Assembly: GCA_017442855.1 (NCBI GenBank)
Contig: JAFSPM010000032.1
Span: 62,001 to 126,000 of the forward strand
Length of the DNA stretch: 64,000 nucleotides
Direction of reading: 5' to 3'
DNA from: Bacteroidaceae bacterium
GTDB lineage: Bacteria; Bacteroidota; Bacteroidia; Bacteroidales; Bacteroidaceae
Shown in pieces: positions 1 through 64,000 of the stretch (positions are counted from its first letter, which is position 1; each line of letters opens with the position of its first letter). Position numbers and translations under genes: made by a program. Below the pieces are notes generated by a model, which had not been told where the DNA came from, made no database searches, and saw nothing but the letters and a program-made list of their open reading frames with translations.

Positions 1-679
1 CAGCTATGCCGAGAGCCACGACCAGGCACTGGTCGGCGACAAGACCATCATCTTCAGATTAATTGATGCCGACATGTACTGGCACTTCCAGAAAGGGGAC
101 GAGAACTATACCGTGCATCGTGGCATTGCCCTGCATAAGATGATTCGTCTGCTCACCGCATCCACCATCAATGGTGGCTACCTGAACTTCATGGGCAACG
201 AGTTTGGTCATCCTGAATGGATAGACTTCCCACGTGAGGGCAACGGATGGAGCCATAAGTATGCTCGCCGTCAGTGGGATTTGGTAGATAATAAGAACCT
301 GTGCTATCATTATCTGGGTGACTTTGACCAGGCGATGCTCAGCGTCATCAAGAGTGTGAAGCGATTCCAGAAGACCAAAGTGCAAGAGATCTGGCATAAT
401 GATGGCGACCAGATATTGGCCTACAAGCGCGACGACTTGTTGTTTGTATTTAACTTCAACCCTGTAAAGTCTTTCACCGATTACGGGTTCTTGGTACCAG
501 AGGGCAGTTATGAGGTGGTACTGAACACTGACAGCAAGGCATTTGGAGGTAACGGGCTGAACAATGACAGCATCCAGCACTTCACAATGCCTGATAAGCT
601 ATACAAGAAGCAACACAAGGGCTGGTTGCTATTGTATGTGCCAGCACGTTCTGCTATGGTATTGAGAAGGATTAGATAA
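1..679 (+). CDS. glgB: 1,4-alpha-glucan branching enzyme, C-terminal part (cut by window start)
   Basis: The frame is open from base 2 and ends with TAA at 677-679, so only about 225 C-terminal residues are present. The first visible stretch reads YAESHDQALVGDKT, the strongly conserved end of the GH13 catalytic barrel of glycogen branching enzymes. It is followed by the NGGYLNFMGNEFGHPEW region and then the all-beta C-terminal domain ending at about residue 225. The enzyme makes alpha-1,6 branches in glycogen in the cytoplasm. No frameshift is seen. The next gene starts 27 bases downstream from its own promoter box, so it is probably not cotranscribed with it. Confidence 0.93.
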   Translation, partial: SYAESHDQALVGDKTIIFRLIDADMYWHFQKGDENYTVHRGIALHKMIRLLTASTINGGYLNFMGNEFGHPEWIDFPREGNGWSHKYARRQWDLVDNKNLCYHYLGDFDQAMLSVIKSVKRFQKTKVQEIWHNDGDQILAYKRDDLLFVFNFNPVKSFTDYGFLVPEGSYEVVLNTDSKAFGGNGLNNDSIQHFTMPDKLYKKQHKGWLLLYVPARSAMVLRRIR

Positions 680-691
680 TTGAACTTTTCT

Positions 692-699
692 TATCTTTG
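692..699 (+). promoter_or_regulatory. -7 box (TATCTTTG) of the TPR regulator gene
   Basis: TATCTTTG matches the Bacteroidota -7 consensus TAnnTTTG. It ends only 6 bases before the ATG at 706, so the transcript would begin at or within a few bases of the start codon (leaderless or nearly so). No convincing TTTG -33 element lies 19-21 bases upstream. A TTG at 697-699 is in frame with the gene but is part of this box, so ATG 706 is preferred as start. Confidence 0.55.
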
Positions 700-705
700 C
701 ACCCA

Positions 706-2379
706 ATGAAGCAACTAATTCCCATATTGCTAACGGCGGTGGTGTTCTGCATAACAGGTTGTCAAGGCAGATATTGGCATGAAGACATGTCAGTTCTCGA
801 CCATATTGACAGCCTATTTGCTCATAATGACTTTCAGCAGGCGTATGATACCGTGTTGGCTATTGAAAGCCAAATGCCAGGCAAAAGTGAAAACACAAGA
901 ATGAGGTTTGAGTTGCAGAAGATCAAGGCAGTAGATAAACTTGGCAAGCCCCTACTAACTGACAGCATCATCCTGCCTATCATCGACTACTATGAGACTG
1001 AAGGTGATAAAAGGTATTTGGCAGAGGCATATTTTTATGCGGGCAGGACGTATGCATCCCTCAATGATGCCCAACGTGGATTGGAGTATTTCAACAAGGC
1101 ACTTGATGTAGTTGGCGAGAATGACTTTTATTTGCTAAGCAGGATTCATGCGCAGAGGGGATATTTGTTGAATAATCAAGGACTATATGATGAGGCGATT
1201 AATGCACACAAACGCTCCTACGATTATACGTTTGCTATTGGCGACACAACGGGTATGATTAACAATTATCGTGACATCGGGAATTGTTATTTTGGAAAAG
1301 ATGATTATAAGAATGCCTTTTATTATTATGATAAGGGAGAGGAATTAGCTGTGATTGCTAGAGATAGCTCACTGGTTGGCCTTATTGGAATTGACAAAAC
1401 GAGTGCATATACCTATCAAGGTGAATTTGAATTGGCAGAAAAGTATTTGAGTAAGACTTTTAATCTCGTTGATTCAACAGATATCGATTATGCGAATGAA
1501 GTAGCCAGTTATGTTTATTTCAAGCAAAGAAAATATGATTTAGCAAGAATGTATTATAGTAAGTTGCTTCAATCAAATTCGCTTTATGCCCGCCAAAGTG
1601 GAGAGGCAGGCTTACTAAGTATGGCAGTAAATGAAAAGGATTTAGATGAAGTGATCAAGCATGTTGCTCCCTTTAAAGAACTGACAGATTCTCTATCATT
1701 TATTACGGATACAGAGAAAATAGCTCGAATCAACAGCCTTTACAACAGCCAGAGGTTAGAGAAAGAGAAGGACCGCTTGGAACGTCGAAATTTACAATAT
1801 ACATACCTCTTAATTTTGGGAGGGCTATTGTTCTTAGTCTTTATCTCCATGCTTGCTGCATATAATTATCGAGTTCGAGCCGAGCGAAACCGTCTGCGAC
1901 ACAACAATTCCATGCTTGATCAATTCCTTAAAGAGGAACAGCTGAAAAGAGTGGCAACAGAACAGGAAATACAGCAGATACAGGCTGAGCGTGACAGGTT
2001 GGCTAATATAAACATGATGGAGCAGCTTCGCATGGCTCAGGGTGACAGTAAGAAGCAAACTATCCTGGGTTCAGCTGTTTATGAGAAATTGTTGAACTCT
2101 GAGAAAGCAGTGACAGACAAAGAAATGAAAGATGTTGAGGAACTCATCAATATTGTTTATCCCGATTTTATCACTCGTTTGCACACGTTAGGAGTGAATA
2201 AACCACAAGATATGAAGGTATGCCTGTTGCTGAAGATGGGGTTTAGCCCCTCACATATAGCCAGTCTGCTAAGCCGCAGGGAAAGCACATTAACAAATGC
2301 GCGCAAGAATTTATTCAAAAAAATAACAGGAAAGGAAGGAAAGGCAGAAGAATTCGACAAGATTATTAAAGGTATATAA
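706..2379 (+). CDS. Membrane-spanning TPR sensor with C-terminal HTH (one-component regulator)
   Basis: The 557-residue protein begins with a signal sequence whose end (ITGC at residues 16-19) looks like a lipobox. A TPR array follows up to about residue 350, then one membrane helix (about 365-389), a charged coiled coil (about 390-450) and a C-terminal region (about 500-550, LLLKMGFSPSHIASLLSRRE) that looks like a helix-turn-helix. This implies a periplasmic sensor, one membrane crossing and cytoplasmic DNA binding. It is paralogous to the product of the minus-strand gene at 18810-20225: same order, and the same ending with GKEGK near the C-terminus. It lies directly upstream of the secreted-protein locus at 2531-7310, which it may control. 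This is inference from order and phased repeats at the next promoter. The ligand is unknown. Confidence 0.8.
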   Translation: MKQLIPILLTAVVFCITGCQGRYWHEDMSVLDHIDSLFAHNDFQQAYDTVLAIESQMPGKSENTRMRFELQKIKAVDKLGKPLLTDSIILPIIDYYETEGDKRYLAEAYFYAGRTYASLNDAQRGLEYFNKALDVVGENDFYLLSRIHAQRGYLLNNQGLYDEAINAHKRSYDYTFAIGDTTGMINNYRDIGNCYFGKDDYKNAFYYYDKGEELAVIARDSSLVGLIGIDKTSAYTYQGEFELAEKYLSKTFNLVDSTDIDYANEVASYVYFKQRKYDLARMYYSKLLQSNSLYARQSGEAGLLSMAVNEKDLDEVIKHVAPFKELTDSLSFITDTEKIARINSLYNSQRLEKEKDRLERRNLQYTYLLILGGLLFLVFISMLAAYNYRVRAERNRLRHNNSMLDQFLKEEQLKRVATEQEIQQIQAERDRLANINMMEQLRMAQGDSKKQTILGSAVYEKLLNSEKAVTDKEMKDVEELINIVYPDFITRLHTLGVNKPQDMKVCLLLKMGFSPSHIASLLSRRESTLTNARKNLFKKITGKEGKAEEFDKIIKGI

Positions 2380-2412
2380 TATATTGTTTGTCTGTTTGTC
2401 CCGATGTTTTTG

Positions 2413-2473
2413 TGAAATAAAAATGAAATTACACCCCCCTGCCCATATAGTAAAAATGAAATTTAAGTGAAAT
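2413..2473 (+). promoter_or_regulatory. Phased TGAAAT repeats, candidate activator site
   Basis: TGAAAT occurs at 2413-2418, 2424-2429, 2457-2462 and 2468-2473. The spacings are 11, 33 and 11 bases, so all four copies face the same side of the helix. The last copy ends 6 bases before the -33 element of the promoter at 2480-2511, a common position for an activator. The HTH regulator encoded just upstream is the obvious candidate ligand; this is inferred. Confidence 0.5.
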
Positions 2474-2479
2474 TACTTT

Positions 2480-2511
2480 TTTGGCAGTCTTTGTTCATCC
2501 TCTTATTTTTG
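2480..2511 (+). promoter_or_regulatory. Bacteroidota promoter for the NVEALA/propeller locus
   Basis: TTTG at 2480-2483, 20 bases, then TATTTTTG at 2504-2511: an exact fit to the TTTG-N19-21-TAnnTTTG consensus. Transcription would begin around 2518, some 13 bases before the first start codon at 2531. Genes from 2531 to 7310 follow on the same strand with small gaps or overlaps and could form one operon. Confidence 0.75.
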
Positions 2512-2530
2512 CACCATCAAAAACAAATAA

Positions 2531-2893
2531 ATGTATGCAGAAATGAAGAAGATTTTATTATTATTGATGAGTGCTTTTATTTGCACTATGGCGTTTCCTT
2601 ACGATATTGATTTGGATAGAAGGCCGAAGCCTTCGAGCTCAAATGGTGGCTTTAAGGCTCCTGCCTTATATCCAACTGCAAGCTATGAAAATAGTACAGT
2701 TATTATCTATGCACCATATTATATAGATAATATGACTGTGGTGATAGCTGATAGCAATGAAGATGCTATCTATACTGTTCAGTTGGGTGGCTTCATTGGG
2801 CAGCAATCTGTAATACTACCTGAAATGGTAGATGCGGATAAATACAGCATCAGCTTATACTTCAATGGTATTTGCCTCTATGGCCTGTTCTAA
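2531..2893 (+). CDS. Small secreted protein, DUF3244-like
   Basis: A 120-residue protein; a second in-frame ATG at 2543 would remove four residues and gives a more typical MKKILLLL signal start. After the cleavable signal (to about residue 22) comes a proline/serine-rich linker and one small beta-rich domain containing STVIIYAPYYIDNMTVVI and ending YSISLYFNGICLYGLF. This pattern resembles the DUF3244 beta-sandwich proteins of Bacteroides, which are often secreted and of unknown role. It is the first gene after the promoter at 2480-2511 and is 13 bases from the next gene. Family assignment is by eye. Confidence 0.6.
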   Translation: MYAEMKKILLLLMSAFICTMAFPYDIDLDRRPKPSSSNGGFKAPALYPTASYENSTVIIYAPYYIDNMTVVIADSNEDAIYTVQLGGFIGQQSVILPEMVDADKYSISLYFNGICLYGLF

Positions 2894-2906
2894 TTTGTGA
2901 ATAATT

Positions 2907-3788
2907 ATGCTTTTGAAACCGAAATTCTCGTTGGTATTGTTGTTTTTGCTATTATTTGTCTCTTGTAAGAAATCAGACAGTACAGATCAGGTGGTAAGAA
3001 TTGTGTCAGCATGGCAAGGCAAGGAAGTTCTCTTTCCAAACAATCCTGTGTTCACTATTTATGGCCAGGATACGGTGAGTTATAATTTCCGTAATGCAGA
3101 CTATAAAGTGGTGAGTTATGTGGATTCAGTTGGATGCCTCAGCTGTAAATTGCAGCTAGATAAATGGACGAATATCATTCACCGCATTGATTCCGTAGCT
3201 GACATCAGAGTACCATTTGTTTTCGTGTTTTCACCTGAAAAACTGCGGGACGTGGTATATGCGACAAAAAGTAGCGGTTTTGACTATCCTATTTTGTTAG
3301 ATATGAAAGGAGAGTTTAATAACATGAATCACTTCCCTACCAATTTCAATTTCCAGACCATGCTATTAGATAGGGACAACAGGGTAGTAGCTATTGGGAA
3401 TCCTGTTCAAAGTCCAAAGACACTTGACCTCTTTCAAAGCATTATCACAGGTCAAGAAGCAGAATCAGAAACTAAAGCCTCACTGACTACGGCTGAACTT
3501 GATATTAGCCAATTGGATTTTGGCGAATTGTCAGAAGGTGTTTCACAGCAGCGTATAGTGAATTTGAAGAACACTGGCAATAAGCCGTTGATAGTGCAGG
3601 ATGTGGTTGTATCTTGTGGATGTACCAAAGTGAAATACCCCCAGACACCAATCATGCCTGGTGAAACAGGAGAAGTGGTAGTAAGTTATGACCCAGACAA
3701 GAAAGGCGGTTTTCATAAAACGGTTACCCTTTATTGCAATGCGAAACAATCGCCGTTGAAATTATCAATCAGTGGCAGAGTTGTATAA
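2907..3788 (+). CDS. Lipoprotein with thioredoxin-like and DUF1573 domains
   Basis: A signal peptide ends in a lipobox (FVSC, Cys20). The middle part (about 45-180) has a CLSC motif (Cys77, Cys80) after a beta strand, as in thioredoxin-fold proteins. The C-terminal 95 residues (about 195-293) match DUF1573, an Ig-like domain with the hallmark SCGCT motif and PGETGEV turn. A membrane-anchored periplasmic protein is expected, possibly acting in thiol chemistry or protein maturation. The two neighbouring NVEALA peptides carry cysteines in their cargo regions, so a role in handling these is conceivable, but this is inference only. 293 residues, no sign of damage. Confidence 0.7.
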   Translation: MLLKPKFSLVLLFLLLFVSCKKSDSTDQVVRIVSAWQGKEVLFPNNPVFTIYGQDTVSYNFRNADYKVVSYVDSVGCLSCKLQLDKWTNIIHRIDSVADIRVPFVFVFSPEKLRDVVYATKSSGFDYPILLDMKGEFNNMNHFPTNFNFQTMLLDRDNRVVAIGNPVQSPKTLDLFQSIITGQEAESETKASLTTAELDISQLDFGELSEGVSQQRIVNLKNTGNKPLIVQDVVVSCGCTKVKYPQTPIMPGETGEVVVSYDPDKKGGFHKTVTLYCNAKQSPLKLSISGRVV

Positions 3789-3821
3789 TCTTTATATTAA
3801 CCATTTAAACAATTAAGTATT

Positions 3822-4061
3822 ATGAAGAAAGTAATGATGAGCGTAGCCCTCATGGCTGCTGTGGCAGTTGGCTACATGATGACAGGCTCGAACGAGAGCG
3901 AAATGAATGTAAGTGACTTGACATCTGCTAATGTGGAAGCTTTGGCGGATGATATAAATTTAGTGGTAGGATGTAAACCCAGTCAACACTATGTTTGTTT
4001 TGTAGGAGGAGCTTTATTTACAGAGAAGGAGCCGATATTTGATAATGAAGCAGCCTATTGA
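3822..4061 (+). CDS. NVEALA family secreted peptide 1
   Basis: A 79-residue precursor. Residues 1-42 form a hydrophobic leader ending in the family motif NVEALA; the remaining 37 residues hold two cysteines (GCKPSQHYVCF) and an acidic tail. The NVEALA family is found in gut Bacteroidetes; at least one member has been described as a secreted effector in Bacteroides, but most have no known role. Bases 3886-3936 are identical to 5248-5298 in the second copy, whereas the sequence after the motif is unrelated. A conserved export or processing signal with variable cargo is the simplest reading. It lies 60 bases before a propeller lipoprotein gene. Confidence 0.8.
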   Translation: MKKVMMSVALMAAVAVGYMMTGSNESEMNVSDLTSANVEALADDINLVVGCKPSQHYVCFVGGALFTEKEPIFDNEAAY

Positions 4062-4121
4062 TGCTATTGCTTGCCCTTGCTTTGGAAAACCATTGCAGGG
4101 GCAATAAATATTAGTTGAGAT

Positions 4122-5150
4122 ATGAAAAGATTTATTGTATTCCTTTGCATAGTAGCTGCGTTTTTTGCGGTCTCTTGTTCTGGCAGTCATAGCCACAATG
4201 AGGATAGTGCTATATATGCCAGTGATTCGCTTGCACTTGAATTAGGTAGTCCAAAAGCTATGTATGTTAGCAGTGGATATTTATTTTTAATAGACAGAAA
4301 TGCTACTGAAGGCATAGTGCAAGTTTATGATCTTAAAGAAAAACGCTACTGCTTCTCTTTTGCTAATATGGGGCAAGGGCCTGAAGAATTTGTTAGCCTA
4401 AACAATTTATGCTTTTATGAGGAAGATGGAGAATCACTGGTTGACATTTATGATTTCAATAACAAAATCGTGACATATAGGTTATCTTCAATCTTTGAGG
4501 AAAAAGAGTCCGTCAAACCGTTAAAGATTCAGTCTATAAGTAAATCTGGCATGATCGTCATGAACTTACATAAATTCAGGGGGGGATATGTAACCACAGG
4601 CTTCTACAAGGATCATAAGTTAGCCTTGCTTGACAACACCTTGAATCTTATGCAATATGCAGGGGAGTATCGCCAAAAACCTAATAGTTCAATATCTGAT
4701 GAGACTCATGCTTTAGCCAATTACGGATATCAATTTATATCTTCTGATTTGCATTATTTGGCAGATTGTGTAACGGCCGCTCCACTTATCACTTTGTATG
4801 AATTGACTGACAACAATGCTTCGAAGAAATGGGATTATGTAATTGGTGAGTTGGATTATGAGGTTAAGGCAGAATATGTGCCAGTCTATAAATCTACCAG
4901 GGGCTATGTTGGCGTGTCTTTCTCAAAGGAACGCGTATATGCCATTTTCTCAGGTGACCCAGCTGATTCACCGGATGCGTGTGGGCGTGAGATACACGTT
5001 TTTGACATACAAACTGGCGAGTTGGTCCAAAAACTTTTACTGGATCGGAAGTCAAGCCATATTGTTGTGGATGAGGATAACAGACAGATGTATGTAGAAA
5101 CTAATTTCCCAGAGCCTGTGGTTTTAATATATGATTTGCCAAAATATTAA
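4122..5150 (+). CDS. BF3164/TolB-like 6-bladed beta-propeller lipoprotein 1
   Basis: A 342-residue lipoprotein: MKRFIVFL signal with lipobox VSC (Cys19), then repeated propeller blades with motifs such as QVYDLKEKRY, NMGQGPEEF and IHVFDIQTGEL. The GQGPEEF blade element is typical of the BF3164 / TolB-like lipoproteins of Bacteroides. It should be anchored to a membrane and exposed to the periplasm or surface. It follows an NVEALA peptide gene, an arrangement repeated at once by the next two genes, which suggests each lipoprotein is paired with its own peptide. The molecular role is not known. Confidence 0.75.
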   Translation: MKRFIVFLCIVAAFFAVSCSGSHSHNEDSAIYASDSLALELGSPKAMYVSSGYLFLIDRNATEGIVQVYDLKEKRYCFSFANMGQGPEEFVSLNNLCFYEEDGESLVDIYDFNNKIVTYRLSSIFEEKESVKPLKIQSISKSGMIVMNLHKFRGGYVTTGFYKDHKLALLDNTLNLMQYAGEYRQKPNSSISDETHALANYGYQFISSDLHYLADCVTAAPLITLYELTDNNASKKWDYVIGELDYEVKAEYVPVYKSTRGYVGVSFSKERVYAIFSGDPADSPDACGREIHVFDIQTGELVQKLLLDRKSSHIVVDEDNRQMYVETNFPEPVVLIYDLPKY

Positions 5151-5183
5151 TATATTTCGTAAATAACCATTATTATTTTATTT

Positions 5184-5417
5184 ATGAAGAAATTTTTAAT
5201 GAGCGTAGCCCTCATGGCTGCCGTGGCAGTTGGCTATTTAACGACAAGCTCGAACGAGAGCGAAATGAATGTAAGTGACTTGACATCTGCTAATGTGGGG
5301 GCGTTGGCACAGGCTCTCCCTCCTGATTGTGTATGTGTCAAAGGCGGAGTGTATTGCGAATGCAATGGTTATTTTTCTTGGGGTAAGGAAAAGAGAATTG
5401 TAGAAGAGTATGACTAA
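5184..5417 (+). CDS. NVEALA family secreted peptide 2
   Basis: A 77-residue precursor nearly identical to the first copy over its leader (the motif here is NVGALA, with Gly for Glu) but with unrelated cargo: CVCVKGGVYCEC, four cysteines in 12 residues, then a charged tail. The stop codon overlaps the start of the next lipoprotein gene (ATG 5410), so the two are translationally coupled. Four close cysteines suggest disulfides or a bound metal after export. The leader/cargo split makes it look like a small maturation substrate rather than a plain hypothetical protein; this is inference. Confidence 0.8.
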   Translation: MKKFLMSVALMAAVAVGYLTTSSNESEMNVSDLTSANVGALAQALPPDCVCVKGGVYCECNGYFSWGKEKRIVEEYD

Positions 5418-6420
5418 AGTCTTTTATACGATATTACTTTTATGCACAGTTGCTATCCTGGCTATTGGCTGCCAGGATAGCAACTATTGGGAGAAGACCC
5501 AAAGAAGTAGAGGCAATCTTACTGAGGTCAAAAAGAATGTCAAGTTGCTAGAGCCTGACAGCGTTTTGCTAAGTGACTTCTCATATATCAAGGTGTTAGG
5601 GAATTACTTGGCGATACCTGATTTAAAGTCGTCTGGTAAATTAGTACATTTGTTTGATAAGGAGACATTGTCTTATATCGCCAGTGCCGGTAATTTAGGG
5701 CAAGGTCCAAGAGAGATATCATCAATCGCCGCTGTGGCCTATGATGAAAAGGATGATTGTTTGCAGGTTGTGGATTATGGAAGTAAAAACGTCTATAGCT
5801 TCAACATGGATGACGTGAGGAAGAATCCAGATTATTTGCCAAGCGTGAAACTGGAGTTAAGAAATGATGTTGTCCCTTATGAGTACCACTTTTTGAGTGA
5901 CACTTTAAGCTATGGCTCTTTTATTATTCCTGATGGTCAATCAAGCTCCATGAGAATTGGTAGGTGGAACATGCATACTGGCGAGGTGCAAGTGCACAAT
6001 AGTGAGCATCCTGCAACTAAAGGAAATGTTGTTGTATATGATTATTCAAACAAACATGATTTGATAGTAGAGTGTAGCAACAAATATGACTTGATAAACA
6101 TTTTCGATGGTCAACTCAATTTGAAAACCCGAGTATATGGACCAGAATGGGAAGAGAATGGTGACAATAAACAACATTTCCTAAGTGTAGTTATATACAA
6201 AGACTGGATTATTGCAGCTTATGACGGGAAAGACCGACAAACTGATAGTATGCCTACGATTTGTCATGTTTTTGATTTGGATGGCAATTATATAAAAACA
6301 CTCGACATTGGCTATAAAATCTGGCGTATGAGTGTGGATGAAGATAATGACCGTCTGTATCTCTCTTTCCAAGATGAGATTCAATTTGGCTATTTAGATT
6401 TGAAGGGGATTTTAGACTGA
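5410..6420 (+). CDS. BF3164/TolB-like 6-bladed beta-propeller lipoprotein 2
   Basis: 336 residues with lipobox AIGC (Cys21) and propeller blades. The blade motif NLGQGPREI matches NMGQGPEEF of the first copy, showing the two are diverged paralogues. The start overlaps the end of the NVEALA peptide 2 gene by 8 bases. The product should be a lipid-anchored envelope protein. The gene ends 11 bases before the signal peptidase start, so the locus looks cotranscribed. No catalytic residues are recognised. Confidence 0.75.
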   Translation: MTKVFYTILLLCTVAILAIGCQDSNYWEKTQRSRGNLTEVKKNVKLLEPDSVLLSDFSYIKVLGNYLAIPDLKSSGKLVHLFDKETLSYIASAGNLGQGPREISSIAAVAYDEKDDCLQVVDYGSKNVYSFNMDDVRKNPDYLPSVKLELRNDVVPYEYHFLSDTLSYGSFIIPDGQSSSMRIGRWNMHTGEVQVHNSEHPATKGNVVVYDYSNKHDLIVECSNKYDLINIFDGQLNLKTRVYGPEWEENGDNKQHFLSVVIYKDWIIAAYDGKDRQTDSMPTICHVFDLDGNYIKTLDIGYKIWRMSVDEDNDRLYLSFQDEIQFGYLDLKGILD

Positions 6421-6431
6421 TAAAAAATGGC

Positions 6432-7310
6432 TTGAAGAAATGGCTTGACATATTGGTAAATATAATATTCTACGGTAGCTTGGCCGTTGTAGGCTATTTG
6501 CTGCTGCAAGTATTTCTCTTGGTGTCATTCAAGGTGCCTACTAATTCTATGGTACCAGTAATGATGCCAGGGGATTATATTTTGGTAGAAAAACTGAGCA
6601 TGGGACCAAGGTTGTTTAACGTATTCAAGTCATTGAGGCAAGAAGATGTAAAGATATATCGCTTGCCAGGCATGAGAGGCATGAAGCGGAATGATGTGGT
6701 GGTGTTCAACTTCCCTTACGAGTATGCCAGATGGGACAGCGTTCGGTTTCATGTGATGCAATACTATGTTAAGCGATGCATAGGGATGCCTGGCGATACA
6801 ATCAAGATAAAAAACGGCTTATACGAGATTGGTGGCATGAAAGGCAGGATAGGTAACATGCAGGGACAAATGGAGATGGCGATGCTTTCTGACAGTATCA
6901 TGCAGGCAAGGTATCATGACCCAGTGTATCCTGAAGCTTCTGCTGGTGAAGGTTTGGGATGGAGTTTGAAAAAGTTTGGGCCTCTTGCCATACCTAAACA
7001 TGGACAAAAAGTGAGGATGGATAGTACTGCATGGAAACTCTACCACCAGTTGGTGGATTGGGAGCAGAAGCGCAAACTGACAATTGATAGCATCGGCATT
7101 GTGAGATTAGGGAATGAGGTGATAAAGGATTATGTGTTTACACATGACTATTACTTCATGGCTGGCGATAATGCTATCAGCTCAATAGATTCTCGCTTTT
7201 GGGGATTGGTACCTGACGACTATATTGTGGGCAAGGTATGGCGAATATGGAGATCTATTGATAACAAGGGAAATATACGATGGAGCAGAATTGGCAAAAA
7301 GATAGAATGA
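6432..7310 (+). CDS. lepB: Signal peptidase I
   Basis: 292-residue S26 peptidase. One membrane helix (about 8-32) is followed by the catalytic serine in PTNSMVPVMMPGD (Ser39), the general-base lysine in YVKRCIGMPGD (Lys114), and the box MAGDNAISSIDSRFWG near the C-terminus. It cleaves signal peptides on the outer side of the inner membrane. The only start in this frame near the upstream stop is TTG 6432; an ATG at 6427 runs into TGA at once. Its placement as the last gene of the NVEALA/propeller locus suggests a dedicated peptidase for those exported products, although it may simply be a second general enzyme. Confidence 0.92.
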   Translation: MKKWLDILVNIIFYGSLAVVGYLLLQVFLLVSFKVPTNSMVPVMMPGDYILVEKLSMGPRLFNVFKSLRQEDVKIYRLPGMRGMKRNDVVVFNFPYEYARWDSVRFHVMQYYVKRCIGMPGDTIKIKNGLYEIGGMKGRIGNMQGQMEMAMLSDSIMQARYHDPVYPEASAGEGLGWSLKKFGPLAIPKHGQKVRMDSTAWKLYHQLVDWEQKRKLTIDSIGIVRLGNEVIKDYVFTHDYYFMAGDNAISSIDSRFWGLVPDDYIVGKVWRIWRSIDNKGNIRWSRIGKKIE

Positions 7311-7331
7311 GCGTATTAGTGAAGCATTTGC

Positions 7332-7362
7332 TTGTATGTCATTATAAAATAATCTATTTTTG
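7332..7362 (+). promoter_or_regulatory. Promoter of the RND efflux operon
   Basis: TTG at 7332-7334, 20 bases, then TATTTTTG at 7355-7362. Two further -7-like boxes follow, TATATTTG (7365-7372) and TACATTTG (7422-7429), without a well-placed -33 element. The untranslated leader to ATG 7454 would be about 85 bases from the first box. Confidence 0.6.
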
Positions 7363-7453
7363 CTTATATTTGTAACCATAAGAATTACATTTCGATTATA
7401 TTATATGAGAGAACATTTATCTACATTTGTAGTATAATAGAAAATTAACGCCT

Positions 7454-8524
7454 ATGAAGAAAATAGTTTTATGTCTGATAGCGGTTCTCATAATAAGCAC
7501 CTTAACGGCTTGTAACAATAGAAAAGTTGCCAATGACAGTACAGCTGAAGGGGTGAACGCATTACCACAAGCAGAACCAAACGAGGTGACCACTATCATT
7601 TTGCGACTACAACCTTTTGAACATGAGTTGATAAGCAATGGGAAAGTGGAGGCGATACAACTGACAGACATTCATTTTGAGACAGATGGTATCGTGGAGA
7701 AAGTTCTTGTCAGAAACGGTGACCATGTAGCACAAGGACAGGTGATTGCTGAACTTGACAAATTTAAGTTACACAACGCCGTTGTGCAAGCGCAAAATAC
7801 TTTTGAACAGGCAAAACTTGACTTGCAGGATGTACTCATAGGCCAAGGTTATGGCAACAAGCCCGAAACAGAAATTCCAAGTGACGTCATGCAATTGGCA
7901 AGAACAAGAAGTGGATATAGTCAGAGTCTGGCAGCATACGAATTAGCATTGAGCAATGAGGCCAATGCTTCGCTGAAAGCTCCTTTTTCAGGGACTATAG
8001 CCAACTTACAACTTAAACGTTTTAATAAGGTGTCACCTTCAGATATTGTGTGTACCATTGTTGGCTCACAAGGCATGGAGGCTACTTTCAGTGTCTTGGA
8101 AAACGAACTGCCTCTTGTGCATCGTGGTGATAAGGTGGTGATTACCCCTTATGCCGACATAACAGCTGTTCATGAGGGTATCGTGACAGAAATCAATCCT
8201 ATAGTGGATGCCAACGGTATGGTGCAGGTAAAGGCACAAGTAAGGGGTAGTGAAAGGCTGTTCAGCGGCATGAACATCAAGGTAAGCGTGAGACGAGAAA
8301 TGCCTGGGCAGTTGGTAGTGCCCAAGAGTTCGGTAGTGTTGAGGCAAGGAAGGCAGGTGGTCTTTACTCTGCAAGATGATCAAGCCATGTGGAACTATGT
8401 GCAGACAGGCTTGGAAAATGCTGACACATTCACCATTTTGGAAGGACTGAAAGAAGGGGATGAGGTGATTGTGACAGGCAATGTAAACTTAGCACACGAA
8501 AGCAAAGTGAGAAAGAATGGTTAG
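7454..8524 (+). CDS. RND efflux periplasmic adaptor subunit (HlyD/AcrA family)
   Basis: 356-residue membrane fusion protein with a lipoprotein signal (LTAC, Cys20). The first lipoyl half-motif (VEKVLVRNGDHVAQGQ) is followed by a short alpha hairpin and the second lipoyl half (KAPFSGTIANLQL), then beta-barrel and membrane-proximal domains ending GDEVIVTGNVNL. It links an inner-membrane RND pump to an outer-membrane TolC-type channel. It is the first gene of the operon and overlaps the next gene by 8 bases. The substrate cannot be read from sequence. Confidence 0.88.
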   Translation: MKKIVLCLIAVLIISTLTACNNRKVANDSTAEGVNALPQAEPNEVTTIILRLQPFEHELISNGKVEAIQLTDIHFETDGIVEKVLVRNGDHVAQGQVIAELDKFKLHNAVVQAQNTFEQAKLDLQDVLIGQGYGNKPETEIPSDVMQLARTRSGYSQSLAAYELALSNEANASLKAPFSGTIANLQLKRFNKVSPSDIVCTIVGSQGMEATFSVLENELPLVHRGDKVVITPYADITAVHEGIVTEINPIVDANGMVQVKAQVRGSERLFSGMNIKVSVRREMPGQLVVPKSSVVLRQGRQVVFTLQDDQAMWNYVQTGLENADTFTILEGLKEGDEVIVTGNVNLAHESKVRKNG

Positions 8525-11519
8525 GTTCCTGATAAATCGGCCTATTGCGGTACTGATGGCATTCACAGCCTGTTGCATCATTGGCTTGGTGACGTATTTC
8601 ACCTTGCCCGTATCGTTGTTGCCAGATATAGCCATTCCAGAAATCACGGTACAGGTAACTGCCCCAAACACCTCTGCACGGGAATTGGAAAATACAGTGA
8701 TGAGGCAAGTGAGGCAACAGCTGATGCAAGTGTCGAAGCTCAAGACCTTAGAGTGCCGAACGCGTGATGGAAGTGGTATCATCAGGCTGAGTTTTGAGTT
8801 TGGCACAAACACCGACTTAGCCTTTATCGAGGTGAATGAGAAGATTGATGCCTCAATGAATTACCTGCCTAAAGACGTGGACAGGCCAAAGGTAATCAAA
8901 GCGAGTGCAACAGACATCCCTGTGTTCTACATAAACCTCACAACTGAAGACAACTTCTTGGAACTATCAGAAATTGCGGAGAATATTATCAAGCGCAGGA
9001 TAGAGCAATTGCCTGAGGTGGCAATGGTAGATATTACCGGCACATTGAAACAGCAGTTGCAGATTACGCCCGATGCAGCGCAAATGTCATCAATGGGTCT
9101 TACTGTTACTGACCTGGAGAATGCCTTCGCTGAGAATAATATAACACCAGGCAGCATGACAGTAAGGGATGGGCATTATGAATATAACATCCGCTTCAAT
9201 ACAATGCTCCGTACGACGGATGACGTGAAAGGCATTTTGGTAAAAAAGTCGGGCCGATTATTCCGCATGGGCGATTTCTCCACTGTTGAGCTGGTTCCTA
9301 CCAAAGCTGTAGGTATGAGTGAAGCCAATGGTAAGAGAGCAATTACATTGGCTGTCATCAAGCATGCAGATGAAAACATGGATAACATGAAGGAAGCTGT
9401 GAACGAGACAATCGATGTCTTTAGGGCCAGCTATCCACAGATAGATTTCCAAGTAAGCAGGAACCAGACAGAACTGCTTGACTATACCATCACCAACCTA
9501 CAGCAGAACCTTTTGCTGGGCTTTATTTTCATTATCATTGTTGCAATAATTTTCCTGGGTGATCTACGCTCACCCCTTATTATTGGCCTGAGCATGCTGG
9601 TAAGCATTGTCTGTTGTTTCGTGTTTTTCTATCTTTTCAATATGTCTCTTAACATCATCTCCCTCTCCGGTTTGATACTCGCCTTGGGTATGATGATTGA
9701 CAGCAGCATTATAGTAACAGAAAACATCTCACAATACAGAGAGAAAGGATATTCCTTAGATGATGCCTGTGTAGCTGGCACAACTGAGGTAATTACGCCA
9801 ATGCTTAGCTCATCGCTCACAACTGTAGCGGTATTTGTACCTCTAATCTTCATGAGTGGCATAGCTGGTGCCCTGTTCTACGATCAGGCTTTTGCCGTCA
9901 GCGTTGGCCTGTTGGTGTCCTACATTACAGGTATTATGCTACTTCCTGTTTTGTATAGATTGATATATGGATTGCATGGTAAGGTACAAGCTAAACAAAC
10001 ACTTTCACTTACACATTGGTATGATGCAGGTGTGGAATGGGTGTTCAGTCATAAACTGCTGTGTTCTTTTTTGACGGTACTTACCCTACCCCTCTGTGTG
10101 CTTCTGTTCTATGTCATCGACCTGGAGCGAATGCCAGAGATTGACCAACAGGAATTAATGGCAAAAATCGAATGGAACGAGCATATCCATTTGGATGAAA
10201 ACCATGCTCGGGTAGATGCACTTTTTAACGAGACACACGCAAGCACCATTGAACAGACAGCTGCCATTGGGCAGCAGGATTATCTGTTAGACAGAGGCGA
10301 GTCAATGAGTGTCACCGAGTCAGAACTGTATTTTAAGACAGAAAAATCTGCAGAAATATTACCTTTACAAGAGAAGATCAGCGACTGGTTGAATCAGCAT
10401 TACCCGGCAGCTGTAATCACCTTCTATCCACCCGAGACGGTATTTGAAAAACTGTTTGATACAGATGAAGCACCTTTTACGGCAGAGTTCTATGCACGGA
10501 ACAAAGGGGAGGCACCCCGCCCTGATGAGGTAAGGGAATTGCAACAAAGACTGATACAGCTGTCTGGCAAGGTGCCGGAAGGACTGGCATTTGAGAACCA
10601 GCTGAATATTCATGTATCACAAGAAAAACTGCAACTTTACCATGTTAGCTATGACGAAGTAATTCAAACACTCAAGACTGCTTTCAAGGAAAACAATGTG
10701 GCCACCTTGCACACATACCAGCAAAACTTGCCCGTCAGCATTGTAGGTACTGAGAAGACTGTGAACGAGGTATTGGCACAAACACTTGTGCGGACACAGA
10801 CAGAAGAACAAGAGAAAATGAACCACATTCCACTGAGTAGTCTTATCAGCATAGCTCCTTCTGAAGATGTCAAAACCATTACTGCAGGCAGAAACGGTGA
10901 ATATATACCTTTCAAGTTCTATGGTGTGAGTGATGAACGCCCTTTGGAGTCAGTATCCAGAAAGGTGGCAGAAGAGGCTAGTCATTGGGATGTGTCATTC
11001 AGTGGTAGCATCTATGATAACAGGGAGATGATGGGCGAGTTGGTAATTATCTTGCTGATTTCCATCTTACTGATGTATTTCATTCTGGCTGCTCAGTTCG
11101 AGAGTTTCGTGCAGCCCCTTATTGTCTTGTTAGAGATTCCCATTGATGTGGCTGCAGCTTTGATTCTGCTATTGGTATGCGGCCATACGCTGAATCTGAT
11201 GTCTGCCATTGGCATCATTGTCACCTGTGGCATTATTATTAATGACTCCATCTTGAAAATTGATGTGATTAATGAACTTCGTAAGAAGGGGGTGCCTTTG
11301 TTAGAGGCCATCCATGAGGCTGGACGTAGGCGCTTGCGCTCCATCATCATGACTTCGCTCACCACCATCTTTGCCATGTTGCCCCTGCTATTTAGTTTCG
11401 ACATGGGCTCTGAGCTACAGAAGCCTCTTGCCATCGCTATGATTGGGGCGATGGCAGTAGGAACACTGGTGAGTTTGTTTGTTATTCCATTAGCGTATTG
11501 GTACATTTATAAAAAGTGA
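8517..11519 (+). CDS. RND efflux permease subunit 1
   Basis: A 1000-residue AcrB/MdtB-type inner-membrane pump: first helix at the N-terminus, large periplasmic loops after TM1 and TM7, 12 helices in total. In the proton-relay region TM4 reads GMMIDSSIIVTEN, so one of the two classical aspartates is kept (Asp395) and the second is Ser. In TM10 the site of the usual Lys is Asn909-Asp910 (IINDSILKID), a pattern I associate with Bacteroidetes pumps. Coupling to proton flow may therefore differ from AcrB. It overlaps the adaptor gene and touches the channel gene; a second permease is encoded downstream. Confidence 0.9.
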   Translation: MVRFLINRPIAVLMAFTACCIIGLVTYFTLPVSLLPDIAIPEITVQVTAPNTSARELENTVMRQVRQQLMQVSKLKTLECRTRDGSGIIRLSFEFGTNTDLAFIEVNEKIDASMNYLPKDVDRPKVIKASATDIPVFYINLTTEDNFLELSEIAENIIKRRIEQLPEVAMVDITGTLKQQLQITPDAAQMSSMGLTVTDLENAFAENNITPGSMTVRDGHYEYNIRFNTMLRTTDDVKGILVKKSGRLFRMGDFSTVELVPTKAVGMSEANGKRAITLAVIKHADENMDNMKEAVNETIDVFRASYPQIDFQVSRNQTELLDYTITNLQQNLLLGFIFIIIVAIIFLGDLRSPLIIGLSMLVSIVCCFVFFYLFNMSLNIISLSGLILALGMMIDSSIIVTENISQYREKGYSLDDACVAGTTEVITPMLSSSLTTVAVFVPLIFMSGIAGALFYDQAFAVSVGLLVSYITGIMLLPVLYRLIYGLHGKVQAKQTLSLTHWYDAGVEWVFSHKLLCSFLTVLTLPLCVLLFYVIDLERMPEIDQQELMAKIEWNEHIHLDENHARVDALFNETHASTIEQTAAIGQQDYLLDRGESMSVTESELYFKTEKSAEILPLQEKISDWLNQHYPAAVITFYPPETVFEKLFDTDEAPFTAEFYARNKGEAPRPDEVRELQQRLIQLSGKVPEGLAFENQLNIHVSQEKLQLYHVSYDEVIQTLKTAFKENNVATLHTYQQNLPVSIVGTEKTVNEVLAQTLVRTQTEEQEKMNHIPLSSLISIAPSEDVKTITAGRNGEYIPFKFYGVSDERPLESVSRKVAEEASHWDVSFSGSIYDNREMMGELVIILLISILLMYFILAAQFESFVQPLIVLLEIPIDVAAALILLLVCGHTLNLMSAIGIIVTCGIIINDSILKIDVINELRKKGVPLLEAIHEAGRRRLRSIIMTSLTTIFAMLPLLFSFDMGSELQKPLAIAMIGAMAVGTLVSLFVIPLAYWYIYKK

Positions 11520-13015
11520 TGTATATGAAGAAAGGCATAAAAATATTGGTACAGTTGGCATTAGTAATATTAATAAATAGCCAGTACATAACGGTCAGTG
11601 CTCAAAAAACAATGGTGCTCGATTTAAAGCAAACCATTGCCCTTGCGAACGACAGTTCCTTAGAAGCATTCAGGACTAAGAACATGTATCTATCAAGCTA
11701 TTGGGAATACCGTTCTTATCGTGCCAATCGTCTGCCATCGCTGACACTGAACCTTACCCCTGCCCAGTATTACCGTGATATCACCCGCCGATACGATTCT
11801 GACCAGGACATAGATATCTACCGCAGCCAACAGTCTTTCTATTCATCTGGTCAATTATCACTGACACAAAACTTTGACCTTACGGGTGGTACCTTCAGCG
11901 TGGATACTGACTTAGGCTACATGCGCAGCTTCGGACACAACAACTACACGCAGTTTACCACCATTCCTTTGCGCATTGGCTATTCACAGAGTTTGATTGG
12001 CTACAATGCTTTCCGCTGGGAACGAAAAATTGAGCCACTGAAGTATGAGAAAGCCAAAAAGGAATTCCTCTATAATACAGAACATGTGGCTGAACAAGCT
12101 ACTGAACATTTCTTTACCTTGGCGATGGCACAAGCTGAATATGACTTGGCACGGGAGAATGCCCAAAATACAGATACACTGTATGATATTGGCATGCAAC
12201 GGTTCAAGATTGCTGCCATTAGCAATGCCGACCTTCTGACCTTACGTTTGGATAGGGTGAATGCACAGAACACACTGAAAAATAAGCAGAGTGCACTGAA
12301 GCGTGCCATGTATTCACTGGCCACTTTTCTGAACATGGATAAAGAGACAGAAATAAGGGTAGAGCTGCCTGCCAAACCTCAACGAATAGTTATTGAGGAA
12401 AGTGATGCCATTGCTGCTGCTCGCGCCAACAACCCAAATTTCCTTGAAATGCGACAGAATGTTTTGGAGGCAGAACAACAAGTTGACCGCACTAGACAGG
12501 AGTCGCGTTTCAATGCCAGCCTTACTGCCAGTGTAGGGTTCAATCAGGTAGCTGAGAGCCTGCGCGACGCTTACAGTCATCCAATGCAGCAGGAATTGGT
12601 AAGTGTTAGTGTTTCTATCCCACTGATTGACTGGGGGGTGCGCAAAGGTAAGTATAATATGGCAAAAAACAACTTGAATGTAGTGCGCACTTCTGCACGC
12701 CAAAGCGAAATATCCATTGAAGAGGATGTAATCATGGCAGTGAGTGACTTCAATATGCAACAAGATTTGATGGCGAGTGCCGAGGAAGCACTTGACCTCT
12801 CTATTATGGCATACAATGAGACTCGACAGCGCTTTATCATTGGCAGGGCAGACATCAACAGCCTGACACTATCGCTGAACCGTCAGCAAGAGGCACAACG
12901 CAACTATATTTCTGCCTTACAGAGTTATTGGCAGAATTACTACAAGATAAGGAAACTTACGCTGCACGACTTTTCTACAGGTTTTTCTCTCTCAGACAAG
13001 TTTGACTGGCAGTAA
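11519..13015 (+). CDS. TolC family outer-membrane efflux channel
   Basis: About 498 residues with a signal peptide and two OEP repeats of long helices (for example LKNKQSALKRAMYSLATFLN and the RQQEAQRNYISALQSYWQNYYKIRKLTLHDF end). ATG 11519 overlaps the stop of the permease gene (TGATG), a coupled arrangement; a GTG at 11516 and an ATG at 11525 are alternatives. The product should form the outer-membrane exit duct of the tripartite pump. It lies between the two permease genes, so it probably serves both. Confidence 0.88.
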   Translation: MYMKKGIKILVQLALVILINSQYITVSAQKTMVLDLKQTIALANDSSLEAFRTKNMYLSSYWEYRSYRANRLPSLTLNLTPAQYYRDITRRYDSDQDIDIYRSQQSFYSSGQLSLTQNFDLTGGTFSVDTDLGYMRSFGHNNYTQFTTIPLRIGYSQSLIGYNAFRWERKIEPLKYEKAKKEFLYNTEHVAEQATEHFFTLAMAQAEYDLARENAQNTDTLYDIGMQRFKIAAISNADLLTLRLDRVNAQNTLKNKQSALKRAMYSLATFLNMDKETEIRVELPAKPQRIVIEESDAIAAARANNPNFLEMRQNVLEAEQQVDRTRQESRFNASLTASVGFNQVAESLRDAYSHPMQQELVSVSVSIPLIDWGVRKGKYNMAKNNLNVVRTSARQSEISIEEDVIMAVSDFNMQQDLMASAEEALDLSIMAYNETRQRFIIGRADINSLTLSLNRQQEAQRNYISALQSYWQNYYKIRKLTLHDFSTGFSLSDKFDWQ

Positions 13016-13046
13016 GTGATATAATGTAAGAGATGTCTATTGGACG

Positions 13047-16000
13047 ATGAAAAAGATTTCTTCTTTTACAGTAATAGTGTTGTTCGTCTGTCTTTCTTTG
13101 ATAGGATTGGCAACACTGCCTTTGCTGCCTGTAAAACTTAATCCCTCAAGGACATTGCCAGGCTTCACGGTGAGTTATGCCGTCCCGGGCAGTTCATCAC
13201 GTGTGGTTGAGACAGAGGTGACAAGCAAATTAGAGGCTATGCTGGCCCGCATCACTGGTGTAAAGAAAATCGAGTCATCGTCCGACAATGGTTCAGGCAG
13301 TATCAACGTTGAACTTGACAAACATGTGGATGTTGAGGCTGCTCGATTTGAGGCATCTACCATCATCCGGCAGACATGGCCACAGTTGCCCGAGGGTATG
13401 AGTTATCCCATCATTACCATGCAGGTTCCTGACGAAGACAACGATAAACCATTCATGATCTATACCCTCAATGCTTCTGTTCCACCTATAGAGATACAAC
13501 GTTACGCGGAAGAGAACATTAGTCCGCGCCTATCACAGCTAAGTGGAGTTTATCGCATCGCCCTCTCTGGTGCTACTCCTATGGAGTGGCAACTGGAATA
13601 CGACAGTCATGAGTTGCAGAGCCTAGGACTGACAATCAGTGATTTGGTTACAGCAATACAGAGTCACACACAACGTACGTTCTTAGGTACCCAGAACATT
13701 GATAGTCAGGGCTTACAAGGTTGGATTCGTCTGGCTGTTATGCCAAAGCAGAACAATACCTCGTTCAATCCTGCAGACATAGTGGTAAAGGCGACAAATG
13801 GGAAAATCATCAGTTTAGATCAATTGGTCACAGTCAGCCATGTAGAGTCATCCCCCCAAAGCTACTATCGAATCAATGGTCTGAACTCTATCTATTTGAC
13901 TATTGTTGCCAATGAATCAGCCAATCAGCTGGAGTTAAATAATGCAGTAAAAGCAGAAATGGCAGGAATATTAAAACAACTGCCACAGGGCTATGAGGTG
14001 TATGTCAGCTATGATACTACTGAATATATCCGTAAGGAACTCGACAAAATATATTACCGCACAGCTTTGACCGTAGTCATCCTTCTGTTGTTCGTCTGGA
14101 TCATCAGTCGGCGTTTGAAATACCTTTTCCTGATTACGGTATCATTGCTTGTGAACATTGCCGTGGCGTTGATCTTCTATTATATCTTTGGTTTAGAGAT
14201 ACAACTCTATTCCTTGGCTGGCATTACCATTTCCCTAAATCTCATTATTGACAGTACTATCGTCATGGCCGACCATTACATGCACCGTCATAACCTTAGG
14301 GCATTTCTCTCGGTGTTGGCAGCTACCCTTACCACCATGGGGGCATTGGTCATCATCTTCTTCCTCAATGACAACATACGCATCAACCTGCAAGACTTTG
14401 CAGCAGTAGTAATTATCAACCTCGCTGTGTCACTTGTGGTGGCCCTCTTTTTTGTCCCGTCTTTGATTGACAGGATGAAGATGGATATTAAGAAGAGTAA
14501 TCATTATACATCATTCATCATTCAATATCAGTTATTTTTTTCGAGAGTCTATGAAAACATAGTGCGCCAATTAGCACGTTTTCGTTGGATAGTCAGCATC
14601 TTGCTGATAGCCGGCTTTGCCTATGGAGTCTATATCTTCGTTAATAAAGTCTATAATGGCAGCTACTTCACCCGCAACGATGAGGTGGTACTATATGCCA
14701 ATGCCAACCTGCCCAACGGCAGTACCCTCGAACAGATGAACACCCTCATCCAGCGCATGGAAGTATTTCTCAGTGGTTTTAGCGAAATAAAGCAGTTCCA
14801 AACCAACATCTACAATGCCAACCGTGCCAGCATCAGCATATTCTTTAAGGATGAATATGCCCGAACAGGTTTTCCATACCAACTCAAGAGCCGCATGACA
14901 ACCCAAGCATTGCAGCTGGGTGGAGGCAGTTGGAGCATTTATGGTCTGGCAGATCAAGGGTTCAGCAACGATGTACGAGAAACGGCGGGTTCTTATCGTA
15001 TCCGCATGTATGGCTACAACTACGATGAACTATATGAATGGGCAGAGAAATTAAAAGCTAAGCTGCTGGAGCATCGGCGCATTCAGGAAGTGGCCATTAC
15101 CAGCGAGTTCTCGTTTTGGAAAGACGATTATCAGGAATATTACATCAATCTGGACAGCGAGCAGATGATGAATGCAGGCATTACACCTTCACGTCTCTTC
15201 ACTACTCTTCAGCCTGTATTTGGAAGGGATATGAACGTTGGATTAGTTACAACACCTAATGGTTCTGAGCGCATCAAGCTCACTTCACGCCAGTCACAGG
15301 AATACGATATATGGGCAATGCTCCATTTCCCCATTGACCAATCCTTTAAACTATCCACATTTGCTACTGTAGAGAAAGCCCAGCAACCACAGCGGGTTGT
15401 TAAGGAAAACCAGCAATACCGATTGTGCCTGCAATATGAATATGTGGGAGCGGCAGAAATGGGCAAGAGAGTGCAGGAACGGGAACTGGAGGAATTCATA
15501 CCACAATTGCCGATGGGATATACGGCTGAAGGAGTTGATTACTACAGCAGTTGGACCAAGAAGGACAACCGACAATATCTTTTGCTATTGGTGGTGATAG
15601 CCATCATCTTCTTTATCACTGGAATACTTTTTAACTCTTGGAAACAACCTCTGGCCATCATCTTCGTCATCCCTGTAAGTTATATCGGTGTTTTCCTAAC
15701 ATTCTATTGGTTCAATCTCAACTTCGACCAAGGTGGTTTTGCCTCCTTTGTGCTGCTTTGCGGCATCACAGTCAATGCCAGCATCTACATCATTAATGAA
15801 TATAATAACATTCGCATACAATATCCACGCCTCTCATCGGCACGTGCATACGTAAAGGCTTGGAACCATAAGGTAATACCCATCTTCCTTACCGTGGTCA
15901 GTACTATCCTCGGTTTCATCCCTTTCATGGTGGGCACAGCCCACGAAGCTTTCTGGTTTCCTCTGGCAGCAGGCACCATCGGTGGTCTGGTCATGTCTAT

Positions 16001-16049
16001 CATCGCCATCTTCTGCTTCCTTCCTGCCTTTGTGGTGAGTAAAAGATAA
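13047..16049 (+). CDS. RND efflux permease subunit 2
   Basis: A second 1000-residue RND pump, clearly diverged from the first. TM4 reads SLNLIIDSTIVMADHYMHR (one Asp, Asp402) and TM10 reads GITVNASIYIINEY (Asn910 in place of the relay Lys). The N-terminal FTVIVLFVCLSLIGLATLPLLPVKLNP is typical. It starts 31 bases after the channel gene. One adaptor, one channel and two unequal permeases recall MdtABC of E. coli, in which two permeases form a mixed trimer; a heteromeric pump is therefore possible here but not shown. Confidence 0.88.
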   Translation: MKKISSFTVIVLFVCLSLIGLATLPLLPVKLNPSRTLPGFTVSYAVPGSSSRVVETEVTSKLEAMLARITGVKKIESSSDNGSGSINVELDKHVDVEAARFEASTIIRQTWPQLPEGMSYPIITMQVPDEDNDKPFMIYTLNASVPPIEIQRYAEENISPRLSQLSGVYRIALSGATPMEWQLEYDSHELQSLGLTISDLVTAIQSHTQRTFLGTQNIDSQGLQGWIRLAVMPKQNNTSFNPADIVVKATNGKIISLDQLVTVSHVESSPQSYYRINGLNSIYLTIVANESANQLELNNAVKAEMAGILKQLPQGYEVYVSYDTTEYIRKELDKIYYRTALTVVILLLFVWIISRRLKYLFLITVSLLVNIAVALIFYYIFGLEIQLYSLAGITISLNLIIDSTIVMADHYMHRHNLRAFLSVLAATLTTMGALVIIFFLNDNIRINLQDFAAVVIINLAVSLVVALFFVPSLIDRMKMDIKKSNHYTSFIIQYQLFFSRVYENIVRQLARFRWIVSILLIAGFAYGVYIFVNKVYNGSYFTRNDEVVLYANANLPNGSTLEQMNTLIQRMEVFLSGFSEIKQFQTNIYNANRASISIFFKDEYARTGFPYQLKSRMTTQALQLGGGSWSIYGLADQGFSNDVRETAGSYRIRMYGYNYDELYEWAEKLKAKLLEHRRIQEVAITSEFSFWKDDYQEYYINLDSEQMMNAGITPSRLFTTLQPVFGRDMNVGLVTTPNGSERIKLTSRQSQEYDIWAMLHFPIDQSFKLSTFATVEKAQQPQRVVKENQQYRLCLQYEYVGAAEMGKRVQERELEEFIPQLPMGYTAEGVDYYSSWTKKDNRQYLLLLVVIAIIFFITGILFNSWKQPLAIIFVIPVSYIGVFLTFYWFNLNFDQGGFASFVLLCGITVNASIYIINEYNNIRIQYPRLSSARAYVKAWNHKVIPIFLTVVSTILGFIPFMVGTAHEAFWFPLAAGTIGGLVMSIIAIFCFLPAFVVSKR

Positions 16050-16054
16050 CGAAA

Positions 16055-16232
16055 GGTAGTGGTTGGTAAATCTGTTACAGCAAAAAATCCACTTATTCCG
16101 TTTTTAAAGGCGCAAAACAACCACTTATTCCACTTTTAATATAGGGAATATTACCACTTATTCCGTTTTTTGTAATCAATATAACCTATAAGGCTCACCC
16201 GGTAAAGGGCAGTGGTTAGTGAATCTGTTGGC
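16055..16232 (+). repeat. Intergenic cluster of short direct repeats
   Basis: Two outer repeats (16055-16081 and 16208-16232, core AGTGGTTGGTAAATCTGTT / AGTGGTTAGTGAATCTGTT) bracket three inner copies of CCACTTATTCC followed by CGTTTTT-type tails, at 16089, 16121 and 16154 (spacing 32 and 33 bases). The cluster lies between the convergent RND operon and FGE-like gene. It is not a CRISPR: units are too short and no cas gene is near. It might be a terminator region, a protein-binding array or the remains of a mobile element. 16233-16320 shows nothing further. Confidence 0.6.
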
Positions 16233-16320
16233 ATAAGGTGATAGCTGGCTCTAGTCATAATAATAATGGGAAAATTGCGACAATACGCCATAGTTTTTTG
16301 GGGGAGGGAGAGTCACATAT

Positions 16321-17097
16321 TTATAGTGCCAGCCTTAGTCCTAAATTTACACTGCGAATCCGCGGTTGGTTACCATTACGTGTAGCTACCCGGCAGTACC
16401 ATGGTTCGTTGACCCAACTGCCACCACGAAAAACATAGAACGCGCTACTATAAGCGCCCTTTGGGTTAACTTGCGCATCTTTGCGATAGTCACCCAACAA
16501 ATCAAGGCACCATTCCCACACATTTCCACTCATATCATACAGATTTAGTTCGTTAGGTTGTTTCATACCAACATCTTGAGTGCTATTACTGCTATTCTCA
16601 CATATCCATGCCACTTCGCGTATATCATCGCTACCAGCATATTTATAGCCTTTACTCTGTTTACCACCTCTAGCGGCAAATTCCCATTCTGCTTCAGTTG
16701 GCAAGCGGAATTTCTTTTTGGTAAGTCTATTTAGCTTTCTGATAAAGCGTTGACAATCCCTGTAGCTCACTTGCTCTATAGGATGTTTGGCATTAGGAAA
16801 GCGAGAAGGATTCTTGCCCATTACTGCAGCCCATTCCTCCTGTGTTACTTCATATTTATTGATGTAGAAGTCCGAAACAGTCACCTCATGAATGGGGTAT
16901 TCCCTTTCGGAAATATCTGTACCTTGCTCAACAGTACCACCCATTAGGAATGTTCCACCCTCCACGTAAACCATATTATTGATGAGTTGTTGGATGACAG
17001 GTGGAATTGTCACAGACTTCTTCTGAGCATCTACACAAATTGTAAAGGATATCATCAATGCCAATATCGTTATTCTTTTTATCATCTGGTGCATCAT
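16321..17097 (-). CDS. Secreted SUMF1/FGE-sulfatase domain protein
   Basis: 258 residues: signal peptide (to about 24), then a formylglycine-generating-enzyme fold from about 40 on, with MVYVEGGTFLMGG, the YEVTQEEWAAVMG helix, FRLPTEAEWEFAARGG, NVWEWCLD and FRGGSWVNEPWYCRVATR. Proteins of this fold include true FGEs and many non-enzymatic relatives. No sulfatase gene is nearby, so the FGE activity itself is doubtful. It is the last gene of the minus-strand operon 18700 to 16321 and follows the regulator gene by 23 bases. A role as an envelope binding or structural protein is as likely as catalysis. Confidence 0.8.
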   Translation of the reverse strand: MMHQMIKRITILALMISFTICVDAQKKSVTIPPVIQQLINNMVYVEGGTFLMGGTVEQGTDISEREYPIHEVTVSDFYINKYEVTQEEWAAVMGKNPSRFPNAKHPIEQVSYRDCQRFIRKLNRLTKKKFRLPTEAEWEFAARGGKQSKGYKYAGSDDIREVAWICENSSNSTQDVGMKQPNELNLYDMSGNVWEWCLDLLGDYRKDAQVNPKGAYSSAFYVFRGGSWVNEPWYCRVATRNGNQPRIRSVNLGLRLAL

Positions 17098-17120
17098 GTT
17101 ATTGGTTATTATTTAAAAAA

Positions 17121-17558
17121 TTAGGAATTATTCTTTAGTCGATACCCCACACCTCGGATTGTGTCAATGCTGATATGGCTATCTGCACTCAGGAGCTTAC
17201 GAAGCTGTGATATGATGTTGTTGAGAGATTGATCTGTTACAACTACATCATGCCATATCATGCGATAGATTTCTTCACGAGTAACTATCATATTCATGCA
17301 AACATAAAGCAAATAGAGTACCTTGGTCTGGTAAATGGAGAGGCGAGTAACCTTACCTTTATGTTCCAGGGTCATACAATCTGGAGTAAAATTGAAAGAG
17401 CCGATGCTAAAAGTCTTGTTCATCAAAATGACATCAGGCTCTATTGCTTTTACCTGTTGCCCAAGGTTACAGAGATCATCTATCTCAGTTCCTTTGTCTT
17501 TTAAGGCTCTTTGCAAGCAGGCCTGCATATCCTTATCTTCAATAATCAAGATTTTCAT
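17121..17558 (-). CDS. OmpR-type winged-helix regulator with a truncated receiver
   Basis: 145 residues. The C-terminal part (about 50-142) is a complete winged-helix DNA-binding domain (SIGSFNFTPDCMTLEHKGK at its start, TIRGVGYRLKNNS at its end). The N-terminal part begins like a receiver (MKILIIEDKDM) and reaches the strand that normally ends in the phosphorylated Asp, but here reads PDVILMN (Asn47). It then jumps straight to the DNA-binding domain, so about 70 receiver residues, including the conserved Thr and Lys, are absent. Control by phosphorylation is therefore unlikely. Its ATG overlaps the stop of the propeller lipoprotein gene (ATGA, 17555-17558), so they are coupled. Confidence 0.82.
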   Translation of the reverse strand: MKILIIEDKDMQACLQRALKDKGTEIDDLCNLGQQVKAIEPDVILMNKTFSIGSFNFTPDCMTLEHKGKVTRLSIYQTKVLYLLYVCMNMIVTREEIYRMIWHDVVVTDQSLNNIISQLRKLLSADSHISIDTIRGVGYRLKNNS

Positions 17559-18700
17559 TTTGCTCTCATCACCATTATGACTGAGTTAGAGTCTTCATTG
17601 AGCTGTGAAGCAATCTCTTTCAAGTAACCATTAAGTTCGCCTTTTTCGTTTGCCTCTACCAACTTATGGGCCTGCAATGCCTGAACGCATAACACCTCCC
17701 CGTTTTGGGCAAATCTAATCATGTCCACTTGTTGTTTAGATGAATAGTCGGCATTCAATACTACTGAGGAGAAAACCTCATTTGTTTGCCTGTCAATCAC
17801 TAAATCATGGTGTGGGAATCCCCTGCCAGTTTCTGGATTGAAAGTCTTATCAATGGTTTGGAAGAAACAATACTGTGGTGTTACTGTCCCTATAGTTATC
17901 AATCTTTCAGGGTCAGTTGAAGGAATCTTGACTAAGAATGGCACCATTTGATGCTTGTTAGCTGTGTAACGATAGATGGTATCTGATGAGTTTTGGATAA
18001 TCAGCATATCTTTATTTAATGGCACAACTGCTCTAACAAAGGTAACAGAAGTCATGCCACCAACTTGTAGCATTGGTGCATTTATTTTCTCATACGGTAC
18101 AGAAATCTCTTGTGCGATGCTCCCATCTTGTTTGGAGATCAAGAAATGATAAGTTTTACTATTATCTGTCTCAGTCTTTACCATATCCATGAAGATTGCT
18201 TCATCATAACACACTAAGAAATCTTTATCGAAGTCTGTAACATCAATGAACTGGTGTTCCTCCCCATGACTGAAACTTCGCTTGAAGTTGCCTTCCAGGT
18301 CATATACACATATTTTCTTGATAGTGGGATCGTTTACAAACAACTCATTGTTTGCTTCGTCCAATATCACATTATATGCCAAAGTATATTCGTCAGCTCC
18401 TTGTCCTTCGTGATCAATCACTCTAATGCCTTTGCCAGTATGTCTGTCAAACAATAATATCTTCCCGCCAGAAACTAATACTATATATTTATCTCCTACA
18501 GCTTTTATATTGCCAGAGGAGACAAACTCATCAGAGCTATCCAGCGGCACATATTCCACATCCATGATGTCTTGCAAGATAATCTCCTTTTCCTGATATT
18601 TTTTGTTTAAGTCGATAGTCATTATACTATCGGCATTGTCATTACTTTGGCACGCTGCCAGCATGGCCCCAGCCATTATCCACACAGATAAATGCTTCAT
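17555..18700 (-). CDS. 6-bladed beta-propeller lipoprotein
   Basis: 381 residues with lipobox LAAC (Cys17) and propeller blades (VEYVPLDSSDEF, ILLFDRHTGKGIRVI, IKKICVYDLEGNFKRSF). This matches the 6-bladed propeller (DUF5128-like) lipoproteins common in Bacteroidales. It should be an envelope-anchored protein, possibly a sensor or carbohydrate/peptide-binding partner. It is the first gene of an operon with a receiver-less regulator and an FGE-like protein, and lies just downstream of a TPR/HTH regulator gene, echoing the locus at 706-7310. Confidence 0.75.
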   Translation of the reverse strand: MKHLSVWIMAGAMLAACQSNDNADSIMTIDLNKKYQEKEIILQDIMDVEYVPLDSSDEFVSSGNIKAVGDKYIVLVSGGKILLFDRHTGKGIRVIDHEGQGADEYTLAYNVILDEANNELFVNDPTIKKICVYDLEGNFKRSFSHGEEHQFIDVTDFDKDFLVCYDEAIFMDMVKTETDNSKTYHFLISKQDGSIAQEISVPYEKINAPMLQVGGMTSVTFVRAVVPLNKDMLIIQNSSDTIYRYTANKHQMVPFLVKIPSTDPERLITIGTVTPQYCFFQTIDKTFNPETGRGFPHHDLVIDRQTNEVFSSVVLNADYSSKQQVDMIRFAQNGEVLCVQALQAHKLVEANEKGELNGYLKEIASQLNEDSNSVIMVMRAK

Positions 18701-18730
18701 CTTTTTTCTTTGTTTTGGTGATTACTGCAA

Positions 18731-18790
18731 CAAAAGTAGTGAACACACAATATGGATGGTACAATAATGAGTTTACAAAAAATTTACAAA
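18731..18790 (-). promoter_or_regulatory. Promoter with 11-base-phased repeats before the propeller operon
   Basis: On the minus strand a -7 box TACTTTTG occupies 18731-18738. A TTG at 18762-18764 is 23 bases away, longer than ideal. Just upstream, TTTACAAA (plus strand) occurs at 18772-18779 and 18783-18790, exactly 11 bases apart. This is the same layout as the TGAAAT repeats before the promoter at 2480, and both sit downstream of a TPR/HTH regulator gene. Confidence 0.45.
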
Positions 18791-18809
18791 ATGATTTATG
18801 TGTTGCAAC

Positions 18810-20225
18810 CTACAGACTTTGAATTACTTTATCCCAGTCCTCTCCCTTGCCTTCTTTACCCAAAACTTTTTTATACATTCGCATACGCCCATTACTGATT
18901 GCGCTATCTGAACGACTAAGTAAGGTGGCTATGCGTGAGGTTTTGAAACCCATTTTGATGAGATAGCACATCCTTACCTCGTGATCTTTTATTACGCCAA
19001 AAGTGGTGAGGCGCATCTTAAAATCAGGGTATAGTGAGTCAATCAACTCCTTCATGGCTAAAGCATCTGCCTCGTTTAGCGGTTTCTCCGCCACCAATAA
19101 TCGCCGGTAGATATCAGATTCACGGATGGCTAAAGTCTTGGCATCCGTTTCTGGTTGTAGTGTCGAGGTCTTAGCCCTCTCTACTTCTAAGTCTTTTTTC
19201 AGTACTTCGTTGAATTTTTCTAATAATGCTTGGTTGCGTTGCATTCGCATCTTCTCACTCCTCAGTCGGTAAAGAATGATAACTATGATAGCGATTACCA
19301 ACACTAATGAAAGTATGCCGATGACAGAGTAGAATTGTATTTGTTGGTTTTTAATTTGCAAACTAGTATTTTCATGCTCGGCATTTAAGGCTTGATAAAT
19401 TGCCCCAATGGCGCCAGTGGCTTCATATTGAGTATTCAATTCGTCATCTAGCTCAATTTCTCTTTTCAGGTTAAGCAAGTTGGGCAGCATGTTATAATCC
19501 TTATGCCGAATTGCATGTTGCAACTTTTGGTTGATGGCGTATTGCTGGTAAAAAGGGATGCCTGAGTCAATAAGACGTGTATAATAGTATTCCGCAGAGT
19601 CTGCTTGTCGTTGGGATTCAAAAAGGTGTGACATCACATAGTTATATACATTTTTATCAGCTTCATCGATATGATAGGAAGTTGATGGCAACTGCTTGAT
19701 TGCTTGCTCCGTTTTTCCCGCTTCAGCGTATGCTGCTGCCGTGTGGATAGCGATGGATATCTGCATCTGCTCATCTTTAAGTTGAATACCTAACTGATTT
19801 GCCAGATTATAGTAACGTATGGCTTCATGGGTGTTAGCCTGCCTTTGATATGATTCGCCCAATCCCTTGTATGCCATCATTAGTCCTAAAGAATCGTGTA
19901 TCTGCTCTGCACAAGTTAATGAAAGCTGAAACCTGTTAATAGCTTCTGCATAGAGCTGATGTTGTGCATACAGCCTGCCCATCTCTGCAAAAATCCTTGC
20001 CTTGAAACTCAAAGATACACTATCGTTGCTTTGCAATACATCCAAGGCACGCTGATAATAGAGAATAGAACGCATGAAGGGATGGTTGACAAGACTACTT
20101 TGACCAATAGCAAATAAATTGTCTGCCTCTGCTATAGCTTTATCTATGCTTTGCTGTTGCTGACATGAGACAAAGCATAAGGCTAACATTAACATTATGA
20201 TTCTCCACTTCCTCATTATAAACAT
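18810..20225 (-). CDS. Membrane-spanning TPR sensor with C-terminal HTH, second copy
   Basis: 471 residues (a later ATG at 20216 gives MRKWRIIM). Signal with lipobox VSC, TPR repeats to about 270, one membrane helix (about 294-317, FYSVIGILSLVLVIAIIVII), coiled coil, and a C-terminal HTH-like stretch (YLIKMGFKTSRIATLLSRSD) ending GKEGKGEDWDKVIQSL. The end matches the regulator at 706-2379 closely, while the sensor part is shorter and diverged. It is predicted to sense something in the periplasm and control the propeller operon that starts 110 bases downstream on the same strand. Confidence 0.8.
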   Translation of the reverse strand: MFIMRKWRIIMLMLALCFVSCQQQQSIDKAIAEADNLFAIGQSSLVNHPFMRSILYYQRALDVLQSNDSVSLSFKARIFAEMGRLYAQHQLYAEAINRFQLSLTCAEQIHDSLGLMMAYKGLGESYQRQANTHEAIRYYNLANQLGIQLKDEQMQISIAIHTAAAYAEAGKTEQAIKQLPSTSYHIDEADKNVYNYVMSHLFESQRQADSAEYYYTRLIDSGIPFYQQYAINQKLQHAIRHKDYNMLPNLLNLKREIELDDELNTQYEATGAIGAIYQALNAEHENTSLQIKNQQIQFYSVIGILSLVLVIAIIVIILYRLRSEKMRMQRNQALLEKFNEVLKKDLEVERAKTSTLQPETDAKTLAIRESDIYRRLLVAEKPLNEADALAMKELIDSLYPDFKMRLTTFGVIKDHEVRMCYLIKMGFKTSRIATLLSRSDSAISNGRMRMYKKVLGKEGKGEDWDKVIQSL

Positions 20226-20495
20226 TGCGTATAATTTGTCAAAGATAAATATATTATTTCATTCCTAGCATAACGGAAATGTAATTTTGACTTTGTGGCT
20301 TTTAACTCAAACAAATCTATAATATCTCGCACCTCTGATAGTGTCACTACAGATATAAATTGATACAAAATACAAATAATTTGCTTTTACCTACATAAAA
20401 TAACACGGATTGATTGAATCCTGCAGTGCTATAATATTCATCTACTACCTCCTCTCGGCTCCTTTGATTATTGCAAACATAGTGTCTACTTCTTG

Positions 20496-20587
20496 TAAGC
20501 CACAAAATTCTCATGAGAATTTTGTGGCTTAGTCGTAGCTGAAAGGCAGTTTGCAAGTAGCAAACAATGAAATTCTCATGAGAATTT
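20496..20587. repeat. 36-base perfect palindrome and an 18-base copy of its core
   Basis: 20496-20531 is a perfect 36-base palindrome with centre TTCTCATGAGAA and outer arms TAAGCCACAA / TTGTGGCTTA. Its central 18 bases recur at 20570-20587 with different flanks. Between them is GTTTGC-AAGTA-GCAAAC (20549-20565). The symmetric arrangement suggests a binding site for a dimeric protein or a recombinase, or a cruciform-forming element; no T-run marks it as a terminator. Confidence 0.7.
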
Positions 20588-20692
20588 GAATGAAAGATTA
20601 CTCAATGCATCATGAAAGAAAGGAAAGGATTTTGCCTCTACCCGTACCTCAATACCCATTGCAAAGATGAAAAGCAAGCTGATCAATACAGC

Positions 20693-20845
20693 TAACATAT
20701 GGGTTAGACGTAATTAGTATATGGTTTAGATGTAGTTAATATATGAGTAAGACGCAACTAACCTATGCTTAATATGTAGGTAACATGTAGTTTATATGTA
20801 GGTAAAATGTAGTTTTAGTGTAGTTATAATGTATGTAGCATAACA
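20693..20845 (+). repeat. Degenerate 21-22-base tandem array
   Basis: About seven imperfect units of 21-22 bases, each made of two related halves of roughly 11 bases such as ATGTAGTTTAT and ATGTAGGTAAA. The period of two helical turns would place every unit on one face of the DNA. The array is AT-rich and has no open frame. Confidence 0.5.
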
Positions 20846-20939
20846 TACTAAACGACTATGATACAATTATATACCACCTATTTATGTAGTTATGTATATG
20901 AAATATCAAAAATTAAACAAAAAATACTATTTTCTTATT

Positions 20940-22007
20940 TCACTGAGTCACAAAAACTCTCCAACTGCCATCCTTCTCACCACGTTCAACGTATTTTTTC
21001 TGAATCAACTGGTCGAGTAGTTTTTGAATAGCAGCAATACTGATGCCCGTCAATTCTTTCATATCTGCCAGAGTCAGAGTTGGCTCAGTTCGCATGGCAT
21101 TCAATATCTTCGTGTAGTTAGGGGTTCGGAAAGAAATCCGCTCGCCATCATACCACCACACATTTTCATCATGCTCACTCACAAAAAGTACGTCATTGTA
21201 GACCTCAGTAGCAACCAGTTCATTAAAATACTTCAAGAATGGTTTGATATCCTTGATATCTGCATGGGCTCCGTCGCTTGGTACAGGACCGACTTCTACA
21301 TCAGCTTGATGCAGGGCTTCTAAATACTCATTCTTATTTCGGCTACGTACAACAATCATTGGATAGTCATGTCGTGTTAGTATGAAGTTGACCATCAGTC
21401 TTGCTATACGCCCATTCCCATCCTCAAATGGGTGAATACGAATATATCTATAATGAAATAGGGCTGCCAACTCAACTGGAGAAAGATTACCTTCCTGTTC
21501 TGCCTTGTTATACCAATCCACCAAATCTGACATCAAACTGGGCGTTTCTTCTGGTGAGGCATATTCGAATCTGTCGCCATAGCGAGTGATGACGCTGTTC
21601 GGACGAGTCTTATACTGTCCAGCATGGACAACATAGCTTGTTTTTACGCCTCCAGGAAGTTCTCGATAGACTGTATAGTCTTCACGTAGCAAAGTTTTGT
21701 GTAACGTACGGATAAAGTTTTGTGTTAGCGGAGCCTCCTTCACTGATGCCTCTTCAGACATCATGCGGAGTCCCACATTACTTGCTGTCATCTCCTGAAC
21801 ATCACGCACATCAGCCTCTCCAATTACCTTACCAAATAACAACAGGATTTCTGTCTGACCATAAGTCAGCGTATTACCTTCAATATGATTACTATTATAG
21901 TTGAAGTCCACCGTGAAACGACGGCTAATTCTATCCCTTTCCTTTTCCGACAATGGTTGCAAATCTTGCCATGCTGTCAAAGCCTTCTTAATATTCAGAT
22001 ACTTCAT
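20940..22007 (-). CDS. Fic family protein, class II (N-terminal inhibitory helix)
   Basis: 355 residues. The Fic core carries a full active-site motif HPFEDGNGRIAR (His192-Arg203), so AMP transfer to a target hydroxyl is expected. Near the N-terminus SNHIEGN (Ser39-Asn45) fits the (S/T)xxxE(G/N) inhibitory motif, which in class II Fic proteins occludes the ATP site in cis. The last 80 residues look like a winged helix (LTLADMKELTGISIAAIQKLL), seen in many stand-alone Fic proteins and possibly DNA-binding. It stands alone after an inverted repeat at 22055-22087. Target unknown. Confidence 0.9.
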   Translation of the reverse strand: MKYLNIKKALTAWQDLQPLSEKERDRISRRFTVDFNYNSNHIEGNTLTYGQTEILLLFGKVIGEADVRDVQEMTASNVGLRMMSEEASVKEAPLTQNFIRTLHKTLLREDYTVYRELPGGVKTSYVVHAGQYKTRPNSVITRYGDRFEYASPEETPSLMSDLVDWYNKAEQEGNLSPVELAALFHYRYIRIHPFEDGNGRIARLMVNFILTRHDYPMIVVRSRNKNEYLEALHQADVEVGPVPSDGAHADIKDIKPFLKYFNELVATEVYNDVLFVSEHDENVWWYDGERISFRTPNYTKILNAMRTEPTLTLADMKELTGISIAAIQKLLDQLIQKKYVERGEKDGSWRVFVTQ

Positions 22008-22054
22008 TTGGTCACAAGAAATAATAATTAACGCTACGAAGATACAAAAATATT

Positions 22055-22087
22055 ATTAAAAGGTTGTATTGTTACAACCTTTTTAAT
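22055..22087 (-). terminator. 11-base inverted repeat between lipoprotein and fic genes
   Basis: AAAAGGTTGTA (22058-22068), loop TTGT, TACAACCTTTT (22073-22083), with further A/T pairs outside. On the minus strand it follows the lipoprotein gene and is trailed by an AT-rich stretch, so it can terminate that transcript. Lying about 50 bases upstream of the fic start, it could instead be an operator for fic. Confidence 0.5.
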
Positions 22088-22163
22088 ACAATTCGCTTGA
22101 TTTTGTTAAAAGCTAAGGGTAATTATAAGCCATGATTTACACCACGACTCTCTGCCGCAATAT

Positions 22164-22868
22164 TTATTCCGCCATCAGTTCCTTGGCGTATGCAACAGCC
22201 TCGTCATTGGTCTCAAACACCTTCAACTCTGTATTAAATGGTGAATTGAGAGATACACGCCTATAGTTGATGTGCATATGGTAATATTTAGTAACACCGT
22301 CGTAATTACTCAACAATGGGTTGTCAAGCATAAGGTGCAGGGTAATCACCATATCTTCCATGTTGTTGCCATTCAAACCCATACGATAGACAAGGTTTTG
22401 CTTCTCAGCAGGCATGATTTGAGCATTGGTTTTCAAGCTTCCGTCAGCTTCATTGTATTGGAAAGAAGAGTGAACATAAAGCTCCACTTTATGCGAGTTG
22501 GTATATTCCTGCCATTGCTCGTATGTAGCATAATCCATCTTGGCACTGCAATACAATTCGTTGTCCTTAATCCAGAAAGAAGTAGGGCAATAGTCCAGCC
22601 ATTTGCCTTCTGTGTCCTGGTAAATCATTGGAGGTAATACTGCCCTTGTATCTGCTGCAATTTCGATGTTAGACAATGAATAACTGTCAAACTGGAAGAT
22701 GTTATTGGCGACGAATCCGCTGAAATCCTGCTGAGATAAAAGATCCAATTCCATAGTCCCTTCTGTCTTGAATCCATTGCCGCCAATAGGATCATCGTCA
22801 CTATCATTACTGCAGGCACAAAAGCATAATGCCGCTAATAAACCAAATACAAATATCGGCTTTTTCAT
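22164..22868 (-). CDS. Uncharacterised lipoprotein
   Basis: 234 residues from ATG 22868 (an ATG seven codons upstream is less likely, since the MKKPIFVF signal starts here). Lipobox FCAC followed by an acidic SNDSDDDP linker, typical of surface-exposed Bacteroidetes lipoproteins. The rest is beta-rich with no recognised family; it has an internal run of tyrosines (GVTKYYHMHINYRRV). Its role is unknown. It precedes the Fic gene on the same strand but a hairpin separates the two. Confidence 0.65.
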   Translation of the reverse strand: MKKPIFVFGLLAALCFCACSNDSDDDPIGGNGFKTEGTMELDLLSQQDFSGFVANNIFQFDSYSLSNIEIAADTRAVLPPMIYQDTEGKWLDYCPTSFWIKDNELYCSAKMDYATYEQWQEYTNSHKVELYVHSSFQYNEADGSLKTNAQIMPAEKQNLVYRMGLNGNNMEDMVITLHLMLDNPLLSNYDGVTKYYHMHINYRRVSLNSPFNTELKVFETNDEAVAYAKELMAE

Positions 22869-22924
22869 AATAGTAAATTTATGTATCATTTATAGACTCT
22901 TATAAAGCAAAGATATTAAATTAA

Positions 22925-23150
22925 TTAGTAATTAACTATCTTTCTTGCAATTTTCCGAGTTGATTTCCAATTGTAATTATGATATATAAAGTTGTCATCG
23001 TGGTAAGTACCAGCTATCAAGTCATCAATACTATAAAGGCCACACTCTACATTATCGTAGTCTCCTCCCCATCCCCAATTCATATTTAGCATCTTGGCAT
23101 GATGAAAAGGCAACCAGCAGAATAAAAGAAGTTATAAATATCCTTTTCAT
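22925..23150 (-). pseudogene. Remnant of a C10 (streptopain-like) peptidase gene
   Basis: Two pieces in different frames. From ATG 23150 a lipoprotein signal (MKRIFITSFILLVAFSSCQ) is open for 33 codons only. In a shifted frame the DNA then encodes NMNWGWGGDYDN and about 40 further residues to the stop at 22925; NWGWGG is the strongly conserved end of C10 cysteine peptidases. Hence a signal peptide has been joined to the last 55 residues of a peptidase by a large deletion plus a frame change. The catalytic Cys and His are missing. The next gene upstream may have been its partner. Confidence 0.65.
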
Positions 23151-23162
23151 ACGTCTTGATTA

Positions 23163-23846
23163 TTAATAATAGATTCCTAAGAGGCAAGGGTCTGTCCATA
23201 CAAATAGCCCCGTTTCATACAATTTTGAGGCAAGGTCTAAAGCATTGCATTTTGAGTCACGAGTACAACCGATGATATATACATCACCAGCTGTGCTCCA
23301 AATATCAGGATCTTTGCCCCAAACAATTACATTATAATCTTTAACGACTTCCTCCAGTTTTTCCACATCTCCTGTAAACGCTACGGCACACCTGTTGGCC
23401 ATAGGCCACCAAGAAGGATTATCTAACGACTGCACATGTGGACTGGCATAGACAACCTCATTAATTTCAAGCACTTTCTTATAATCAAGGGCTACAGATA
23501 TAAATTTGCAATCACCAAATGTTTCGTATGCTTTTGGATATATATCTTGGTTGATTCCATATTCTTGAGCCTCATCCACGTATACCGAAACACCCATATC
23601 CCTTAGCTTGTTGACAATTGTTTCTTCATCAGAAGCATGATATAAGACATATGATTGTGTATCAGAGTAATTGACGTATATCTTTTCTGCATTATAATAG
23701 TAATAATGTTCTGTGGTTAATTTTGCCAATCTGGTATTATCGGCAGTTTCTATTTCTTGTACATAAGTAGGTTCATCCTTTGACTCACTGCATGCTGTCA
23801 AACCTACCAGCATCATGCCAAACACTAATAATGACTTCGTTTTCAT
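23163..23846 (-). CDS. Lipoprotein resembling a protease propeptide or inhibitor
   Basis: 227 residues with lipobox LTAC (Cys19) and the acidic SESKDEP linker of exported Bacteroidetes lipoproteins. The C-terminal part (ALDLASKLYETGLFVWTDPC) resembles the pro-domain that precedes subtilisin-like proteases of this phylum, in which a similar LANKFYETGLFEYAEP segment is common. There is no protease domain here. It lies 12 bases upstream of a decayed C10 peptidase gene, so it may have been that enzyme's inhibitor. The assignment rests on pattern memory only. Confidence 0.5.
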   Translation of the reverse strand: MKTKSLLVFGMMLVGLTACSESKDEPTYVQEIETADNTRLAKLTTEHYYYYNAEKIYVNYSDTQSYVLYHASDEETIVNKLRDMGVSVYVDEAQEYGINQDIYPKAYETFGDCKFISVALDYKKVLEINEVVYASPHVQSLDNPSWWPMANRCAVAFTGDVEKLEEVVKDYNVIVWGKDPDIWSTAGDVYIIGCTRDSKCNALDLASKLYETGLFVWTDPCLLGIYY

Positions 23847-24439
23847 GGTATTATTTATTTAATTCGCAAATTAAGTTATATCTTTTTATTCTAAAAACTA
23901 CAGATTCCTGAAACCTTGCATGATATTAACCATAATTAACACTATAAGTGCATAAAGTTCACTTTCACAATCCTATGGTTAATGATTTCTAACCCATAGG
24001 GTAAAGCCTACTATCATTCGTCACAATATCTGCTCATGGTTGTCGCAGTATCTGTCATGGGGGTAAAGAAGATATTGCGACGGGTGACGGGAGACTTTGC
24101 CACGACCCTTAGCAAGCCTCTCAACAACCCATAGGAGGCATCAGAGTGATCCTATAGCAGATATCGGAGCAAAACATAGAAGGCATTAGTATTGTACAGA
24201 ATAAAAACAGGCGAGGCAAATGCCTCGCCTATATTTTTGCCAATAATATAGCAGTTGGCACATTTTTTTGTGTCTGTAAACAGAGTCCTTAATGAAAATG
24301 GTTTAAGAATCATTATAAACCTACAACCTCACACCCTTTCTAAAAAAGGTTATGATATAAAAGCATTTTATGGTTGTAAGTAGTGTTGTAGGCTCTTTAA
24401 ATATTTATTGCTGCATTTGGAAAGGAGAGCTTAGAAAAA
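23847..24439. other. Non-coding stretch with one hairpin
   Basis: About 590 bases with no open frame of note. The only clear structure is the GC-rich hairpin at 24209-24230. The stretch CATAGGAGGCATCAG to 24190 has no recognisable product. It separates the lipoprotein gene from the ATPase remnant and IS element. Confidence 0.5.
24209..24230. terminator. GC-rich hairpin, possible bidirectional terminator
   Basis: AGGCGAGGCA-AA-TGCCTCGCCT, a perfect 10-base stem, with ATATTTTT after it on the plus strand and a T-run (from TAAAAAC) after it on the minus strand. No gene ends close by, so it may belong to a lost gene. Confidence 0.5.
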
Positions 24440-24547
24440 CTAAAAGGTGGGCTTAGCGGAAGTAAGACGCTTGGCATCTTCTGTCCTATCAGTAAAGAAA
24501 GCCCCCTCTGCTGCCTTGCCAAATACGAACGGATTATCTGTCGTCAT
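24440..24547 (-). pseudogene. 5' remnant of an AAA-type ATP-binding protein gene
   Basis: From ATG 24547 the frame reads MTTDNPFVFGKAAEGAFFTD and on to RTEDAKRLTSAK before a stop at 24440 (35 codons). This matches the first residues of the Bacteroidetes ATP-binding proteins that begin NPFxFGKxxEGxxFTDR; the Walker motifs that should follow are gone. A complete promoter remains upstream (24575-24605). It lies 150 bases from the IS end. Confidence 0.55.
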
Positions 24548-24574
24548 ATCTCCTAACATTTTGTTGTTCTGCCT

Positions 24575-24605
24575 CAAAGGTAAGAAATAAAAATGTTACT
24601 AACAA
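24575..24605 (-). promoter_or_regulatory. Intact promoter upstream of the ATPase remnant
   Basis: On the minus strand TTG (24603-24605), 20 bases, TACCTTTG (24575-24582): a good fit to the Bacteroidota consensus, 27 bases before ATG 24547. It probably still drives transcription toward the remnant. Confidence 0.55.
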
Positions 24606-24750
24606 GTTTGTTACTTACAATACTATTACTTACAATGTAAGCAATCACCATTCTATTATTCATTAAATAGCCAACATAAGCAAAATCCCCGCCGATTGTG
24701 ATATGACCCCAAAAAGTTGGACGATTAATTAAAGTTAATTTATTATTTCT

Positions 24751-25545
24751 CTATAGTAGTGAGCTCGGTATAATTGCCGGGCTCATTCCTTTTAATCTGA
24801 GTTTTATTCTTTTATTATTATACCACCAAATATATTTCTTCAGTTCACGTTCAAATTCTTCGACAGATACATAGTTATTAACGTATAACAATTCGTTCTT
24901 CATCAGCCCAAAGAAGTTCTCCATCATAGCGTTGTCCAAGCAATTGCCTTTCCTTGACATGCTTTGTACGATTCCGTGGTCTTTAAGCATTTTTTGGTAC
25001 GCCATGTGTTGATACTGCCATCCCTGATCTGAGTGCATTATCAGCCCGTCTATATCATGATACTTCCTGAACGCCTTTCTTAGCATAGTTGTTACCATCT
25101 GCAGATTTGGGCTACTAGATATACAATAAGAGATAATTTCTCCATTGAACATATCCAATATAGGCGAGAGGTATAGTTTCTTGTCGTTGATGCATACCTG
25201 TGTAACATCTGTAGTCCATTTTTGGTTTGGACTTTCTGCTGTAAAATCACGCTCCAGTACATTCGGTGCAATCTTTCCCACCTCACCCTTATAGGAGTGA
25301 TAGTGGCGCTTCTTGCATCTGGCTTTCAGTCCGAGCTGTCTCATGAGCTTCTGTACCGTTTTGTGATTCACTCTTTCGCCTTCATTCCTCAATGCCAGAC
25401 ATATTCTCCTGTATCCATATCGGCCATTATTCTCCTCATATATGACTCTTATCCTGTTTCGAAGGTCATCATAGCCATCGCTCTCATCCATATGCGAGAG
25501 GTGGTAATAGAATACGGAACGCGCCATCTTCATCCTTTGCAGCAT
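24751..25545 (-). CDS. IS3-family transposase orfB (DDE integrase domain)
   Basis: 264 residues from the first ATG, though the frame is open further upstream to the frameshift site. The start region RMKMARSVFYYHLS and the YGYRRICLALRNEG stretch are typical HTH_21 features. The integrase core has the three acidic residues in WTTDVTQ, MHSDQGWQYQ and NCLDNAMMENFFGLMKNE, with the IS3 spacing, and ends IWWYNNKRIKLRLKGMSP. It is likely made as an OrfAB fusion by a -1 frameshift at 25641-25647. No damage is seen. Confidence 0.95.
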   Translation of the reverse strand: MLQRMKMARSVFYYHLSHMDESDGYDDLRNRIRVIYEENNGRYGYRRICLALRNEGERVNHKTVQKLMRQLGLKARCKKRHYHSYKGEVGKIAPNVLERDFTAESPNQKWTTDVTQVCINDKKLYLSPILDMFNGEIISYCISSSPNLQMVTTMLRKAFRKYHDIDGLIMHSDQGWQYQHMAYQKMLKDHGIVQSMSRKGNCLDNAMMENFFGLMKNELLYVNNYVSVEEFERELKKYIWWYNNKRIKLRLKGMSPAIIPSSLL

Positions 25546-25571
25546 AAACTGCAGTGGATGTCCTTCAAGCC

Positions 25572-26099
25572 TTAGTTCTTCGATGGCTTTTGCCCTATCG
25601 CGTGTAGACGGGTGTTCCTTTCCTCGACTAAGGCTCTCACTTTTTTTAGCAGAGCAAGTTCTGTCTTGAGCTCTTGATTCTCCTTCTGAAGCTTTTCAAG
25701 ATCTGTCAACGGTTTGCTGTTCTTTTTCGGTCTTCCCATACTTGGCGGCTTGCCACGCTTTTTTAACATCTCTAATGATGCCAGGCCAAATTCCCTATAC
25801 ATCCTTAACCATACACTAATCCTATGGAGACTGGCACCATACTTTAGCGAAGCTGCGTACAAAGATAAATGATTTTCTTTGACATCAAGAACAATTTTCT
25901 TCCTTAATGAATAATTGAACTTGATTCTCTTCTTTTTCAAACCGGAAAGACCATGCTTCTGATATCTTGCCCATAGAACCCTCAGATATGTTTTGTTTAT
26001 ACCATATCCTTTCTCTATAGACCTAAAGGAGTGGCCACCTTCAAGCAGATGCATGTACTTTAAAAGGGCTGCAAAATCATGTCTCTTCCTTTCTATCAT
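25572..26099 (-). CDS. IS3-family transposase orfA (DNA-binding part)
   Basis: 175 residues with two helix-turn-helix units (about 10-60, HSFRSIEKGYGINKTYLRVL, and about 65-120), then a leucine-zipper stretch (LTDLEKLQKENQELKTELALL). This is the layout of IS150-group OrfA proteins, which bind the IS ends and regulate transposition. The C-terminal tail after the slippery site (RALVEERNTRLH) is the short alternative to frameshifting into orfB. Confidence 0.93.
   Translation of the reverse strand: MIERKRHDFAALLKYMHLLEGGHSFRSIEKGYGINKTYLRVLWARYQKHGLSGLKKKRIKFNYSLRKKIVLDVKENHLSLYAASLKYGASLHRISVWLRMYREFGLASLEMLKKRGKPPSMGRPKKNSKPLTDLEKLQKENQELKTELALLKKVRALVEERNTRLHAIGQKPSKN
25641..25647 (-). other. 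Slippery heptamer for orfA-orfB frameshift
   Basis: On the minus strand the orfA frame reads CTA AAA AAA GTG; A AAA AAA fits the X XXY YYZ rule for a -1 slip. The -1 frame is then open without a stop through AKAIEELRLEGHPLQF into orfB, giving the usual OrfAB transposase. Confidence 0.75.
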
Positions 26100-26105
26100 A
26101 ATAAA

Positions 26106-26135
26106 CCCCGAAAGTTTTTTGTCTAACTTTCGGGG
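26106..26135 (-). terminator. Hairpin at the upstream end of the IS
   Basis: CCCCGAAAGTT and AACTTTCGGGG form a perfect 11-base stem between the IS end and the orfA start. On the minus strand it is followed by TTTATTAT. It would block read-through from nhaD into the transposase, a common safeguard in insertion elements. Confidence 0.65.
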
Positions 26136-26145
26136 GGCATATCAC

Positions 26146-26160
26146 GATTGGCGGGGATTT
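26146..26160 (-). terminator. Half of the nhaD terminator, split by the IS
   Basis: GATT GGCGGGGATTT is the upstream arm (in nhaD direction) of a hairpin whose other arm, AAATCCCCGCC, lies at 24683-24693 beyond the IS. Joined with one GATT they give an 11-base stem with a tetraloop. It lies 5 bases after the nhaD stop codon. In its present state nhaD transcripts would instead stop at the IS hairpin 26106-26135. Confidence 0.7.
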
Positions 26161-26164
26161 ATTT

Positions 26165-27511
26165 TTAATGAATCACCATGTATTGGACGATGTAACACAA
26201 GACACCTGCCAAGTAACCAATCAGGGCTATCCAGGTGATATGTCTGAAGTACCAGATAAAGTCGATCTTCTCGATACCCATAGCAGCCACACCAGCAGCA
26301 GAACCGATGATCAGGATGCTACCACCAGTACCAGCACAGTAGGCCAACATCTCCCAGAAGTAGTGATCCATCGGGAAGTCATACATACCCATCGTACCAG
26401 CTACCAAAGGTACATTATCTACTATACTTGAGAGCACACCGATAATAGTATCAATAGTGAAATATTTATAAGGCTCTGCCAAAGCTATACCATCGAGGCT
26501 ATTTGCCAACATTGACAAATGACCGCAAACCTGCAATACACCAACTGCCATCAGGATACCCAAGAAGAAGATGATGCTTGACAAATCTACACGTGCCAGG
26601 ATATGAGACAACTTCAAGGAGTGATAGTTTTCTTCAGCAGGATCTTTTGGACGCATCAGTTCTGTAACCATCCAAACTATGCCCAATGCACCTAAGATGC
26701 CAATATATGGAGGCAGATGGGTAATGCTCTTGAAGATAGGAACGCAGATAAGCACACCCACACCTAAACAAAGCACAATCATGCGCTGATGTGCTGGCAC
26801 ACGTGATGCTGGACTGTTATCCACCTCATCATTTGCAGGAGCCTCGATATGACCACCACGCAAAGTATGAGAGAGGATGGCAAAAGGCACCAGGATACTT
26901 ATGATACTTGGCAACACAGTCATCTGCATGATGTTCAATGCGCTTACCTTACCTGCAATCCACAGCATGATGGTGGTAACGTCACCAATAGGTGTCCAAG
27001 CACCACCGGCATTGGCTGCGATGACAATCATGCTGGCAAAGAACCAACGGTCGTGCCTAACAGGAATAATCTTGTTAAGCAGCGTACACATCATGATGGT
27101 AGTGGTAAGGTTATCAAGAATGGCAGACAAGCAGAATGCCAGTACACCCAATATCCACAACAGTTCTACTTTAGACGTTGCTTTGATATGGTCGGTAATG
27201 ACACGGAAACCACCCCAACGGTCCACTACTTCAACAATGGTCATGGCTCCTAGCAGGAAGAACACGGTCTCGCCAGTCTCTCCTAAGTGATGAGTAATGT
27301 TATCGCTCAAGAAATCACGAAAATCGCCAGAGATAGCGTTCGCAAAAGCAGTTGACATAGCGCCTGTGCCAGACACAGCGAAAATGGTCCACAGTACCGC
27401 ACACATGAGCAGTGCCGTAGCAGCCTTGTTAATTTTCAATGGATACTCCAAGGCTATGCAGAGGTATCCAAAAACAAACACACAAATAATCAGATAAAAC
27501 GCAAATGACAT
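26165..27511 (-). CDS. nhaD: Na+/H+ antiporter, NhaD family
   Basis: 448 residues with about 12 membrane helices; segments such as LSAILDNLTTTIMMCTLL and AANAGGAWTPIGDVTTIMLW are hallmarks of NhaD antiporters in the ion-transporter superfamily (acidic/Thr pairs within half-helices). It exchanges sodium for protons at the inner membrane. A full promoter is at 27535-27566. The 3' end is 19 bases from the IS insertion, which split its terminator but did not touch the coding region. Confidence 0.93.
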   Translation of the reverse strand: MSFAFYLIICVFVFGYLCIALEYPLKINKAATALLMCAVLWTIFAVSGTGAMSTAFANAISGDFRDFLSDNITHHLGETGETVFFLLGAMTIVEVVDRWGGFRVITDHIKATSKVELLWILGVLAFCLSAILDNLTTTIMMCTLLNKIIPVRHDRWFFASMIVIAANAGGAWTPIGDVTTIMLWIAGKVSALNIMQMTVLPSIISILVPFAILSHTLRGGHIEAPANDEVDNSPASRVPAHQRMIVLCLGVGVLICVPIFKSITHLPPYIGILGALGIVWMVTELMRPKDPAEENYHSLKLSHILARVDLSSIIFFLGILMAVGVLQVCGHLSMLANSLDGIALAEPYKYFTIDTIIGVLSSIVDNVPLVAGTMGMYDFPMDHYFWEMLAYCAGTGGSILIIGSAAGVAAMGIEKIDFIWYFRHITWIALIGYLAGVLCYIVQYMVIH

Positions 27512-27534
27512 ATCTTATAATTTTTTACGAGGTG

Positions 27535-27566
27535 CAAAGATAGCGTAAAAGCCCCAATTCTGCAAA
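27535..27566 (-). promoter_or_regulatory. nhaD promoter
   Basis: On the minus strand TTTG (27563-27566), exactly 20 bases, TATCTTTG (27535-27542), 23 bases before ATG 27511. Consensus in both elements. Confidence 0.75.
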
Positions 27567-27584
27567 CAAAAACATTAAAATCGG

Positions 27585-29060
27585 TTACTTACCTCTTCCA
27601 CGCCACATCTTGCTCATATCCTCTAAAGTCTTACCTTTTGTCTCAGGAACAAGTCGCCACACAAACACGGCTGCAATGACACAGATGGTGCCATAAAGAC
27701 CATAAGTGAACCAATGACCGAAATTGGCATCATCGCCCAACCGCATGTTGAACATTGGCACAAATGAAGAACTAACTATCCAGTTAAATATCCACTGGAA
27801 AGCTACTGCGATAGCCACCGCCTTACCTCGAATGGTATTGGGGAAGATCTCGGCAATGAGTACCCAGCAGATGGGCCCCCATGACATCATGAATGAAGCG
27901 CTATATACCATGATGCTCACCATGGTAACAATCTCCAAACCAGCCTTGCCGAAAGTGAGAGCCACACCAAATGCGCCAATCGCCATACCGATAGAACCAC
28001 TAATAAGCAGAGGCTTGCGTCCCCATTTCTCGACAGTAAACACTGCTACAAGGGTAAAGAGAATGTTGACAACACCCATAATAACAGTTTGCACCATAGG
28101 ATTATCCATACCCATATCGCCGAAGATGCGAGGGGCATAATAAAGCACGGCATTAATACCCACGGTCTGCTGGAATACACTCAGCATAATACCAATGAAG
28201 ATACACAAGAAGCCATAGGAGAACAGCTTTTCTGTCTTTTCTGTAATAGTATCCTTGATATCGCGCAATATCTCTTGCGCTACAGAAGTGCCATTGATAC
28301 GTTCCAAGATATGCAGCGCCTTGGCATCATCGCCCACCATCACCAAGTAACGAGGCGTTTCAGGTACCAGGCAGATGAGCAGGGCAAACAAGCCGGCAGG
28401 CACTGCCTCGCTACCAAACATATAACGCCAGCCTGTCTCAATGGTCCAGGGGTCACTGCCTGGAGCTACGGCATTGATACCCTCGCCAATGGAAGTAATA
28501 ATAGGATTGGTATGTTCGCCTAATATCATGAAATTGACAAAGTAAACCACCAGCTGACCGAAAATAATGGCAAACTGGTTCCACGAAACCAACATGCCTC
28601 GAATGCCTGACGGTGCTACTTCACCAATATACATAGGGCAGATGGCTGATGCCAAACCCACGCCAATGCCTCCAATAACACGATAGATATTGAATACCAC
28701 CAGCAGACTCATCGAAGCCTCACCATGATTGAAGAACAGAAATTCGGGATTCATAGAGCCTAATGCCGATACAAAAAACAACAAGCCTGCTACGAACAAC
28801 GAGCGCTTACGTCCCAACGAAGAGGCCATCCAACCTGACAAGGCACTACCTATGACACAACCTATCAAGGCACTGGCGCAGGTGAAACCATGCCAACTAT
28901 CGGTATACACAAAATCATCCGCACCCAGAAAGAAGGCTTGCAAACCTTTTTCTGCGCCAGATATCACTGCGGTATCATAACCAAATAACAAACCTCCCAA
29001 TACTGCCACTAAAACGATGGAGAACAAATAGAGTTTGCTTCCTTGTTGCTGCTGATTCAT
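27585..29060 (-). CDS. Sugar porter (MFS), xylose/arabinose symporter-like
   Basis: 491 residues, 12 helices. Sugar porter signatures: LFGYDTAVISGA in TM1, SGWMASSLGRKRSL between TM2 and TM3, YIGEVAPSGIRG after TM4, QQTVGINAVLYYAPRI in TM7, KWGRKPLL, and PETKGKTLE at the end. The TM7 QQxxGxNxxxYY motif binds hexose or pentose. It most resembles XylE; the exact sugar is not certain. A TAACTTTG -7 box lies on the minus strand at 29095-29102. Confidence 0.9.
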   Translation of the reverse strand: MNQQQQGSKLYLFSIVLVAVLGGLLFGYDTAVISGAEKGLQAFFLGADDFVYTDSWHGFTCASALIGCVIGSALSGWMASSLGRKRSLFVAGLLFFVSALGSMNPEFLFFNHGEASMSLLVVFNIYRVIGGIGVGLASAICPMYIGEVAPSGIRGMLVSWNQFAIIFGQLVVYFVNFMILGEHTNPIITSIGEGINAVAPGSDPWTIETGWRYMFGSEAVPAGLFALLICLVPETPRYLVMVGDDAKALHILERINGTSVAQEILRDIKDTITEKTEKLFSYGFLCIFIGIMLSVFQQTVGINAVLYYAPRIFGDMGMDNPMVQTVIMGVVNILFTLVAVFTVEKWGRKPLLISGSIGMAIGAFGVALTFGKAGLEIVTMVSIMVYSASFMMSWGPICWVLIAEIFPNTIRGKAVAIAVAFQWIFNWIVSSSFVPMFNMRLGDDANFGHWFTYGLYGTICVIAAVFVWRLVPETKGKTLEDMSKMWRGRGK

Positions 29061-29154
29061 ACTGTTTTACTATTATTTTTTTGATATTTATTTGCAAAGT
29101 TATTAAGAAAACCGAGAAAAAACATTACCTTAGCGCATAAAAATAAAGAGCCAC

Positions 29155-30627
29155 ATGAAAACCTTGCTCAAAATAACAGGTGGAATAGTAGGCGGCATCA
29201 TCTTATTGATGATAGTAGCCTTAATAGCCATCAACACAGACTATGTGCAAAACAAGGCCTTACACTATGCCACTGGAAAACTGAGCGAACGATTACGAAC
29301 GGAGATCAAGGCAGAAAGCATCAGCATCAATTTCTTAAAGTTGACGCTCGACTTGCATAATGTCAGTGCTGTGTTGCATGGGAAAAAGACTGACCACTTC
29401 ATTTCTGTACAGTCATTGCATCTTCGTGGTTACTCTATAGAGCTGGACAATCTGAAGTTGGTTACCAACAATTACAAGCCCAGAAAGAATGTAGGCAAGC
29501 CCAAACGTGGATGGTTTGATGCCGGACATCTGGACATTACAGCCAACTTAAAGATGCACATCAATCACTGGCAAAAAGACTCCATCAATGCCTCCATCAT
29601 AAAAGGAACGGCCATAGATACCCTGTCGGGCTTCCATATCAATGACCTGCACATGCGAGTAGCCAGCAACCTAAAGAAGTTGTATGTGCAGGATGCCTTC
29701 ATCCGCCAGAGAAACACTGAAATCCATATACCAGAGGTGGAAATGCAGCTGCCTAGCAAGAAAAAGGGCATTCACCTGGAATATCACACCACCAGTCCAC
29801 TCACGGCACAGGTAATCCTCCAAGACATCTCGCGCCTGTTCACACCTGCCTTGGCTCAGTTTACCCTACCTTTAGAACTGAGTGTAAACGTTAGTGGCTC
29901 CGACAGTACGATGGTCTTCGATGACATACAAATAAAAACGGAAGATAAAAAGTTCCAGCTTGCCGCCACTGGAGGCATCGAGCACCTCACCAACAAGTAC
30001 CTGCTCAACATCAGCTTTCACGTGGATAAGATGACAGCCAAACAAGGCAGTGCTGCCCACATTATCGAACAGTTTCCCATCAAGAAATACATGATGAAAC
30101 AGCTGGGCAACTTGGGTAACATCAGTTACAAGGGCGACTTCAGCGTCTTGCGCAAACGGGAGGTGTTTTCCGGCCTCATCGGAACGGGCGTGGGTGATAT
30201 TTCCTTGCAAAGCCTCATCATTAATGACAGTACCAAGTACATCTCTGGTACGGTAGGAACCAACAACTTGGAATTGGGTAAGGCAATAGAAATGAACGAT
30301 ATTGGAATGATTGCTGCCAATGCCAACTTCGAGTTTGACATCTCCAAAGTACGCACTGCCGAGATGCGACAAAAACATGGCGGTAAGTTACCTATGGGTT
30401 CTGTGAGTGCAAAAGTAGATGAGGCCAAATACAAGATACTCAAGGTAAGAAACACCACCCTTGACATGAGTAGCGACGGAGCAGTAGCCGAAGGTTTGTT
30501 AATCATCTCCAACAGAATACTTGACGGCAAATTCTCGTTTACCTTTACTGACACAAACGAGATGCATAAGATGAAAGTAAAGCCTGCCGTGAAAGTCAAG
30601 CTTTTTTCTAAGAAGAAGAAAGATTGA
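29155..30627 (+). CDS. AsmA-like inner-membrane-anchored protein
   Basis: 490 residues: one N-terminal membrane helix (about 7-28), then a long beta-rich periplasmic body with the AsmA-type pattern at its start (TDYVQNKALHYATGKLSERL, where a helix packs before repeating strands, and ESISINFLKLTLDLHNVSA). Basic tail KKKKD. AsmA/TamB-like proteins are thought to carry lipids between membranes or limit outer-membrane protein assembly. This one is much shorter than TamB. It stands alone, divergent from the sugar porter and convergent with the DUF4230 gene. Confidence 0.65.
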   Translation: MKTLLKITGGIVGGIILLMIVALIAINTDYVQNKALHYATGKLSERLRTEIKAESISINFLKLTLDLHNVSAVLHGKKTDHFISVQSLHLRGYSIELDNLKLVTNNYKPRKNVGKPKRGWFDAGHLDITANLKMHINHWQKDSINASIIKGTAIDTLSGFHINDLHMRVASNLKKLYVQDAFIRQRNTEIHIPEVEMQLPSKKKGIHLEYHTTSPLTAQVILQDISRLFTPALAQFTLPLELSVNVSGSDSTMVFDDIQIKTEDKKFQLAATGGIEHLTNKYLLNISFHVDKMTAKQGSAAHIIEQFPIKKYMMKQLGNLGNISYKGDFSVLRKREVFSGLIGTGVGDISLQSLIINDSTKYISGTVGTNNLELGKAIEMNDIGMIAANANFEFDISKVRTAEMRQKHGGKLPMGSVSAKVDEAKYKILKVRNTTLDMSSDGAVAEGLLIISNRILDGKFSFTFTDTNEMHKMKVKPAVKVKLFSKKKKD

Positions 30628-30628
30628 A

Positions 30629-31657
30629 TCAGTATTGATAAAGCTGTTGTCCCCGACGGTCCACCTCACTGATGCTAAGTTGCAAGTTCTCGCCAAACAA
30701 CTGACGGAGGGCAGCACTGAGGCGCTCTACATCAGCACGCTTTCTGCTACGTGCAAAGGTATCGGCTGCCTGCGTTCCCTTTGTCAGTGTCATATTCACC
30801 ATATCTATAATAAGGCGGTTACCTTGCTTGCTGACCTTCCATTGGCGCGAAGCCCTATTCTGGGTGAAATAAATAAACATGTCAATGACCGAATAAAGGT
30901 CTTCGTCATCAATATCACCCTGATAAGCAAGGACGCTTCCGTCCATTAACTTCACATACTTGCTCCCATCAGACGCACTTGTATAGAAATCATAGTGCAT
31001 GCCTTTGCGACCCACACCATCATAGTCGATGGTAAAAGGCCGATAGCTGTCACGAGGTTCCACCTCAACTTTTACGAACTTGATGCCCATGGCTTGCAGC
31101 AGGTTTCTCACCACCCGTTTGCCATTGTCTTCCGCCATCTGATAGCAGTCCTCCAGTTCACAATTGCGTTTCAACAAAGCATTGGCACGGTGCGATAGTC
31201 TCACATAGTCCTCATTGGTCCATGTACCCTCTTCAATAGGTGTCTGGTGAGCAGCCTCGTCAAGATACCATCCACCTTGGTTAAGAATCTCCACGGCTGG
31301 CAGTTTCACATACGCCGTATCTTCACGCATCAACAGCCAGTCATCCGTACATTTGGTGAGGTCAAAGCCCACGTCTATACGTCCTGGATACACCGAATGA
31401 ATCTGATTAAGATTAGTACCATAGAACAGTCCTGGCACCTCTTTGTATTGACTTACAATTACCTCTTTATACAAAGAAAGGACTGTCAGTTTCTCTGTCT
31501 TTGCCAGCTCCGACAGCATCACATGTCCTATTTCCGTGCGGCTGTCAAACATATCATGATATACCTTGGTAGCCGTATCTTTTGTCAGATACAGCAACAA
31601 AGCCACCGCCACCACGATGACCACGATAATGAGATTTTTCTTCTTTTTCTTATCCAT
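30629..31657 (-). CDS. DUF4230 protein, membrane-anchored, 342 aa
   Basis: A basic start (MDKKKKKN), one membrane helix (about 9-25), then a DUF4230-like domain (residues about 45-210) seen in TEKLTVLSLYKEVIVSQYKE and RIDVGFDLTKCTDDWLLM. The C-terminal third has no known match. DUF4230 proteins are of unknown role. It lies 9 bases after a second DUF4230 gene and downstream of an amidase, so a cell-wall or envelope role is suggested by context only. The gene ends 1 base from the convergent AsmA-like gene. Confidence 0.7.
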   Translation of the reverse strand: MDKKKKKNLIIVVIVVAVALLLYLTKDTATKVYHDMFDSRTEIGHVMLSELAKTEKLTVLSLYKEVIVSQYKEVPGLFYGTNLNQIHSVYPGRIDVGFDLTKCTDDWLLMREDTAYVKLPAVEILNQGGWYLDEAAHQTPIEEGTWTNEDYVRLSHRANALLKRNCELEDCYQMAEDNGKRVVRNLLQAMGIKFVKVEVEPRDSYRPFTIDYDGVGRKGMHYDFYTSASDGSKYVKLMDGSVLAYQGDIDDEDLYSVIDMFIYFTQNRASRQWKVSKQGNRLIIDMVNMTLTKGTQAADTFARSRKRADVERLSAALRQLFGENLQLSISEVDRRGQQLYQY

Positions 31658-31665
31658 GATACATC

Positions 31666-32232
31666 TTAGGGTCTTGTAAGGTTGAACAACTCACGATTCT
31701 CATACTGCTGACGGTTCTCAAATACCGCCTCATAGCCCATTCTGCCCACAATATTGGCAATGATTAGTTCAGCCTGCTCCTGGGCAGGCACCACCAGATT
31801 ATACTTACCCAAGTCGTTGCGTATGGCATCGGTACCCTTACGGGCAATCTGTGCCAACTCGTCGTTGGTAAAATCAAAACGCAACGGAGCCACCGACGTC
31901 ACAATCTCATCGTTGAGGATGCGTGTGCTTTCTATCTCTATTACAGGGTCGGGCAAGGTAATATACACAGTCTTTCCACTGATACGTATATTCTTAAGCT
32001 GCGACAAGTCGATGCCTGCTTTGATATTGGCCTCCACAGGAATGATGGCGGTACGCTGTCCAAACAGATCCAACGCAGGTGAGGAACGCTCTATCACTGT
32101 GGTTTGTGCCACACATTGCACAGTATATAGCATAGGCGTGGTATTGATGGAGCGAAGCAACTCCTCTTCACTCACTTGTCTGCCTCCACAGGAAGCCAAC
32201 AAAACTAACAATATGACTAACAATATTCTCAT
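31666..32232 (-). CDS. DUF4230 lipoprotein, 188 aa
   Basis: ATG 32232 gives MRILLVILLVLLASC with a clear lipobox (Cys15); a TTG six codons upstream is less likely. The body has the DUF4230 pattern: YTVQCVAQTTVIE, AIIPVEANIKAGIDLSQL, VYITLPDPVIEIESTRI. It is shorter than the next gene's product and seems to be a related partner anchored as a lipoprotein. The start is 15 bases after the amidase stop, so the three genes form one operon. Confidence 0.7.
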   Translation of the reverse strand: MRILLVILLVLLASCGGRQVSEEELLRSINTTPMLYTVQCVAQTTVIERSSPALDLFGQRTAIIPVEANIKAGIDLSQLKNIRISGKTVYITLPDPVIEIESTRILNDEIVTSVAPLRFDFTNDELAQIARKGTDAIRNDLGKYNLVVPAQEQAELIIANIVGRMGYEAVFENRQQYENRELFNLTRP

Positions 32233-32246
32233 CACAATAGGACAAA

Positions 32247-33371
32247 TCAACGGTTAAAGTCGTTTATAAACCCTTCCGTAATCCAATTTGCCAAGGCCTG
32301 ACGGTTAGAGCTGAGCACAAACCGTTTCTGGTCATGACTGTTCTGTATATTACCCAGTTCCACAAACACCGACACCGGTTGTGTATGCGTCAGCACATAC
32401 AACCCACGTGTTGATACCGTGCCTTCAAAGCCACGATTAGGCTGATGCTTGTCGTACTTTGCCTGGAAAGTCCTTCGCAGCTGGGTGGCCAACTGCTGCC
32501 CTTTCGACCATCCTTCCCGGTGATAGAAAAAAACGTCTGTCTGTTCTCCCACACTGCGACTATCCACATGCAGGAAGATGGCACGGCAATAAGCATATTC
32601 ATCCTTCTCCTTTTTATATAAGTTATTAATGGCATCACACCGTTGCTGCAAACGAGCCACCTGATTCAGTGGGATAGTCTTACCCATGCATGTTTCCCGC
32701 TTGCTATTGCTCAGGTATTGGTCATCACGGATGCCATCTTTTGCGTCCTGAATAATCATGTGTACCTCGGCACCTTCCTGCATCAGGCAACGGGCCAGCC
32801 GCAACGCCACATCGTACGCATACTCATCTTCATGCAATTCTGTCTTGCCCACCTTGCCGATAGCGCCAGGATCAGGACCTCCATGACCGCTTACCACATA
32901 GATACAAGTCCCTTTCAGTTTGCTGCTCTCCACTTTCCCCTTCTCTGATGACTTACCAAAAAGCGGTTCGTTGAACTCATAGCCTACTTCGTGTTTACGC
33001 TCCTGGGCTTTATTGTCCTTGGGCTGCTGAGAAGACTTGCCTGTTGCCGACTGCTTAGGTTCTTGACTGGCACTGGCTGGTGCATTTTGAGCTTTCGAAC
33101 GTTGCTGCCCGGTAGGCTTGATGGCAGGAAGCGCATAACTCACATCTAATAGCAAGGTAGTCTTTCCTTTCAGCTTTTGTTTGTTCAGTTCAAGAAACTC
33201 CTTATAATAGGCTTGTCCACTACGTCCGTGCCGTTGCAGGAAGGTGGTGATGCCCTCCCCCTTCTTCGGTTTGGCATATTGAGTTTGGGCCATAACCGTC
33301 AGGGATACCAGCATCAGCAACAGTAGTATGAAGCGTCGTTTCAGTATAGGAGCCATCCACCTATTTGTCAT
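32247..33371 (-). CDS. N-acetylmuramoyl-L-alanine amidase (Amidase_3)
   Basis: 374 residues from ATG 33371. Signal peptide, a short LysM-like or linker region with a Gln/Lys/Ser-rich spacer (about 95-145), then an Amidase_3 zinc hydrolase domain: VSGHGGPDPGA (first zinc His), HEDEYAYDVALRLA (zinc Glu), FLHVDSR (second His) and FVELGNIQNSHDQ (catalytic Glu). It cleaves the bond between muramic acid and the peptide stem in the periplasm. First gene of an operon with two DUF4230 genes. Confidence 0.9.
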   Translation of the reverse strand: MTNRWMAPILKRRFILLLLMLVSLTVMAQTQYAKPKKGEGITTFLQRHGRSGQAYYKEFLELNKQKLKGKTTLLLDVSYALPAIKPTGQQRSKAQNAPASASQEPKQSATGKSSQQPKDNKAQERKHEVGYEFNEPLFGKSSEKGKVESSKLKGTCIYVVSGHGGPDPGAIGKVGKTELHEDEYAYDVALRLARCLMQEGAEVHMIIQDAKDGIRDDQYLSNSKRETCMGKTIPLNQVARLQQRCDAINNLYKKEKDEYAYCRAIFLHVDSRSVGEQTDVFFYHREGWSKGQQLATQLRRTFQAKYDKHQPNRGFEGTVSTRGLYVLTHTQPVSVFVELGNIQNSHDQKRFVLSSNRQALANWITEGFINDFNR

Positions 33372-33443
33372 AATTAATGGCAAAAATATAAATAATCACC
33401 CAATTTCCGTTCACAAATTAAAGATTTTTCGTAATTTTACAGC

Positions 33444-33614
33444 ATGAAAAAACCATTATCCAAATTCCAAATGACCAGCATCGTGCTGCTCTGGGCCCTC
33501 ATCTGTTTCATTATCTTCACCCAGGCAGAACGCATCGATGGCATGACGCTCACCTCCCTTTTCATTGGCACAGCACTGGTTTTCATTCCTGTAGCTAAAA
33601 GTTTACGGAAATAA
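33444..33614 (+). CDS. Small membrane protein, 56 aa
   Basis: ATG 33444 to TAA 33612-33614 gives MKKPLSKFQMTSIVLLWALI and on to FIPVAKSLRK. There are two hydrophobic segments (about 12-26 and 36-50) joined by a short polar turn (TQAERIDGM), with positive ends, so a two-helix hairpin with both ends in the cytoplasm is likely. Amino-acid composition and topology argue for a true gene although no family is recognised. It lies between the divergent amidase operon and gdhA. Confidence 0.6.
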   Translation: MKKPLSKFQMTSIVLLWALICFIIFTQAERIDGMTLTSLFIGTALVFIPVAKSLRK

Positions 33615-33684
33615 CATTTTTATTCATTTTTCATTCGTTAGCAAACAAAATATTAATTATTTTCGCAAAAAAGTTGAAATTTTG

Positions 33685-33715
33685 TTTGCAGTTTCCATTT
33701 TTATCTATACATTTG
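33685..33715 (+). promoter_or_regulatory. gdhA promoter
   Basis: TTTG at 33685-33688, 19 bases, TACATTTG at 33708-33715. The leader to ATG 33783 is about 60 bases. Confidence 0.75.
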
Positions 33716-33782
33716 CAGCCGTATTCGTAAAACAACAAGACAAATTAACGGAAATAGTAAACAAACTAAATTATAATTAAAC

Positions 33783-35120
33783 ATGAAAGTAGCAAAGGTA
33801 TTAGAGGACCTGAATCGCCGTTTTCCTAACGAGCCAGAGTACATTCAGGCAGTTTCAGAGGTTTTGAACAGTATCGAAGAAGAGTACAACAAGCATCCTG
33901 AGTTTGAGGCATCCAACCTGATTGAGCGCCTCTGCATTCCAGACAGAATCAACTCTTTCCGCGTTACATGGGTAGATGACCAGGGCAAGGTGCAGACCAA
34001 TATGGGTTACCGCATCCAGCACAACAACGCCATTGGCCCGTACAAGGGTGGTATTCGTTTCCATGCCAGCGTAAACCAGTCAATCCTGAAGTTCCTGGCT
34101 TTCGAGCAGACTTTCAAAAACTCACTGACTACGCTGCCTATGGGTGGTGCTAAGGGTGGTTCTGACTTTTCTCCACGTGGCAAGTCAGCTGCTGAAGTGA
34201 TGCGCTTCTGCCAGGCATTTATGCTGGAGTTGCACCGTCATGTAGGTCCTGAGTTGGACGTTCCTGCTGGTGATATCGGTGTTGGTGGCCGTGAGGTAGG
34301 TTATATGTTTGGTATGTACAAGAAACTGACTCGTGACTTCAGCGGTACATTTACTGGCAAGGGTCTGGAGTTTGGTGGCTCACTGGTTCGTCCTGAAGCT
34401 ACTGGTTATGGAAACATCTACTTCTTGGTTGAGATGCTGAAGACCCGTGGCTGGTCATTGAAAGGCAAGAAGGTGCTGATTTCCGGTTCTGGTAACGTGG
34501 CTCAATATACCGCACAGAAGGTGCTGCAGTTGGGTGGTAAGGTAATGACCATGAGCGACTCTGACGGTTATGTATATGACCCAGACGGCATCGATATGGA
34601 GAAACTGAATTACATCATGGAGCTGAAGAACCTGTATCGTGGCCGTATCCGCGAGTATGCAGAGCAGTATCCAGGCGTTAAATATGTAGCAGGCGCACGT
34701 CCTTGGGGCGAGAAGGCCGACATCGCTACTCCTTGTGCAACTCAGAACGAAATCAATGGCGACGACGCTCGCAAGTTGATTGCTAACGGGGTTATCGCTG
34801 TATCTGAGGGTGCTAACATGCCTTCTACTCCTGAAGCAGTTAAGGTATTCCAGGATGCTAAGATCCTCTATACCCCAGGTAAGGCTTCTAACGCTGGTGG
34901 TGTGTCAGTATCTGGTTTGGAAATGACCCAGAATGCACAGCATTTGGCATGGAGCGCTGAGGAAGTGGACGCTAAGCTGCACTGGATCATGGAGTCAATC
35001 CACGCTGCTTGTGTGAAGTACGGTACCGAGCCTGATGGTTACATCAACTATGTGAAGGGTGCTAATATTGCAGGCTTCATGAAGGTGGCTAAGGCCATGA
35101 TGGCACAGGGCATTGTGTAA
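33783..35120 (+). CDS. gdhA: Glutamate dehydrogenase, NADP-type
   Basis: 445 residues, the usual length of hexameric bacterial enzymes. Motifs: GYRIQHNNAIGPYKGGIRFH, PMGGAKGGSDFSPRGKS with the catalytic Lys, and the nucleotide-binding SGSGNVAQYTAQK. The enzyme makes glutamate from 2-oxoglutarate and ammonium, the main ammonium entry route in Prevotella. The codon choice (frequent GGT, CGT, CTG) differs from its neighbours in the way of highly expressed genes. It has its own promoter and terminator. Confidence 0.97.
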   Translation: MKVAKVLEDLNRRFPNEPEYIQAVSEVLNSIEEEYNKHPEFEASNLIERLCIPDRINSFRVTWVDDQGKVQTNMGYRIQHNNAIGPYKGGIRFHASVNQSILKFLAFEQTFKNSLTTLPMGGAKGGSDFSPRGKSAAEVMRFCQAFMLELHRHVGPELDVPAGDIGVGGREVGYMFGMYKKLTRDFSGTFTGKGLEFGGSLVRPEATGYGNIYFLVEMLKTRGWSLKGKKVLISGSGNVAQYTAQKVLQLGGKVMTMSDSDGYVYDPDGIDMEKLNYIMELKNLYRGRIREYAEQYPGVKYVAGARPWGEKADIATPCATQNEINGDDARKLIANGVIAVSEGANMPSTPEAVKVFQDAKILYTPGKASNAGGVSVSGLEMTQNAQHLAWSAEEVDAKLHWIMESIHAACVKYGTEPDGYINYVKGANIAGFMKVAKAMMAQGIV

Positions 35121-35144
35121 AAACAAGATCGGTTAATAATAAGT

Positions 35145-35178
35145 GAAGGCAGCTCAATGGGCTGCCTTCTTTATTATC
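35145..35178 (+). terminator. gdhA terminator
   Basis: GAAGGCAGC (35145-35153), 7-base loop, GCTGCCTTC (35161-35169), then TTTATTAT. Starts 25 bases after the stop codon. Confidence 0.85.
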
Positions 35179-35199
35179 ACGTATCTCCTTATGCTTAAT

Positions 35200-36171
35200 T
35201 TAGGAATATACTTCCAATAAAGTAGCTGTATCTGACGGGATCAGTTTGACACTCTGAGCAATTGCAGGCAAAAGTACAGTCTCGCCAGCACAGATAGTTT
35301 CCTGGGCCTCATCCACTACCACCCGACAAGTACCTTCTGTGCAAATCAAGATGACAAAAGAATCCAGGTGACTGTAGTCGCAGGTCACCTCGGCTGTGAG
35401 GTGATAGACTGACGTCGTGAACTTGGAAGATGCAACGACTTTCACTTGTTCATTATCAGTAACTTGGTAGTCTATCTTGGCCTCACCTGAGATGTCATCA
35501 AAATCGATGGCATCAGCAGCCTCTGCCACATGCAACTGACGCAGGTTACCATCCTTATCTTTACGGTTATAGTCAAAGATTCGGTAGGTAATATCAGAGG
35601 TCTCCTGCACCTCTACTACCATAGTTCCCTTACCCAAACTATGTACCCTACCTGCAGGGATATAATAAACATCACCCGGCTTTACATAATATGTCTGCAA
35701 CGCATCGACAAACGAACCATCAGCCACCATCTCACGATACTGTTCGGATGAAATCTTTTTGGAAAAGCCAGCTATAAGATGGGCTCCTTCATCAGCGCCC
35801 AGTACATACCACATTTCGGTCTTGCCCAATGTATGGTGACGTCTCATCGCCAAATTGTCATCGGGATGTACTTGTATGGAAAGATCATCGTGTGCATCGA
35901 TAAACTTCACCAATAAAGGGAACCTGTCGCCAAAACGTGCATAGTTATCAGCTCCCATCAGTTTTTCTTTCAACAATCTCACTAAGCTGGGCAAGTCATA
36001 GCCACGGTAGGCACCATTGGCCACCACCGATTCAAAGCCTGTCACAGCAGATATTTCCCAGCTCTCTCCTACAGTCGGCTGACCGTCAGTAATCTGCTTT
36101 AATTGGTTGATTTTATCGCCTCCCCAAATAGTTGGTTTCAGAATAGGATTGAATTTTATAGGATATATCAT
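35200..36171 (-). CDS. manA: Mannose-6-phosphate isomerase, class I
   Basis: 323 residues from ATG 36171 (MIYPIKFNPILKPTIWGGDK); a TTG nine codons upstream is less likely. Cupin fold with the zinc-site motif DDLSIQVHPDD, then GKTEMWYVL and the PAGRVHSLGKGTMVVEVQ stretch. It interconverts mannose-6-phosphate and fructose-6-phosphate. The gene is divergent from galM with 115 bases between; a weak TAACTTCG box lies at 36203-36210 on the minus strand. Confidence 0.93.
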   Translation of the reverse strand: MIYPIKFNPILKPTIWGGDKINQLKQITDGQPTVGESWEISAVTGFESVVANGAYRGYDLPSLVRLLKEKLMGADNYARFGDRFPLLVKFIDAHDDLSIQVHPDDNLAMRRHHTLGKTEMWYVLGADEGAHLIAGFSKKISSEQYREMVADGSFVDALQTYYVKPGDVYYIPAGRVHSLGKGTMVVEVQETSDITYRIFDYNRKDKDGNLRQLHVAEAADAIDFDDISGEAKIDYQVTDNEQVKVVASSKFTTSVYHLTAEVTCDYSHLDSFVILICTEGTCRVVVDEAQETICAGETVLLPAIAQSVKLIPSDTATLLEVYS

Positions 36172-36286
36172 CTTTCCCTTCACATGTTTTAGTTTCAAGG
36201 CGCGAAGTTACGAAAAAAAAGCATACAATATTTGTTAGAATAAAAGAAAATGGCTTTATTTGCATAATAATTAAATTAGCCGTACT

Positions 36287-37384
36287 ATGACGAGCACAGT
36301 TTTTGACGAGAACAACAAGTCGGGCTTGAAGCAAGAGGATTTCAAGGCCATGGTACAGGGAAAAGAAACCAACCTGTACATACTCAAAAATCCCTTAGGA
36401 ATGGAGGTGGCTGTCACCAACTACGGATGTGCAGTTCTCTCCATCATGGTACCCGACAAACAAGGCGAATATGCCAACGTGGTGCAGAGCCACGATTCCA
36501 TACAACATTTCATGAACAGTCCCGAGCCTTTCCTGGGCACCACCATAGGTCGTTACGGCAACCGCATCGCTAAGGGGCACTTTGTACTGGACTTAGAAGA
36601 TTATCAGCTTGATCTTTCTCGCGGATCTTATACTTTGCATGGCGGACCTAATGGTTTCCATACACGTGTTTGGGATGTAGTAGATTTCAATGAATCAAAA
36701 ATCATTTTCAGATATGTATCGGCCGATGGCGAGGAAGGTTTCCCTGGCAATCTGACGGTGGACATGATGTATGAACTGGCCGACACACACAATGGCCTGT
36801 ACATTACCTATAAAGCCACCACTGACAAGACCACAGTGCTGAACCTCACCAACCACGGTTTCTTCAATCTGCGAGGCATAGGCAATCCTACCTCTACCGT
36901 ACTCGATAACATCGTTACCATCAACGCCGACTACTACCTGCCCATTGACAAGGATTCCATCCCAACGGGTGAGATACTGAAGGTGGCAGGCACGCCGATG
37001 GATTTCCGCACGCCTCATACGGTGGGAGAACGCATCAACGAACCTTTCGAGCAACTGAAGAACGGTACGGGCTACGACCATTGCTATGTGCTGAACAAGC
37101 ATGAGGTGGAGGAGTTTGCAGAAGCAGCCACCTGTACCGACCCTGTGAGCGGACGACGCATGACGGTATTTACCACCGAACTAGGCGTACAGCTTTATAC
37201 CGGCAACTGGTTAAACGGCTTTGAGGGTGCCCATGGGGCAACCTTCCCAGTACGCAGTGCCATCTGCTTCGAGACACAGCATTTCCCAGATTCTCCTAAT
37301 AGGCCTTATTTCCCATCCACAAGACTGAGGCCTAAGGAAGTGTACCGCCAAACCACTGCCTACGTGTTTGACGTGATAGACTAA
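36287..37384 (+). CDS. galM: Aldose 1-epimerase (galactose mutarotase)
   Basis: 365 residues. GalM motifs: GTTIGRYGNRIAKG, SYTLHGGPNGFHTRVWD (active-site His), NLTNHGFFNLRG and the C-terminal CFETQHFPDSPN (catalytic Glu region). It interconverts the anomers of galactose and glucose. First gene of the galM-transporter-galK operon, an order common in Bacteroides and Prevotella; 44 bases to the next gene. Confidence 0.95.
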   Translation: MTSTVFDENNKSGLKQEDFKAMVQGKETNLYILKNPLGMEVAVTNYGCAVLSIMVPDKQGEYANVVQSHDSIQHFMNSPEPFLGTTIGRYGNRIAKGHFVLDLEDYQLDLSRGSYTLHGGPNGFHTRVWDVVDFNESKIIFRYVSADGEEGFPGNLTVDMMYELADTHNGLYITYKATTDKTTVLNLTNHGFFNLRGIGNPTSTVLDNIVTINADYYLPIDKDSIPTGEILKVAGTPMDFRTPHTVGERINEPFEQLKNGTGYDHCYVLNKHEVEEFAEAATCTDPVSGRRMTVFTTELGVQLYTGNWLNGFEGAHGATFPVRSAICFETQHFPDSPNRPYFPSTRLRPKEVYRQTTAYVFDVID

Positions 37385-37428
37385 CAAGGATATAATCATC
37401 AATATTAATAACTTAAAAATTAAAAACT

Positions 37429-38754
37429 ATGTCACAAGAACAAAAGAAAAGTGGTAGCATGGTAGCTATTATCACCATGTTCTTCCTCTTCGCAATGATT
37501 GCTTTCGTAACCAACATGGCTGCTCCAGTAGGTAACATCTGGACAATGGACGATGCAGTAGGTAACAACCCAGCACTCGGTTTCATGGGTAACTTCATGA
37601 ACTTCCTGGCTTACCTGTTCATGGGTATTCCAGCAGGTAACATGCTGACCAAGGTAGGTTACAAGAAGACTGCGCTGATTGCTATCGCAGTAGGTATCGT
37701 AGGTTTGTTGATTCAATATGCTTCTGGCTTCAGCGCTGGCGTTCCCGGCTTTAGCATCTATCTGTTGGGTGCTTTCGTTTGCGGTCTCTGCGTATGTATG
37801 TTGAACACCGTGGTGAACCCAATGCTGAACCTCATCGGTGGTGGTGGTACCAAGGGTAACCAGTTGCTGCAGCTCGGTGGCGCTTGCAACTCTTTCGCAG
37901 GTACTATCGCTCCTATCATGGTTGGTGCATACGTTGGTTCAATCACCAAGACTACCAAGATTACCGACGTTAGCCCTATGTTGTTTGGTGCTATCGCCAT
38001 CTTCGTAGTAGCATTCATCGTTATCTACCTGGCTAAGATTCAGGAACCACGCCAGCAGAAGGTAGAGGTAGCTGCCGTTAAGGATCCTCACAGTCCTTGG
38101 AGCTTCCGCCACTTCGTTCTGGGTGCTGTAGCAATTTTCTGCTATGTAGGTATGGAAGTCGGTATCCCTAACACTTTCGGTAACTTCCTGAGCAAGGCTG
38201 AGAACTTCACTGCATTCGATGCTTCTAACGCTGCTAATGCTGCTGCCATCATCGGTGGTATGACGGGTCTGTACTGGTTGCTGATGCTGGTAGGTCGTCT
38301 GACTTCAGGCTTTATCTCTGGCAAGGTATCAAGCCGCGCCCAGCTGCTCACCGTTTCTTGCGTTGGTATCATCCTAGTGCTTATATCTATGTTCATTCCT
38401 GAGGCTACTGGTGTATCAATGGTTGGTTTCAGCAACGGTACTTTCGCTGTTAACAACGTACCTCTGTTCACCGTATTCCTGGTACTGATGGGTCTTTGCA
38501 CCTCTATCATGTGGGGTTGCATCTTCAACCTGGCTACCGAAGGTCTGGGTAAATATACCGAGAAGGCTTCTGGTATCTTCATGATGATGGTGGTTGGTGG
38601 CGGTATCCTGCCTCTGATCCAGAACTCTATCGTGAGCAATACCATCGGTTCACTGCGCCTCAGCTACGTTATCGTGGTAGCAGTTTTGGCATACATGATC
38701 TTTTATGCACTGATTGGTAGCAAGAATGTGAACAAGGACATCAAGGTTGACTAA
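37429..38754 (+). CDS. Glucose/galactose MFS transporter (FHS family)
   Basis: 441 residues with 12 helices. The segments FATVNMAAP-like FVTNMAAPVGNIW, GNFMNFLAYLFMGIPAGNML and GGGTKGNQLLQLGGACNSFAG are those of FHS-type hexose:H+ symporters such as GluP. Very strong codon bias toward GGT, GTA and CTG suggests high expression. It is flanked by galM and galK, so galactose (and glucose) is the expected substrate. Confidence 0.9.
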   Translation: MSQEQKKSGSMVAIITMFFLFAMIAFVTNMAAPVGNIWTMDDAVGNNPALGFMGNFMNFLAYLFMGIPAGNMLTKVGYKKTALIAIAVGIVGLLIQYASGFSAGVPGFSIYLLGAFVCGLCVCMLNTVVNPMLNLIGGGGTKGNQLLQLGGACNSFAGTIAPIMVGAYVGSITKTTKITDVSPMLFGAIAIFVVAFIVIYLAKIQEPRQQKVEVAAVKDPHSPWSFRHFVLGAVAIFCYVGMEVGIPNTFGNFLSKAENFTAFDASNAANAAAIIGGMTGLYWLLMLVGRLTSGFISGKVSSRAQLLTVSCVGIILVLISMFIPEATGVSMVGFSNGTFAVNNVPLFTVFLVLMGLCTSIMWGCIFNLATEGLGKYTEKASGIFMMMVVGGGILPLIQNSIVSNTIGSLRLSYVIVVAVLAYMIFYALIGSKNVNKDIKVD

Positions 38755-38767
38755 TTTTATCACTACC

Positions 38768-39922
38768 ATGGAAATAGAATTCGTTAGAAGTCGCTTCATC
38801 AAGCATTTCGATGGACTGACCGGAGTCGTTTATACCTCACCTGGACGTGTCAATCTGATTGGTGAGCACACCGATTATAATGGTGGCTTTGTATTTCCAG
38901 GAGCGATTGACAAAGGTATCATGGCTGAAATCAGGCCTAACGGTACCGACAAGGTAAAGGCATATTCCATTGACCAGAAAGACTATGTGGAATTTGGCCT
39001 TAACGAGGAGGATGCTCCACGAACCTCATGGGCAAGATACATTTTCGGCGTTTGCCGTGAGATGATCAAGCGCGGTGTAGAGGTGAAGGGCTTCAATACA
39101 GCATTTGCCGGCGATGTGCCCTTGGGTGCAGGTATGTCATCATCAGCTGCATTGGAAAGCACATACGCCTACGCTCTCAACGAGTTGTTTGGCGACAACA
39201 AAATCAACAAGTTTGAACTGGCACGGGTAGGTCAGGCCACCGAGCACAACTATTGTGGTGTGAAGTGCGGCATCATGGACCAGTTTGCTTCCATCTTTGG
39301 CAAGAAAGGCAGTTTGATGCGCCTTGACTGCCGCTCAATGGAATACAAGTATTATCCATTCGACCCACAGGGCTACCGCCTGGTTTTGGTAGATAGCGTA
39401 GTGAAACACGAATTGGCCTCTTCGGCATACAACAAACGTCGTGAGAGCTGCGAGAACGTAGTAACTGCCTTGCAAAAGAAATATCCAGACGTGCAGTTCC
39501 TGCGTGACGCTACGCTGGACATGCTGGCTGAGGTAAAGGACGAGGTATCTGAAGAAGACTACATGCGTGCTGAGTATGTAATTGAAGAGATACAGCGCGT
39601 ACTGGATGTTTGCGATGCTTTGGAGAAAGGCGACTACGAGACAGTAGGCGAGAAGATGTATGAAACACATCAAGGCATGAGTAAACTGTACGAAGTGAGC
39701 TGCGATGAACTCGACTTCCTCAACGACGTAGCTTTCGATTGCGGCGTTACCGGTTCCCGTGTCATGGGCGGCGGCTTTGGCGGCTGTACCATCAACCTGG
39801 TAAAGGAAGAGCTCTACAGCACCTTCGTGAGTGAAGTACGCAAACGTTACTTCGAAGTATTTGGCAAGCGTTGCAAAATCTACGATGTAGTGATTGGCGA
39901 CGGTGCCCGCAAACTTATCTAA
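38768..39922 (+). CDS. galK: Galactokinase
   Basis: 384 residues from ATG 38768 (MEIEFVRSRFIKHF). GHMP kinase motifs: galactokinase signature GRVNLIGEHTDYNGGFVFP, ATP-binding PLGAGMSSSAALES, KCGIMDQFAS with the catalytic Asp, and GSRVMGGGFGGCTINLV. It phosphorylates galactose at C1. It starts 13 bases after the transporter stop; a strong terminator ends the operon. Confidence 0.96.
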   Translation: MEIEFVRSRFIKHFDGLTGVVYTSPGRVNLIGEHTDYNGGFVFPGAIDKGIMAEIRPNGTDKVKAYSIDQKDYVEFGLNEEDAPRTSWARYIFGVCREMIKRGVEVKGFNTAFAGDVPLGAGMSSSAALESTYAYALNELFGDNKINKFELARVGQATEHNYCGVKCGIMDQFASIFGKKGSLMRLDCRSMEYKYYPFDPQGYRLVLVDSVVKHELASSAYNKRRESCENVVTALQKKYPDVQFLRDATLDMLAEVKDEVSEEDYMRAEYVIEEIQRVLDVCDALEKGDYETVGEKMYETHQGMSKLYEVSCDELDFLNDVAFDCGVTGSRVMGGGFGGCTINLVKEELYSTFVSEVRKRYFEVFGKRCKIYDVVIGDGARKLI

Positions 39923-39942
39923 CGATTCTAACATGAACAAGT

Positions 39943-39979
39943 AAATAGGAATTAGGAGCTTTCCTAATTCCTATTTTTT
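39943..39979 (+). terminator. Terminator of the galactose operon
   Basis: AAATAGGAATTAGGA (39943-39957), loop GCTT, and its exact complement (39962-39976) followed by TTT, 20 bases after the galK stop. The A-run on the other side lets it work both ways. Confidence 0.88.
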
Positions 39980-39994
39980 ATAACAAACAAGGCT

Positions 39995-40630
39995 ATGAAG
40001 ATTCTCTACATCATGGATCCACACTGCAAATGGTGCTACGCTACGAGCGATGCCATTCAGCAACTAAACGACACATTGGAAGGCAAGCTGCCTTTCGAGG
40101 TGATTCCTGCTGGCATATTGGCGGGTGAGTTCTCACAAGTACAATCGCCTGTCAACGCTTTCGCCCACCGTAAAACCGATGCTAACATCACCAAAGAAAC
40201 AGGCAAAGCATTTGGCAAAGCCTACAACGCCTCATTAGACGAGAAAGAGATCATGCTCGACAGCATGGTGCCCAGTCGTGCCATCATGGCCTGTCGCGCT
40301 ACAGCCCCACAGCTCACCCTGCAGTTTGCCCATCAGATCCTCCATGCTCGCTTCTACGAAGGCAAGGACTTGAACGAGCAGACGGTCTATCTGGAAATCT
40401 GCGAACAGTTAGGCATCGATAAGCAAACATTCTTCCAGCATTTCTCCTCAGACGAGAACGAAGAAAACACCCGACAGGCGTTTCTTTTTGCCGAGAAATA
40501 TGCCGAGCACTATCCCACCCTACTCTACGAGGAAGACGGCGAGATGGACATCCTGACAGAAGGCTATTCACCTTATTCATTAATAGAACTGCGCCTCAGC
40601 AAATTGCTAAGACGCAGTAGAAAGAGCTAG
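39995..40630 (+). CDS. DsbA family thiol protein (cytoplasmic, FrnE-like)
   Basis: 211 residues with no signal peptide. CKWC (Cys11-Cys14) after the first beta strand (KILYIMDPH) and an inserted helical domain (about 60-155), as in DsbA/FrnE-type thioredoxin folds. Such proteins catalyse thiol-disulfide exchange or act in stress defence. Starts 70 bases after galK behind a terminator. It ends 21 bases from a convergent gene. Confidence 0.82.
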   Translation: MKILYIMDPHCKWCYATSDAIQQLNDTLEGKLPFEVIPAGILAGEFSQVQSPVNAFAHRKTDANITKETGKAFGKAYNASLDEKEIMLDSMVPSRAIMACRATAPQLTLQFAHQILHARFYEGKDLNEQTVYLEICEQLGIDKQTFFQHFSSDENEENTRQAFLFAEKYAEHYPTLLYEEDGEMDILTEGYSPYSLIELRLSKLLRRSRKS

Positions 40631-40651
40631 GTTTTGGCTTGTATGTTGCTA

Positions 40652-41605
40652 TTATGAAGACATTTGCATCAGTTGTCGTTTGGCTTCCTCGTATTCGGCC
40701 AACATCTCATTCATGACCTCAGCTACCGTCTGAATGCCCTTGCCCTTGAACTGCGAGGCATTCTGACCAATCTCCACTTCTCCGTTTACCAGATCACCTT
40801 CGAAGATACCCATACGGTTACGTCCAGCACCTATTATTTCCAGCAGCTGTTCAGCAGTAGCACCTTCTGCTTCTGCCTTATCAAGCTGTTCGCGATATGG
40901 GTTCTTCGCCATACGGGTAGGCGACAGCTTTTTCAATATCAGCATGGTGTCACCCTCTTCCAAATTCAGGCAGAAGTTCTTGAATGCCTCACTGGCAGAG
41001 CTCTCTACAGTGAGCGCAAAACGGGTACCTATCTGTACGCCTTCAGCACCTAAGGCATAGGCAGCCAATATAGACGGGCCATTGCCAATGCCACCAGCAG
41101 CCATCAGGGGCAATGAAGTAGCTTTGCGCACAGCAGGAATCAAACACATGGTGGTGGTTTCCTCACGGCCATTATGGCCACCTGCCTCAAAGCCCTCAGC
41201 TACCACAGCATCCACGCCCGCCTCCTCACATTTCTTGGCGAACTTTGATGAAGATACCACATGTACTACCGTGATGCCACGTTCCTTCAGCCAGCCTGTC
41301 CATTTTTTCGGACTGCCTGCTGAGGTGAATACCACCTTCACGCCCTTTTCAGCAATGATGTGCATCATCTCTTCCACCCCAGGCTTCATCAGAGGAACGT
41401 TCACGCCAAAAGGCTTATTAGTAGCTGACTGACATTTCTCAATATGTTCTTCCAACAACTCAGGCGTCATCGAACCAGCGCCAATCAAGCCCAAGCCACC
41501 AGCGTTGCTCACCGCAGCTGCCAGACGCCAACCGCTACACCATGCCATACCACCTGCTATTACAGGGTACTCTATACCAAAAAGAGAAGTAATTCTATTC
41601 ATCAT
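40652..41605 (-). CDS. FMN-dependent nitronate monooxygenase / FabK-like reductase
   Basis: 317 residues, TIM barrel of the NMO/FabK family: GIEYPVIAGGMAW at the N-terminus, VVAEGFEAGGHNG (active-site His and phosphate loop), PLMAAGGIGNGPSILAA and GAEGVQIGTRF (FMN phosphate binding). It may oxidise nitronates or act as the enoyl-ACP reductase FabK in fatty-acid synthesis; the sequence alone does not decide. Stands alone. Confidence 0.85.
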   Translation of the reverse strand: MMNRITSLFGIEYPVIAGGMAWCSGWRLAAAVSNAGGLGLIGAGSMTPELLEEHIEKCQSATNKPFGVNVPLMKPGVEEMMHIIAEKGVKVVFTSAGSPKKWTGWLKERGITVVHVVSSSKFAKKCEEAGVDAVVAEGFEAGGHNGREETTTMCLIPAVRKATSLPLMAAGGIGNGPSILAAYALGAEGVQIGTRFALTVESSASEAFKNFCLNLEEGDTMLILKKLSPTRMAKNPYREQLDKAEAEGATAEQLLEIIGAGRNRMGIFEGDLVNGEVEIGQNASQFKGKGIQTVAEVMNEMLAEYEEAKRQLMQMSS

Positions 41606-41640
41606 TCCATCATTTTAAAAGTGAGGGCGCAAGTTACTAA

Positions 41641-42096
41641 TTATTTTCCACTCTGCAAACTATCAACCTGTGCCACGTCATAGTTTTTCAGCACCTCCAA
41701 GGTTTTCTTCACATTGCGCTTATGGCGGAAATCCCAATACTCACGGGTAAAGTACTTCGTCAGATGATAAGCCAAGTCGCCAGTAAAGGTTAAGCCATTG
41801 GATGGTGCCACATATCTGGGAATCTCCAGCTGCATCGTGACCTCTGGCTTCTTGGGGAGCTTCAATACGGGCATCGTGTAGTCAAACTCCATCCAAGGTT
41901 TGTCTGATACGGCCGACTGACTTCCAATAAAGCCTTTCCCGTTCAATTCCTCCAACGCACGTGTGTTGAGCTTAATCTCACCATCGCTCTTGAGCAATTC
42001 GTCCAAGCGGAGGGAATCGGCTGGGGTCCAATCTTGTGCATACGCCACACCCCCAGCCATCACGAGCAACAGCATCATGAAGTACCTCAGTCTCAT
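41641..42096 (-). CDS. DUF4858-like exported protein
   Basis: 151 residues from ATG 42096; a TTG three codons upstream is possible. Signal peptide ending AYA-QDW, then a short body with DSLRLDELLKSDGEIKLN and HKRNVKKTLEVLKNYD. It matches my memory of DUF4858 proteins that end sigma-factor operons in Bacteroides. No function is known. Last of four minus-strand genes starting with the ECF sigma factor. Confidence 0.6.
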   Translation of the reverse strand: MRLRYFMMLLLVMAGGVAYAQDWTPADSLRLDELLKSDGEIKLNTRALEELNGKGFIGSQSAVSDKPWMEFDYTMPVLKLPKKPEVTMQLEIPRYVAPSNGLTFTGDLAYHLTKYFTREYWDFRHKRNVKKTLEVLKNYDVAQVDSLQSGK

Positions 42097-42112
42097 AGAG
42101 CTCAAAGAACCA

Positions 42113-42649
42113 TTACCACCAGCGGTAGCCCGAGCCAGCTAAAGGCTCATCCCCAACAGTATCAATTATAGTAAAGCCGCCCGAATGCTTTACATGACTC
42201 CACCAGCGGCGGTAGTGAGCTGCAGCATCCAGCAATTCTTCTTCGTTCAGGAAATAAATACCCTCGTAGTTGACGGCATCATCACGCACCATGCGGCATC
42301 CTAAAGAGGCATTCTGCCCTGTGCGGATAGACTCGATCACCCACAACACACACTCTCCCAGACGAGGTTTGCCACCTGCCAGGTAAGACACAGGAGCCAA
42401 GGGGAAAGAAGGTATCTCAGTCAGGTCTTCGGCATAATATAGCAATGCCTCAATATCGTCGGTCGTAAACTGTGGCATCACCACAGTACCCGTCTCTTCG
42501 TTCACAGCCAAGGCACCCGCCTTGAGTTGCTTCACGAACAAATCCACATCCGGGTTCTCCATGTCCAGTGTATCATCTGAACAAGAAACCCACATACATG
42601 CCAATGACAACAGCATCAGCAGAATCCAATATCGGCTCATCGTCTTCAT
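42113..42649 (-). CDS. DUF4943-like lipoprotein
   Basis: 178 residues from ATG 42649 (the upstream ATG at 42694 lies inside the preceding gene). Lipobox WVSC, then NPDVDLFVKQLKAG, IPSFPLAPVSYLAGGK, RLGECVLWVIESIRTG and LDAAAHYRRWW, a pattern I associate with DUF4943. Role unknown; third gene of the sigma-factor operon. Confidence 0.6.
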   Translation of the reverse strand: MKTMSRYWILLMLLSLACMWVSCSDDTLDMENPDVDLFVKQLKAGALAVNEETGTVVMPQFTTDDIEALLYYAEDLTEIPSFPLAPVSYLAGGKPRLGECVLWVIESIRTGQNASLGCRMVRDDAVNYEGIYFLNEEELLDAAAHYRRWWSHVKHSGGFTIIDTVGDEPLAGSGYRWW

Positions 42650-42669
42650 AATGCAGTGGATTTTAGTGA

Positions 42670-43755
42670 TTAATAACTCATGCGGACACCGCATAACAGA
42701 TTCACATTGACAGCCTGTTCCGTACGCAAGGTGCGAGTGGTGCCATCGGTATCGAAATAATGCGAGACCGAAGGCTCGGCATATACCGCTAGGTTGTCAG
42801 TAAACTTATACCGCACACCCAAGCCAGCCGTAGCCGCCAACTGCACAGGTTCCTCGCTGAAGCTCTTACCCAGCAGTTTCTCCACCACGCCACCAACGGT
42901 AGCATACACATCCACCTTCTTACCTTCAGTCAGATTCACATCCAACTTTACAGGCAGAGATAGTGATGACTGACTTTCGTCATTACTTACTGGCAGGTAG
43001 TTATACAACAAACCAGCCTCTACCGAAAGGGTCTTGTTGAGCTTTCGCTCCACCGTCATGCCGGCTGTCAACGGCATATTGTAGTCACCCTTAGGGAGAG
43101 ACGATCCAAACGCTGGTTTCAATGCCCAGCCCGATTTCTTATCATTTACTGCCACTGTAGTTGCAGTTTCATTACTTCCTTCACTTACCAAGTTGCCATT
43201 AGAAGCATTGGTCAATCCATTATTGGGCTTCCCCCCATTGAAATAGCCACGTTCTATAATCTGGAAAGTCACCTCTACAGGCACCATCTCATCATCATCG
43301 TCAGCCTCAGCCTCGTCAAACGATGCAGGCTCCAAACCGTTGACCGATGACCGTTGATCATTGAGCATGGAACGTTGAGCAGCAGCTACAGGCTCTGCCA
43401 CCTTATTATATATAATAGGTGTGTCTCCCTCGGGCAGGTTACTCTCTGGAGAGGTCTCCAACTTGGCTGACACATCAGAAAAAGCTTGTTGAATATCTTG
43501 TTCCTGAGAATTGAGGTACCAGAAGGCTACCGACCCAAGGGCCAGCACCAACAAGACAGAAGCAGCTGCCATCCACCTACGATAGATAGGCCTGAGTACG
43601 GCACGCTTAGTAGGCACTTCCTCCATCGGCGTTGTCATCACAGCAGAGAGGTCTTTCTCCAAGTCCTCCCAGAAACCCTCCTTCACGGGCATCTTTGCTT
43701 CGCCTAAGCTTTGGAACAGTGCTGAAAAGTCATCTTTCTCCTTCATGCTCGACAT
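42670..43755 (-). CDS. Membrane protein with anti-sigma-like start and outer-membrane beta-barrel end
   Basis: 361 residues. A soluble N-terminal segment (about 1-65), one membrane helix (about 66-84, AAASVLLVLALGSVAFWYL), an acidic low-complexity linker (about 95-190), and a C-terminal porin-like beta barrel (about 205-361, for example GLGVRYKFTDNLAVYAEP) ending in NLLCGVRMSY. The N-terminal part sits where an anti-sigma domain would be, and the gene overlaps the ECF sigma gene by about 20 bases. An anti-sigma factor fused to a barrel would be strange; a periplasmic barrel-like sensor is an alternative. ATG 43746 is a possible later start. Confidence 0.7.
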   Translation of the reverse strand: MSSMKEKDDFSALFQSLGEAKMPVKEGFWEDLEKDLSAVMTTPMEEVPTKRAVLRPIYRRWMAAASVLLVLALGSVAFWYLNSQEQDIQQAFSDVSAKLETSPESNLPEGDTPIIYNKVAEPVAAAQRSMLNDQRSSVNGLEPASFDEAEADDDDEMVPVEVTFQIIERGYFNGGKPNNGLTNASNGNLVSEGSNETATTVAVNDKKSGWALKPAFGSSLPKGDYNMPLTAGMTVERKLNKTLSVEAGLLYNYLPVSNDESQSSLSLPVKLDVNLTEGKKVDVYATVGGVVEKLLGKSFSEEPVQLAATAGLGVRYKFTDNLAVYAEPSVSHYFDTDGTTRTLRTEQAVNVNLLCGVRMSY

Positions 43756-44347
43756 ATTGTTTAATCTTTTTTGCTAACAAACTCTTCGCATATCGGAATT
43801 GAGACTTTGATGTATCTGGCTTGATGTGCAGCAGGTCGGCTATCTCCTTGTGCGACTTGTCCTCGAAGACAAAAAGGTTAAACACCATCCTGCATCCTTC
43901 GGGCAACTGTGCCACCATGTTCATCAGGGTTTCCTCGTCTATCCCCCTGGCTTCGGCCATCACCGCCTTCTCATCCACATCGGGCAGGTCAGGCAGCTCC
44001 TCGTTGTCCATCAGCAGCAGTCCGTTAGCATGCTTCCGCCTCATAAAGTCGATTGCCTGTGCGCTCATCACTTTGTACATCCAGCTCTTTAGTGCACTTT
44101 CACCTCGGAAAGTAAAGTGGGTGAAGATTTTGATGAACCCGTCGTGCAACACATCGTGAGCGTCGTCCAAGTTACCGGTATAACGATAGCAAACGGCAAG
44201 CATTTGCTCCGCATATTGAGTGTATAGTTGCTTGCGAGCATCCGCATCGCCTTTTCTACACCCCTCCACCATTATCAACTCGTCGGCATTCACAACTAAC
44301 GGACCTACATCTATGCTCAATTCATGCTTTCTATTAGTAAGACGCAA
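43730..44347 (-). CDS. ECF-type RNA polymerase sigma factor
   Basis: 205 residues if TTG 44347 is used; GTG 44293 or ATG 44272 are better codons and leave sigma region 2 whole. Region 2: YTQYAEQMLAVCYRYTGNLDDAHDVLHDGF and WMYKVMSAQAIDFMRR; region 4: AQLPEGCRMVFNLFVFEDKSHKEIADLL, a typical HTH. It heads an operon with a membrane protein, DUF4943 and DUF4858 genes, and presumably directs their transcription when released from its regulator. Confidence 0.88.
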   Translation of the reverse strand: MRLTNRKHELSIDVGPLVVNADELIMVEGCRKGDADARKQLYTQYAEQMLAVCYRYTGNLDDAHDVLHDGFIKIFTHFTFRGESALKSWMYKVMSAQAIDFMRRKHANGLLLMDNEELPDLPDVDEKAVMAEARGIDEETLMNMVAQLPEGCRMVFNLFVFEDKSHKEIADLLHIKPDTSKSQFRYAKSLLAKKIKQYVEHEGER

Positions 44348-44398
44348 AGAGAGCCAGAAAGGAGGTAAGGGTTTTTGTTAAAAAGTATTAAAGCAACA

Positions 44399-45247
44399 TC
44401 AGCAGGCCTTGAAACTCATGTCAAGTCCCTTGACAGAGTGTGTCAGTGCCCCTACAGAGATATAGTCCACCCCACACTCAGCATAGTCACGCAGGGTATC
44501 AAAGGTAATACCGCCAGACGATTCCGTTTCAAAACGGCCACCCACCATCTCTACAGCCTTGCGTGTCATCTCGGGCGTGAAGTTGTCGAACATGATACGA
44601 TCAACACCTCCCAAGTCCAGCACCTGCTGCAGTTCGTCGAAGTTGCGCACCTCAATCTCTATCTTCAGGTTCTTGCCTTTAGCCTTGCAGTATTCCTTGG
44701 CACGTGTAATCGCCTTGTCTATGCCCCCGGCAAAATCCACATGATTGTCTTTCAGCAATATCATGTCGAACAAGCCAATACGATGGTTCATGCCCCCACC
44801 AATCTTCACCGCCATCTTTTCCAGAATACGCATACCAGGAGTAGTCTTTCGCGTATCCAGTACATGGGTGTGTGTGCCTTCCAGTCGCGACTGGTATCTA
44901 TGCGTCATGGTAGCTATGCCACTCATGCGCTGCATAATGTTCAGCATCAAACGTTCGGTTTGCAAGAGGCTCTGCACCTTGCCCTCCACCACCATCGCCA
45001 CATCGCCAGGCTTCACGGGCGTTCCGTCTTCTATAAAAACCGTCACCTTCAGTTCGGGGTCAAAACGGTGAAACACCTCCTTGGCCACCTCAACGCCAGC
45101 CAAGATACCCTCCTCCTTGATGAGCAACTTCGACTTGCCCATGGCCGTTGCTGGGATACACGACAAAGTGGTGTGGTCGCCATCACCAATATCTTCTGCA
45201 AACGACAGATCAATCAGTCTGTCTATCAATTCTCTTTCTTTTTCCAT
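44399..45247 (-). CDS. nadC: Nicotinate-nucleotide pyrophosphorylase (carboxylating)
   Basis: 282 residues, usual length. Motifs: AEDIGDGDHTT, QRMSGIATMTHRY, LDTRKTTPGMRILEK, GGGMNHRIGLFDMILLKDNH and the C-terminal SSGGITFDTLRDYAECGVD. It joins quinolinate and PRPP to nicotinate mononucleotide in NAD synthesis. A TATCTTTG box on the minus strand (45270-45277) lies 22 bases upstream. Divergent from rlmH. Confidence 0.96.
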   Translation of the reverse strand: MEKERELIDRLIDLSFAEDIGDGDHTTLSCIPATAMGKSKLLIKEEGILAGVEVAKEVFHRFDPELKVTVFIEDGTPVKPGDVAMVVEGKVQSLLQTERLMLNIMQRMSGIATMTHRYQSRLEGTHTHVLDTRKTTPGMRILEKMAVKIGGGMNHRIGLFDMILLKDNHVDFAGGIDKAITRAKEYCKAKGKNLKIEIEVRNFDELQQVLDLGGVDRIMFDNFTPEMTRKAVEMVGGRFETESSGGITFDTLRDYAECGVDYISVGALTHSVKGLDMSFKAC

Positions 45248-45331
45248 ATCGTTAATATTTTATTTTCTACAAAGATAGACAAATATCTTAAAATATACTA
45301 ACTTTGGAAGCAGATTAAAAGCAAGAATAAC

Positions 45332-45805
45332 ATGAAGACGGTATTACTGGTAGTTGGAAAGACGGTGGAGAAGTATTATATCCAGGCGATAGAGGAATAT
45401 GTGCAGCGCACCAAGCACTATATCTCGTTCGATATAGAGGTCATTCCCGAACTGAAAAGTACCAAGAGCCTGAGTGAGGAACAGCAGAAAGAAAAAGAGG
45501 GAGAACTCATCCTAAAAGCCTTGCAGCCAGGAGATACAGTGGTCTTGCTCGACGAACATGGCAAGGAACTGCGTTCGGTGGAGTTTGCCGACTATATGAA
45601 GCGCAAACTAAACACCACCAACCGCCGCTTGGTGTTTGTCATCGGTGGCCCCTACGGCCTCTCACCTGCCGTCTATGAAGCTGCCCACGAAAAGCTGTCG
45701 CTCAGCAAGATGACCTTCTCTCACCAAATGATCCGCCTTATCTTCGTGGAGCAGCTCTACCGTGCCATGAGCATCCTGCACGGCAGTCCTTACCACCACG
45801 AGTAA
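45332..45805 (+). CDS. rlmH: 23S rRNA pseudouridine-1915 N3-methyltransferase
   Basis: 157 residues, SPOUT fold: VVLLDEHGKELRSVEFADY, FVIGGPYGLSPAVYEAA and the C-terminal HQMIRLIFVEQLYRAMSILHG with PYHHE end, all diagnostic of RlmH. It methylates pseudouridine 1915 of 23S rRNA. A TAACTTTG box is at 45299-45306. The stop is 4 bases from the convergent kinase gene. Confidence 0.96.
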   Translation: MKTVLLVVGKTVEKYYIQAIEEYVQRTKHYISFDIEVIPELKSTKSLSEEQQKEKEGELILKALQPGDTVVLLDEHGKELRSVEFADYMKRKLNTTNRRLVFVIGGPYGLSPAVYEAAHEKLSLSKMTFSHQMIRLIFVEQLYRAMSILHGSPYHHE

Positions 45806-45809
45806 GGCC

Positions 45810-46445
45810 TCAGCCTATATAGCTCAATATCAAATCAACAATCTCATCTTCGGTCTTACCTTCGGCAGAGATGACCAGCTGATAGTTTTTGGTGTCGTAG
45901 CGTGAAGTCTTGGTGTATTTCTTGACATAATTTTCACGCATCTTGTCAATCTTATCAATAGTCTTGCGTGCCTCTTCAGGCGTCATGTTTTGCTTGCGAG
46001 CCACACGCGCCACACGATACTCCATAGGAGCTTGGATAAGTATGTTTACATGATTGGGGTGATTACGGAACACAAAGAAGCCGCAACGACCGGTAATGAC
46101 ACATGATTCAGTCTCGGCAATGCCTTTCAGTATCTCTGTCTCGGCCTTGAATATATCATCGGTGGTTATCAGTTCTGGCTCCACGCCCATCTTTGCCTCA
46201 TAAGTATATACATCAATCTCACCTATGCGCATGATGCGTCCGAATTCTGCCCACCAACTTTGGTTTTGTCCTTTAAGTTTCTCGATTTCTTCTACGGTGA
46301 GGTGAAATCTCTTCTCAAGTTCTCTGATCAGTGCCTTGTCATAGAATCTCACACCCAACTTCTCGGCCAATTTCTTTCCGATGGTACGACCACCGCTGCC
46401 CAACTCGCGGTTAATCGCAATAACAAATTGTTCGTTCTTGTTCAT
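45810..46445 (-). CDS. Cytidylate kinase-like family protein
   Basis: 211 residues from ATG 46445 (MNKNEQFVIAINRELGSGG); the frame is open 21 codons further but starts there are poor. P-loop variant NRELGSGGRTIGKKLAEKLG, then GRCGFFVFRNHP and RVARKQNMTPEEARKTIDK, as in the cytidylate_kin2 family, which is widespread in Bacteroidetes and Firmicutes. A nucleotide or other small-molecule kinase in the cytoplasm; the substrate is uncertain. TATCTTTG on the minus strand at 46472-46479. Confidence 0.88.
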   Translation of the reverse strand: MNKNEQFVIAINRELGSGGRTIGKKLAEKLGVRFYDKALIRELEKRFHLTVEEIEKLKGQNQSWWAEFGRIMRIGEIDVYTYEAKMGVEPELITTDDIFKAETEILKGIAETESCVITGRCGFFVFRNHPNHVNILIQAPMEYRVARVARKQNMTPEEARKTIDKIDKMRENYVKKYTKTSRYDTKNYQLVISAEGKTEDEIVDLILSYIG

Positions 46446-46556
46446 AGTATTAGTTTTTGCTGTTATTACTGCAAAGATAAATAAAAAAAGAAAAACAGCT
46501 ATCTTCACAGGCAGCTATTTTTAAAGAAGTCAAATAAATTAATTTAATATTTTTCG

Positions 46557-46564
46557 TAACTTTG
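46557..46564 (+). promoter_or_regulatory. -7 box (TAACTTTG) before the GG-leader peptide
   Basis: Matches TAnnTTTG; 56 bases before ATG 46621. No clear TTTG 19-21 bases upstream. Confidence 0.4.
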
Positions 46565-46620
46565 GATAAGTTACTCCGAGATTTTCCGCAACTATGCATC
46601 AGAGCTAAAACTATAAGATT

Positions 46621-46854
46621 ATGGAAGAGCAGAAAAACAACAAGCGAGTACTGAGCATTAAACTCGACAACGATGTGAAGAAGCTCTCTATCACTGGCAC
46701 GAACAGTGACGAGAAAGTAGTAATGCGCCAGGAACTGAACAAGGACGACTTGGAGCAGGCAACAGGAGGTGCAAAAGCTATTAATGGTCAATGTCCACCA
46801 AGGCATTTTTATAACGTCATGATTTTGTTTTTACACAACTTTACAATAACTTGA
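46621..46854 (+). CDS. Double-glycine leader peptide (bacteriocin/RiPP-type precursor)
   Basis: 77 residues. The first 50 are polar and charged and end QELNKDDLEQATGG (Gly49-Gly50), the classic double-glycine leader with acidic and hydrophobic residues spaced before the cut site. The 27-residue remainder, AKAINGQCPPRHFYN then a hydrophobic tail, has one Cys. Such precursors are normally cut and exported by C39-type ABC transporters, but none is in this window. It may be a lone peptide, or its tail may have diverged or shifted frame. A terminator follows at 46965. Confidence 0.6.
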   Translation: MEEQKNNKRVLSIKLDNDVKKLSITGTNSDEKVVMRQELNKDDLEQATGGAKAINGQCPPRHFYNVMILFLHNFTIT

Positions 46855-46964
46855 AGACAATATCCATCTCGGGGAAAAAATAAAAATACTTTATACTCGC
46901 ATCCTTACCTTTGTGAGGTATAACCTTGCATTCTATTTTTGACTTCGTGAATGGTTGATTAAAT

Positions 46965-46992
46965 AGGCGGTCTGTGAAGATCGCCTTTTTAT
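46965..46992 (+). terminator. Hairpin with T-run
   Basis: AGGCGGTC (46965-46972) pairs with GATCGCCT (46979-46986) with one G-T pair, followed by TTTTATG. About 110 bases after the GG-peptide stop and 50 bases after a separate TACCTTTG box (46906-46913). Confidence 0.7.
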
Positions 46993-47022
46993 GTTTTTAT
47001 ACATACAAAAAAAGATAAGTTT

Positions 47023-47043
47023 TGATGTGGACCCCGAAAGTTT
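47023..47043. repeat. Sequence resembling an IS end
   Basis: TGATGTGGACCCCGAAAGTTT resembles the terminal repeat of the IS at 24698-26145 (TGATATG then CCCC and AAAGTT). There is no transposase nearby. It may be a solo end left by an excised element or chance similarity. Confidence 0.25.
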
Positions 47044-47050
47044 CCTTTAA

Positions 47051-48361
47051 CTACCAACCAAGTTGACTGAGGCCCGCATCTTTGTACCATGAGGTGGCAT
47101 GGTAGGACTTATCCATGTCATCAGAGATGTCGTTGGTCTTGGGAATGTAATGAGTGATGCCATGGGCCGTCTCCATAGAGAACCAGCGACTGGCACTGGA
47201 GTAGTATTTGGGGGTGGTGTGCCATGCTACGAGGGCATGCTGATAGACATTGAGCCACGTAGCGAAAGCATCTTCTTTCATCAAGGTCTTCATGATATCT
47301 ACCATGTCGAAATTATAATGCCTATCGACGAAGTTACGACGGTCGTAGGGGAAGATGGCATTGCGCAGGGCTACGTTGTCAACGCCTGCAACGCCTTTCA
47401 ACCCCTCGGCAGTAGCTTTGGCCAGCGCTTCGAGCACACCGCAATCTACCACACCGATGGTGACGCCTCCATGCCAACTGTCGTTGGTGGGGATGCCGTT
47501 GTTATCGCCTTCATAGCGCTGGTTGTAATAGTCGAAGAATGCTTGTCCCATACCCACAGGCACATTGTTGTCAGACAACATGGCAACCAACATGGTGTCG
47601 TAGGGCGCTCCTGGACCAGGGGTCTCTGTGGGCGAGGCAATAATATACTTGGTGCAGTTGCGCAGCTCATACGCCACCTCCATGGAAAGCATATAGCAGG
47701 CATCGAACATCACAAAGTCGAACTTCTGTCCCAAAGATGACAAGGCTTCTGCCAACCCGGATATAGTTGTCTTGCCACGAGCATCGCCCGATAGCGTACC
47801 ATTCTGTTGGTCAATGCCGATATATTGCCAACCATCACCATGTGACCAATAGACAAAGCCATAGCTGTTGGCAGGGTAATTGGTAGTGGCAAAGCTGATG
47901 ACCTCCTTGATTACTGCCGGGTCGGTAGATAACACATCGGTATCAAACTTCTTTACTTCCACGAGCATCGTCTTGCCATCGACCGACTTCCCCAGTCGCC
48001 AAATGGTAGGCAGAAAATCATCATCGCTTTTATCAGCAAAGATCAATACGTGATTCTGATTCAGCAAATGGGCATCCAGCTGCGCAGCGCCAGCCAGCAT
48101 CTCGGCAAAGTCGCCCGACTCCCCATTGGTCTTCAGCAAGAAGCTTAACGAGTTGTCGCCCGCCATATAGAGAATAATCGTGCGAGGAAGCTTATTGACC
48201 GGCGAAAGGTCAGGTATGGGTATCTGAGCAGCTGTAGGAGCTGAGGCAGGAGCAGGTGTATTGGAAGGCTCAGTGGTAGCAGACGAACCTTTGTCTCCGC
48301 ATGCACAACACACACAGAGAGACAACGACAGACATGCTATATGTAGCCACCATGACTTCAT
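47051..48361 (-). CDS. Clostripain-family (C11) peptidase lipoprotein 1
   Basis: 436 residues: signal with lipobox CCAC, a Ser/Pro/Ala/Thr-rich linker, then a C11 caspase-like core. Catalytic His in YWSHGDGW and Cys in FDACYMLSMEVAYEL, with the start strand RTIILYMAGDNSL. Ends WYKDAGLSQLGW. Known C11 enzymes cut after Arg or Lys; some activate toxins. The next gene upstream is a close paralogue with the same ending, so the pair arose by tandem duplication. Gap between them 3 bases. Confidence 0.9.
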   Translation of the reverse strand: MKSWWLHIACLSLSLCVCCACGDKGSSATTEPSNTPAPASAPTAAQIPIPDLSPVNKLPRTIILYMAGDNSLSFLLKTNGESGDFAEMLAGAAQLDAHLLNQNHVLIFADKSDDDFLPTIWRLGKSVDGKTMLVEVKKFDTDVLSTDPAVIKEVISFATTNYPANSYGFVYWSHGDGWQYIGIDQQNGTLSGDARGKTTISGLAEALSSLGQKFDFVMFDACYMLSMEVAYELRNCTKYIIASPTETPGPGAPYDTMLVAMLSDNNVPVGMGQAFFDYYNQRYEGDNNGIPTNDSWHGGVTIGVVDCGVLEALAKATAEGLKGVAGVDNVALRNAIFPYDRRNFVDRHYNFDMVDIMKTLMKEDAFATWLNVYQHALVAWHTTPKYYSSASRWFSMETAHGITHYIPKTNDISDDMDKSYHATSWYKDAGLSQLGW

Positions 48362-48364
48362 GAC

Positions 48365-49699
48365 TTACCAACCCAACTGACTTAACCCAGCAGCCTTATA
48401 CCACGATGTTTTTTGATACTCGGCATCTCTGGTTGCGGAGTAGCCACCTGCCGGAATGTAATGGGAAACACCATTGGTGCCTTCCATGGAGAACAGGCCC
48501 ACTGACGCATTGGACGAATAGTTTTTCGGTGTAGTATTCCAATATGGCAACGCATCCTGAAAGGCTTTTTTCCACTCATCCACTCCTACAGGGTCAAGCA
48601 CCTTCTCCATCAGTTGCACCATATCGTAGTAACCAACATGACCGCTACTTCGTTTGTCGTAATCGAATACTTCGCTGCGCAAGGTATTGAGGTTAGGAGT
48701 AGATGAAAGATGTGCCTTGGTCACATCAGCCAACTTATCCAGTTTCGTACAATCGATTACACCCATTGACACACCACCCGTCCAGTTGGCGTTGGTGTTC
48801 TTGACATTAGGATTGTACTTATCGTTGTAATATTTGAAATAAGTCTCCGCCATCTTTATCGCTGCTTGCGACGAGGTAAACATCGTGGGCACTATGTCAG
48901 TGTAAGGAGCACCAGGACCTGGGGTTTCCGTAGGAGAGGAAATAATATAGTCGGCACAGTCCTTCAACTCGTAAGCCGTTTCCAATGAAAGCATGAAGCA
49001 AGCATCGAACATGATGAAGTCGAACTTCTTAGGAGCTTGTTTCAGCACTTCTGCCATCTCGGGGATGCCCGACTTATAATCAGCTGATTTATTATTCCAA
49101 TCAACGCCCATCCACCGTAGCGGAGAGGTAGAACGGATGGCCACATTCTCATACTTACCTGGCAGCCATCCTTCGCCATGCGACCAATACAAGAGGCCGT
49201 AGCTCTTGGCTGGGAACTCGGTAAAGGCCTTGTTCATCACCTCTTTCAAAATGGTGGGCTCAGTAAACGTAATCTCCTGGGGATACTCATAGATAAGTTC
49301 CTCCTCAGTAGTAATCACCAGCGTTTTGTTATCAGGGTCGGTATCTGACGCCTTCACCTCGCCTTTCTTTATCAGACGGTAAAGCTTAGGATGCACGGAG
49401 GCTGAATACTGGTCGTAGAAAACCAACAGGTTGTTATGGCTATAGAGACTGTTATTCAATGTCTTGATGGCTTCTGCCATCTCAGCCAAATCGTCGGCAG
49501 CAAAACCATCACGCCCCAGATTATTGTCGCCACCCATGTATAAGAGTACCGTACGGTCGGCCACAGAACCATGTGCCGGCGGATCAGGTACTACAAAAGG
49601 CTCAGGACCAGGATCGGGGTCATCTTCTTTACTACATGCCGTGATGAGCAACATGGAGGGAATGAGCCAAAGATATAAGAGTAAGTTTTTGATAGACAT
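48365..49699 (-). CDS. Clostripain-family (C11) peptidase lipoprotein 2
   Basis: 444 residues: lipobox ITAC, acidic DDPDPGPEP linker, C11 core with RTVLLYMGGDNNLG, His in LYWSHGEGW and Cys in MFDACFMLSLETAYEL, ending WYKAAGLSQLGW. A substrate-recognition insert between strands (PLRWMGVDWNNKSAD) differs from the neighbour. Secreted lipoprotein protease. It follows a small exported protein gene by 12 bases and is presumably cotranscribed with it. Confidence 0.9.
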   Translation of the reverse strand: MSIKNLLLYLWLIPSMLLITACSKEDDPDPGPEPFVVPDPPAHGSVADRTVLLYMGGDNNLGRDGFAADDLAEMAEAIKTLNNSLYSHNNLLVFYDQYSASVHPKLYRLIKKGEVKASDTDPDNKTLVITTEEELIYEYPQEITFTEPTILKEVMNKAFTEFPAKSYGLLYWSHGEGWLPGKYENVAIRSTSPLRWMGVDWNNKSADYKSGIPEMAEVLKQAPKKFDFIMFDACFMLSLETAYELKDCADYIISSPTETPGPGAPYTDIVPTMFTSSQAAIKMAETYFKYYNDKYNPNVKNTNANWTGGVSMGVIDCTKLDKLADVTKAHLSSTPNLNTLRSEVFDYDKRSSGHVGYYDMVQLMEKVLDPVGVDEWKKAFQDALPYWNTTPKNYSSNASVGLFSMEGTNGVSHYIPAGGYSATRDAEYQKTSWYKAAGLSQLGW

Positions 49700-49711
49700 T
49701 TATACTAAAAG

Positions 49712-50122
49712 TTAAAGTTCTTCTGGCTTGGTGAACTTGAAATCATTCTCCTTAACCTCTATCAGTTTGATAGCATCTTTAGTGAGACGATTCTTCACCT
49801 TTGCCAGTCGCTTTTCCAGCTTGTTTTTCTTTGTGTTGAACAACATCATGCAGGTATAGTTTTGCCTGCCCTGTTCGGCCAGATAATCGCGTAACTGGAA
49901 TGAATAGCCAGAACGGCGATGGAGGTAGCGCTTGCGGTCGAGCTCGGTATCATTCAGTTCCTGCATCTCAGTATAATAGGCCACAGAGTCGTTGAAAGAC
50001 GCCGCTACACCTACCATATAAACGGTGGTCTTGTAAACTTTAGGGGCCTTAGGTTCCTTGGCCGATGCCTGTGTTACGACAAAGACCAACATGATAGCGA
50101 AAAATATTCTAATAAATTTCAT
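49712..50122 (-). CDS. Small exported protein, unknown
   Basis: 136 residues from ATG 50122 (MKFIRIFFAIMLVFVV). Signal peptide ending ASA-KEP, then a mixed alpha/beta body with TTVYMVGVAASFNDSVAYYT and a Lys-rich helix KKNKLEKRLAKVKNRL. No family recognised. First gene of the minus-strand unit with the two C11 peptidases; a TACCTTCG box (50153-50160, minus strand) may be its -7 element. Confidence 0.6.
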   Translation of the reverse strand: MKFIRIFFAIMLVFVVTQASAKEPKAPKVYKTTVYMVGVAASFNDSVAYYTEMQELNDTELDRKRYLHRRSGYSFQLRDYLAEQGRQNYTCMMLFNTKKNKLEKRLAKVKNRLTKDAIKLIEVKENDFKFTKPEEL

Positions 50123-50166
50123 ATATTCCAATAGTAAGCATATTATACGGTGCGAAGGTACGAAAA

Positions 50167-50203
50167 AAAACCGGTATTCCTATAAAGGAGTACCGGTTTT
50201 TAA
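50167..50203 (-). terminator. rpoD terminator
   Basis: AAAACCGGTA and TACCGGTTTT, with inner TCCT/AGGA pairs, give a long hairpin. On the minus strand eight Ts follow. It lies 25-60 bases after the rpoD stop and could also stop transcripts from the other side. Confidence 0.85.
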
Positions 50204-50228
50204 TCTTTTTTGGAATTGATATGGCTAT

Positions 50229-51089
50229 TTATCCCAAATAAGCCTTGAGCAACTTACTACGATTACTTTGTCTTAATCTTCTGATTGCCTTTTCCTTAAT
50301 CTGACGAACACGCTCACGGGTGAGACCAAACTTGTCGCCGATTTCCTCTAATGTCATTTCCTGCTGACCGATGCCAAAGAACATCTGGATGATATCCTTT
50401 TCGCGTTCGGTTAACGTAGAAAGCGCTCTATCAATTTCCTTCGCAAGAGACTCGTTCACCAATTCACGGTCGGCCATTGGAGAGTCGTCGTTAGGCAACA
50501 CGTCCAGCAAGCTGTTGTCCTCTCCTTCTACGAAAGGAGCATCAACAGAGATGTGGCGACCTGACACCTTGAGGGTATCTGCCACCTTGTCAACTGGGAC
50601 ATCCAGCGTTTCTGCCAGTTCCTCTGCCGACGGACGACGCTCGTTCTCCTGCTCAAACTTAGACAGGGCCTTACTGATTTTGTTCAGTGAACCCACCTGG
50701 TTCAAAGGCAGACGTACGATGCGCGACTGTTCGGCAAGGGCTTGCAAGATTGACTGACGGATCCACCAAACGGCATAGCTGATAAACTTAAAACCACGCG
50801 TTTCATCAAACTTCTCGGCTGCCTTAATCAATCCGAGGTTACCCTCATTGATCAAGTCAGGCAAACTAAGACCTTGATTCTGATACTGTTTTGCAACAGA
50901 CACTACGAAACGCAGATTAGCACGTGTCAGCCTTTCCAAAGCCTCACGGTCACCCTTTCGGATGCGCTGAGCCAGTTCTACTTCTTCTTCTACAGTAATC
51001 AATCCTTCACGACCTATCTCCTGCAGATATTTGTCAAGCGACTGACTTTCGCGATTGGTGATACTTTTGGTAATCTTTAATTGTCTCAT
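50229..51089 (-). CDS. rpoD: Primary RNA polymerase sigma factor
   Basis: 286 residues, short for a housekeeping sigma but standard in Bacteroidetes, which lack region 1.1. Region 1.2 [16 protein letters not shown], region 2 [28 protein letters not shown] and [13 protein letters not shown], region 3, and region 4 [25 protein letters not shown]. It recognises the TTTG/TAnnTTTG promoters found throughout this window. Own promoter at 51115-51146. Confidence 0.97.
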
Positions 51090-51114
51090 TCTTTCAAAAA
51101 ACCGAATTTGGGTA

Positions 51115-51146
51115 CAAAATTAGATAATATATTTATAATACCCAAA
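51115..51146 (-). promoter_or_regulatory. rpoD promoter
   Basis: On the minus strand TTTG (51143-51146), 20 bases, TAATTTTG (51115-51122), 25 bases before ATG 51089. The -33 element is part of the T-run of the htrA terminator. Confidence 0.75.
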
Positions 51147-51175
51147 AAGAGTGCCGACTTTTTTTGTCAGCACTC
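51143..51175 (-). terminator. htrA terminator
   Basis: GAGTGCTGAC and GTCGGCACTC (minus strand; one G-T pair) with a 7-A loop, then TTTTTG. 51176-51302 between this and htrA holds only short GGTCAA-type repeats (51278-51300). Confidence 0.85.
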
Positions 51176-51302
51176 TCTCTATATTTAATTAGTCAACGGT
51201 ATGCTTCGCATCAATTCTGTTGCGACTCGGCCAAATCGATGCAAGCATCTTTGGCACTCAATGCTTCAGAAAATCAACGGTCAATGGTCAACAGTCAACG
51301 TT

Positions 51303-52829
51303 TCACTCCTGACTCAGATCTACTGCAAAGTTGGCACGACGGCCGCTTGGGTAGATACCAGAGATGAACAATACCTGCTCAGGAGATTGGGTAGCTTGCT
51401 TCAGCACGTTCTGCAGATCCTCCTCTGAACGGATGGTCTCATTGTTGGCACGAAGGATGATAAAGCCTTTTCGGATGCCTGCATCCTGCATCTTTCCCTT
51501 GTTCACGCCTGTTACTTCCAAGCCATAGCTCAAGTTGAGCTGCTTCTTGGTATCATCAGAGATGGCACGGAAAGCAGCGCCCAAAATATCCATATCAGCG
51601 CTCTTCACCACCTTGGTGTTACCTTGTGAATTTTTCAACGTAATATCGAATGTCTTCTCGCTCTTCTTACGCATCACGGTCACCTTCACCTTGTCACCTG
51701 GACGATGCTGAGCCAAAGCCTCTTGCAGGTCGCTGAACTTATGTACTTTCTTATTGTCAACGGCAGTAATCACATCATCTACCTGCAGCACTCCGGCAGC
51801 AGAGCCACCTTCTACAACTTCAGCCACATATACACCGTCCTTCACACCCAGTTCGTCGATCTTCTTACGCATCTCTTCTGCCTGTGCCTCGCTCATGGTA
51901 AGGTCAGTACCCAGGGTATTACCCTTGACACCCAACAAAGCACGCTGTACGGTACCATACTGCTTCAGGTCAGCTACCACCTTGGTCATGATGCTGGTAG
52001 GAATGGCGAAGCCATAGCCGGAATATGCTCCTGTTGGAGAATACAGCATGGCGTTGATACCTACCAATTCGCCCTTGGCATTCACCAAGGCACCACCAGA
52101 GTTACCTGAGTTGATGGCAGCATCGGTCTGGATGAACGACTGAATGTTGGCAGCCTGTCCGTTAGAAGCGGTATTGCCCAATGAACGAGCCTTCGCACTA
52201 ACGATACCTGCCGTAACGGTTGAGTTGAGGTTGAAGGGGTTACCCACAGCCAGTACCCACTCGCCTACCTTCAGCGCATCTGAATCGCCTACAGGCAGTG
52301 TTGGGAAATCATTGCCCTCAATCTTTACCAATGCCAAGTCGGTATCAGCATCGGTACCAATCAAGCGACCTTTCAACTCACGCTCATCGTTGAGTTTTAC
52401 CACAATCTCGTCAGCTCCTTCTACCACATGGTTGTTGGTAACGATGTAGCCATCCTTAGAGATGATAACGCCAGAACCGTAACCTACACGAGGCTGGGTC
52501 TGGATCTGACGCTGCTGACCGCGACCGTCGCCAAAGAAGAAGTCGAAGATGTCAGGCATATCCTGTACGGTCTGCGTGCGGCTCAACTGTGTAGAGCGGA
52601 TATGCACCACAGCATGGATAGAAGCCTCAGCAGCAGCTGTCAAATCAACGGGCTGTGCATCGGTTCCATTGTATGAAGCCAATCGCATGTTGTCATTCTG
52701 CTCGAATAAGTCTGTGAAAGTAGCTGTCGGCTGATTCTTTTCCATCAGTTTGTAGGTGGTAACACCTGCCACCCCTGCACTCAGCAATACAATTGCCACA
52801 ATGCCAAAGAAAGTTTTTGTCTGTTTCAT
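51303..52829 (-). CDS. htrA: Periplasmic serine endoprotease, DegP/HtrA family
   Basis: 508 residues from ATG 52829 (MKQTKTFFGIV); the frame extends 25 codons further but without a good start. N-terminal membrane anchor or signal, trypsin-like domain with His134 (TNNHVVEGAD), Asp164 (DADTDLALVKI) and Ser244 (INSGNSGGALV), then two PDZ domains (about 300-400 and 410-505). It degrades or refolds damaged envelope proteins. No clean promoter box was found in 52830-53018. Confidence 0.95.
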   Translation of the reverse strand: MKQTKTFFGIVAIVLLSAGVAGVTTYKLMEKNQPTATFTDLFEQNDNMRLASYNGTDAQPVDLTAAAEASIHAVVHIRSTQLSRTQTVQDMPDIFDFFFGDGRGQQRQIQTQPRVGYGSGVIISKDGYIVTNNHVVEGADEIVVKLNDERELKGRLIGTDADTDLALVKIEGNDFPTLPVGDSDALKVGEWVLAVGNPFNLNSTVTAGIVSAKARSLGNTASNGQAANIQSFIQTDAAINSGNSGGALVNAKGELVGINAMLYSPTGAYSGYGFAIPTSIMTKVVADLKQYGTVQRALLGVKGNTLGTDLTMSEAQAEEMRKKIDELGVKDGVYVAEVVEGGSAAGVLQVDDVITAVDNKKVHKFSDLQEALAQHRPGDKVKVTVMRKKSEKTFDITLKNSQGNTKVVKSADMDILGAAFRAISDDTKKQLNLSYGLEVTGVNKGKMQDAGIRKGFIILRANNETIRSEEDLQNVLKQATQSPEQVLFISGIYPSGRRANFAVDLSQE

Positions 52830-53018
52830 ATTATCTATCTTAATTGTTAATATTTTTGTTTGATTTAATTTAACACCGCTAAGATAAGGGCAAAATTCAT
52901 ACACTTGTATCTTTTGTCACTTATTTTTGTCCTCTTTTAACTAAATACTTAAACAGCTTAACAGGGCTTAACGGCAGAGTCTGCCATTTTTACATTTAGT
53001 AAGGAACATGATAAGAAA

Positions 53019-54173
53019 TTATGCCAATGTAACGCCTATACCTGGCTCGTCTGGCAGTGTAATCTTACCTTTTACCACTTCCATGCCCTTAAATCTGTCG
53101 TTCGAGATTAACAAGTTGCCATCCAGGTCGGCAAAGTCAACGGCAGGCGACAGCTGGGCAGCTGCACTCACGGCACAGGATGTTTCCGTCATGCAGCCCA
53201 CCATCACCTTCATACCTAATGCCCGTGCAAAGTTCACCATCTTCCATGCCTCACGCATACCGGTACATTTCATCAATTTGATATTGATGCCATGAAACGC
53301 TCCCTGCAAGCCAGCCACATCCTTGAGACGCTGACATGACTCGTCGGCAAAGATGGGCAACGGGCTTCGTTCTGTCACCCAGGCAGCATCATCTAACTGG
53401 TCGATGGGCATGGGTTGCTCCACCATCACGATGCCATGCTCTTTCAGCCAATGAATCATCTCGAGTGCATATTCCTTGTCCTTCCAACCTTGGTTGGCAT
53501 CCACGGCAATAGGCAGGTCGGTCACCTCACGGATGGTCTCTATCATCTCTTTATCATGATCGGAACCCACCTTCACCTTTAATATATTGAACAGGTCGGC
53601 ACATTCTTTTGTCTTTTCGCGCACCACATCGGGCGTATCAATGCCAATGGTAAATGTAGTGCTGGGGGCTAAGGCCTTGTCCAAACCCCATATCTTGTAC
53701 CATGGAGCGCCCAACAGTTTGCCTACCAGGTCGTGTAAAGCAATATCTACAGCAGCCTTGGCAGCTGGGTCGGCATCGCTCAAACCATCAATATAGGTCA
53801 GTATCTCGTCCAACTTGAACGGATCGTCAAATTGCTCAAGGTTTACCTTACTCAGAAAATTGCTCACACTCTCTACCGTCTGACCCAAGTATTGAGGCAT
53901 AGACGCCTCACCATAGCCAATGATGCCATCGTATTCTATCTCCACCTGCACATCCGGGGTGGTGGTACGAGAATAAGAAGAGACGGTAAACACATGCCTC
54001 AGTTGCAGTTCGTAGGGGAAGAAGCGCAACTTCATACGGGCACCCGTACCATGATTGATATGGGGTGCAGCTATTGTGTCTGCCTTACCTTTGCATCTGG
54101 CAATAGTCAAACCAGCGGCTGATCCTAATGCCACCCATCCGGCTGTTTTTAGAAAAGTTCTTCTGTCGGTCAT
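53019..54173 (-). CDS. Dipeptide (L-Ala-D/L-Glu) epimerase
   Basis: 384 residues. Twin-arginine start (DRRTFLKTAGWVALGSAAGL), possibly a Tat lipoprotein (IARC). Enolase-superfamily barrel of the muconate-lactonising subgroup: LKVKVG (KxK bases), AVDANQGW, VEQPMP and FADESC metal ligands, then IKLMKCTG. It epimerises murein dipeptides such as L-Ala-D-Glu. With the NlpC/P60 gene 54 bases upstream it forms a known peptide-recycling pair. Confidence 0.9.
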   Translation of the reverse strand: MTDRRTFLKTAGWVALGSAAGLTIARCKGKADTIAAPHINHGTGARMKLRFFPYELQLRHVFTVSSYSRTTTPDVQVEIEYDGIIGYGEASMPQYLGQTVESVSNFLSKVNLEQFDDPFKLDEILTYIDGLSDADPAAKAAVDIALHDLVGKLLGAPWYKIWGLDKALAPSTTFTIGIDTPDVVREKTKECADLFNILKVKVGSDHDKEMIETIREVTDLPIAVDANQGWKDKEYALEMIHWLKEHGIVMVEQPMPIDQLDDAAWVTERSPLPIFADESCQRLKDVAGLQGAFHGINIKLMKCTGMREAWKMVNFARALGMKVMVGCMTETSCAVSAAAQLSPAVDFADLDGNLLISNDRFKGMEVVKGKITLPDEPGIGVTLA

Positions 54174-54176
54174 TTT

Positions 54177-54212
54177 TAATTGAGAATTAAGAATTGAGAA
54201 TTGACAATTAAA
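54177..54212. repeat. Short ATTGAGAATT-type repeats
   Basis: Four imperfect copies of (A)ATTGAGAATT / AATTAAGAATT / ATTGACAATT in a row between the epimerase and NlpC/P60 genes. Such AATTGAGAATT runs are common between genes in Bacteroidales and resemble small mobile repeats. Confidence 0.5.
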
Positions 54213-54227
54213 TGTGTGATAATTATA

Positions 54228-55274
54228 TTAATTGTAATAGGGGTTCTTGTCCGTGGTGTTCAATCCAGCCTCCTTATTAATATATGGAAGGATACGAACA
54301 GCATAGAGCAAGCGGTTCAAATTCATTTCATCAAACAACTCATCAGATGGCAACAAGCTACTTACATGCACATTGCCTTGAGAGTGTATGAACCTGCCAT
54401 TGCCCAGATACATGCCCACATGCGAAACACCCTCTTTGCGTTCCGGGGTAGCCTTACGGCCGAAGAAAATCAGATCGCCCGGCTCAATGTTGCTGTAATC
54501 TGGAGCAATGTCAATATGTTGACCAACCTTCACCATCTGCGAAGCATCACGAGGAATAATCATATCGTGCATATAGTAAATATTGCGAATGTAGCCGCTG
54601 CAATCCATGCCCTTGGAGGAAGTACCCGCCCATATATATGGGAAACCCATCATGGTATAGGCAGTCTCGATGAGTGATGCAGCATCCTGCTTCAAGTTCT
54701 TTCGCCATTCATCTATAGGCATTGCTATCTTATCAGCGATATAGCCTTTGCGACCATCAGGGAACTCCACCTGATAGTATCTGCCCTGCTTCCCTAAAAG
54801 CTTGAGACGGTCGCCCGCCACCACATCGGAAACCGTCTGCGACTGGTCGTTCGCCTCAGCATATACCGTACCGAAATGCTCTGTCACCGTCACCTTGGCA
54901 GCCTTGTTCCATGCGTCATATTCCGCTTTGGTCATGCGCCAGATGCCTACAGGGTGTACCCATCCCGTATAGTCGTCAGGCGTCTGTATCTCATACCAGG
55001 TGTCGAATGCCAGTACCTTGACAGGCATACCCATCAACGCCTGCGTACTCATCTCCGCTGTAAAATTCGGTGTTTGACGTAAGTTGCACACCGAGAGGTT
55101 GACCACAGCATAGTCCTTTCCATCGTGTATGGCAGTATCTTTCTCCACCTCCTCAACAGCAGCAGTTGGTTGGGGTTCGCCTTTTATGATAAATGGCAAT
55201 GTAATCGCCAAGACAACCAGTGCGGTGAGCAATGAGACACCACACATCATCAGTAGTAGTTTTTTCTTTGACAT
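54228..55274 (-). CDS. NlpC/P60 (C40) murein endopeptidase with SH3 domains
   Basis: 348 residues: signal anchor (about 5-30), two bacterial SH3 domains (about 55-115 and 130-185), then the papain-like C40 domain with catalytic Cys225 (GMDCSGYIR), His285 (HVGMYLGNG) and third residue His297 (FIHSQG). It resembles the characterised Bacteroides and Bacillus (YkfC) gamma-D-glutamyl-diamino-acid endopeptidases acting on murein peptides. A TAACTTTG box lies on the minus strand at 55297-55304. Confidence 0.92.
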   Translation of the reverse strand: MSKKKLLLMMCGVSLLTALVVLAITLPFIIKGEPQPTAAVEEVEKDTAIHDGKDYAVVNLSVCNLRQTPNFTAEMSTQALMGMPVKVLAFDTWYEIQTPDDYTGWVHPVGIWRMTKAEYDAWNKAAKVTVTEHFGTVYAEANDQSQTVSDVVAGDRLKLLGKQGRYYQVEFPDGRKGYIADKIAMPIDEWRKNLKQDAASLIETAYTMMGFPYIWAGTSSKGMDCSGYIRNIYYMHDMIIPRDASQMVKVGQHIDIAPDYSNIEPGDLIFFGRKATPERKEGVSHVGMYLGNGRFIHSQGNVHVSSLLPSDELFDEMNLNRLLYAVRILPYINKEAGLNTTDKNPYYN

Positions 55275-55297
55275 AACTTCATTAATTAGAGTTGTGC

Positions 55298-55410
55298 AAA
55301 GTTACGAAAAGTCGAGAGCAGAACAAAATAAACTTGTTTATTTTTTATGCCGAGACGGAGTAACTTATCTAAAGTTATGGAAAGTCGAGCGAAAAACCAA
55401 ACTTGTTTGA
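55298..55410. repeat. Two copies of an AAGTCGAG...AAACTTGTTT element
   Basis: 55298-55340 and 55371-55410 share the order AAAGTTA(C/T)G, AAAGTCGAG, then AAACTTGTTT, some 73 bases apart. The first copy contains the -7 box (TAACTTTG, minus strand) of the NlpC/P60 gene, so the element may carry promoter activity. The AAGTCGAGCG...ACTTGTTT pattern is one I recall as widespread between Bacteroidales genes. Confidence 0.55.
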
Positions 55411-55441
55411 CCTTAAACAAGCTCCTTAAATAAACGCTAAT

Positions 55442-55490
55442 TTTTAATCCCTCGTGAGGGAGAAAATAATTCCTCGTGAGAGATTAAAAA
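55442..55490. other. Nested inverted repeats in a non-coding stretch
   Basis: TTTTTAATC (55442) and GATTAAAAA (55483) enclose CCCTCGTGAGGG and CCTCGTGAGAG hairpins. It may be a terminator-like or regulatory structure between the NlpC/P60 gene and the island. The rest of 55275-55697 has no gene; a TATATTTG -7 box lies at 55627-55634. Confidence 0.4.
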
Positions 55491-55697
55491 AAAACCAAAA
55501 TCCGAACAACGAACAGTAGAACAGAAAAAAACTTTGCCCCACCAAAATCAAGACTCAATATTAGGTTTCTTTCAAGTAAGAGCAGCAATTATTCTTCATT
55601 TAATTAGGTAAAAACCGTTTTTTGTGTATATTTGCATTCAAATATTGAACAATTTATGGCAACAAGGATATACATAAAACAATAATATCCAAACAAT

Positions 55698-55935
55698 ATG
55701 AACAACAAAGAACCTGGATACGTTTATATACTGACTAATCCCAGCTTTCGCGAGGATTGGGTAAAGATAGGCAAGAGCAGTCGTCCTGTGGATGTACGGA
55801 GCAAGGAATCACAGAAACACCTCTGGTGTCTATCAAGATGCCAAGTATTTTTCATATAATGGGAAAGTGCTGGATGAGATAAGGAAAGATTTAAGAAATC
55901 AAAATATAAAACATATAAAACGTTGTATAACATGA
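55698..55935 (+). pseudogene. GIY-YIG nuclease gene remnant (internal deletion, frameshift)
   Basis: ATG 55698 opens MNNKEPGYVYILTNPSFRED with WVKIGKSSRPVDVR, the start of GIY-YIG (T5orf172/Mug113-type) nucleases: GYVYI and then WVKIGK are the GIY and YIG strands. After residue 37 the frame slips and ends at 55857. In another frame the DNA continues as YQDAKYFSYNGKVLDEIRKD to TGA 55933-55935. So the middle of the gene, with its Arg and Glu active residues, is gone. The last stop overlaps the ATG of the ORF6N gene (ATGA). Confidence 0.65.
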
Positions 55936-56638
55936 GTAACATACAGAATAATAAAAGTTCATTTCATCGCGACGAACAATTCCCCTTTTTATATTCGCAA
56001 GTACATAGTCATATCATCGAAATCAGACAAACACTGATTATCGTTGATGCCGATGTTGCTACCTTGTATGGCGTTGAGACCAAGAGAGTAAATGAAGCGG
56101 TGAGGAACAACCCTGACAAGTTCCCCGAAGACTATATGTTTGTACTTACAACAGAGGAGTTACAAGATTTGCGGTCGAAAAATTCGTCCACAAAAGTCTC
56201 CACCAAAAGCCGGACATTGCCCAAGGCTTTCACGGAGAAGGGACTCTATATGCTTGCTACCATCTTGAAAAGTGAACGGGCAACAGCAGTAACCTTTGCC
56301 ATCATAGAAACTTTTGCGAAGGTTCGCAGCTTGAAACGAGAACTCGTTGAACTCCATAAAGAGACTGACAGCCACAAACAGAAAGATAAAATGCGTCATT
56401 TCGGCGAAGTGCTATCTGACATTGTTATGCCTGACTTGGAAACCTCTGAAACAGAATCCACATTGGAATTGAACTTCTTTATTGGCAAAATAAAGCATAC
56501 CGTGAAGAGAGTAAAGAAAAATAAAGATGACAAAAGAGATAATCAATAAGCTTATTTTATGTATCCTGCCCCTAATGCCTATCAGGGTGCCAAGTATTTT
56601 TCGTATAACGGGAAAGTGCTAGATGAAATAAGAAAGGA
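55831..56638 (+). repeat. 59-base direct repeats flanking the ORF6N gene
   Basis: 55831-55889 and 56580-56638 match at about 51 of 59 bases and encode the same peptide, AKYFSYNGKVLDEIRK. They bracket the ORF6N gene exactly. This suggests a cassette inserted by, or able to leave through, homologous recombination. Confidence 0.7.
55932..56549 (+). CDS. ORF6N domain protein
   Basis: 205 residues from ATG 55932. An ORF6N (KilA-N related) DNA-binding domain spans about 20-110: SHIIEIRQTLIIVDADVATL, VETKRVNEAVRNNPDKFPED, LPKAFTEKGLYMLATIL. The C-terminal half is helical and charged. Such proteins occur in phages and defence islands and may bind DNA. It overlaps the end of the GIY-YIG remnant by 4 bases and is flanked by direct repeats. 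Confidence 0.88.
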   Translation: MSNIQNNKSSFHRDEQFPFLYSQVHSHIIEIRQTLIIVDADVATLYGVETKRVNEAVRNNPDKFPEDYMFVLTTEELQDLRSKNSSTKVSTKSRTLPKAFTEKGLYMLATILKSERATAVTFAIIETFAKVRSLKRELVELHKETDSHKQKDKMRHFGEVLSDIVMPDLETSETESTLELNFFIGKIKHTVKRVKKNKDDKRDNQ

Positions 56639-56660
56639 AGAAGAAATAGGAAACGATTAA
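56559..56660 (+). pseudogene. Second copy of the GIY-YIG C-terminal tail
   Basis: A 33-codon frame reading MYPAPNAYQGAKYFSYNGK and on to EIRKEEEIGND. It equals the tail of the decayed nuclease gene at 55698-55935. It ends 11 bases before the restriction-modification gene, so it was probably once the 3' end of a gene in the same operon. Confidence 0.5.
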
Positions 56661-56671
56661 AGTAATATGTT

Positions 56672-58744
56672 ATGGCAAGCAAACAGAAGCATAGTATAGA
56701 GGAGCTGGTGGAGCAATGGGCTAAAGAGCAACTGAAAGGAATAAAGATTTACACCAAGAACGATTTCATCAATTCGCAAATTGAAAAGGCATTAAAAACA
56801 GCTCCTTCAAAAAAAGGAGGTAAGGGACCAAATTACCCCGACATTAAATGCATGATTCCGACAGCAGAAGGGGACATTCCTGTGATGATTGAAGTTAAGG
56901 GGATGGAAGATGCGCTTATAAAGATTGATGAAGAGACAGGATTGCCCGATAATGAGACGAAAAAAGGCGAGCCGAACTTTGCAAATATCTCCAAATATGC
57001 AGTCAATGGTGCCGTACACTATGCCAATGCTGTCGTGCGACATACAACATACAAAGAGGTGATAGCCATCGGAGTAAATGGATATGAGGAAGAAACTGGC
57101 AACATCATTTATGAAGTAAGTGCATGGTTCCTTTCCCGTCAGAATCTCTTCATTCCAAAAGAAATTGGACGCTACAGCGACCTCTCGTTCCTGTTGACAG
57201 CGTATCAACAGGAATTGTTAAAGCAACTTGCTGAGATTAACCTAACTGAGGCTGAGATAGAGCAGCAGAAGTCCAAGTTGGAGGATGACATTGAACGCAA
57301 GCTGAAAGACTTGAACCAAAAGATGCAGGACGAACTGCATATTGTAGTCAATCAGCGCGTACAGCTTGTGACGGGCCTGATTATGGCAGGATTAGGGGTA
57401 AAAAATGAGGACGGCACGTTCAAGGTACACCCATTACAAGAAGACGAATTGCGGGGCAACACCGATGCTGAGAACAACGATGGTGCTGTCATCATGGGTA
57501 GAATCAAGTCTTACCTGAAAAACAAGAGTCTGCCCGAAGAGAAAATAGACATGATTTATGGTATTCTTAAGGTGGTGTTCTTAAATTCACATCTTGAAGT
57601 GCCTGTGAACGGTGAGAGCAAGCTTAAGACACTATATTGTGACATTAAAGCAGATATCATCCCATTCCTCACAGGCGAATTGCACAATCTGGACTTTACA
57701 GGCAGACTGTTTAATGTACTAAATGCGTGGGTTGCCGTTCCTGATGGTGCCGAAAACGATGTGGTACTCACCCCCCGCTCTGTCACGGAATTGATGGCAA
57801 AGCTTTGTCAAGTGAACAAGGATTCGTATGTATGGGACTTTGCAACGGGTTCTGCGGGCTTCCTTATTTCTGCCATGCACCAAATGATAGCTGATGCCAA
57901 AGCCAAGATTGTGGATCCTGACAAAAGGAAAAAGAAAATCCTACATATCAAGACTGAACAACTGCTGGGCATTGAGAAGTTAGCCGACATTTATCTGCTT
58001 GCTGTGTTGAACATGATTCTGATGAAAGATGGTTCTGCAAACATCATTCAAGGAGACTCTTTGACGGATTTCAGAGGCAATTACGAGCAAGGAAAGTTGA
58101 AAGGCAAGCCCTTCCCCGCAGATGTATTCCTGTTGAATCCCCCTTACTCCGCAGCAGGCAAAGGATTTGTGTTCGTGAAGCGCGCACTTAATATGATGAC
58201 CCATAAAGGCATGGCTGCTGTTCTCATTCAGGAGAATGCTGGTAGCGGTAATGGGTTGCCATATACAAAGGATATCCTAAAAAACAATACACTTGTGGCC
58301 TCTATTAAGATGCCGATAGACCTTTTTATCGGTAAGTCGTCAGTACAAACGGCTATCTATGTGTTTGAAGTAGGTAAACCACACACAAAGGAATCTGTAG
58401 TAAAATTTATTGATTTCACGGAAGATGGCTATTCTCGCATGAATCGCCGTCATTCAAGCCAAAGTGTAAATTTGCGTGACACCAACAATGCCAGAGAGCG
58501 ATATGCGGAGGTAGTGAGGTTGGTTATATATGGTAAGGGCGTAAATAATGAGAACCTAAATTATTTCAAAGGCTCATACCTCGAAGACCACATTTCACTC
58601 AATGGCAAAGATTGGACGTATGGGCAGCATAAAAAGATAGAAACTATACCCACAGAAGAAGATTTCCGAAAAGTTGTAAAAGACTATCTTGCCTGGCGAG
58701 TTTCTGAAGTAATCAAACAGGAGGACAGCCTGGGAAAACAATAA
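56672..58744 (+). CDS. Fused nuclease/N6-adenine methyltransferase (Type IIB/IIG or Type I-like RM)
   Basis: 690 residues. N-terminal PD-(D/E)xK nuclease site: Pro56-Asp57 (NYPDIK) and Glu74-x-Lys76 (MIEVKG). A helical region follows (about 180-330), then an HsdM-like methyltransferase with motif I DFATGSAGF (Asp389) and motif IV NPPY (Asn489-Tyr492). No helicase/translocase is present in the window, unlike classical Type I systems. The design recalls BcgI subunit A: cutting and methylation in one chain with a separate specificity subunit. The end has a -1 frameshift signal (58732-58776) leading into the specificity frame. Confidence 0.9.
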   Translation: MASKQKHSIEELVEQWAKEQLKGIKIYTKNDFINSQIEKALKTAPSKKGGKGPNYPDIKCMIPTAEGDIPVMIEVKGMEDALIKIDEETGLPDNETKKGEPNFANISKYAVNGAVHYANAVVRHTTYKEVIAIGVNGYEEETGNIIYEVSAWFLSRQNLFIPKEIGRYSDLSFLLTAYQQELLKQLAEINLTEAEIEQQKSKLEDDIERKLKDLNQKMQDELHIVVNQRVQLVTGLIMAGLGVKNEDGTFKVHPLQEDELRGNTDAENNDGAVIMGRIKSYLKNKSLPEEKIDMIYGILKVVFLNSHLEVPVNGESKLKTLYCDIKADIIPFLTGELHNLDFTGRLFNVLNAWVAVPDGAENDVVLTPRSVTELMAKLCQVNKDSYVWDFATGSAGFLISAMHQMIADAKAKIVDPDKRKKKILHIKTEQLLGIEKLADIYLLAVLNMILMKDGSANIIQGDSLTDFRGNYEQGKLKGKPFPADVFLLNPPYSAAGKGFVFVKRALNMMTHKGMAAVLIQENAGSGNGLPYTKDILKNNTLVASIKMPIDLFIGKSSVQTAIYVFEVGKPHTKESVVKFIDFTEDGYSRMNRRHSSQSVNLRDTNNARERYAEVVRLVIYGKGVNNENLNYFKGSYLEDHISLNGKDWTYGQHKKIETIPTEEDFRKVVKDYLAWRVSEVIKQEDSLGKQ

Positions 58745-58776
58745 GCCCTCGGAAACCTTGCCGAGACCCCGAGGGC
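58732..58776 (+). other. Candidate programmed -1 frameshift signal
   Basis: Heptamer G GGA AAA (58732-58738) is in the exact reading phase (CTG GGA AAA CAA TAA) required for a -1 slip. A 6-base spacer, which includes the stop codon 58742-58744, precedes a hairpin with GCCCTCGG (58745-58752) paired to CCGAGGGC (58769-58776). The 16-base loop holds CCGAG (58761-58765), which can pair with CTCGG as an alternative. The -1 frame is open from here to 60396. Confidence 0.75.
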
Positions 58777-60399
58777 GGATATAAGAAATTTAAAATTGAA
58801 AGTCTGTTTGAAATAAAGAAAGGTAAACGTCTGACTAAAGCACAGATGACAAGCGGTGACATTAACTTTATTGGAGCAACATCCATAAATAATGGACTTA
58901 CCGCTAAAATTTCAAATTCAGAGCATCTGCATCCCGCAGGGACTATTACAGTCACATACAATGGTTCTGTTGGTGAAGCTTTTTACCAAACGAAACCTTT
59001 CTGGGCTTCTGATGATGTAAATGTTTTATATCCTAAAATCCACTTTAATGAACGCATTGCATTATATATCCTTGCTCCATTAATAAAGAAAGGTAAAAGC
59101 TATGGCTATTCTTATAAGTGGACTAAGGAGAAAATGGAAGCGGATGAAATTTATCTTCCCATAACTTCAAATAAGAAGATTGATTTTGTTTTTATCGAGG
59201 AGCGCGTTCGCGAACTCGAAGAGGAGCGCGTTCGCGAACTCGAAGCCTATCTCAAGGAGGCTGGTTTTGAAGATTGCATATTAACGCAATCAGAAAACGA
59301 TGCTCTTCGAATGATTACAGAAGGCAAGAAAAAAATGCAAAGATTTGCCATTATCAAAAAGTTTAAGGTGGCGAACTCTCATAACATTTTGAAATCAGAT
59401 GTTATTTTTAGCAGTGGCACCACCCCATACGTTACCGCCAGTGAAGGAAACAATTCTATCGTCTCATATATTTCTTATAAGCCAGAGATGGTTGAATATG
59501 GCAATTCCATAATGATAGGAGGTAAGACACTTGTCATTACATACCAGCCTCGTGACTTTTTCTCCAATGATAGCCATAACCTCGTTTTAACAATCAATGA
59601 TGAGGCAGGACGTAATGAGTCAGCACAACTTTACATGGTGGCTGCTCTATATAAAACTCTTGGTCCAAAATACTCTTGGGGTGATTCCATCTCTAAGGCG
59701 AAAATCAAGAACGATGTGGTATATCTGCCCGTAACAACTGACGGCGACACGATTGACTATGCTTTTATGTCAACATACGTCAGTGCTATCAAGAAGCAAT
59801 GCATAGCAAGATTGAAGCAGGAAATAGCCAAAGAACGTAGTGCATACGAACAAGTGCTAACAGACCAAGCAAAGGTTGTCGAAATGAATGTGCATAAAAA
59901 GAAACAGTCTGAATTTGACGACTTAGATGTTTGGATGGCAGCCGAGCCTTTTGAGCGTTACAAATGGAAAGGGTTCGACCAAAGCATTTGTGAGTTCTTT
60001 GGTAATAATCAGACAATTCTTGTTGGTTGTTATAAAGGAAAGAAGTATCAAGAATGGATTCATACTCACAATATATATAATATAAGGTTAGGCAAGACAA
60101 AAGGTTCAATGGAGGCAAACCGAGAACTTTTTGAGAGTACATCTATGTTAGTCCTCTATGAATTAGGAAAACCAAATAAGTTGAGTGCGTATAAGATTAC
60201 TGGCCATTTTGAGATAAGTAAAGACGAATTGATAAAATTGGACTATCCCAATAAGAGACCCAGAAAGAGTTATATGGCATTCGACATTGTACCTCTTGAA
60301 ATGGATTTGACTTTCTTAGTTGATCATCATTTGATAGAGAGACTCATAGAACTGAATTCCAACAATTCTAAAGGAACGCCAGTCTTTATAGAGCCATAG
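58738..60399 (+). CDS. Specificity (S) subunit, in the -1 frame of the methyltransferase gene
   Basis: The frame is open from 58708, yet no ATG, GTG or TTG occurs before ATG 58846, although homology to target recognition domains (YKKFKIESLFEIKKGKRLTK) begins about 20 codons earlier. Starting at the frameshift gives 553 residues, or a fused protein of about 1242. Order: TRD1, helix with a doubled EERVRELE, TRD2 (about 180-330 from the ATG), second helix, then about 150 extra C-terminal residues (YKWKGFDQSICEFF onward) not normal for S subunits. The two TRDs should read the two halves of a split DNA site. Confidence 0.8.
   Translation, partial: TISPRKPCRDPEGGYKKFKIESLFEIKKGKRLTKAQMTSGDINFIGATSINNGLTAKISNSEHLHPAGTITVTYNGSVGEAFYQTKPFWASDDVNVLYPKIHFNERIALYILAPLIKKGKSYGYSYKWTKEKMEADEIYLPITSNKKIDFVFIEERVRELEEERVRELEAYLKEAGFEDCILTQSENDALRMITEGKKKMQRFAIIKKFKVANSHNILKSDVIFSSGTTPYVTASEGNNSIVSYISYKPEMVEYGNSIMIGGKTLVITYQPRDFFSNDSHNLVLTINDEAGRNESAQLYMVAALYKTLGPKYSWGDSISKAKIKNDVVYLPVTTDGDTIDYAFMSTYVSAIKKQCIARLKQEIAKERSAYEQVLTDQAKVVEMNVHKKKQSEFDDLDVWMAAEPFERYKWKGFDQSICEFFGNNQTILVGCYKGKKYQEWIHTHNIYNIRLGKTKGSMEANRELFESTSMLVLYELGKPNKLSAYKITGHFEISKDELIKLDYPNKRPRKSYMAFDIVPLEMDLTFLVDHHLIERLIELNSNNSKGTPVFIEP
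59197..59244 (+). repeat. Exact 24-base tandem repeat in the S linker helix
   Basis: Two perfect copies (59197-59220, 59221-59244) coding EERVRELE twice between TRD1 and TRD2. In-frame repeat number change here would alter the length of the spacer helix. Confidence 0.9.
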
Positions 60400-60501
60400 T
60401 TAGAATAGGAGATTGTTCTATTGTGATTTAAGAATAATGAAAGAATATAGAAGTTTGCACAAAATGTTATTCTTTCAACTTGCTGGTTAACTCCAAAGCG
60501 C

Positions 60502-61497
60502 TTAGTGGGTAACTGCAATATAGATTAGTGGGTAACTCGAAATAAGATGGTTTTGAAATAAAAAAAAGAGAAACGATATGTGTAAAATGTCAATTCGGTT
60601 TTATAAAGACCATAAGGTACGCGCTGTATGGGACGAAGAGCACAACCATTGGTGGTTCTCGGTTCTCGACATCGTGGGGGCAATCAACGAACAAGATGAC
60701 CATGAGAAGAACCGCAACTACTGGAAATATCTGAAGACCAAATTGCGGAAAGAACAAAGTGAGGTGGTTAGTGACACTACCCAACTGAAATTGACAGCAT
60801 CTGACGGAAAGAAATACCGAACCGACGTCATTAGTCAGTCTGGCGTTGATAAATTGGCAAAAGCCATCAGGAACCAACAGGCAATGGCCTTTCTTGACTG
60901 GTTCACCTACAGCGACAACACTATTGATGGGCAGAGTCGGAAGAAAGCTTATACGCTATGGGAAAGCAATCTGGTGGCTGACAAAGACGTGGGCAAGGTG
61001 AAGGCTCTACAACAGATTCATGCATACCTCTTTGGCGGACTCTACGATTTTGCCGGCAAAATCCGTACGAAAACAATCGCCAAGGGAAATACGCTGTTCT
61101 GCTTGGCGGAGCATCTGCACAACTATCTGAAAACCGTAGAGGCGATGCCTGAGACGACTTTCGATGAGATTGTGGAGAAGTACGTGGAGATGAATGCTGC
61201 CCATCCTTTTATGGAGGGCAACGGACGCTCAACACGCATCTGGCTTGACATGATATTCAAGAAACGCATGAAAATGTGCGTGGACTGGAGCAAAATAGAC
61301 AAGAAAGACTACCTTAATGCCATGATTGCAAGCCACACTGATAGTAGTCGTATTCACGAGATACTGAAAGAAGCCCTAACGGACAAGATTGATGACCGCG
61401 AAATCTTCATGAAAGGCATTGACTATTCCTACTATTATGAACAGGAATAACGATTGAAGGCGAGGAGTAGATAACTCGAAAAAAAGATGGTTTTGAA
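60502..61497 (+). repeat. Direct repeats flanking the Bro-N/Fic gene
   Basis: 60527-60557 (AGTGGGTAACTCGAAATAAG, then ATGGTTTTGAA) and 61466-61497 (AGTAGATAACTCGAAAAAAAG, then ATGGTTTTGAA in register) match in about 27 of 31 aligned bases. A shorter TTAGTGGGTAACT also occurs twice at 60502-60514 and 60525-60537. The repeats bracket the single gene at 60578-61450. Confidence 0.65.
60578..61450 (+). CDS. Bro-N / Fic fusion protein
   Basis: 290 residues (ATG 60587 is a later option). Residues about 5-115 resemble the Bro-N DNA-binding domain of phage antirepressors (HWWFSVLDIVGAINEQDD, VISQSGVDKLAKAIRNQQA). Residues about 125-285 are a Fic domain with intact motif HPFMEGNGRSTR (209-220) and the C-terminal end FMKGIDYSYYYE. 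No class II inhibitory helix is seen before the Fic core. The fusion suggests AMP-transfer activity directed or controlled by DNA or phage signals. It lies at the end of the RM island. Confidence 0.85.
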   Translation: MCKMSIRFYKDHKVRAVWDEEHNHWWFSVLDIVGAINEQDDHEKNRNYWKYLKTKLRKEQSEVVSDTTQLKLTASDGKKYRTDVISQSGVDKLAKAIRNQQAMAFLDWFTYSDNTIDGQSRKKAYTLWESNLVADKDVGKVKALQQIHAYLFGGLYDFAGKIRTKTIAKGNTLFCLAEHLHNYLKTVEAMPETTFDEIVEKYVEMNAAHPFMEGNGRSTRIWLDMIFKKRMKMCVDWSKIDKKDYLNAMIASHTDSSRIHEILKEALTDKIDDREIFMKGIDYSYYYEQE

Positions 61498-61535
61498 CAA
61501 TAGCCACTCAGCATGGGGACATTGAAGGGAAAACT

Positions 61536-62456
61536 TCACAACTTCTTGATAATTTCCTTCACCTGTCCCATATTGCTGCGCGACACAGGGAGATAATCGT
61601 GACTATGCTTGATGAGTAACTGCATGCTACCCGATTTGGAAACAATCTGTTCCACTTGCTGAAGATTGACAATGAAGGCACGATGACAACGTACAATCAT
61701 GGGATAGGTATGCAAATCATCCTCCATCTGCTTTGAGGTGGCACGTATCATGTCGGTACGCACCTTGCCATCGTGCAAATGATAGACTTTTACATAATTG
61801 CCTACTGCCTCTATATACAGCAGATCGGATATCTGCAAACTGATACTATCGTTGGTAGTGCCCATGAGCTTGATGGTTGCAGGAAGCTGGGAAGCAAGCA
61901 TGACAGTCTGCTTTCGTTCAGAGACACCAGCCTCATGGTACTCTCCTGGGGTAGCCTCATGGGTTTGCTGCATCTTTTGCAACTGCTCGTTCAAGATATG
62001 CGTTTCTTCCAACTCAGCTGCCAAATAACGGCTACGATATTTAAAGCGCCAATATAAGCCAATAGCGAATGAACAAAAAGCAACAATTAATAGGGTTTCT
62101 ATGTAATTGCTAAAAGAAAACTGGTTGCTTTCCACCCTATTGCTTAACACGAAATGACGATACAGGCAAATCATGAGTGCTATAAGCGGTGTATTGATGA
62201 GCTGGAACCACAGGTTACGGCGGATAACATAATCCACCCCTTGATCTTTGGACATAGGCATCCTCACAACATATTTCAACACCAAGTCAGTGAACAAACA
62301 CATGATGATACCCATCACAAAGATATTAAGCAAATGCACATAGGCCTGCCATTGCCACATCTCAAGCCCGAACGGCTTAAAAGCAGCCAATGCCAGTATG
62401 ACAAATGCGCAACTGACAACACGGACACGTAATATTTCCTGCCAACTATTGTTCAT
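61536..62456 (-). CDS. LytTR transcription regulator with membrane N-terminus
   Basis: 306 residues from ATG 62456 (MNNSWQEILRVRVVS). Four membrane helices (about 10-150) precede a coiled coil (about 160-180) and a LytTR DNA-binding domain (about 215-306: LLYIEAVGNYVKVYH, IVRCHRAFIVNLQQVEQI, YLPVSRSNMGQVKEII). It is a one-component regulator that senses an unknown membrane signal. Its -7 box is 8 bases before the ATG, so its mRNA is probably leaderless. Divergent from the LiaF-like gene, its likely target. Confidence 0.88.
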   Translation of the reverse strand: MNNSWQEILRVRVVSCAFVILALAAFKPFGLEMWQWQAYVHLLNIFVMGIIMCLFTDLVLKYVVRMPMSKDQGVDYVIRRNLWFQLINTPLIALMICLYRHFVLSNRVESNQFSFSNYIETLLIVAFCSFAIGLYWRFKYRSRYLAAELEETHILNEQLQKMQQTHEATPGEYHEAGVSERKQTVMLASQLPATIKLMGTTNDSISLQISDLLYIEAVGNYVKVYHLHDGKVRTDMIRATSKQMEDDLHTYPMIVRCHRAFIVNLQQVEQIVSKSGSMQLLIKHSHDYLPVSRSNMGQVKEIIKKL

Positions 62457-62464
62457 TTCGACGC

Positions 62465-62494
62465 CAAAGTTACGATATTTTTTTGTTACAACAA
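62465..62494 (-). promoter_or_regulatory. Promoter of the LytTR gene
   Basis: On the minus strand TTG (62492-62494), 19 bases, TAACTTTG (62465-62472). The start codon follows 8 bases later. The first CCATTCGTC operator copy (62496) abuts the -33 element. Confidence 0.65.
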
Positions 62495-62495
62495 G

Positions 62496-62536
62496 CCATT
62501 CGTCACACCATTCGTCCCAGAAAGATGCCATTCGTC
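62496..62536. promoter_or_regulatory. Triple CCATTCGTC repeat, candidate LytTR operator
   Basis: CCATTCGTC occurs at 62496-62504, 62508-62516 and 62528-62536, spaced 12 and 20 bases. LytTR proteins bind 9-base direct repeats about two helical turns apart. The site lies between the divergent promoters of the LytTR gene and the LiaF-like gene, 28 bases upstream of the latter's -33 element. Confidence 0.65.
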
Positions 62537-62563
62537 ACAACAACCTGCCATATATCCCAAATA

Positions 62564-62595
62564 TTTGGAGGGATAAACACCTCAACCTATCTTTG
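62564..62595 (+). promoter_or_regulatory. Promoter of the LiaF-like gene
   Basis: TTTG (62564-62567), 20 bases, TATCTTTG (62588-62595): consensus match, with a leader of about 75 bases to ATG 62675. Confidence 0.75.
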
Positions 62596-62674
62596 CAACA
62601 GAAAAGTGAGGCAGACATAATGCCTGCAACTTACAAAAAAATATAAACGTCTAATTAAATAAAAGTATAGTATT

Positions 62675-63457
62675 ATGAAAACGAAATCTACTCTCAGAGG
62701 AATTATGGGTTTGATATTGGTGGTAGCAAGTATCATTAAATTGGCTACCATGTGGGGCATTATGCATTTGAGTTGGCTGGAGAATGCCACCCAAGAGCCT
62801 GGTGTATATTATTTCGCCATAGCCATATTGATTTTTGTTGGCCTTCACCTCATCGTAGAAGGATTTAAAGGCTATCTCCCCAACAGTTATATCGTTAAAA
62901 AGCTGAAGATTGTGGTGGGCATCGTCATGGTGGTGGGTTTTTCACTCAAACTGGCTGTCATGCTGGGCCTCGTCCACCTAAGTTGGTTGGAGAATGCTTC
63001 ATCCGATTCTTTGGAACTGTATTTGGCACTGTTCATTCTCCTATATTTAGGATGCTGGCTGATTATTGATGGCTTCAAGAACGATCGCGACCAATGGTTA
63101 CAACGTCCTTTACCATTAAACGAAGATGGAAAGCGTATTTTATGCCAAGTTAGTTTTGGCGGCGACGAGTATATCTATCGTGGTGAAACTTTCCATGGAG
63201 CACGTCTGGAAGCTACTTTCGGTGGTATCCGTCTGGATCTACGTAATGCAGTCATCAACGAAGATGAGGAAATTGACATCCGCACCTGCTTTGGAGGCGT
63301 AGAGCTATTTGTACCTACCAATATTAATATAGATATTAAGAGTCGTAGCTTCGTTGGCGGTGTGGGTAACGAGGGAGTGAAATGTGGAGACCCCAAGGCT
63401 CCTTGCCTGCATATAGTAGCCAGCAATATCTTCGGAGGGACAGCCATCAAAAACTAA
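62675..63457 (+). CDS. LiaF-like membrane protein with duplicated helical hairpin
   Basis: 260 residues. Two successive repeats, each a pair of membrane helices around the segment HLSWLENA (residues about 7-65 and 76-135), show internal duplication. The C-terminal part (about 155-260) is a LiaF/DUF2154-type beta helix: ILCQVSFGGDEYIYRG, ATFGGIRLDLRNAVI, TCFGGVELFVPTN, FVGGVGN, with Gly-Gly turns at regular spacing. Relatives report or restrain cell-envelope stress. Likely regulated by the divergent LytTR protein. Confidence 0.75.
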   Translation: MKTKSTLRGIMGLILVVASIIKLATMWGIMHLSWLENATQEPGVYYFAIAILIFVGLHLIVEGFKGYLPNSYIVKKLKIVVGIVMVVGFSLKLAVMLGLVHLSWLENASSDSLELYLALFILLYLGCWLIIDGFKNDRDQWLQRPLPLNEDGKRILCQVSFGGDEYIYRGETFHGARLEATFGGIRLDLRNAVINEDEEIDIRTCFGGVELFVPTNINIDIKSRSFVGGVGNEGVKCGDPKAPCLHIVASNIFGGTAIKN

Positions 63458-63502
63458 GAGTTAACATTAAAGATTTTAAAACTTACATTATTTACTACAA
63501 CA

Positions 63503-64000
63503 ATGAAATATATAGGTATGAAAATGGCAGCACTCATGGCTGCACTGATGATGACTATTTCTGCTTCTGCCAAGACACACGACATTGGTGGAAAAATAAC
63601 AGACGCACAAGGCAATCCTGTACCTTATGTAAATGTGGTACTGCTGTCACTGCCCGACTCGGCTTTCGTACAGGGTGCTGTAACTAACGACGAAGGTACA
63701 TTCAAGATTGTGACCAGTAAGAACGACGGACTACTGCAAGTGTCTTGCATAGGTTATCAGACACAATACCAACCTGCTGCCGATGGCCTTTCCATCGTAT
63801 TGATGGAAGATGAGCTGGTCTTGGGCGAGGTGGTGGTAAAGGCACAGTTACCAAAAACGAAGCTTACCGGTGAGGGCTTGCAGACCAATGTCAAGGGCTC
63901 CGTACTGGAAAATGTAGGTACAGCCGATGATGTATTGGCAAAGACACCTGGCCTCATCAAGGGTCCTAACGGTCTGGAAGTGATGGGTAAGGGCTCTCCG
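63503..64000 (+). CDS. TonB-dependent receptor family protein, N-terminal part (cut by window end)
   Basis: ATG 63503 (or ATG 63518, MKMAALMAAL) opens a signal peptide ending SASA-KTHDI. A carboxypeptidase-D-like domain follows (about 25-110: GGKITDAQGNPVPYVNVVLL, VTNDEGTFKI, SCIGYQTQYQ), then the start of a plug domain (LGEVVVKAQLP, TADDVLAKTPGLIKGPNG). The product should be an outer-membrane barrel for uptake of a large substrate. Starts 46 bases after the LiaF-like gene, so it may be in the same operon. Confidence 0.88.
   Translation, partial: MKYIGMKMAALMAALMMTISASAKTHDIGGKITDAQGNPVPYVNVVLLSLPDSAFVQGAVTNDEGTFKIVTSKNDGLLQVSCIGYQTQYQPAADGLSIVLMEDELVLGEVVVKAQLPKTKLTGEGLQTNVKGSVLENVGTADDVLAKTPGLIKGPNGLEVMGKGSP

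Follow-up and report, generated by a model that had tools for sequence, protein, structure and literature searches.

Programmed −1 ribosomal frameshifting very probably occurs where a gene for a nuclease-methyltransferase (A) meets the frame of its specificity subunit (S) in the window, the whole 64,000-nucleotide stretch of Bacteroidaceae DNA analysed here. Comparison of homologous loci shows that the slippery heptamer, its phase, the direction of the shift and the downstream stem are conserved beyond the needs of the protein, marking them as a selected −1 frameshift signal. Taken as a whole, it is very likely that the shift makes A and a fused A-S chain together, probably for assembly of an (RM)2S enzyme, with A as the RM.

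The Junction in the Window

The reading frame of A ends in the window with G GGA AAA CAA TAA, followed by a stem (58732-58776; Table 1). As the earlier note had described, GGGAAAA is in zero-frame phase (GGA AAA), the spacer between heptamer and stem is 6 nt, and the stem has 8 bp. A single codon, CAA, separates the heptamer from TAA, and the stem is perfectly paired around a 16-nt loop. Its account of the S frame also holds. The −1 frame is open for 553 codons from 58738, giving a predicted product of 689 + 553 = 1242 residues with the junction SLGK-TISPR. The S-frame ATG nearest the 5′ end lies at 58846, within TRD1 (Methylase_S begins at S residue 14), and between heptamer and TRD1 the S frame of the window has no ATG, GTG or TTG.

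Within the bodies of A genes, 181 of 22,513 codon pairs (0.8%) carry an in-phase X XXY YYZ, and when the codons of the S frame were resampled synonymously 500 times, one sequence reached the stability of the window stem (z −3.0). Since the background of heptamers is so low, the window stem so far from its null, and the arrangement recurrent in 34 non-redundant junctions, the junction is not the work of chance. The junction sequence, GGGAAAAC, contains no length-variable repeat tract, which rules out phase variation at this point, and no run of more than seven A was found among the junctions examined across the frameshift loci. Two other readings of the window, that TAA represents a mutated ATGA overlap start (ATA for ATG) or that one G is missing from the stem, find no support in the homologues.

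Table 1. Features of the A/S locus, in positions of the window
Feature	Position	Strand	Basis
A: PD-(D/E)xK nuclease and N6-adenine methyltransferase, 690 aa, zero frame	56672..58744	+	ORF, Pfam, PADLOC
Shine-Dalgarno-like AGGAGG, 7 nt 5′ of heptamer	58719..58724	+	anti-SD complement; absent from the earlier note
Slippery heptamer G GGA AAA	58732..58738	+	sequence, homologue comparison
Zero-frame stop TAA of A	58742..58744	+	sequence, ORF
5′ arm of 8-bp stem, GCCCTCGG	58745..58752	+	folding against synonymous resampling
3′ arm of 8-bp stem, CCGAGGGC	58769..58776	+	folding against synonymous resampling
S: specificity subunit, −1 frame, 553 codons and stop	58738..60399	+	two Methylase_S stretches
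TRD1, S residues 14-169	58777..59244	+	Methylase_S; structural similarity to Type I S subunits
TRD2 with helix, S residues 197-373	59326..59856	+	AlphaFold model; structural similarity to Type I S subunits
C-terminal domain of S, residues 409-553	59962..60396	+	YTH/PUA-like in model; no Pfam family

Homologous Loci

Searches with A found 13 loci among genome contigs, where the 12 full-length homologues come from metagenome assemblies. Whole-genome searches matched 4 of 158 genomes in the genus (one partially), 9 of 393 in the order draw, 8 of 399 in the family draw, 1 of 395 in the phylum draw and 1 of 149 in the class draw, each count including the genome of the window itself or that of the centre of the draw; the phylum and class draws contributed no additional genome. 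Matches were also found in 29 plasmid records and 11 phage records, mostly distant. A scan of viral contigs with the single window protein gave no match, and the scan with alignment A1 gave 13 contigs (L053-L065). Of 5426 complete E. coli genomes, 29 match a PhiR12_3-type locus, always on the chromosome, and in 22 the match spans 80% of the locus or more.

The resulting set, the window plus 65 loci, was divided into 43 frameshift loci (window included), eight contrasts (L006, L007, L008, L063, L036, L037, L053 and L041) and 15 excluded loci. The last were copies (L001, L016, L029, L030, L031, L039, L051, L052), partial or unrelated (L002, L015, L019), the other end of the record containing L038 (L044), or interrupted in the A frame within the record (L040, L042, L043, with S separately annotated in L042 and L043). 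From the 43 loci, 34 non-redundant junctions were drawn, defined by less than 90% identity over 120 nt at the junction. L065, in which A itself lies in two frames, was kept for its junction only, and a contig end cuts S in L009, L026, L028, L032 and L034.

The frameshift layout was found in Bacteroidales, E. coli, one Acinetobacter plasmid and viral contigs. S lies in the −1 frame behind A in all 43 loci, L028 covering only 23 residues of it. Some copies may have decayed, judging from the short S frames of L035 (161 aa), L049 (226 aa) and L065 (283 aa).

Conservation of the Signal

The earlier note had looked to homologous loci for a check on its claim, and the comparison bears it out: the loci that keep the heptamer also keep S in the −1 frame, throughout the 43. 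A canonical in-phase heptamer is present at 33 of the 34 junctions, against 3.7 expected when codons are resampled synonymously with the residues kept. There are 22 instances of GGGAAAA, seven of GGGAAAG, three of AAAAAAG and one of AAATTTT (L022 has the non-canonical GGATTTT), with phase and direction constant. In the frameshift loci the stop of A comes directly after the heptamer or no more than 24 nt on.

Behind the heptamer lies a helix of 8-15 bp across the 34 junctions; in 28 of them the spacer measures 4-6 nt. Compared with synonymous resampling of the S frame, the stems have a mean z of −3.26 and fall at or below the 5% level in 31 of 34 junctions and the 1% level in 25, figures that are not independent of one another or of the other tests of the signal, since the loci share ancestry. 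Three stems lie inside the synonymous null (L004, 10%; L013, 11%; L061, 16%). In a group of 19 junctions with a 12-bp helix, 96.1% of cells pair, compared with 38-49% when one arm is slid, and the covariation score is 0.302 against 0.206 ± 0.018, a value reached by none of 500 shuffles. Four pairs of this helix have two-sided changes, a count that 57 of 500 shuffles reached. Within this group, then, the stem is preserved by pairing while its sequence varies. For the other 15 junctions, which are closer to the window or have another heptamer, RNAalifold on alignment A3 gave no common structure, and their loops differ in length; the arms were not aligned by MAFFT, so support for the stem comes there locus by locus.

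An element that the earlier note did not include may also belong to the signal. A complement to the anti-Shine-Dalgarno sequence of at least 6 nt lies within 20 nt upstream at 18 of the 34 junctions (7.6 expected by synonymous resampling), a length found in 2.2% of windows within A bodies; in the remaining 16 the element is short or absent. If L038, L045, L047, L048, L061, L062 and L065 are set aside, at least 5 nt are found in 20 of 27 junctions, and in 13 of these 20 the spacer is 7 nt. It is possible that the element stimulates frameshifting. This is plausible in Bacteroidia, where, according to the accessible part of one paper (PMC8710568), Shine-Dalgarno sequences are rarely used for initiation and prfB frameshifting with a Shine-Dalgarno-like element is common.

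Relatives without the Signal or with the Frames Inverted

The earlier note had been concerned that homologues with a normally started S and no slippery site would speak against it, and in four relatives S does start with ATG: L036 and L037 from lactobacilli, L053 from a viral contig and L041 from phage phi-42 (25% identity). None shows a heptamer over the final 17 codon pairs, and the stems show no excess stability (z +0.46, +0.47, +0.21 and −1.12, respectively). Since heptamer and stem are missing together, these are better taken as lineages lacking the mechanism than as a refutation, and the interpretation is still supported. In the Lactobacillus gasseri plasmid of L036, a second pair of N-6 methylase and S genes (298-2833) adjoins the relative.

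Three other loci, L006, L007 and L008, encode in-frame A-S fusions of 1051-1056 aa. They too have no heptamer, and their stems are ordinary (z +0.39, +1.21 and +0.53). All three fusions have one Methylase_S stretch, and the separate S of L037 has two. In a tree of A (42 rows, made without L065, the distant L041 and near-identical rows), the fusions fall within the frameshift clade, L006 and L007 beside L004 and L005 and L008 elsewhere. Constraining the three to group together costs 51 log units, with a p-AU of 0.025 that is indicative, because the group was defined with the first tree already known. As the fusions are scattered within the frameshift clade and have one Methylase_S stretch each, at least two losses of the frameshift seem to have taken place, each accompanied by the loss of one TRD.

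Among single loci, L063 is the most informative, for it keeps the signal with the frames inverted. At its junction, GGGAAAAATAGATAGCC, one added A places S in the zero frame, so that ordinary decoding would yield the A-S fusion. The heptamer is nonetheless in phase and the stem retained (z −2.99; 2 of 500 resamplings). A −1 slip would read AAT AGA TAG and release free A with two extra residues, TAG being the third codon. The inversion is seen in a single contig, at a run of five A. Between TRD1 and TRD2, L063 also carries (GACA)17 (5592-5659), TRD2 lying in a different frame after the repeat, and its specificity subunit is probably phase-variable.

The E. coli alleles show exchange of the cassette. 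L045 and L050 share 97.8% identity as far as 49 nt short of the A stop; from there junction and TRD1 diverge, the heptamer being GGGAAAG in L045 and AAAAAAG in L050, each with its own stem (the L050 junction is that of L049, and the stem of this type was tested on L048). PGAP annotates S as 'incomplete', with N- and C-terminus missing, in L045, L046 and L052, and in L047, L048, L050 and L051 it places the start of S elsewhere in the frame.

The Encoded Proteins

A matches N6_Mtase of Pfam (PF02384, E 3e-22) and the Type IIG REase_MTase of PADLOC (E 7e-169). Its residues P56, D57, E74 and K76 and N489-P-P-Y492 are unchanged in all 21 rows of the alignment, and its fold resembles HsdM, PacII and the RM of BsaXI. 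Motifs of nuclease and N6-adenine methyltransferase are thus both present, as in the RM protein of a Type IIB (BcgI-like) system. Searches of PDB sequences with A and with S gave no match.

Counts of TRDs by Pfam were taken from 26 frameshift S proteins, the three fusions and one separate S (L037). Methylase_S was found in all 26 frameshift S proteins, so the −1 frame encodes a conserved domain, and 25 of them, the window included, have two stretches; the exception is the 411-aa S of L020, with a single stretch.

Two S proteins carry an additional domain matching Peptidase_S24 (LexA-like), at residues 410-539 in L013 (E 1e-8) and 413-531 in L014 (E 6e-11), which hints at control of restriction by cleavage. 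In the window, the helix after TRD1 contains a perfect 24-nt tandem duplication (59197-59244), reading EERVRELE twice. The number of repeats in this helix alters the spacing between the two half-sites in Type I S subunits.

Neighbourhood of the Locus

Genes in this island are preceded by a repeat, TTAGTGGGTAACT(CGAA), at 60500-60547 and 61466-61484 of the window; in L003-L008 and L015 it lies some 50-80 nt 5′ of A. An exact 11-mer of it occurs twice in the window, against 0.03 expected. In L015, A is truncated after about 69 residues beside two further copies. The repeat looks like a cassette boundary. Directly 3′ of S lies a gene for a Fic/DOC protein with a Bro-N domain (60578-61450), and L007 has a similar-looking gene start downstream, judged by eye. 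Just 5′ of A, a gene with an ORF6N domain (55923-56549) is flanked by a 70-nt direct repeat (83%) at 55820-55889 and 56569-56638.

Discussion

According to the model, the gene for A would form one translational unit with the S frame. The majority of ribosomes would stop at the A stop and release the free nuclease-methyltransferase (RM). The stem would pause the ribosome at the in-phase heptamer, perhaps assisted in many loci by the upstream Shine-Dalgarno-like element, and a fraction of ribosomes would slip back one base and continue into the S frame, making a single chain, A-S, with both TRDs. With S attached to one A, the second TRD would require another A, in free form. Free A would therefore pair with A-S so that each TRD is served by its own catalytic unit, giving the composition (RM)2S with one RM covalently on S. 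A slip of 50% would make A and A-S at 1:1, the ratio of such a complex. A stoichiometry of 2:1 RM:S is probably the purpose of the frameshift, on the basis of TRD counts and of analogy.

The analogy comes from natural and engineered enzymes, as described in the available portions of the reports. BcgI is 2RM:1S (PMC4081073; PMC3874165), and BsaXI is (RM)2S, with one RM per TRD (PMC11997821). An engineered M-S fusion of EcoKI cleaved in vitro only with free HsdM added (PMC3510504). The same fusion restricted in vivo with no HsdM added, which its authors blame on some proteolysis or early termination, so a dedicated mechanism for supplying free M may not be needed. An engineered fusion of M to half of S, with one TRD, restricts together with HsdR (PMC6158711).

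Perhaps the frameshift is real and serves timing or level instead of 2:1 assembly, providing little S early and late restriction. Restriction-modification systems need methyltransferase before nuclease (PMC3850674, in its accessible part), and frameshifting limits S. However, BcgI-like enzymes need S for methylation and cleavage alike, by the available text of PMC3874165, so limiting S would delay both activities. Moreover, loss of the frameshift accompanies loss of one TRD, and L063 keeps the signal with its logic inverted, as would be expected if free A and A-S were both required. A role in timing or level is thus unlikely, though it keeps a real chance of being right.

Translational coupling, in which re-initiation near the A stop at a non-standard start (AUA, or TTG/ATG within the stem) would make a separate S, is quite improbable. 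ATA does overlap the A stop in many loci, the related Lactobacillus loci join A and S through an ATG overlap, and at 11 of the 34 junctions a possible start codon (ATG, GTG or TTG; ATG in L011, L012, L025 and L034) separates the heptamer from TRD1 in the S frame, where re-initiation would be possible. But in 23 of the 34 all three codons are absent there, the first S codons of L020, L045 and L062 are not ATA either, and coupling leaves unexplained why in-phase X XXY YYZ should be kept in four versions and why a strong stem should stand at the would-be start.

Very improbable, too, is transcriptional slippage, by which RNA polymerase would gain or lose a base at the run. The E. coli alleles L047-L050 carry GAAAAAAAG (seven A) at the site, and L063 has its five A, but runs as short as those of GGGAAAA and AAATTTT are not known to support transcriptional slippage, and in heptamer phase, spacer and stem the junctions match ribosomal −1 sites. 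It is scarcely credible that a sequencing error or gene decay removed the start of S or a base, for even with 'incomplete' annotations, metagenome assemblies and some short S frames among the homologues, selection is evident on heptamer and stem and the frame relation is identical in 43 loci from many assemblies, complete E. coli genomes among them, a recurrence that rules out a pseudogene or assembly error.

Programmed frameshifting thus being preferred, the system may be set beside known ones. In BcgI and BsaXI, Type IIB enzymes made of RM and S, S is a separate gene product; the window shares with them an S with two TRDs, but this S lacks a start codon upstream of TRD1 and would be reached by the −1 shift, so it would exist only fused to one A. 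As in Type IIG and single-chain Type IIB enzymes (TstI, AloI, HaeIV), and as in L006-L008, the A-S chain would unite nuclease, methyltransferase and recognition. Those enzymes, however, arise by ordinary decoding at 1:1:1, whereas the system in the window would make free A besides; the three functions occupy a single uninterrupted frame in L006-L008 but are divided in the window by TAA at 58742 and the change of frame.

With dnaX and IS3, the junctions share X XXY YYZ, a stem mostly 4-6 nt on, and in about half of cases a Shine-Dalgarno-like element. In dnaX the frameshift product is the shorter one and the two products are subunits of one complex; in IS3 it is the longer one. The present loci would add a new gene family, the frameshift product being longer, as in IS3, and in L063 shorter, as in dnaX. 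Phase-variable restriction-modification genes resemble them in that the frame decides the fusion of S, and L063 has its (GACA)17 between the TRDs; unlike those genes, the frameshift junctions have no length-variable tract, and both products would arise in every cell.

The fusion with free M and the one-TRD fusion of L006-L008 would be two natural solutions found here, matching respectively the EcoKI M-S ('Type IMS') and M-half-S constructs, both made in the laboratory by removing the frame break and, from what is accessible of the reports (PMC3510504; PMC6158711), without a recoding signal.

The earlier note knew of no restriction-modification enzyme with programmed frameshifting, and no earlier report was found here among the papers accessible to the search. 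The available portions of the GeneTack survey (PMC3711429) and of a 2016 recoding review (PMC5009743) yielded no restriction-modification case, and in that of a study of a C-REase fusion (PMC3850674) −1 shifting was considered and no such product seen. As far as searched, −1 frameshifting and Type IIB-like enzymes are the known parts; their combination, the depth of its conservation and the natural reversals are new.

It is fairly likely that a Type IIB-like branch in Bacteroidota and Gammaproteobacteria, including E. coli, makes (RM)2S from one message by −1 frameshifting, that loss of the frameshift leads to one TRD and a symmetric single chain, and that decoding is inverted in L063, where the slip would make free RM. 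If so, this would be the first restriction-modification enzyme with programmed frameshifting, as far as searched, and one conserved between phyla. It would provide a simple means to set the amounts of each part from one message, account for the annotation of some S genes as incomplete, and be a natural counterpart of the engineered EcoKI fusions. Also, the question of two catalytic units per recognition subunit in Type I-like enzymes would become one that a reporter could test.
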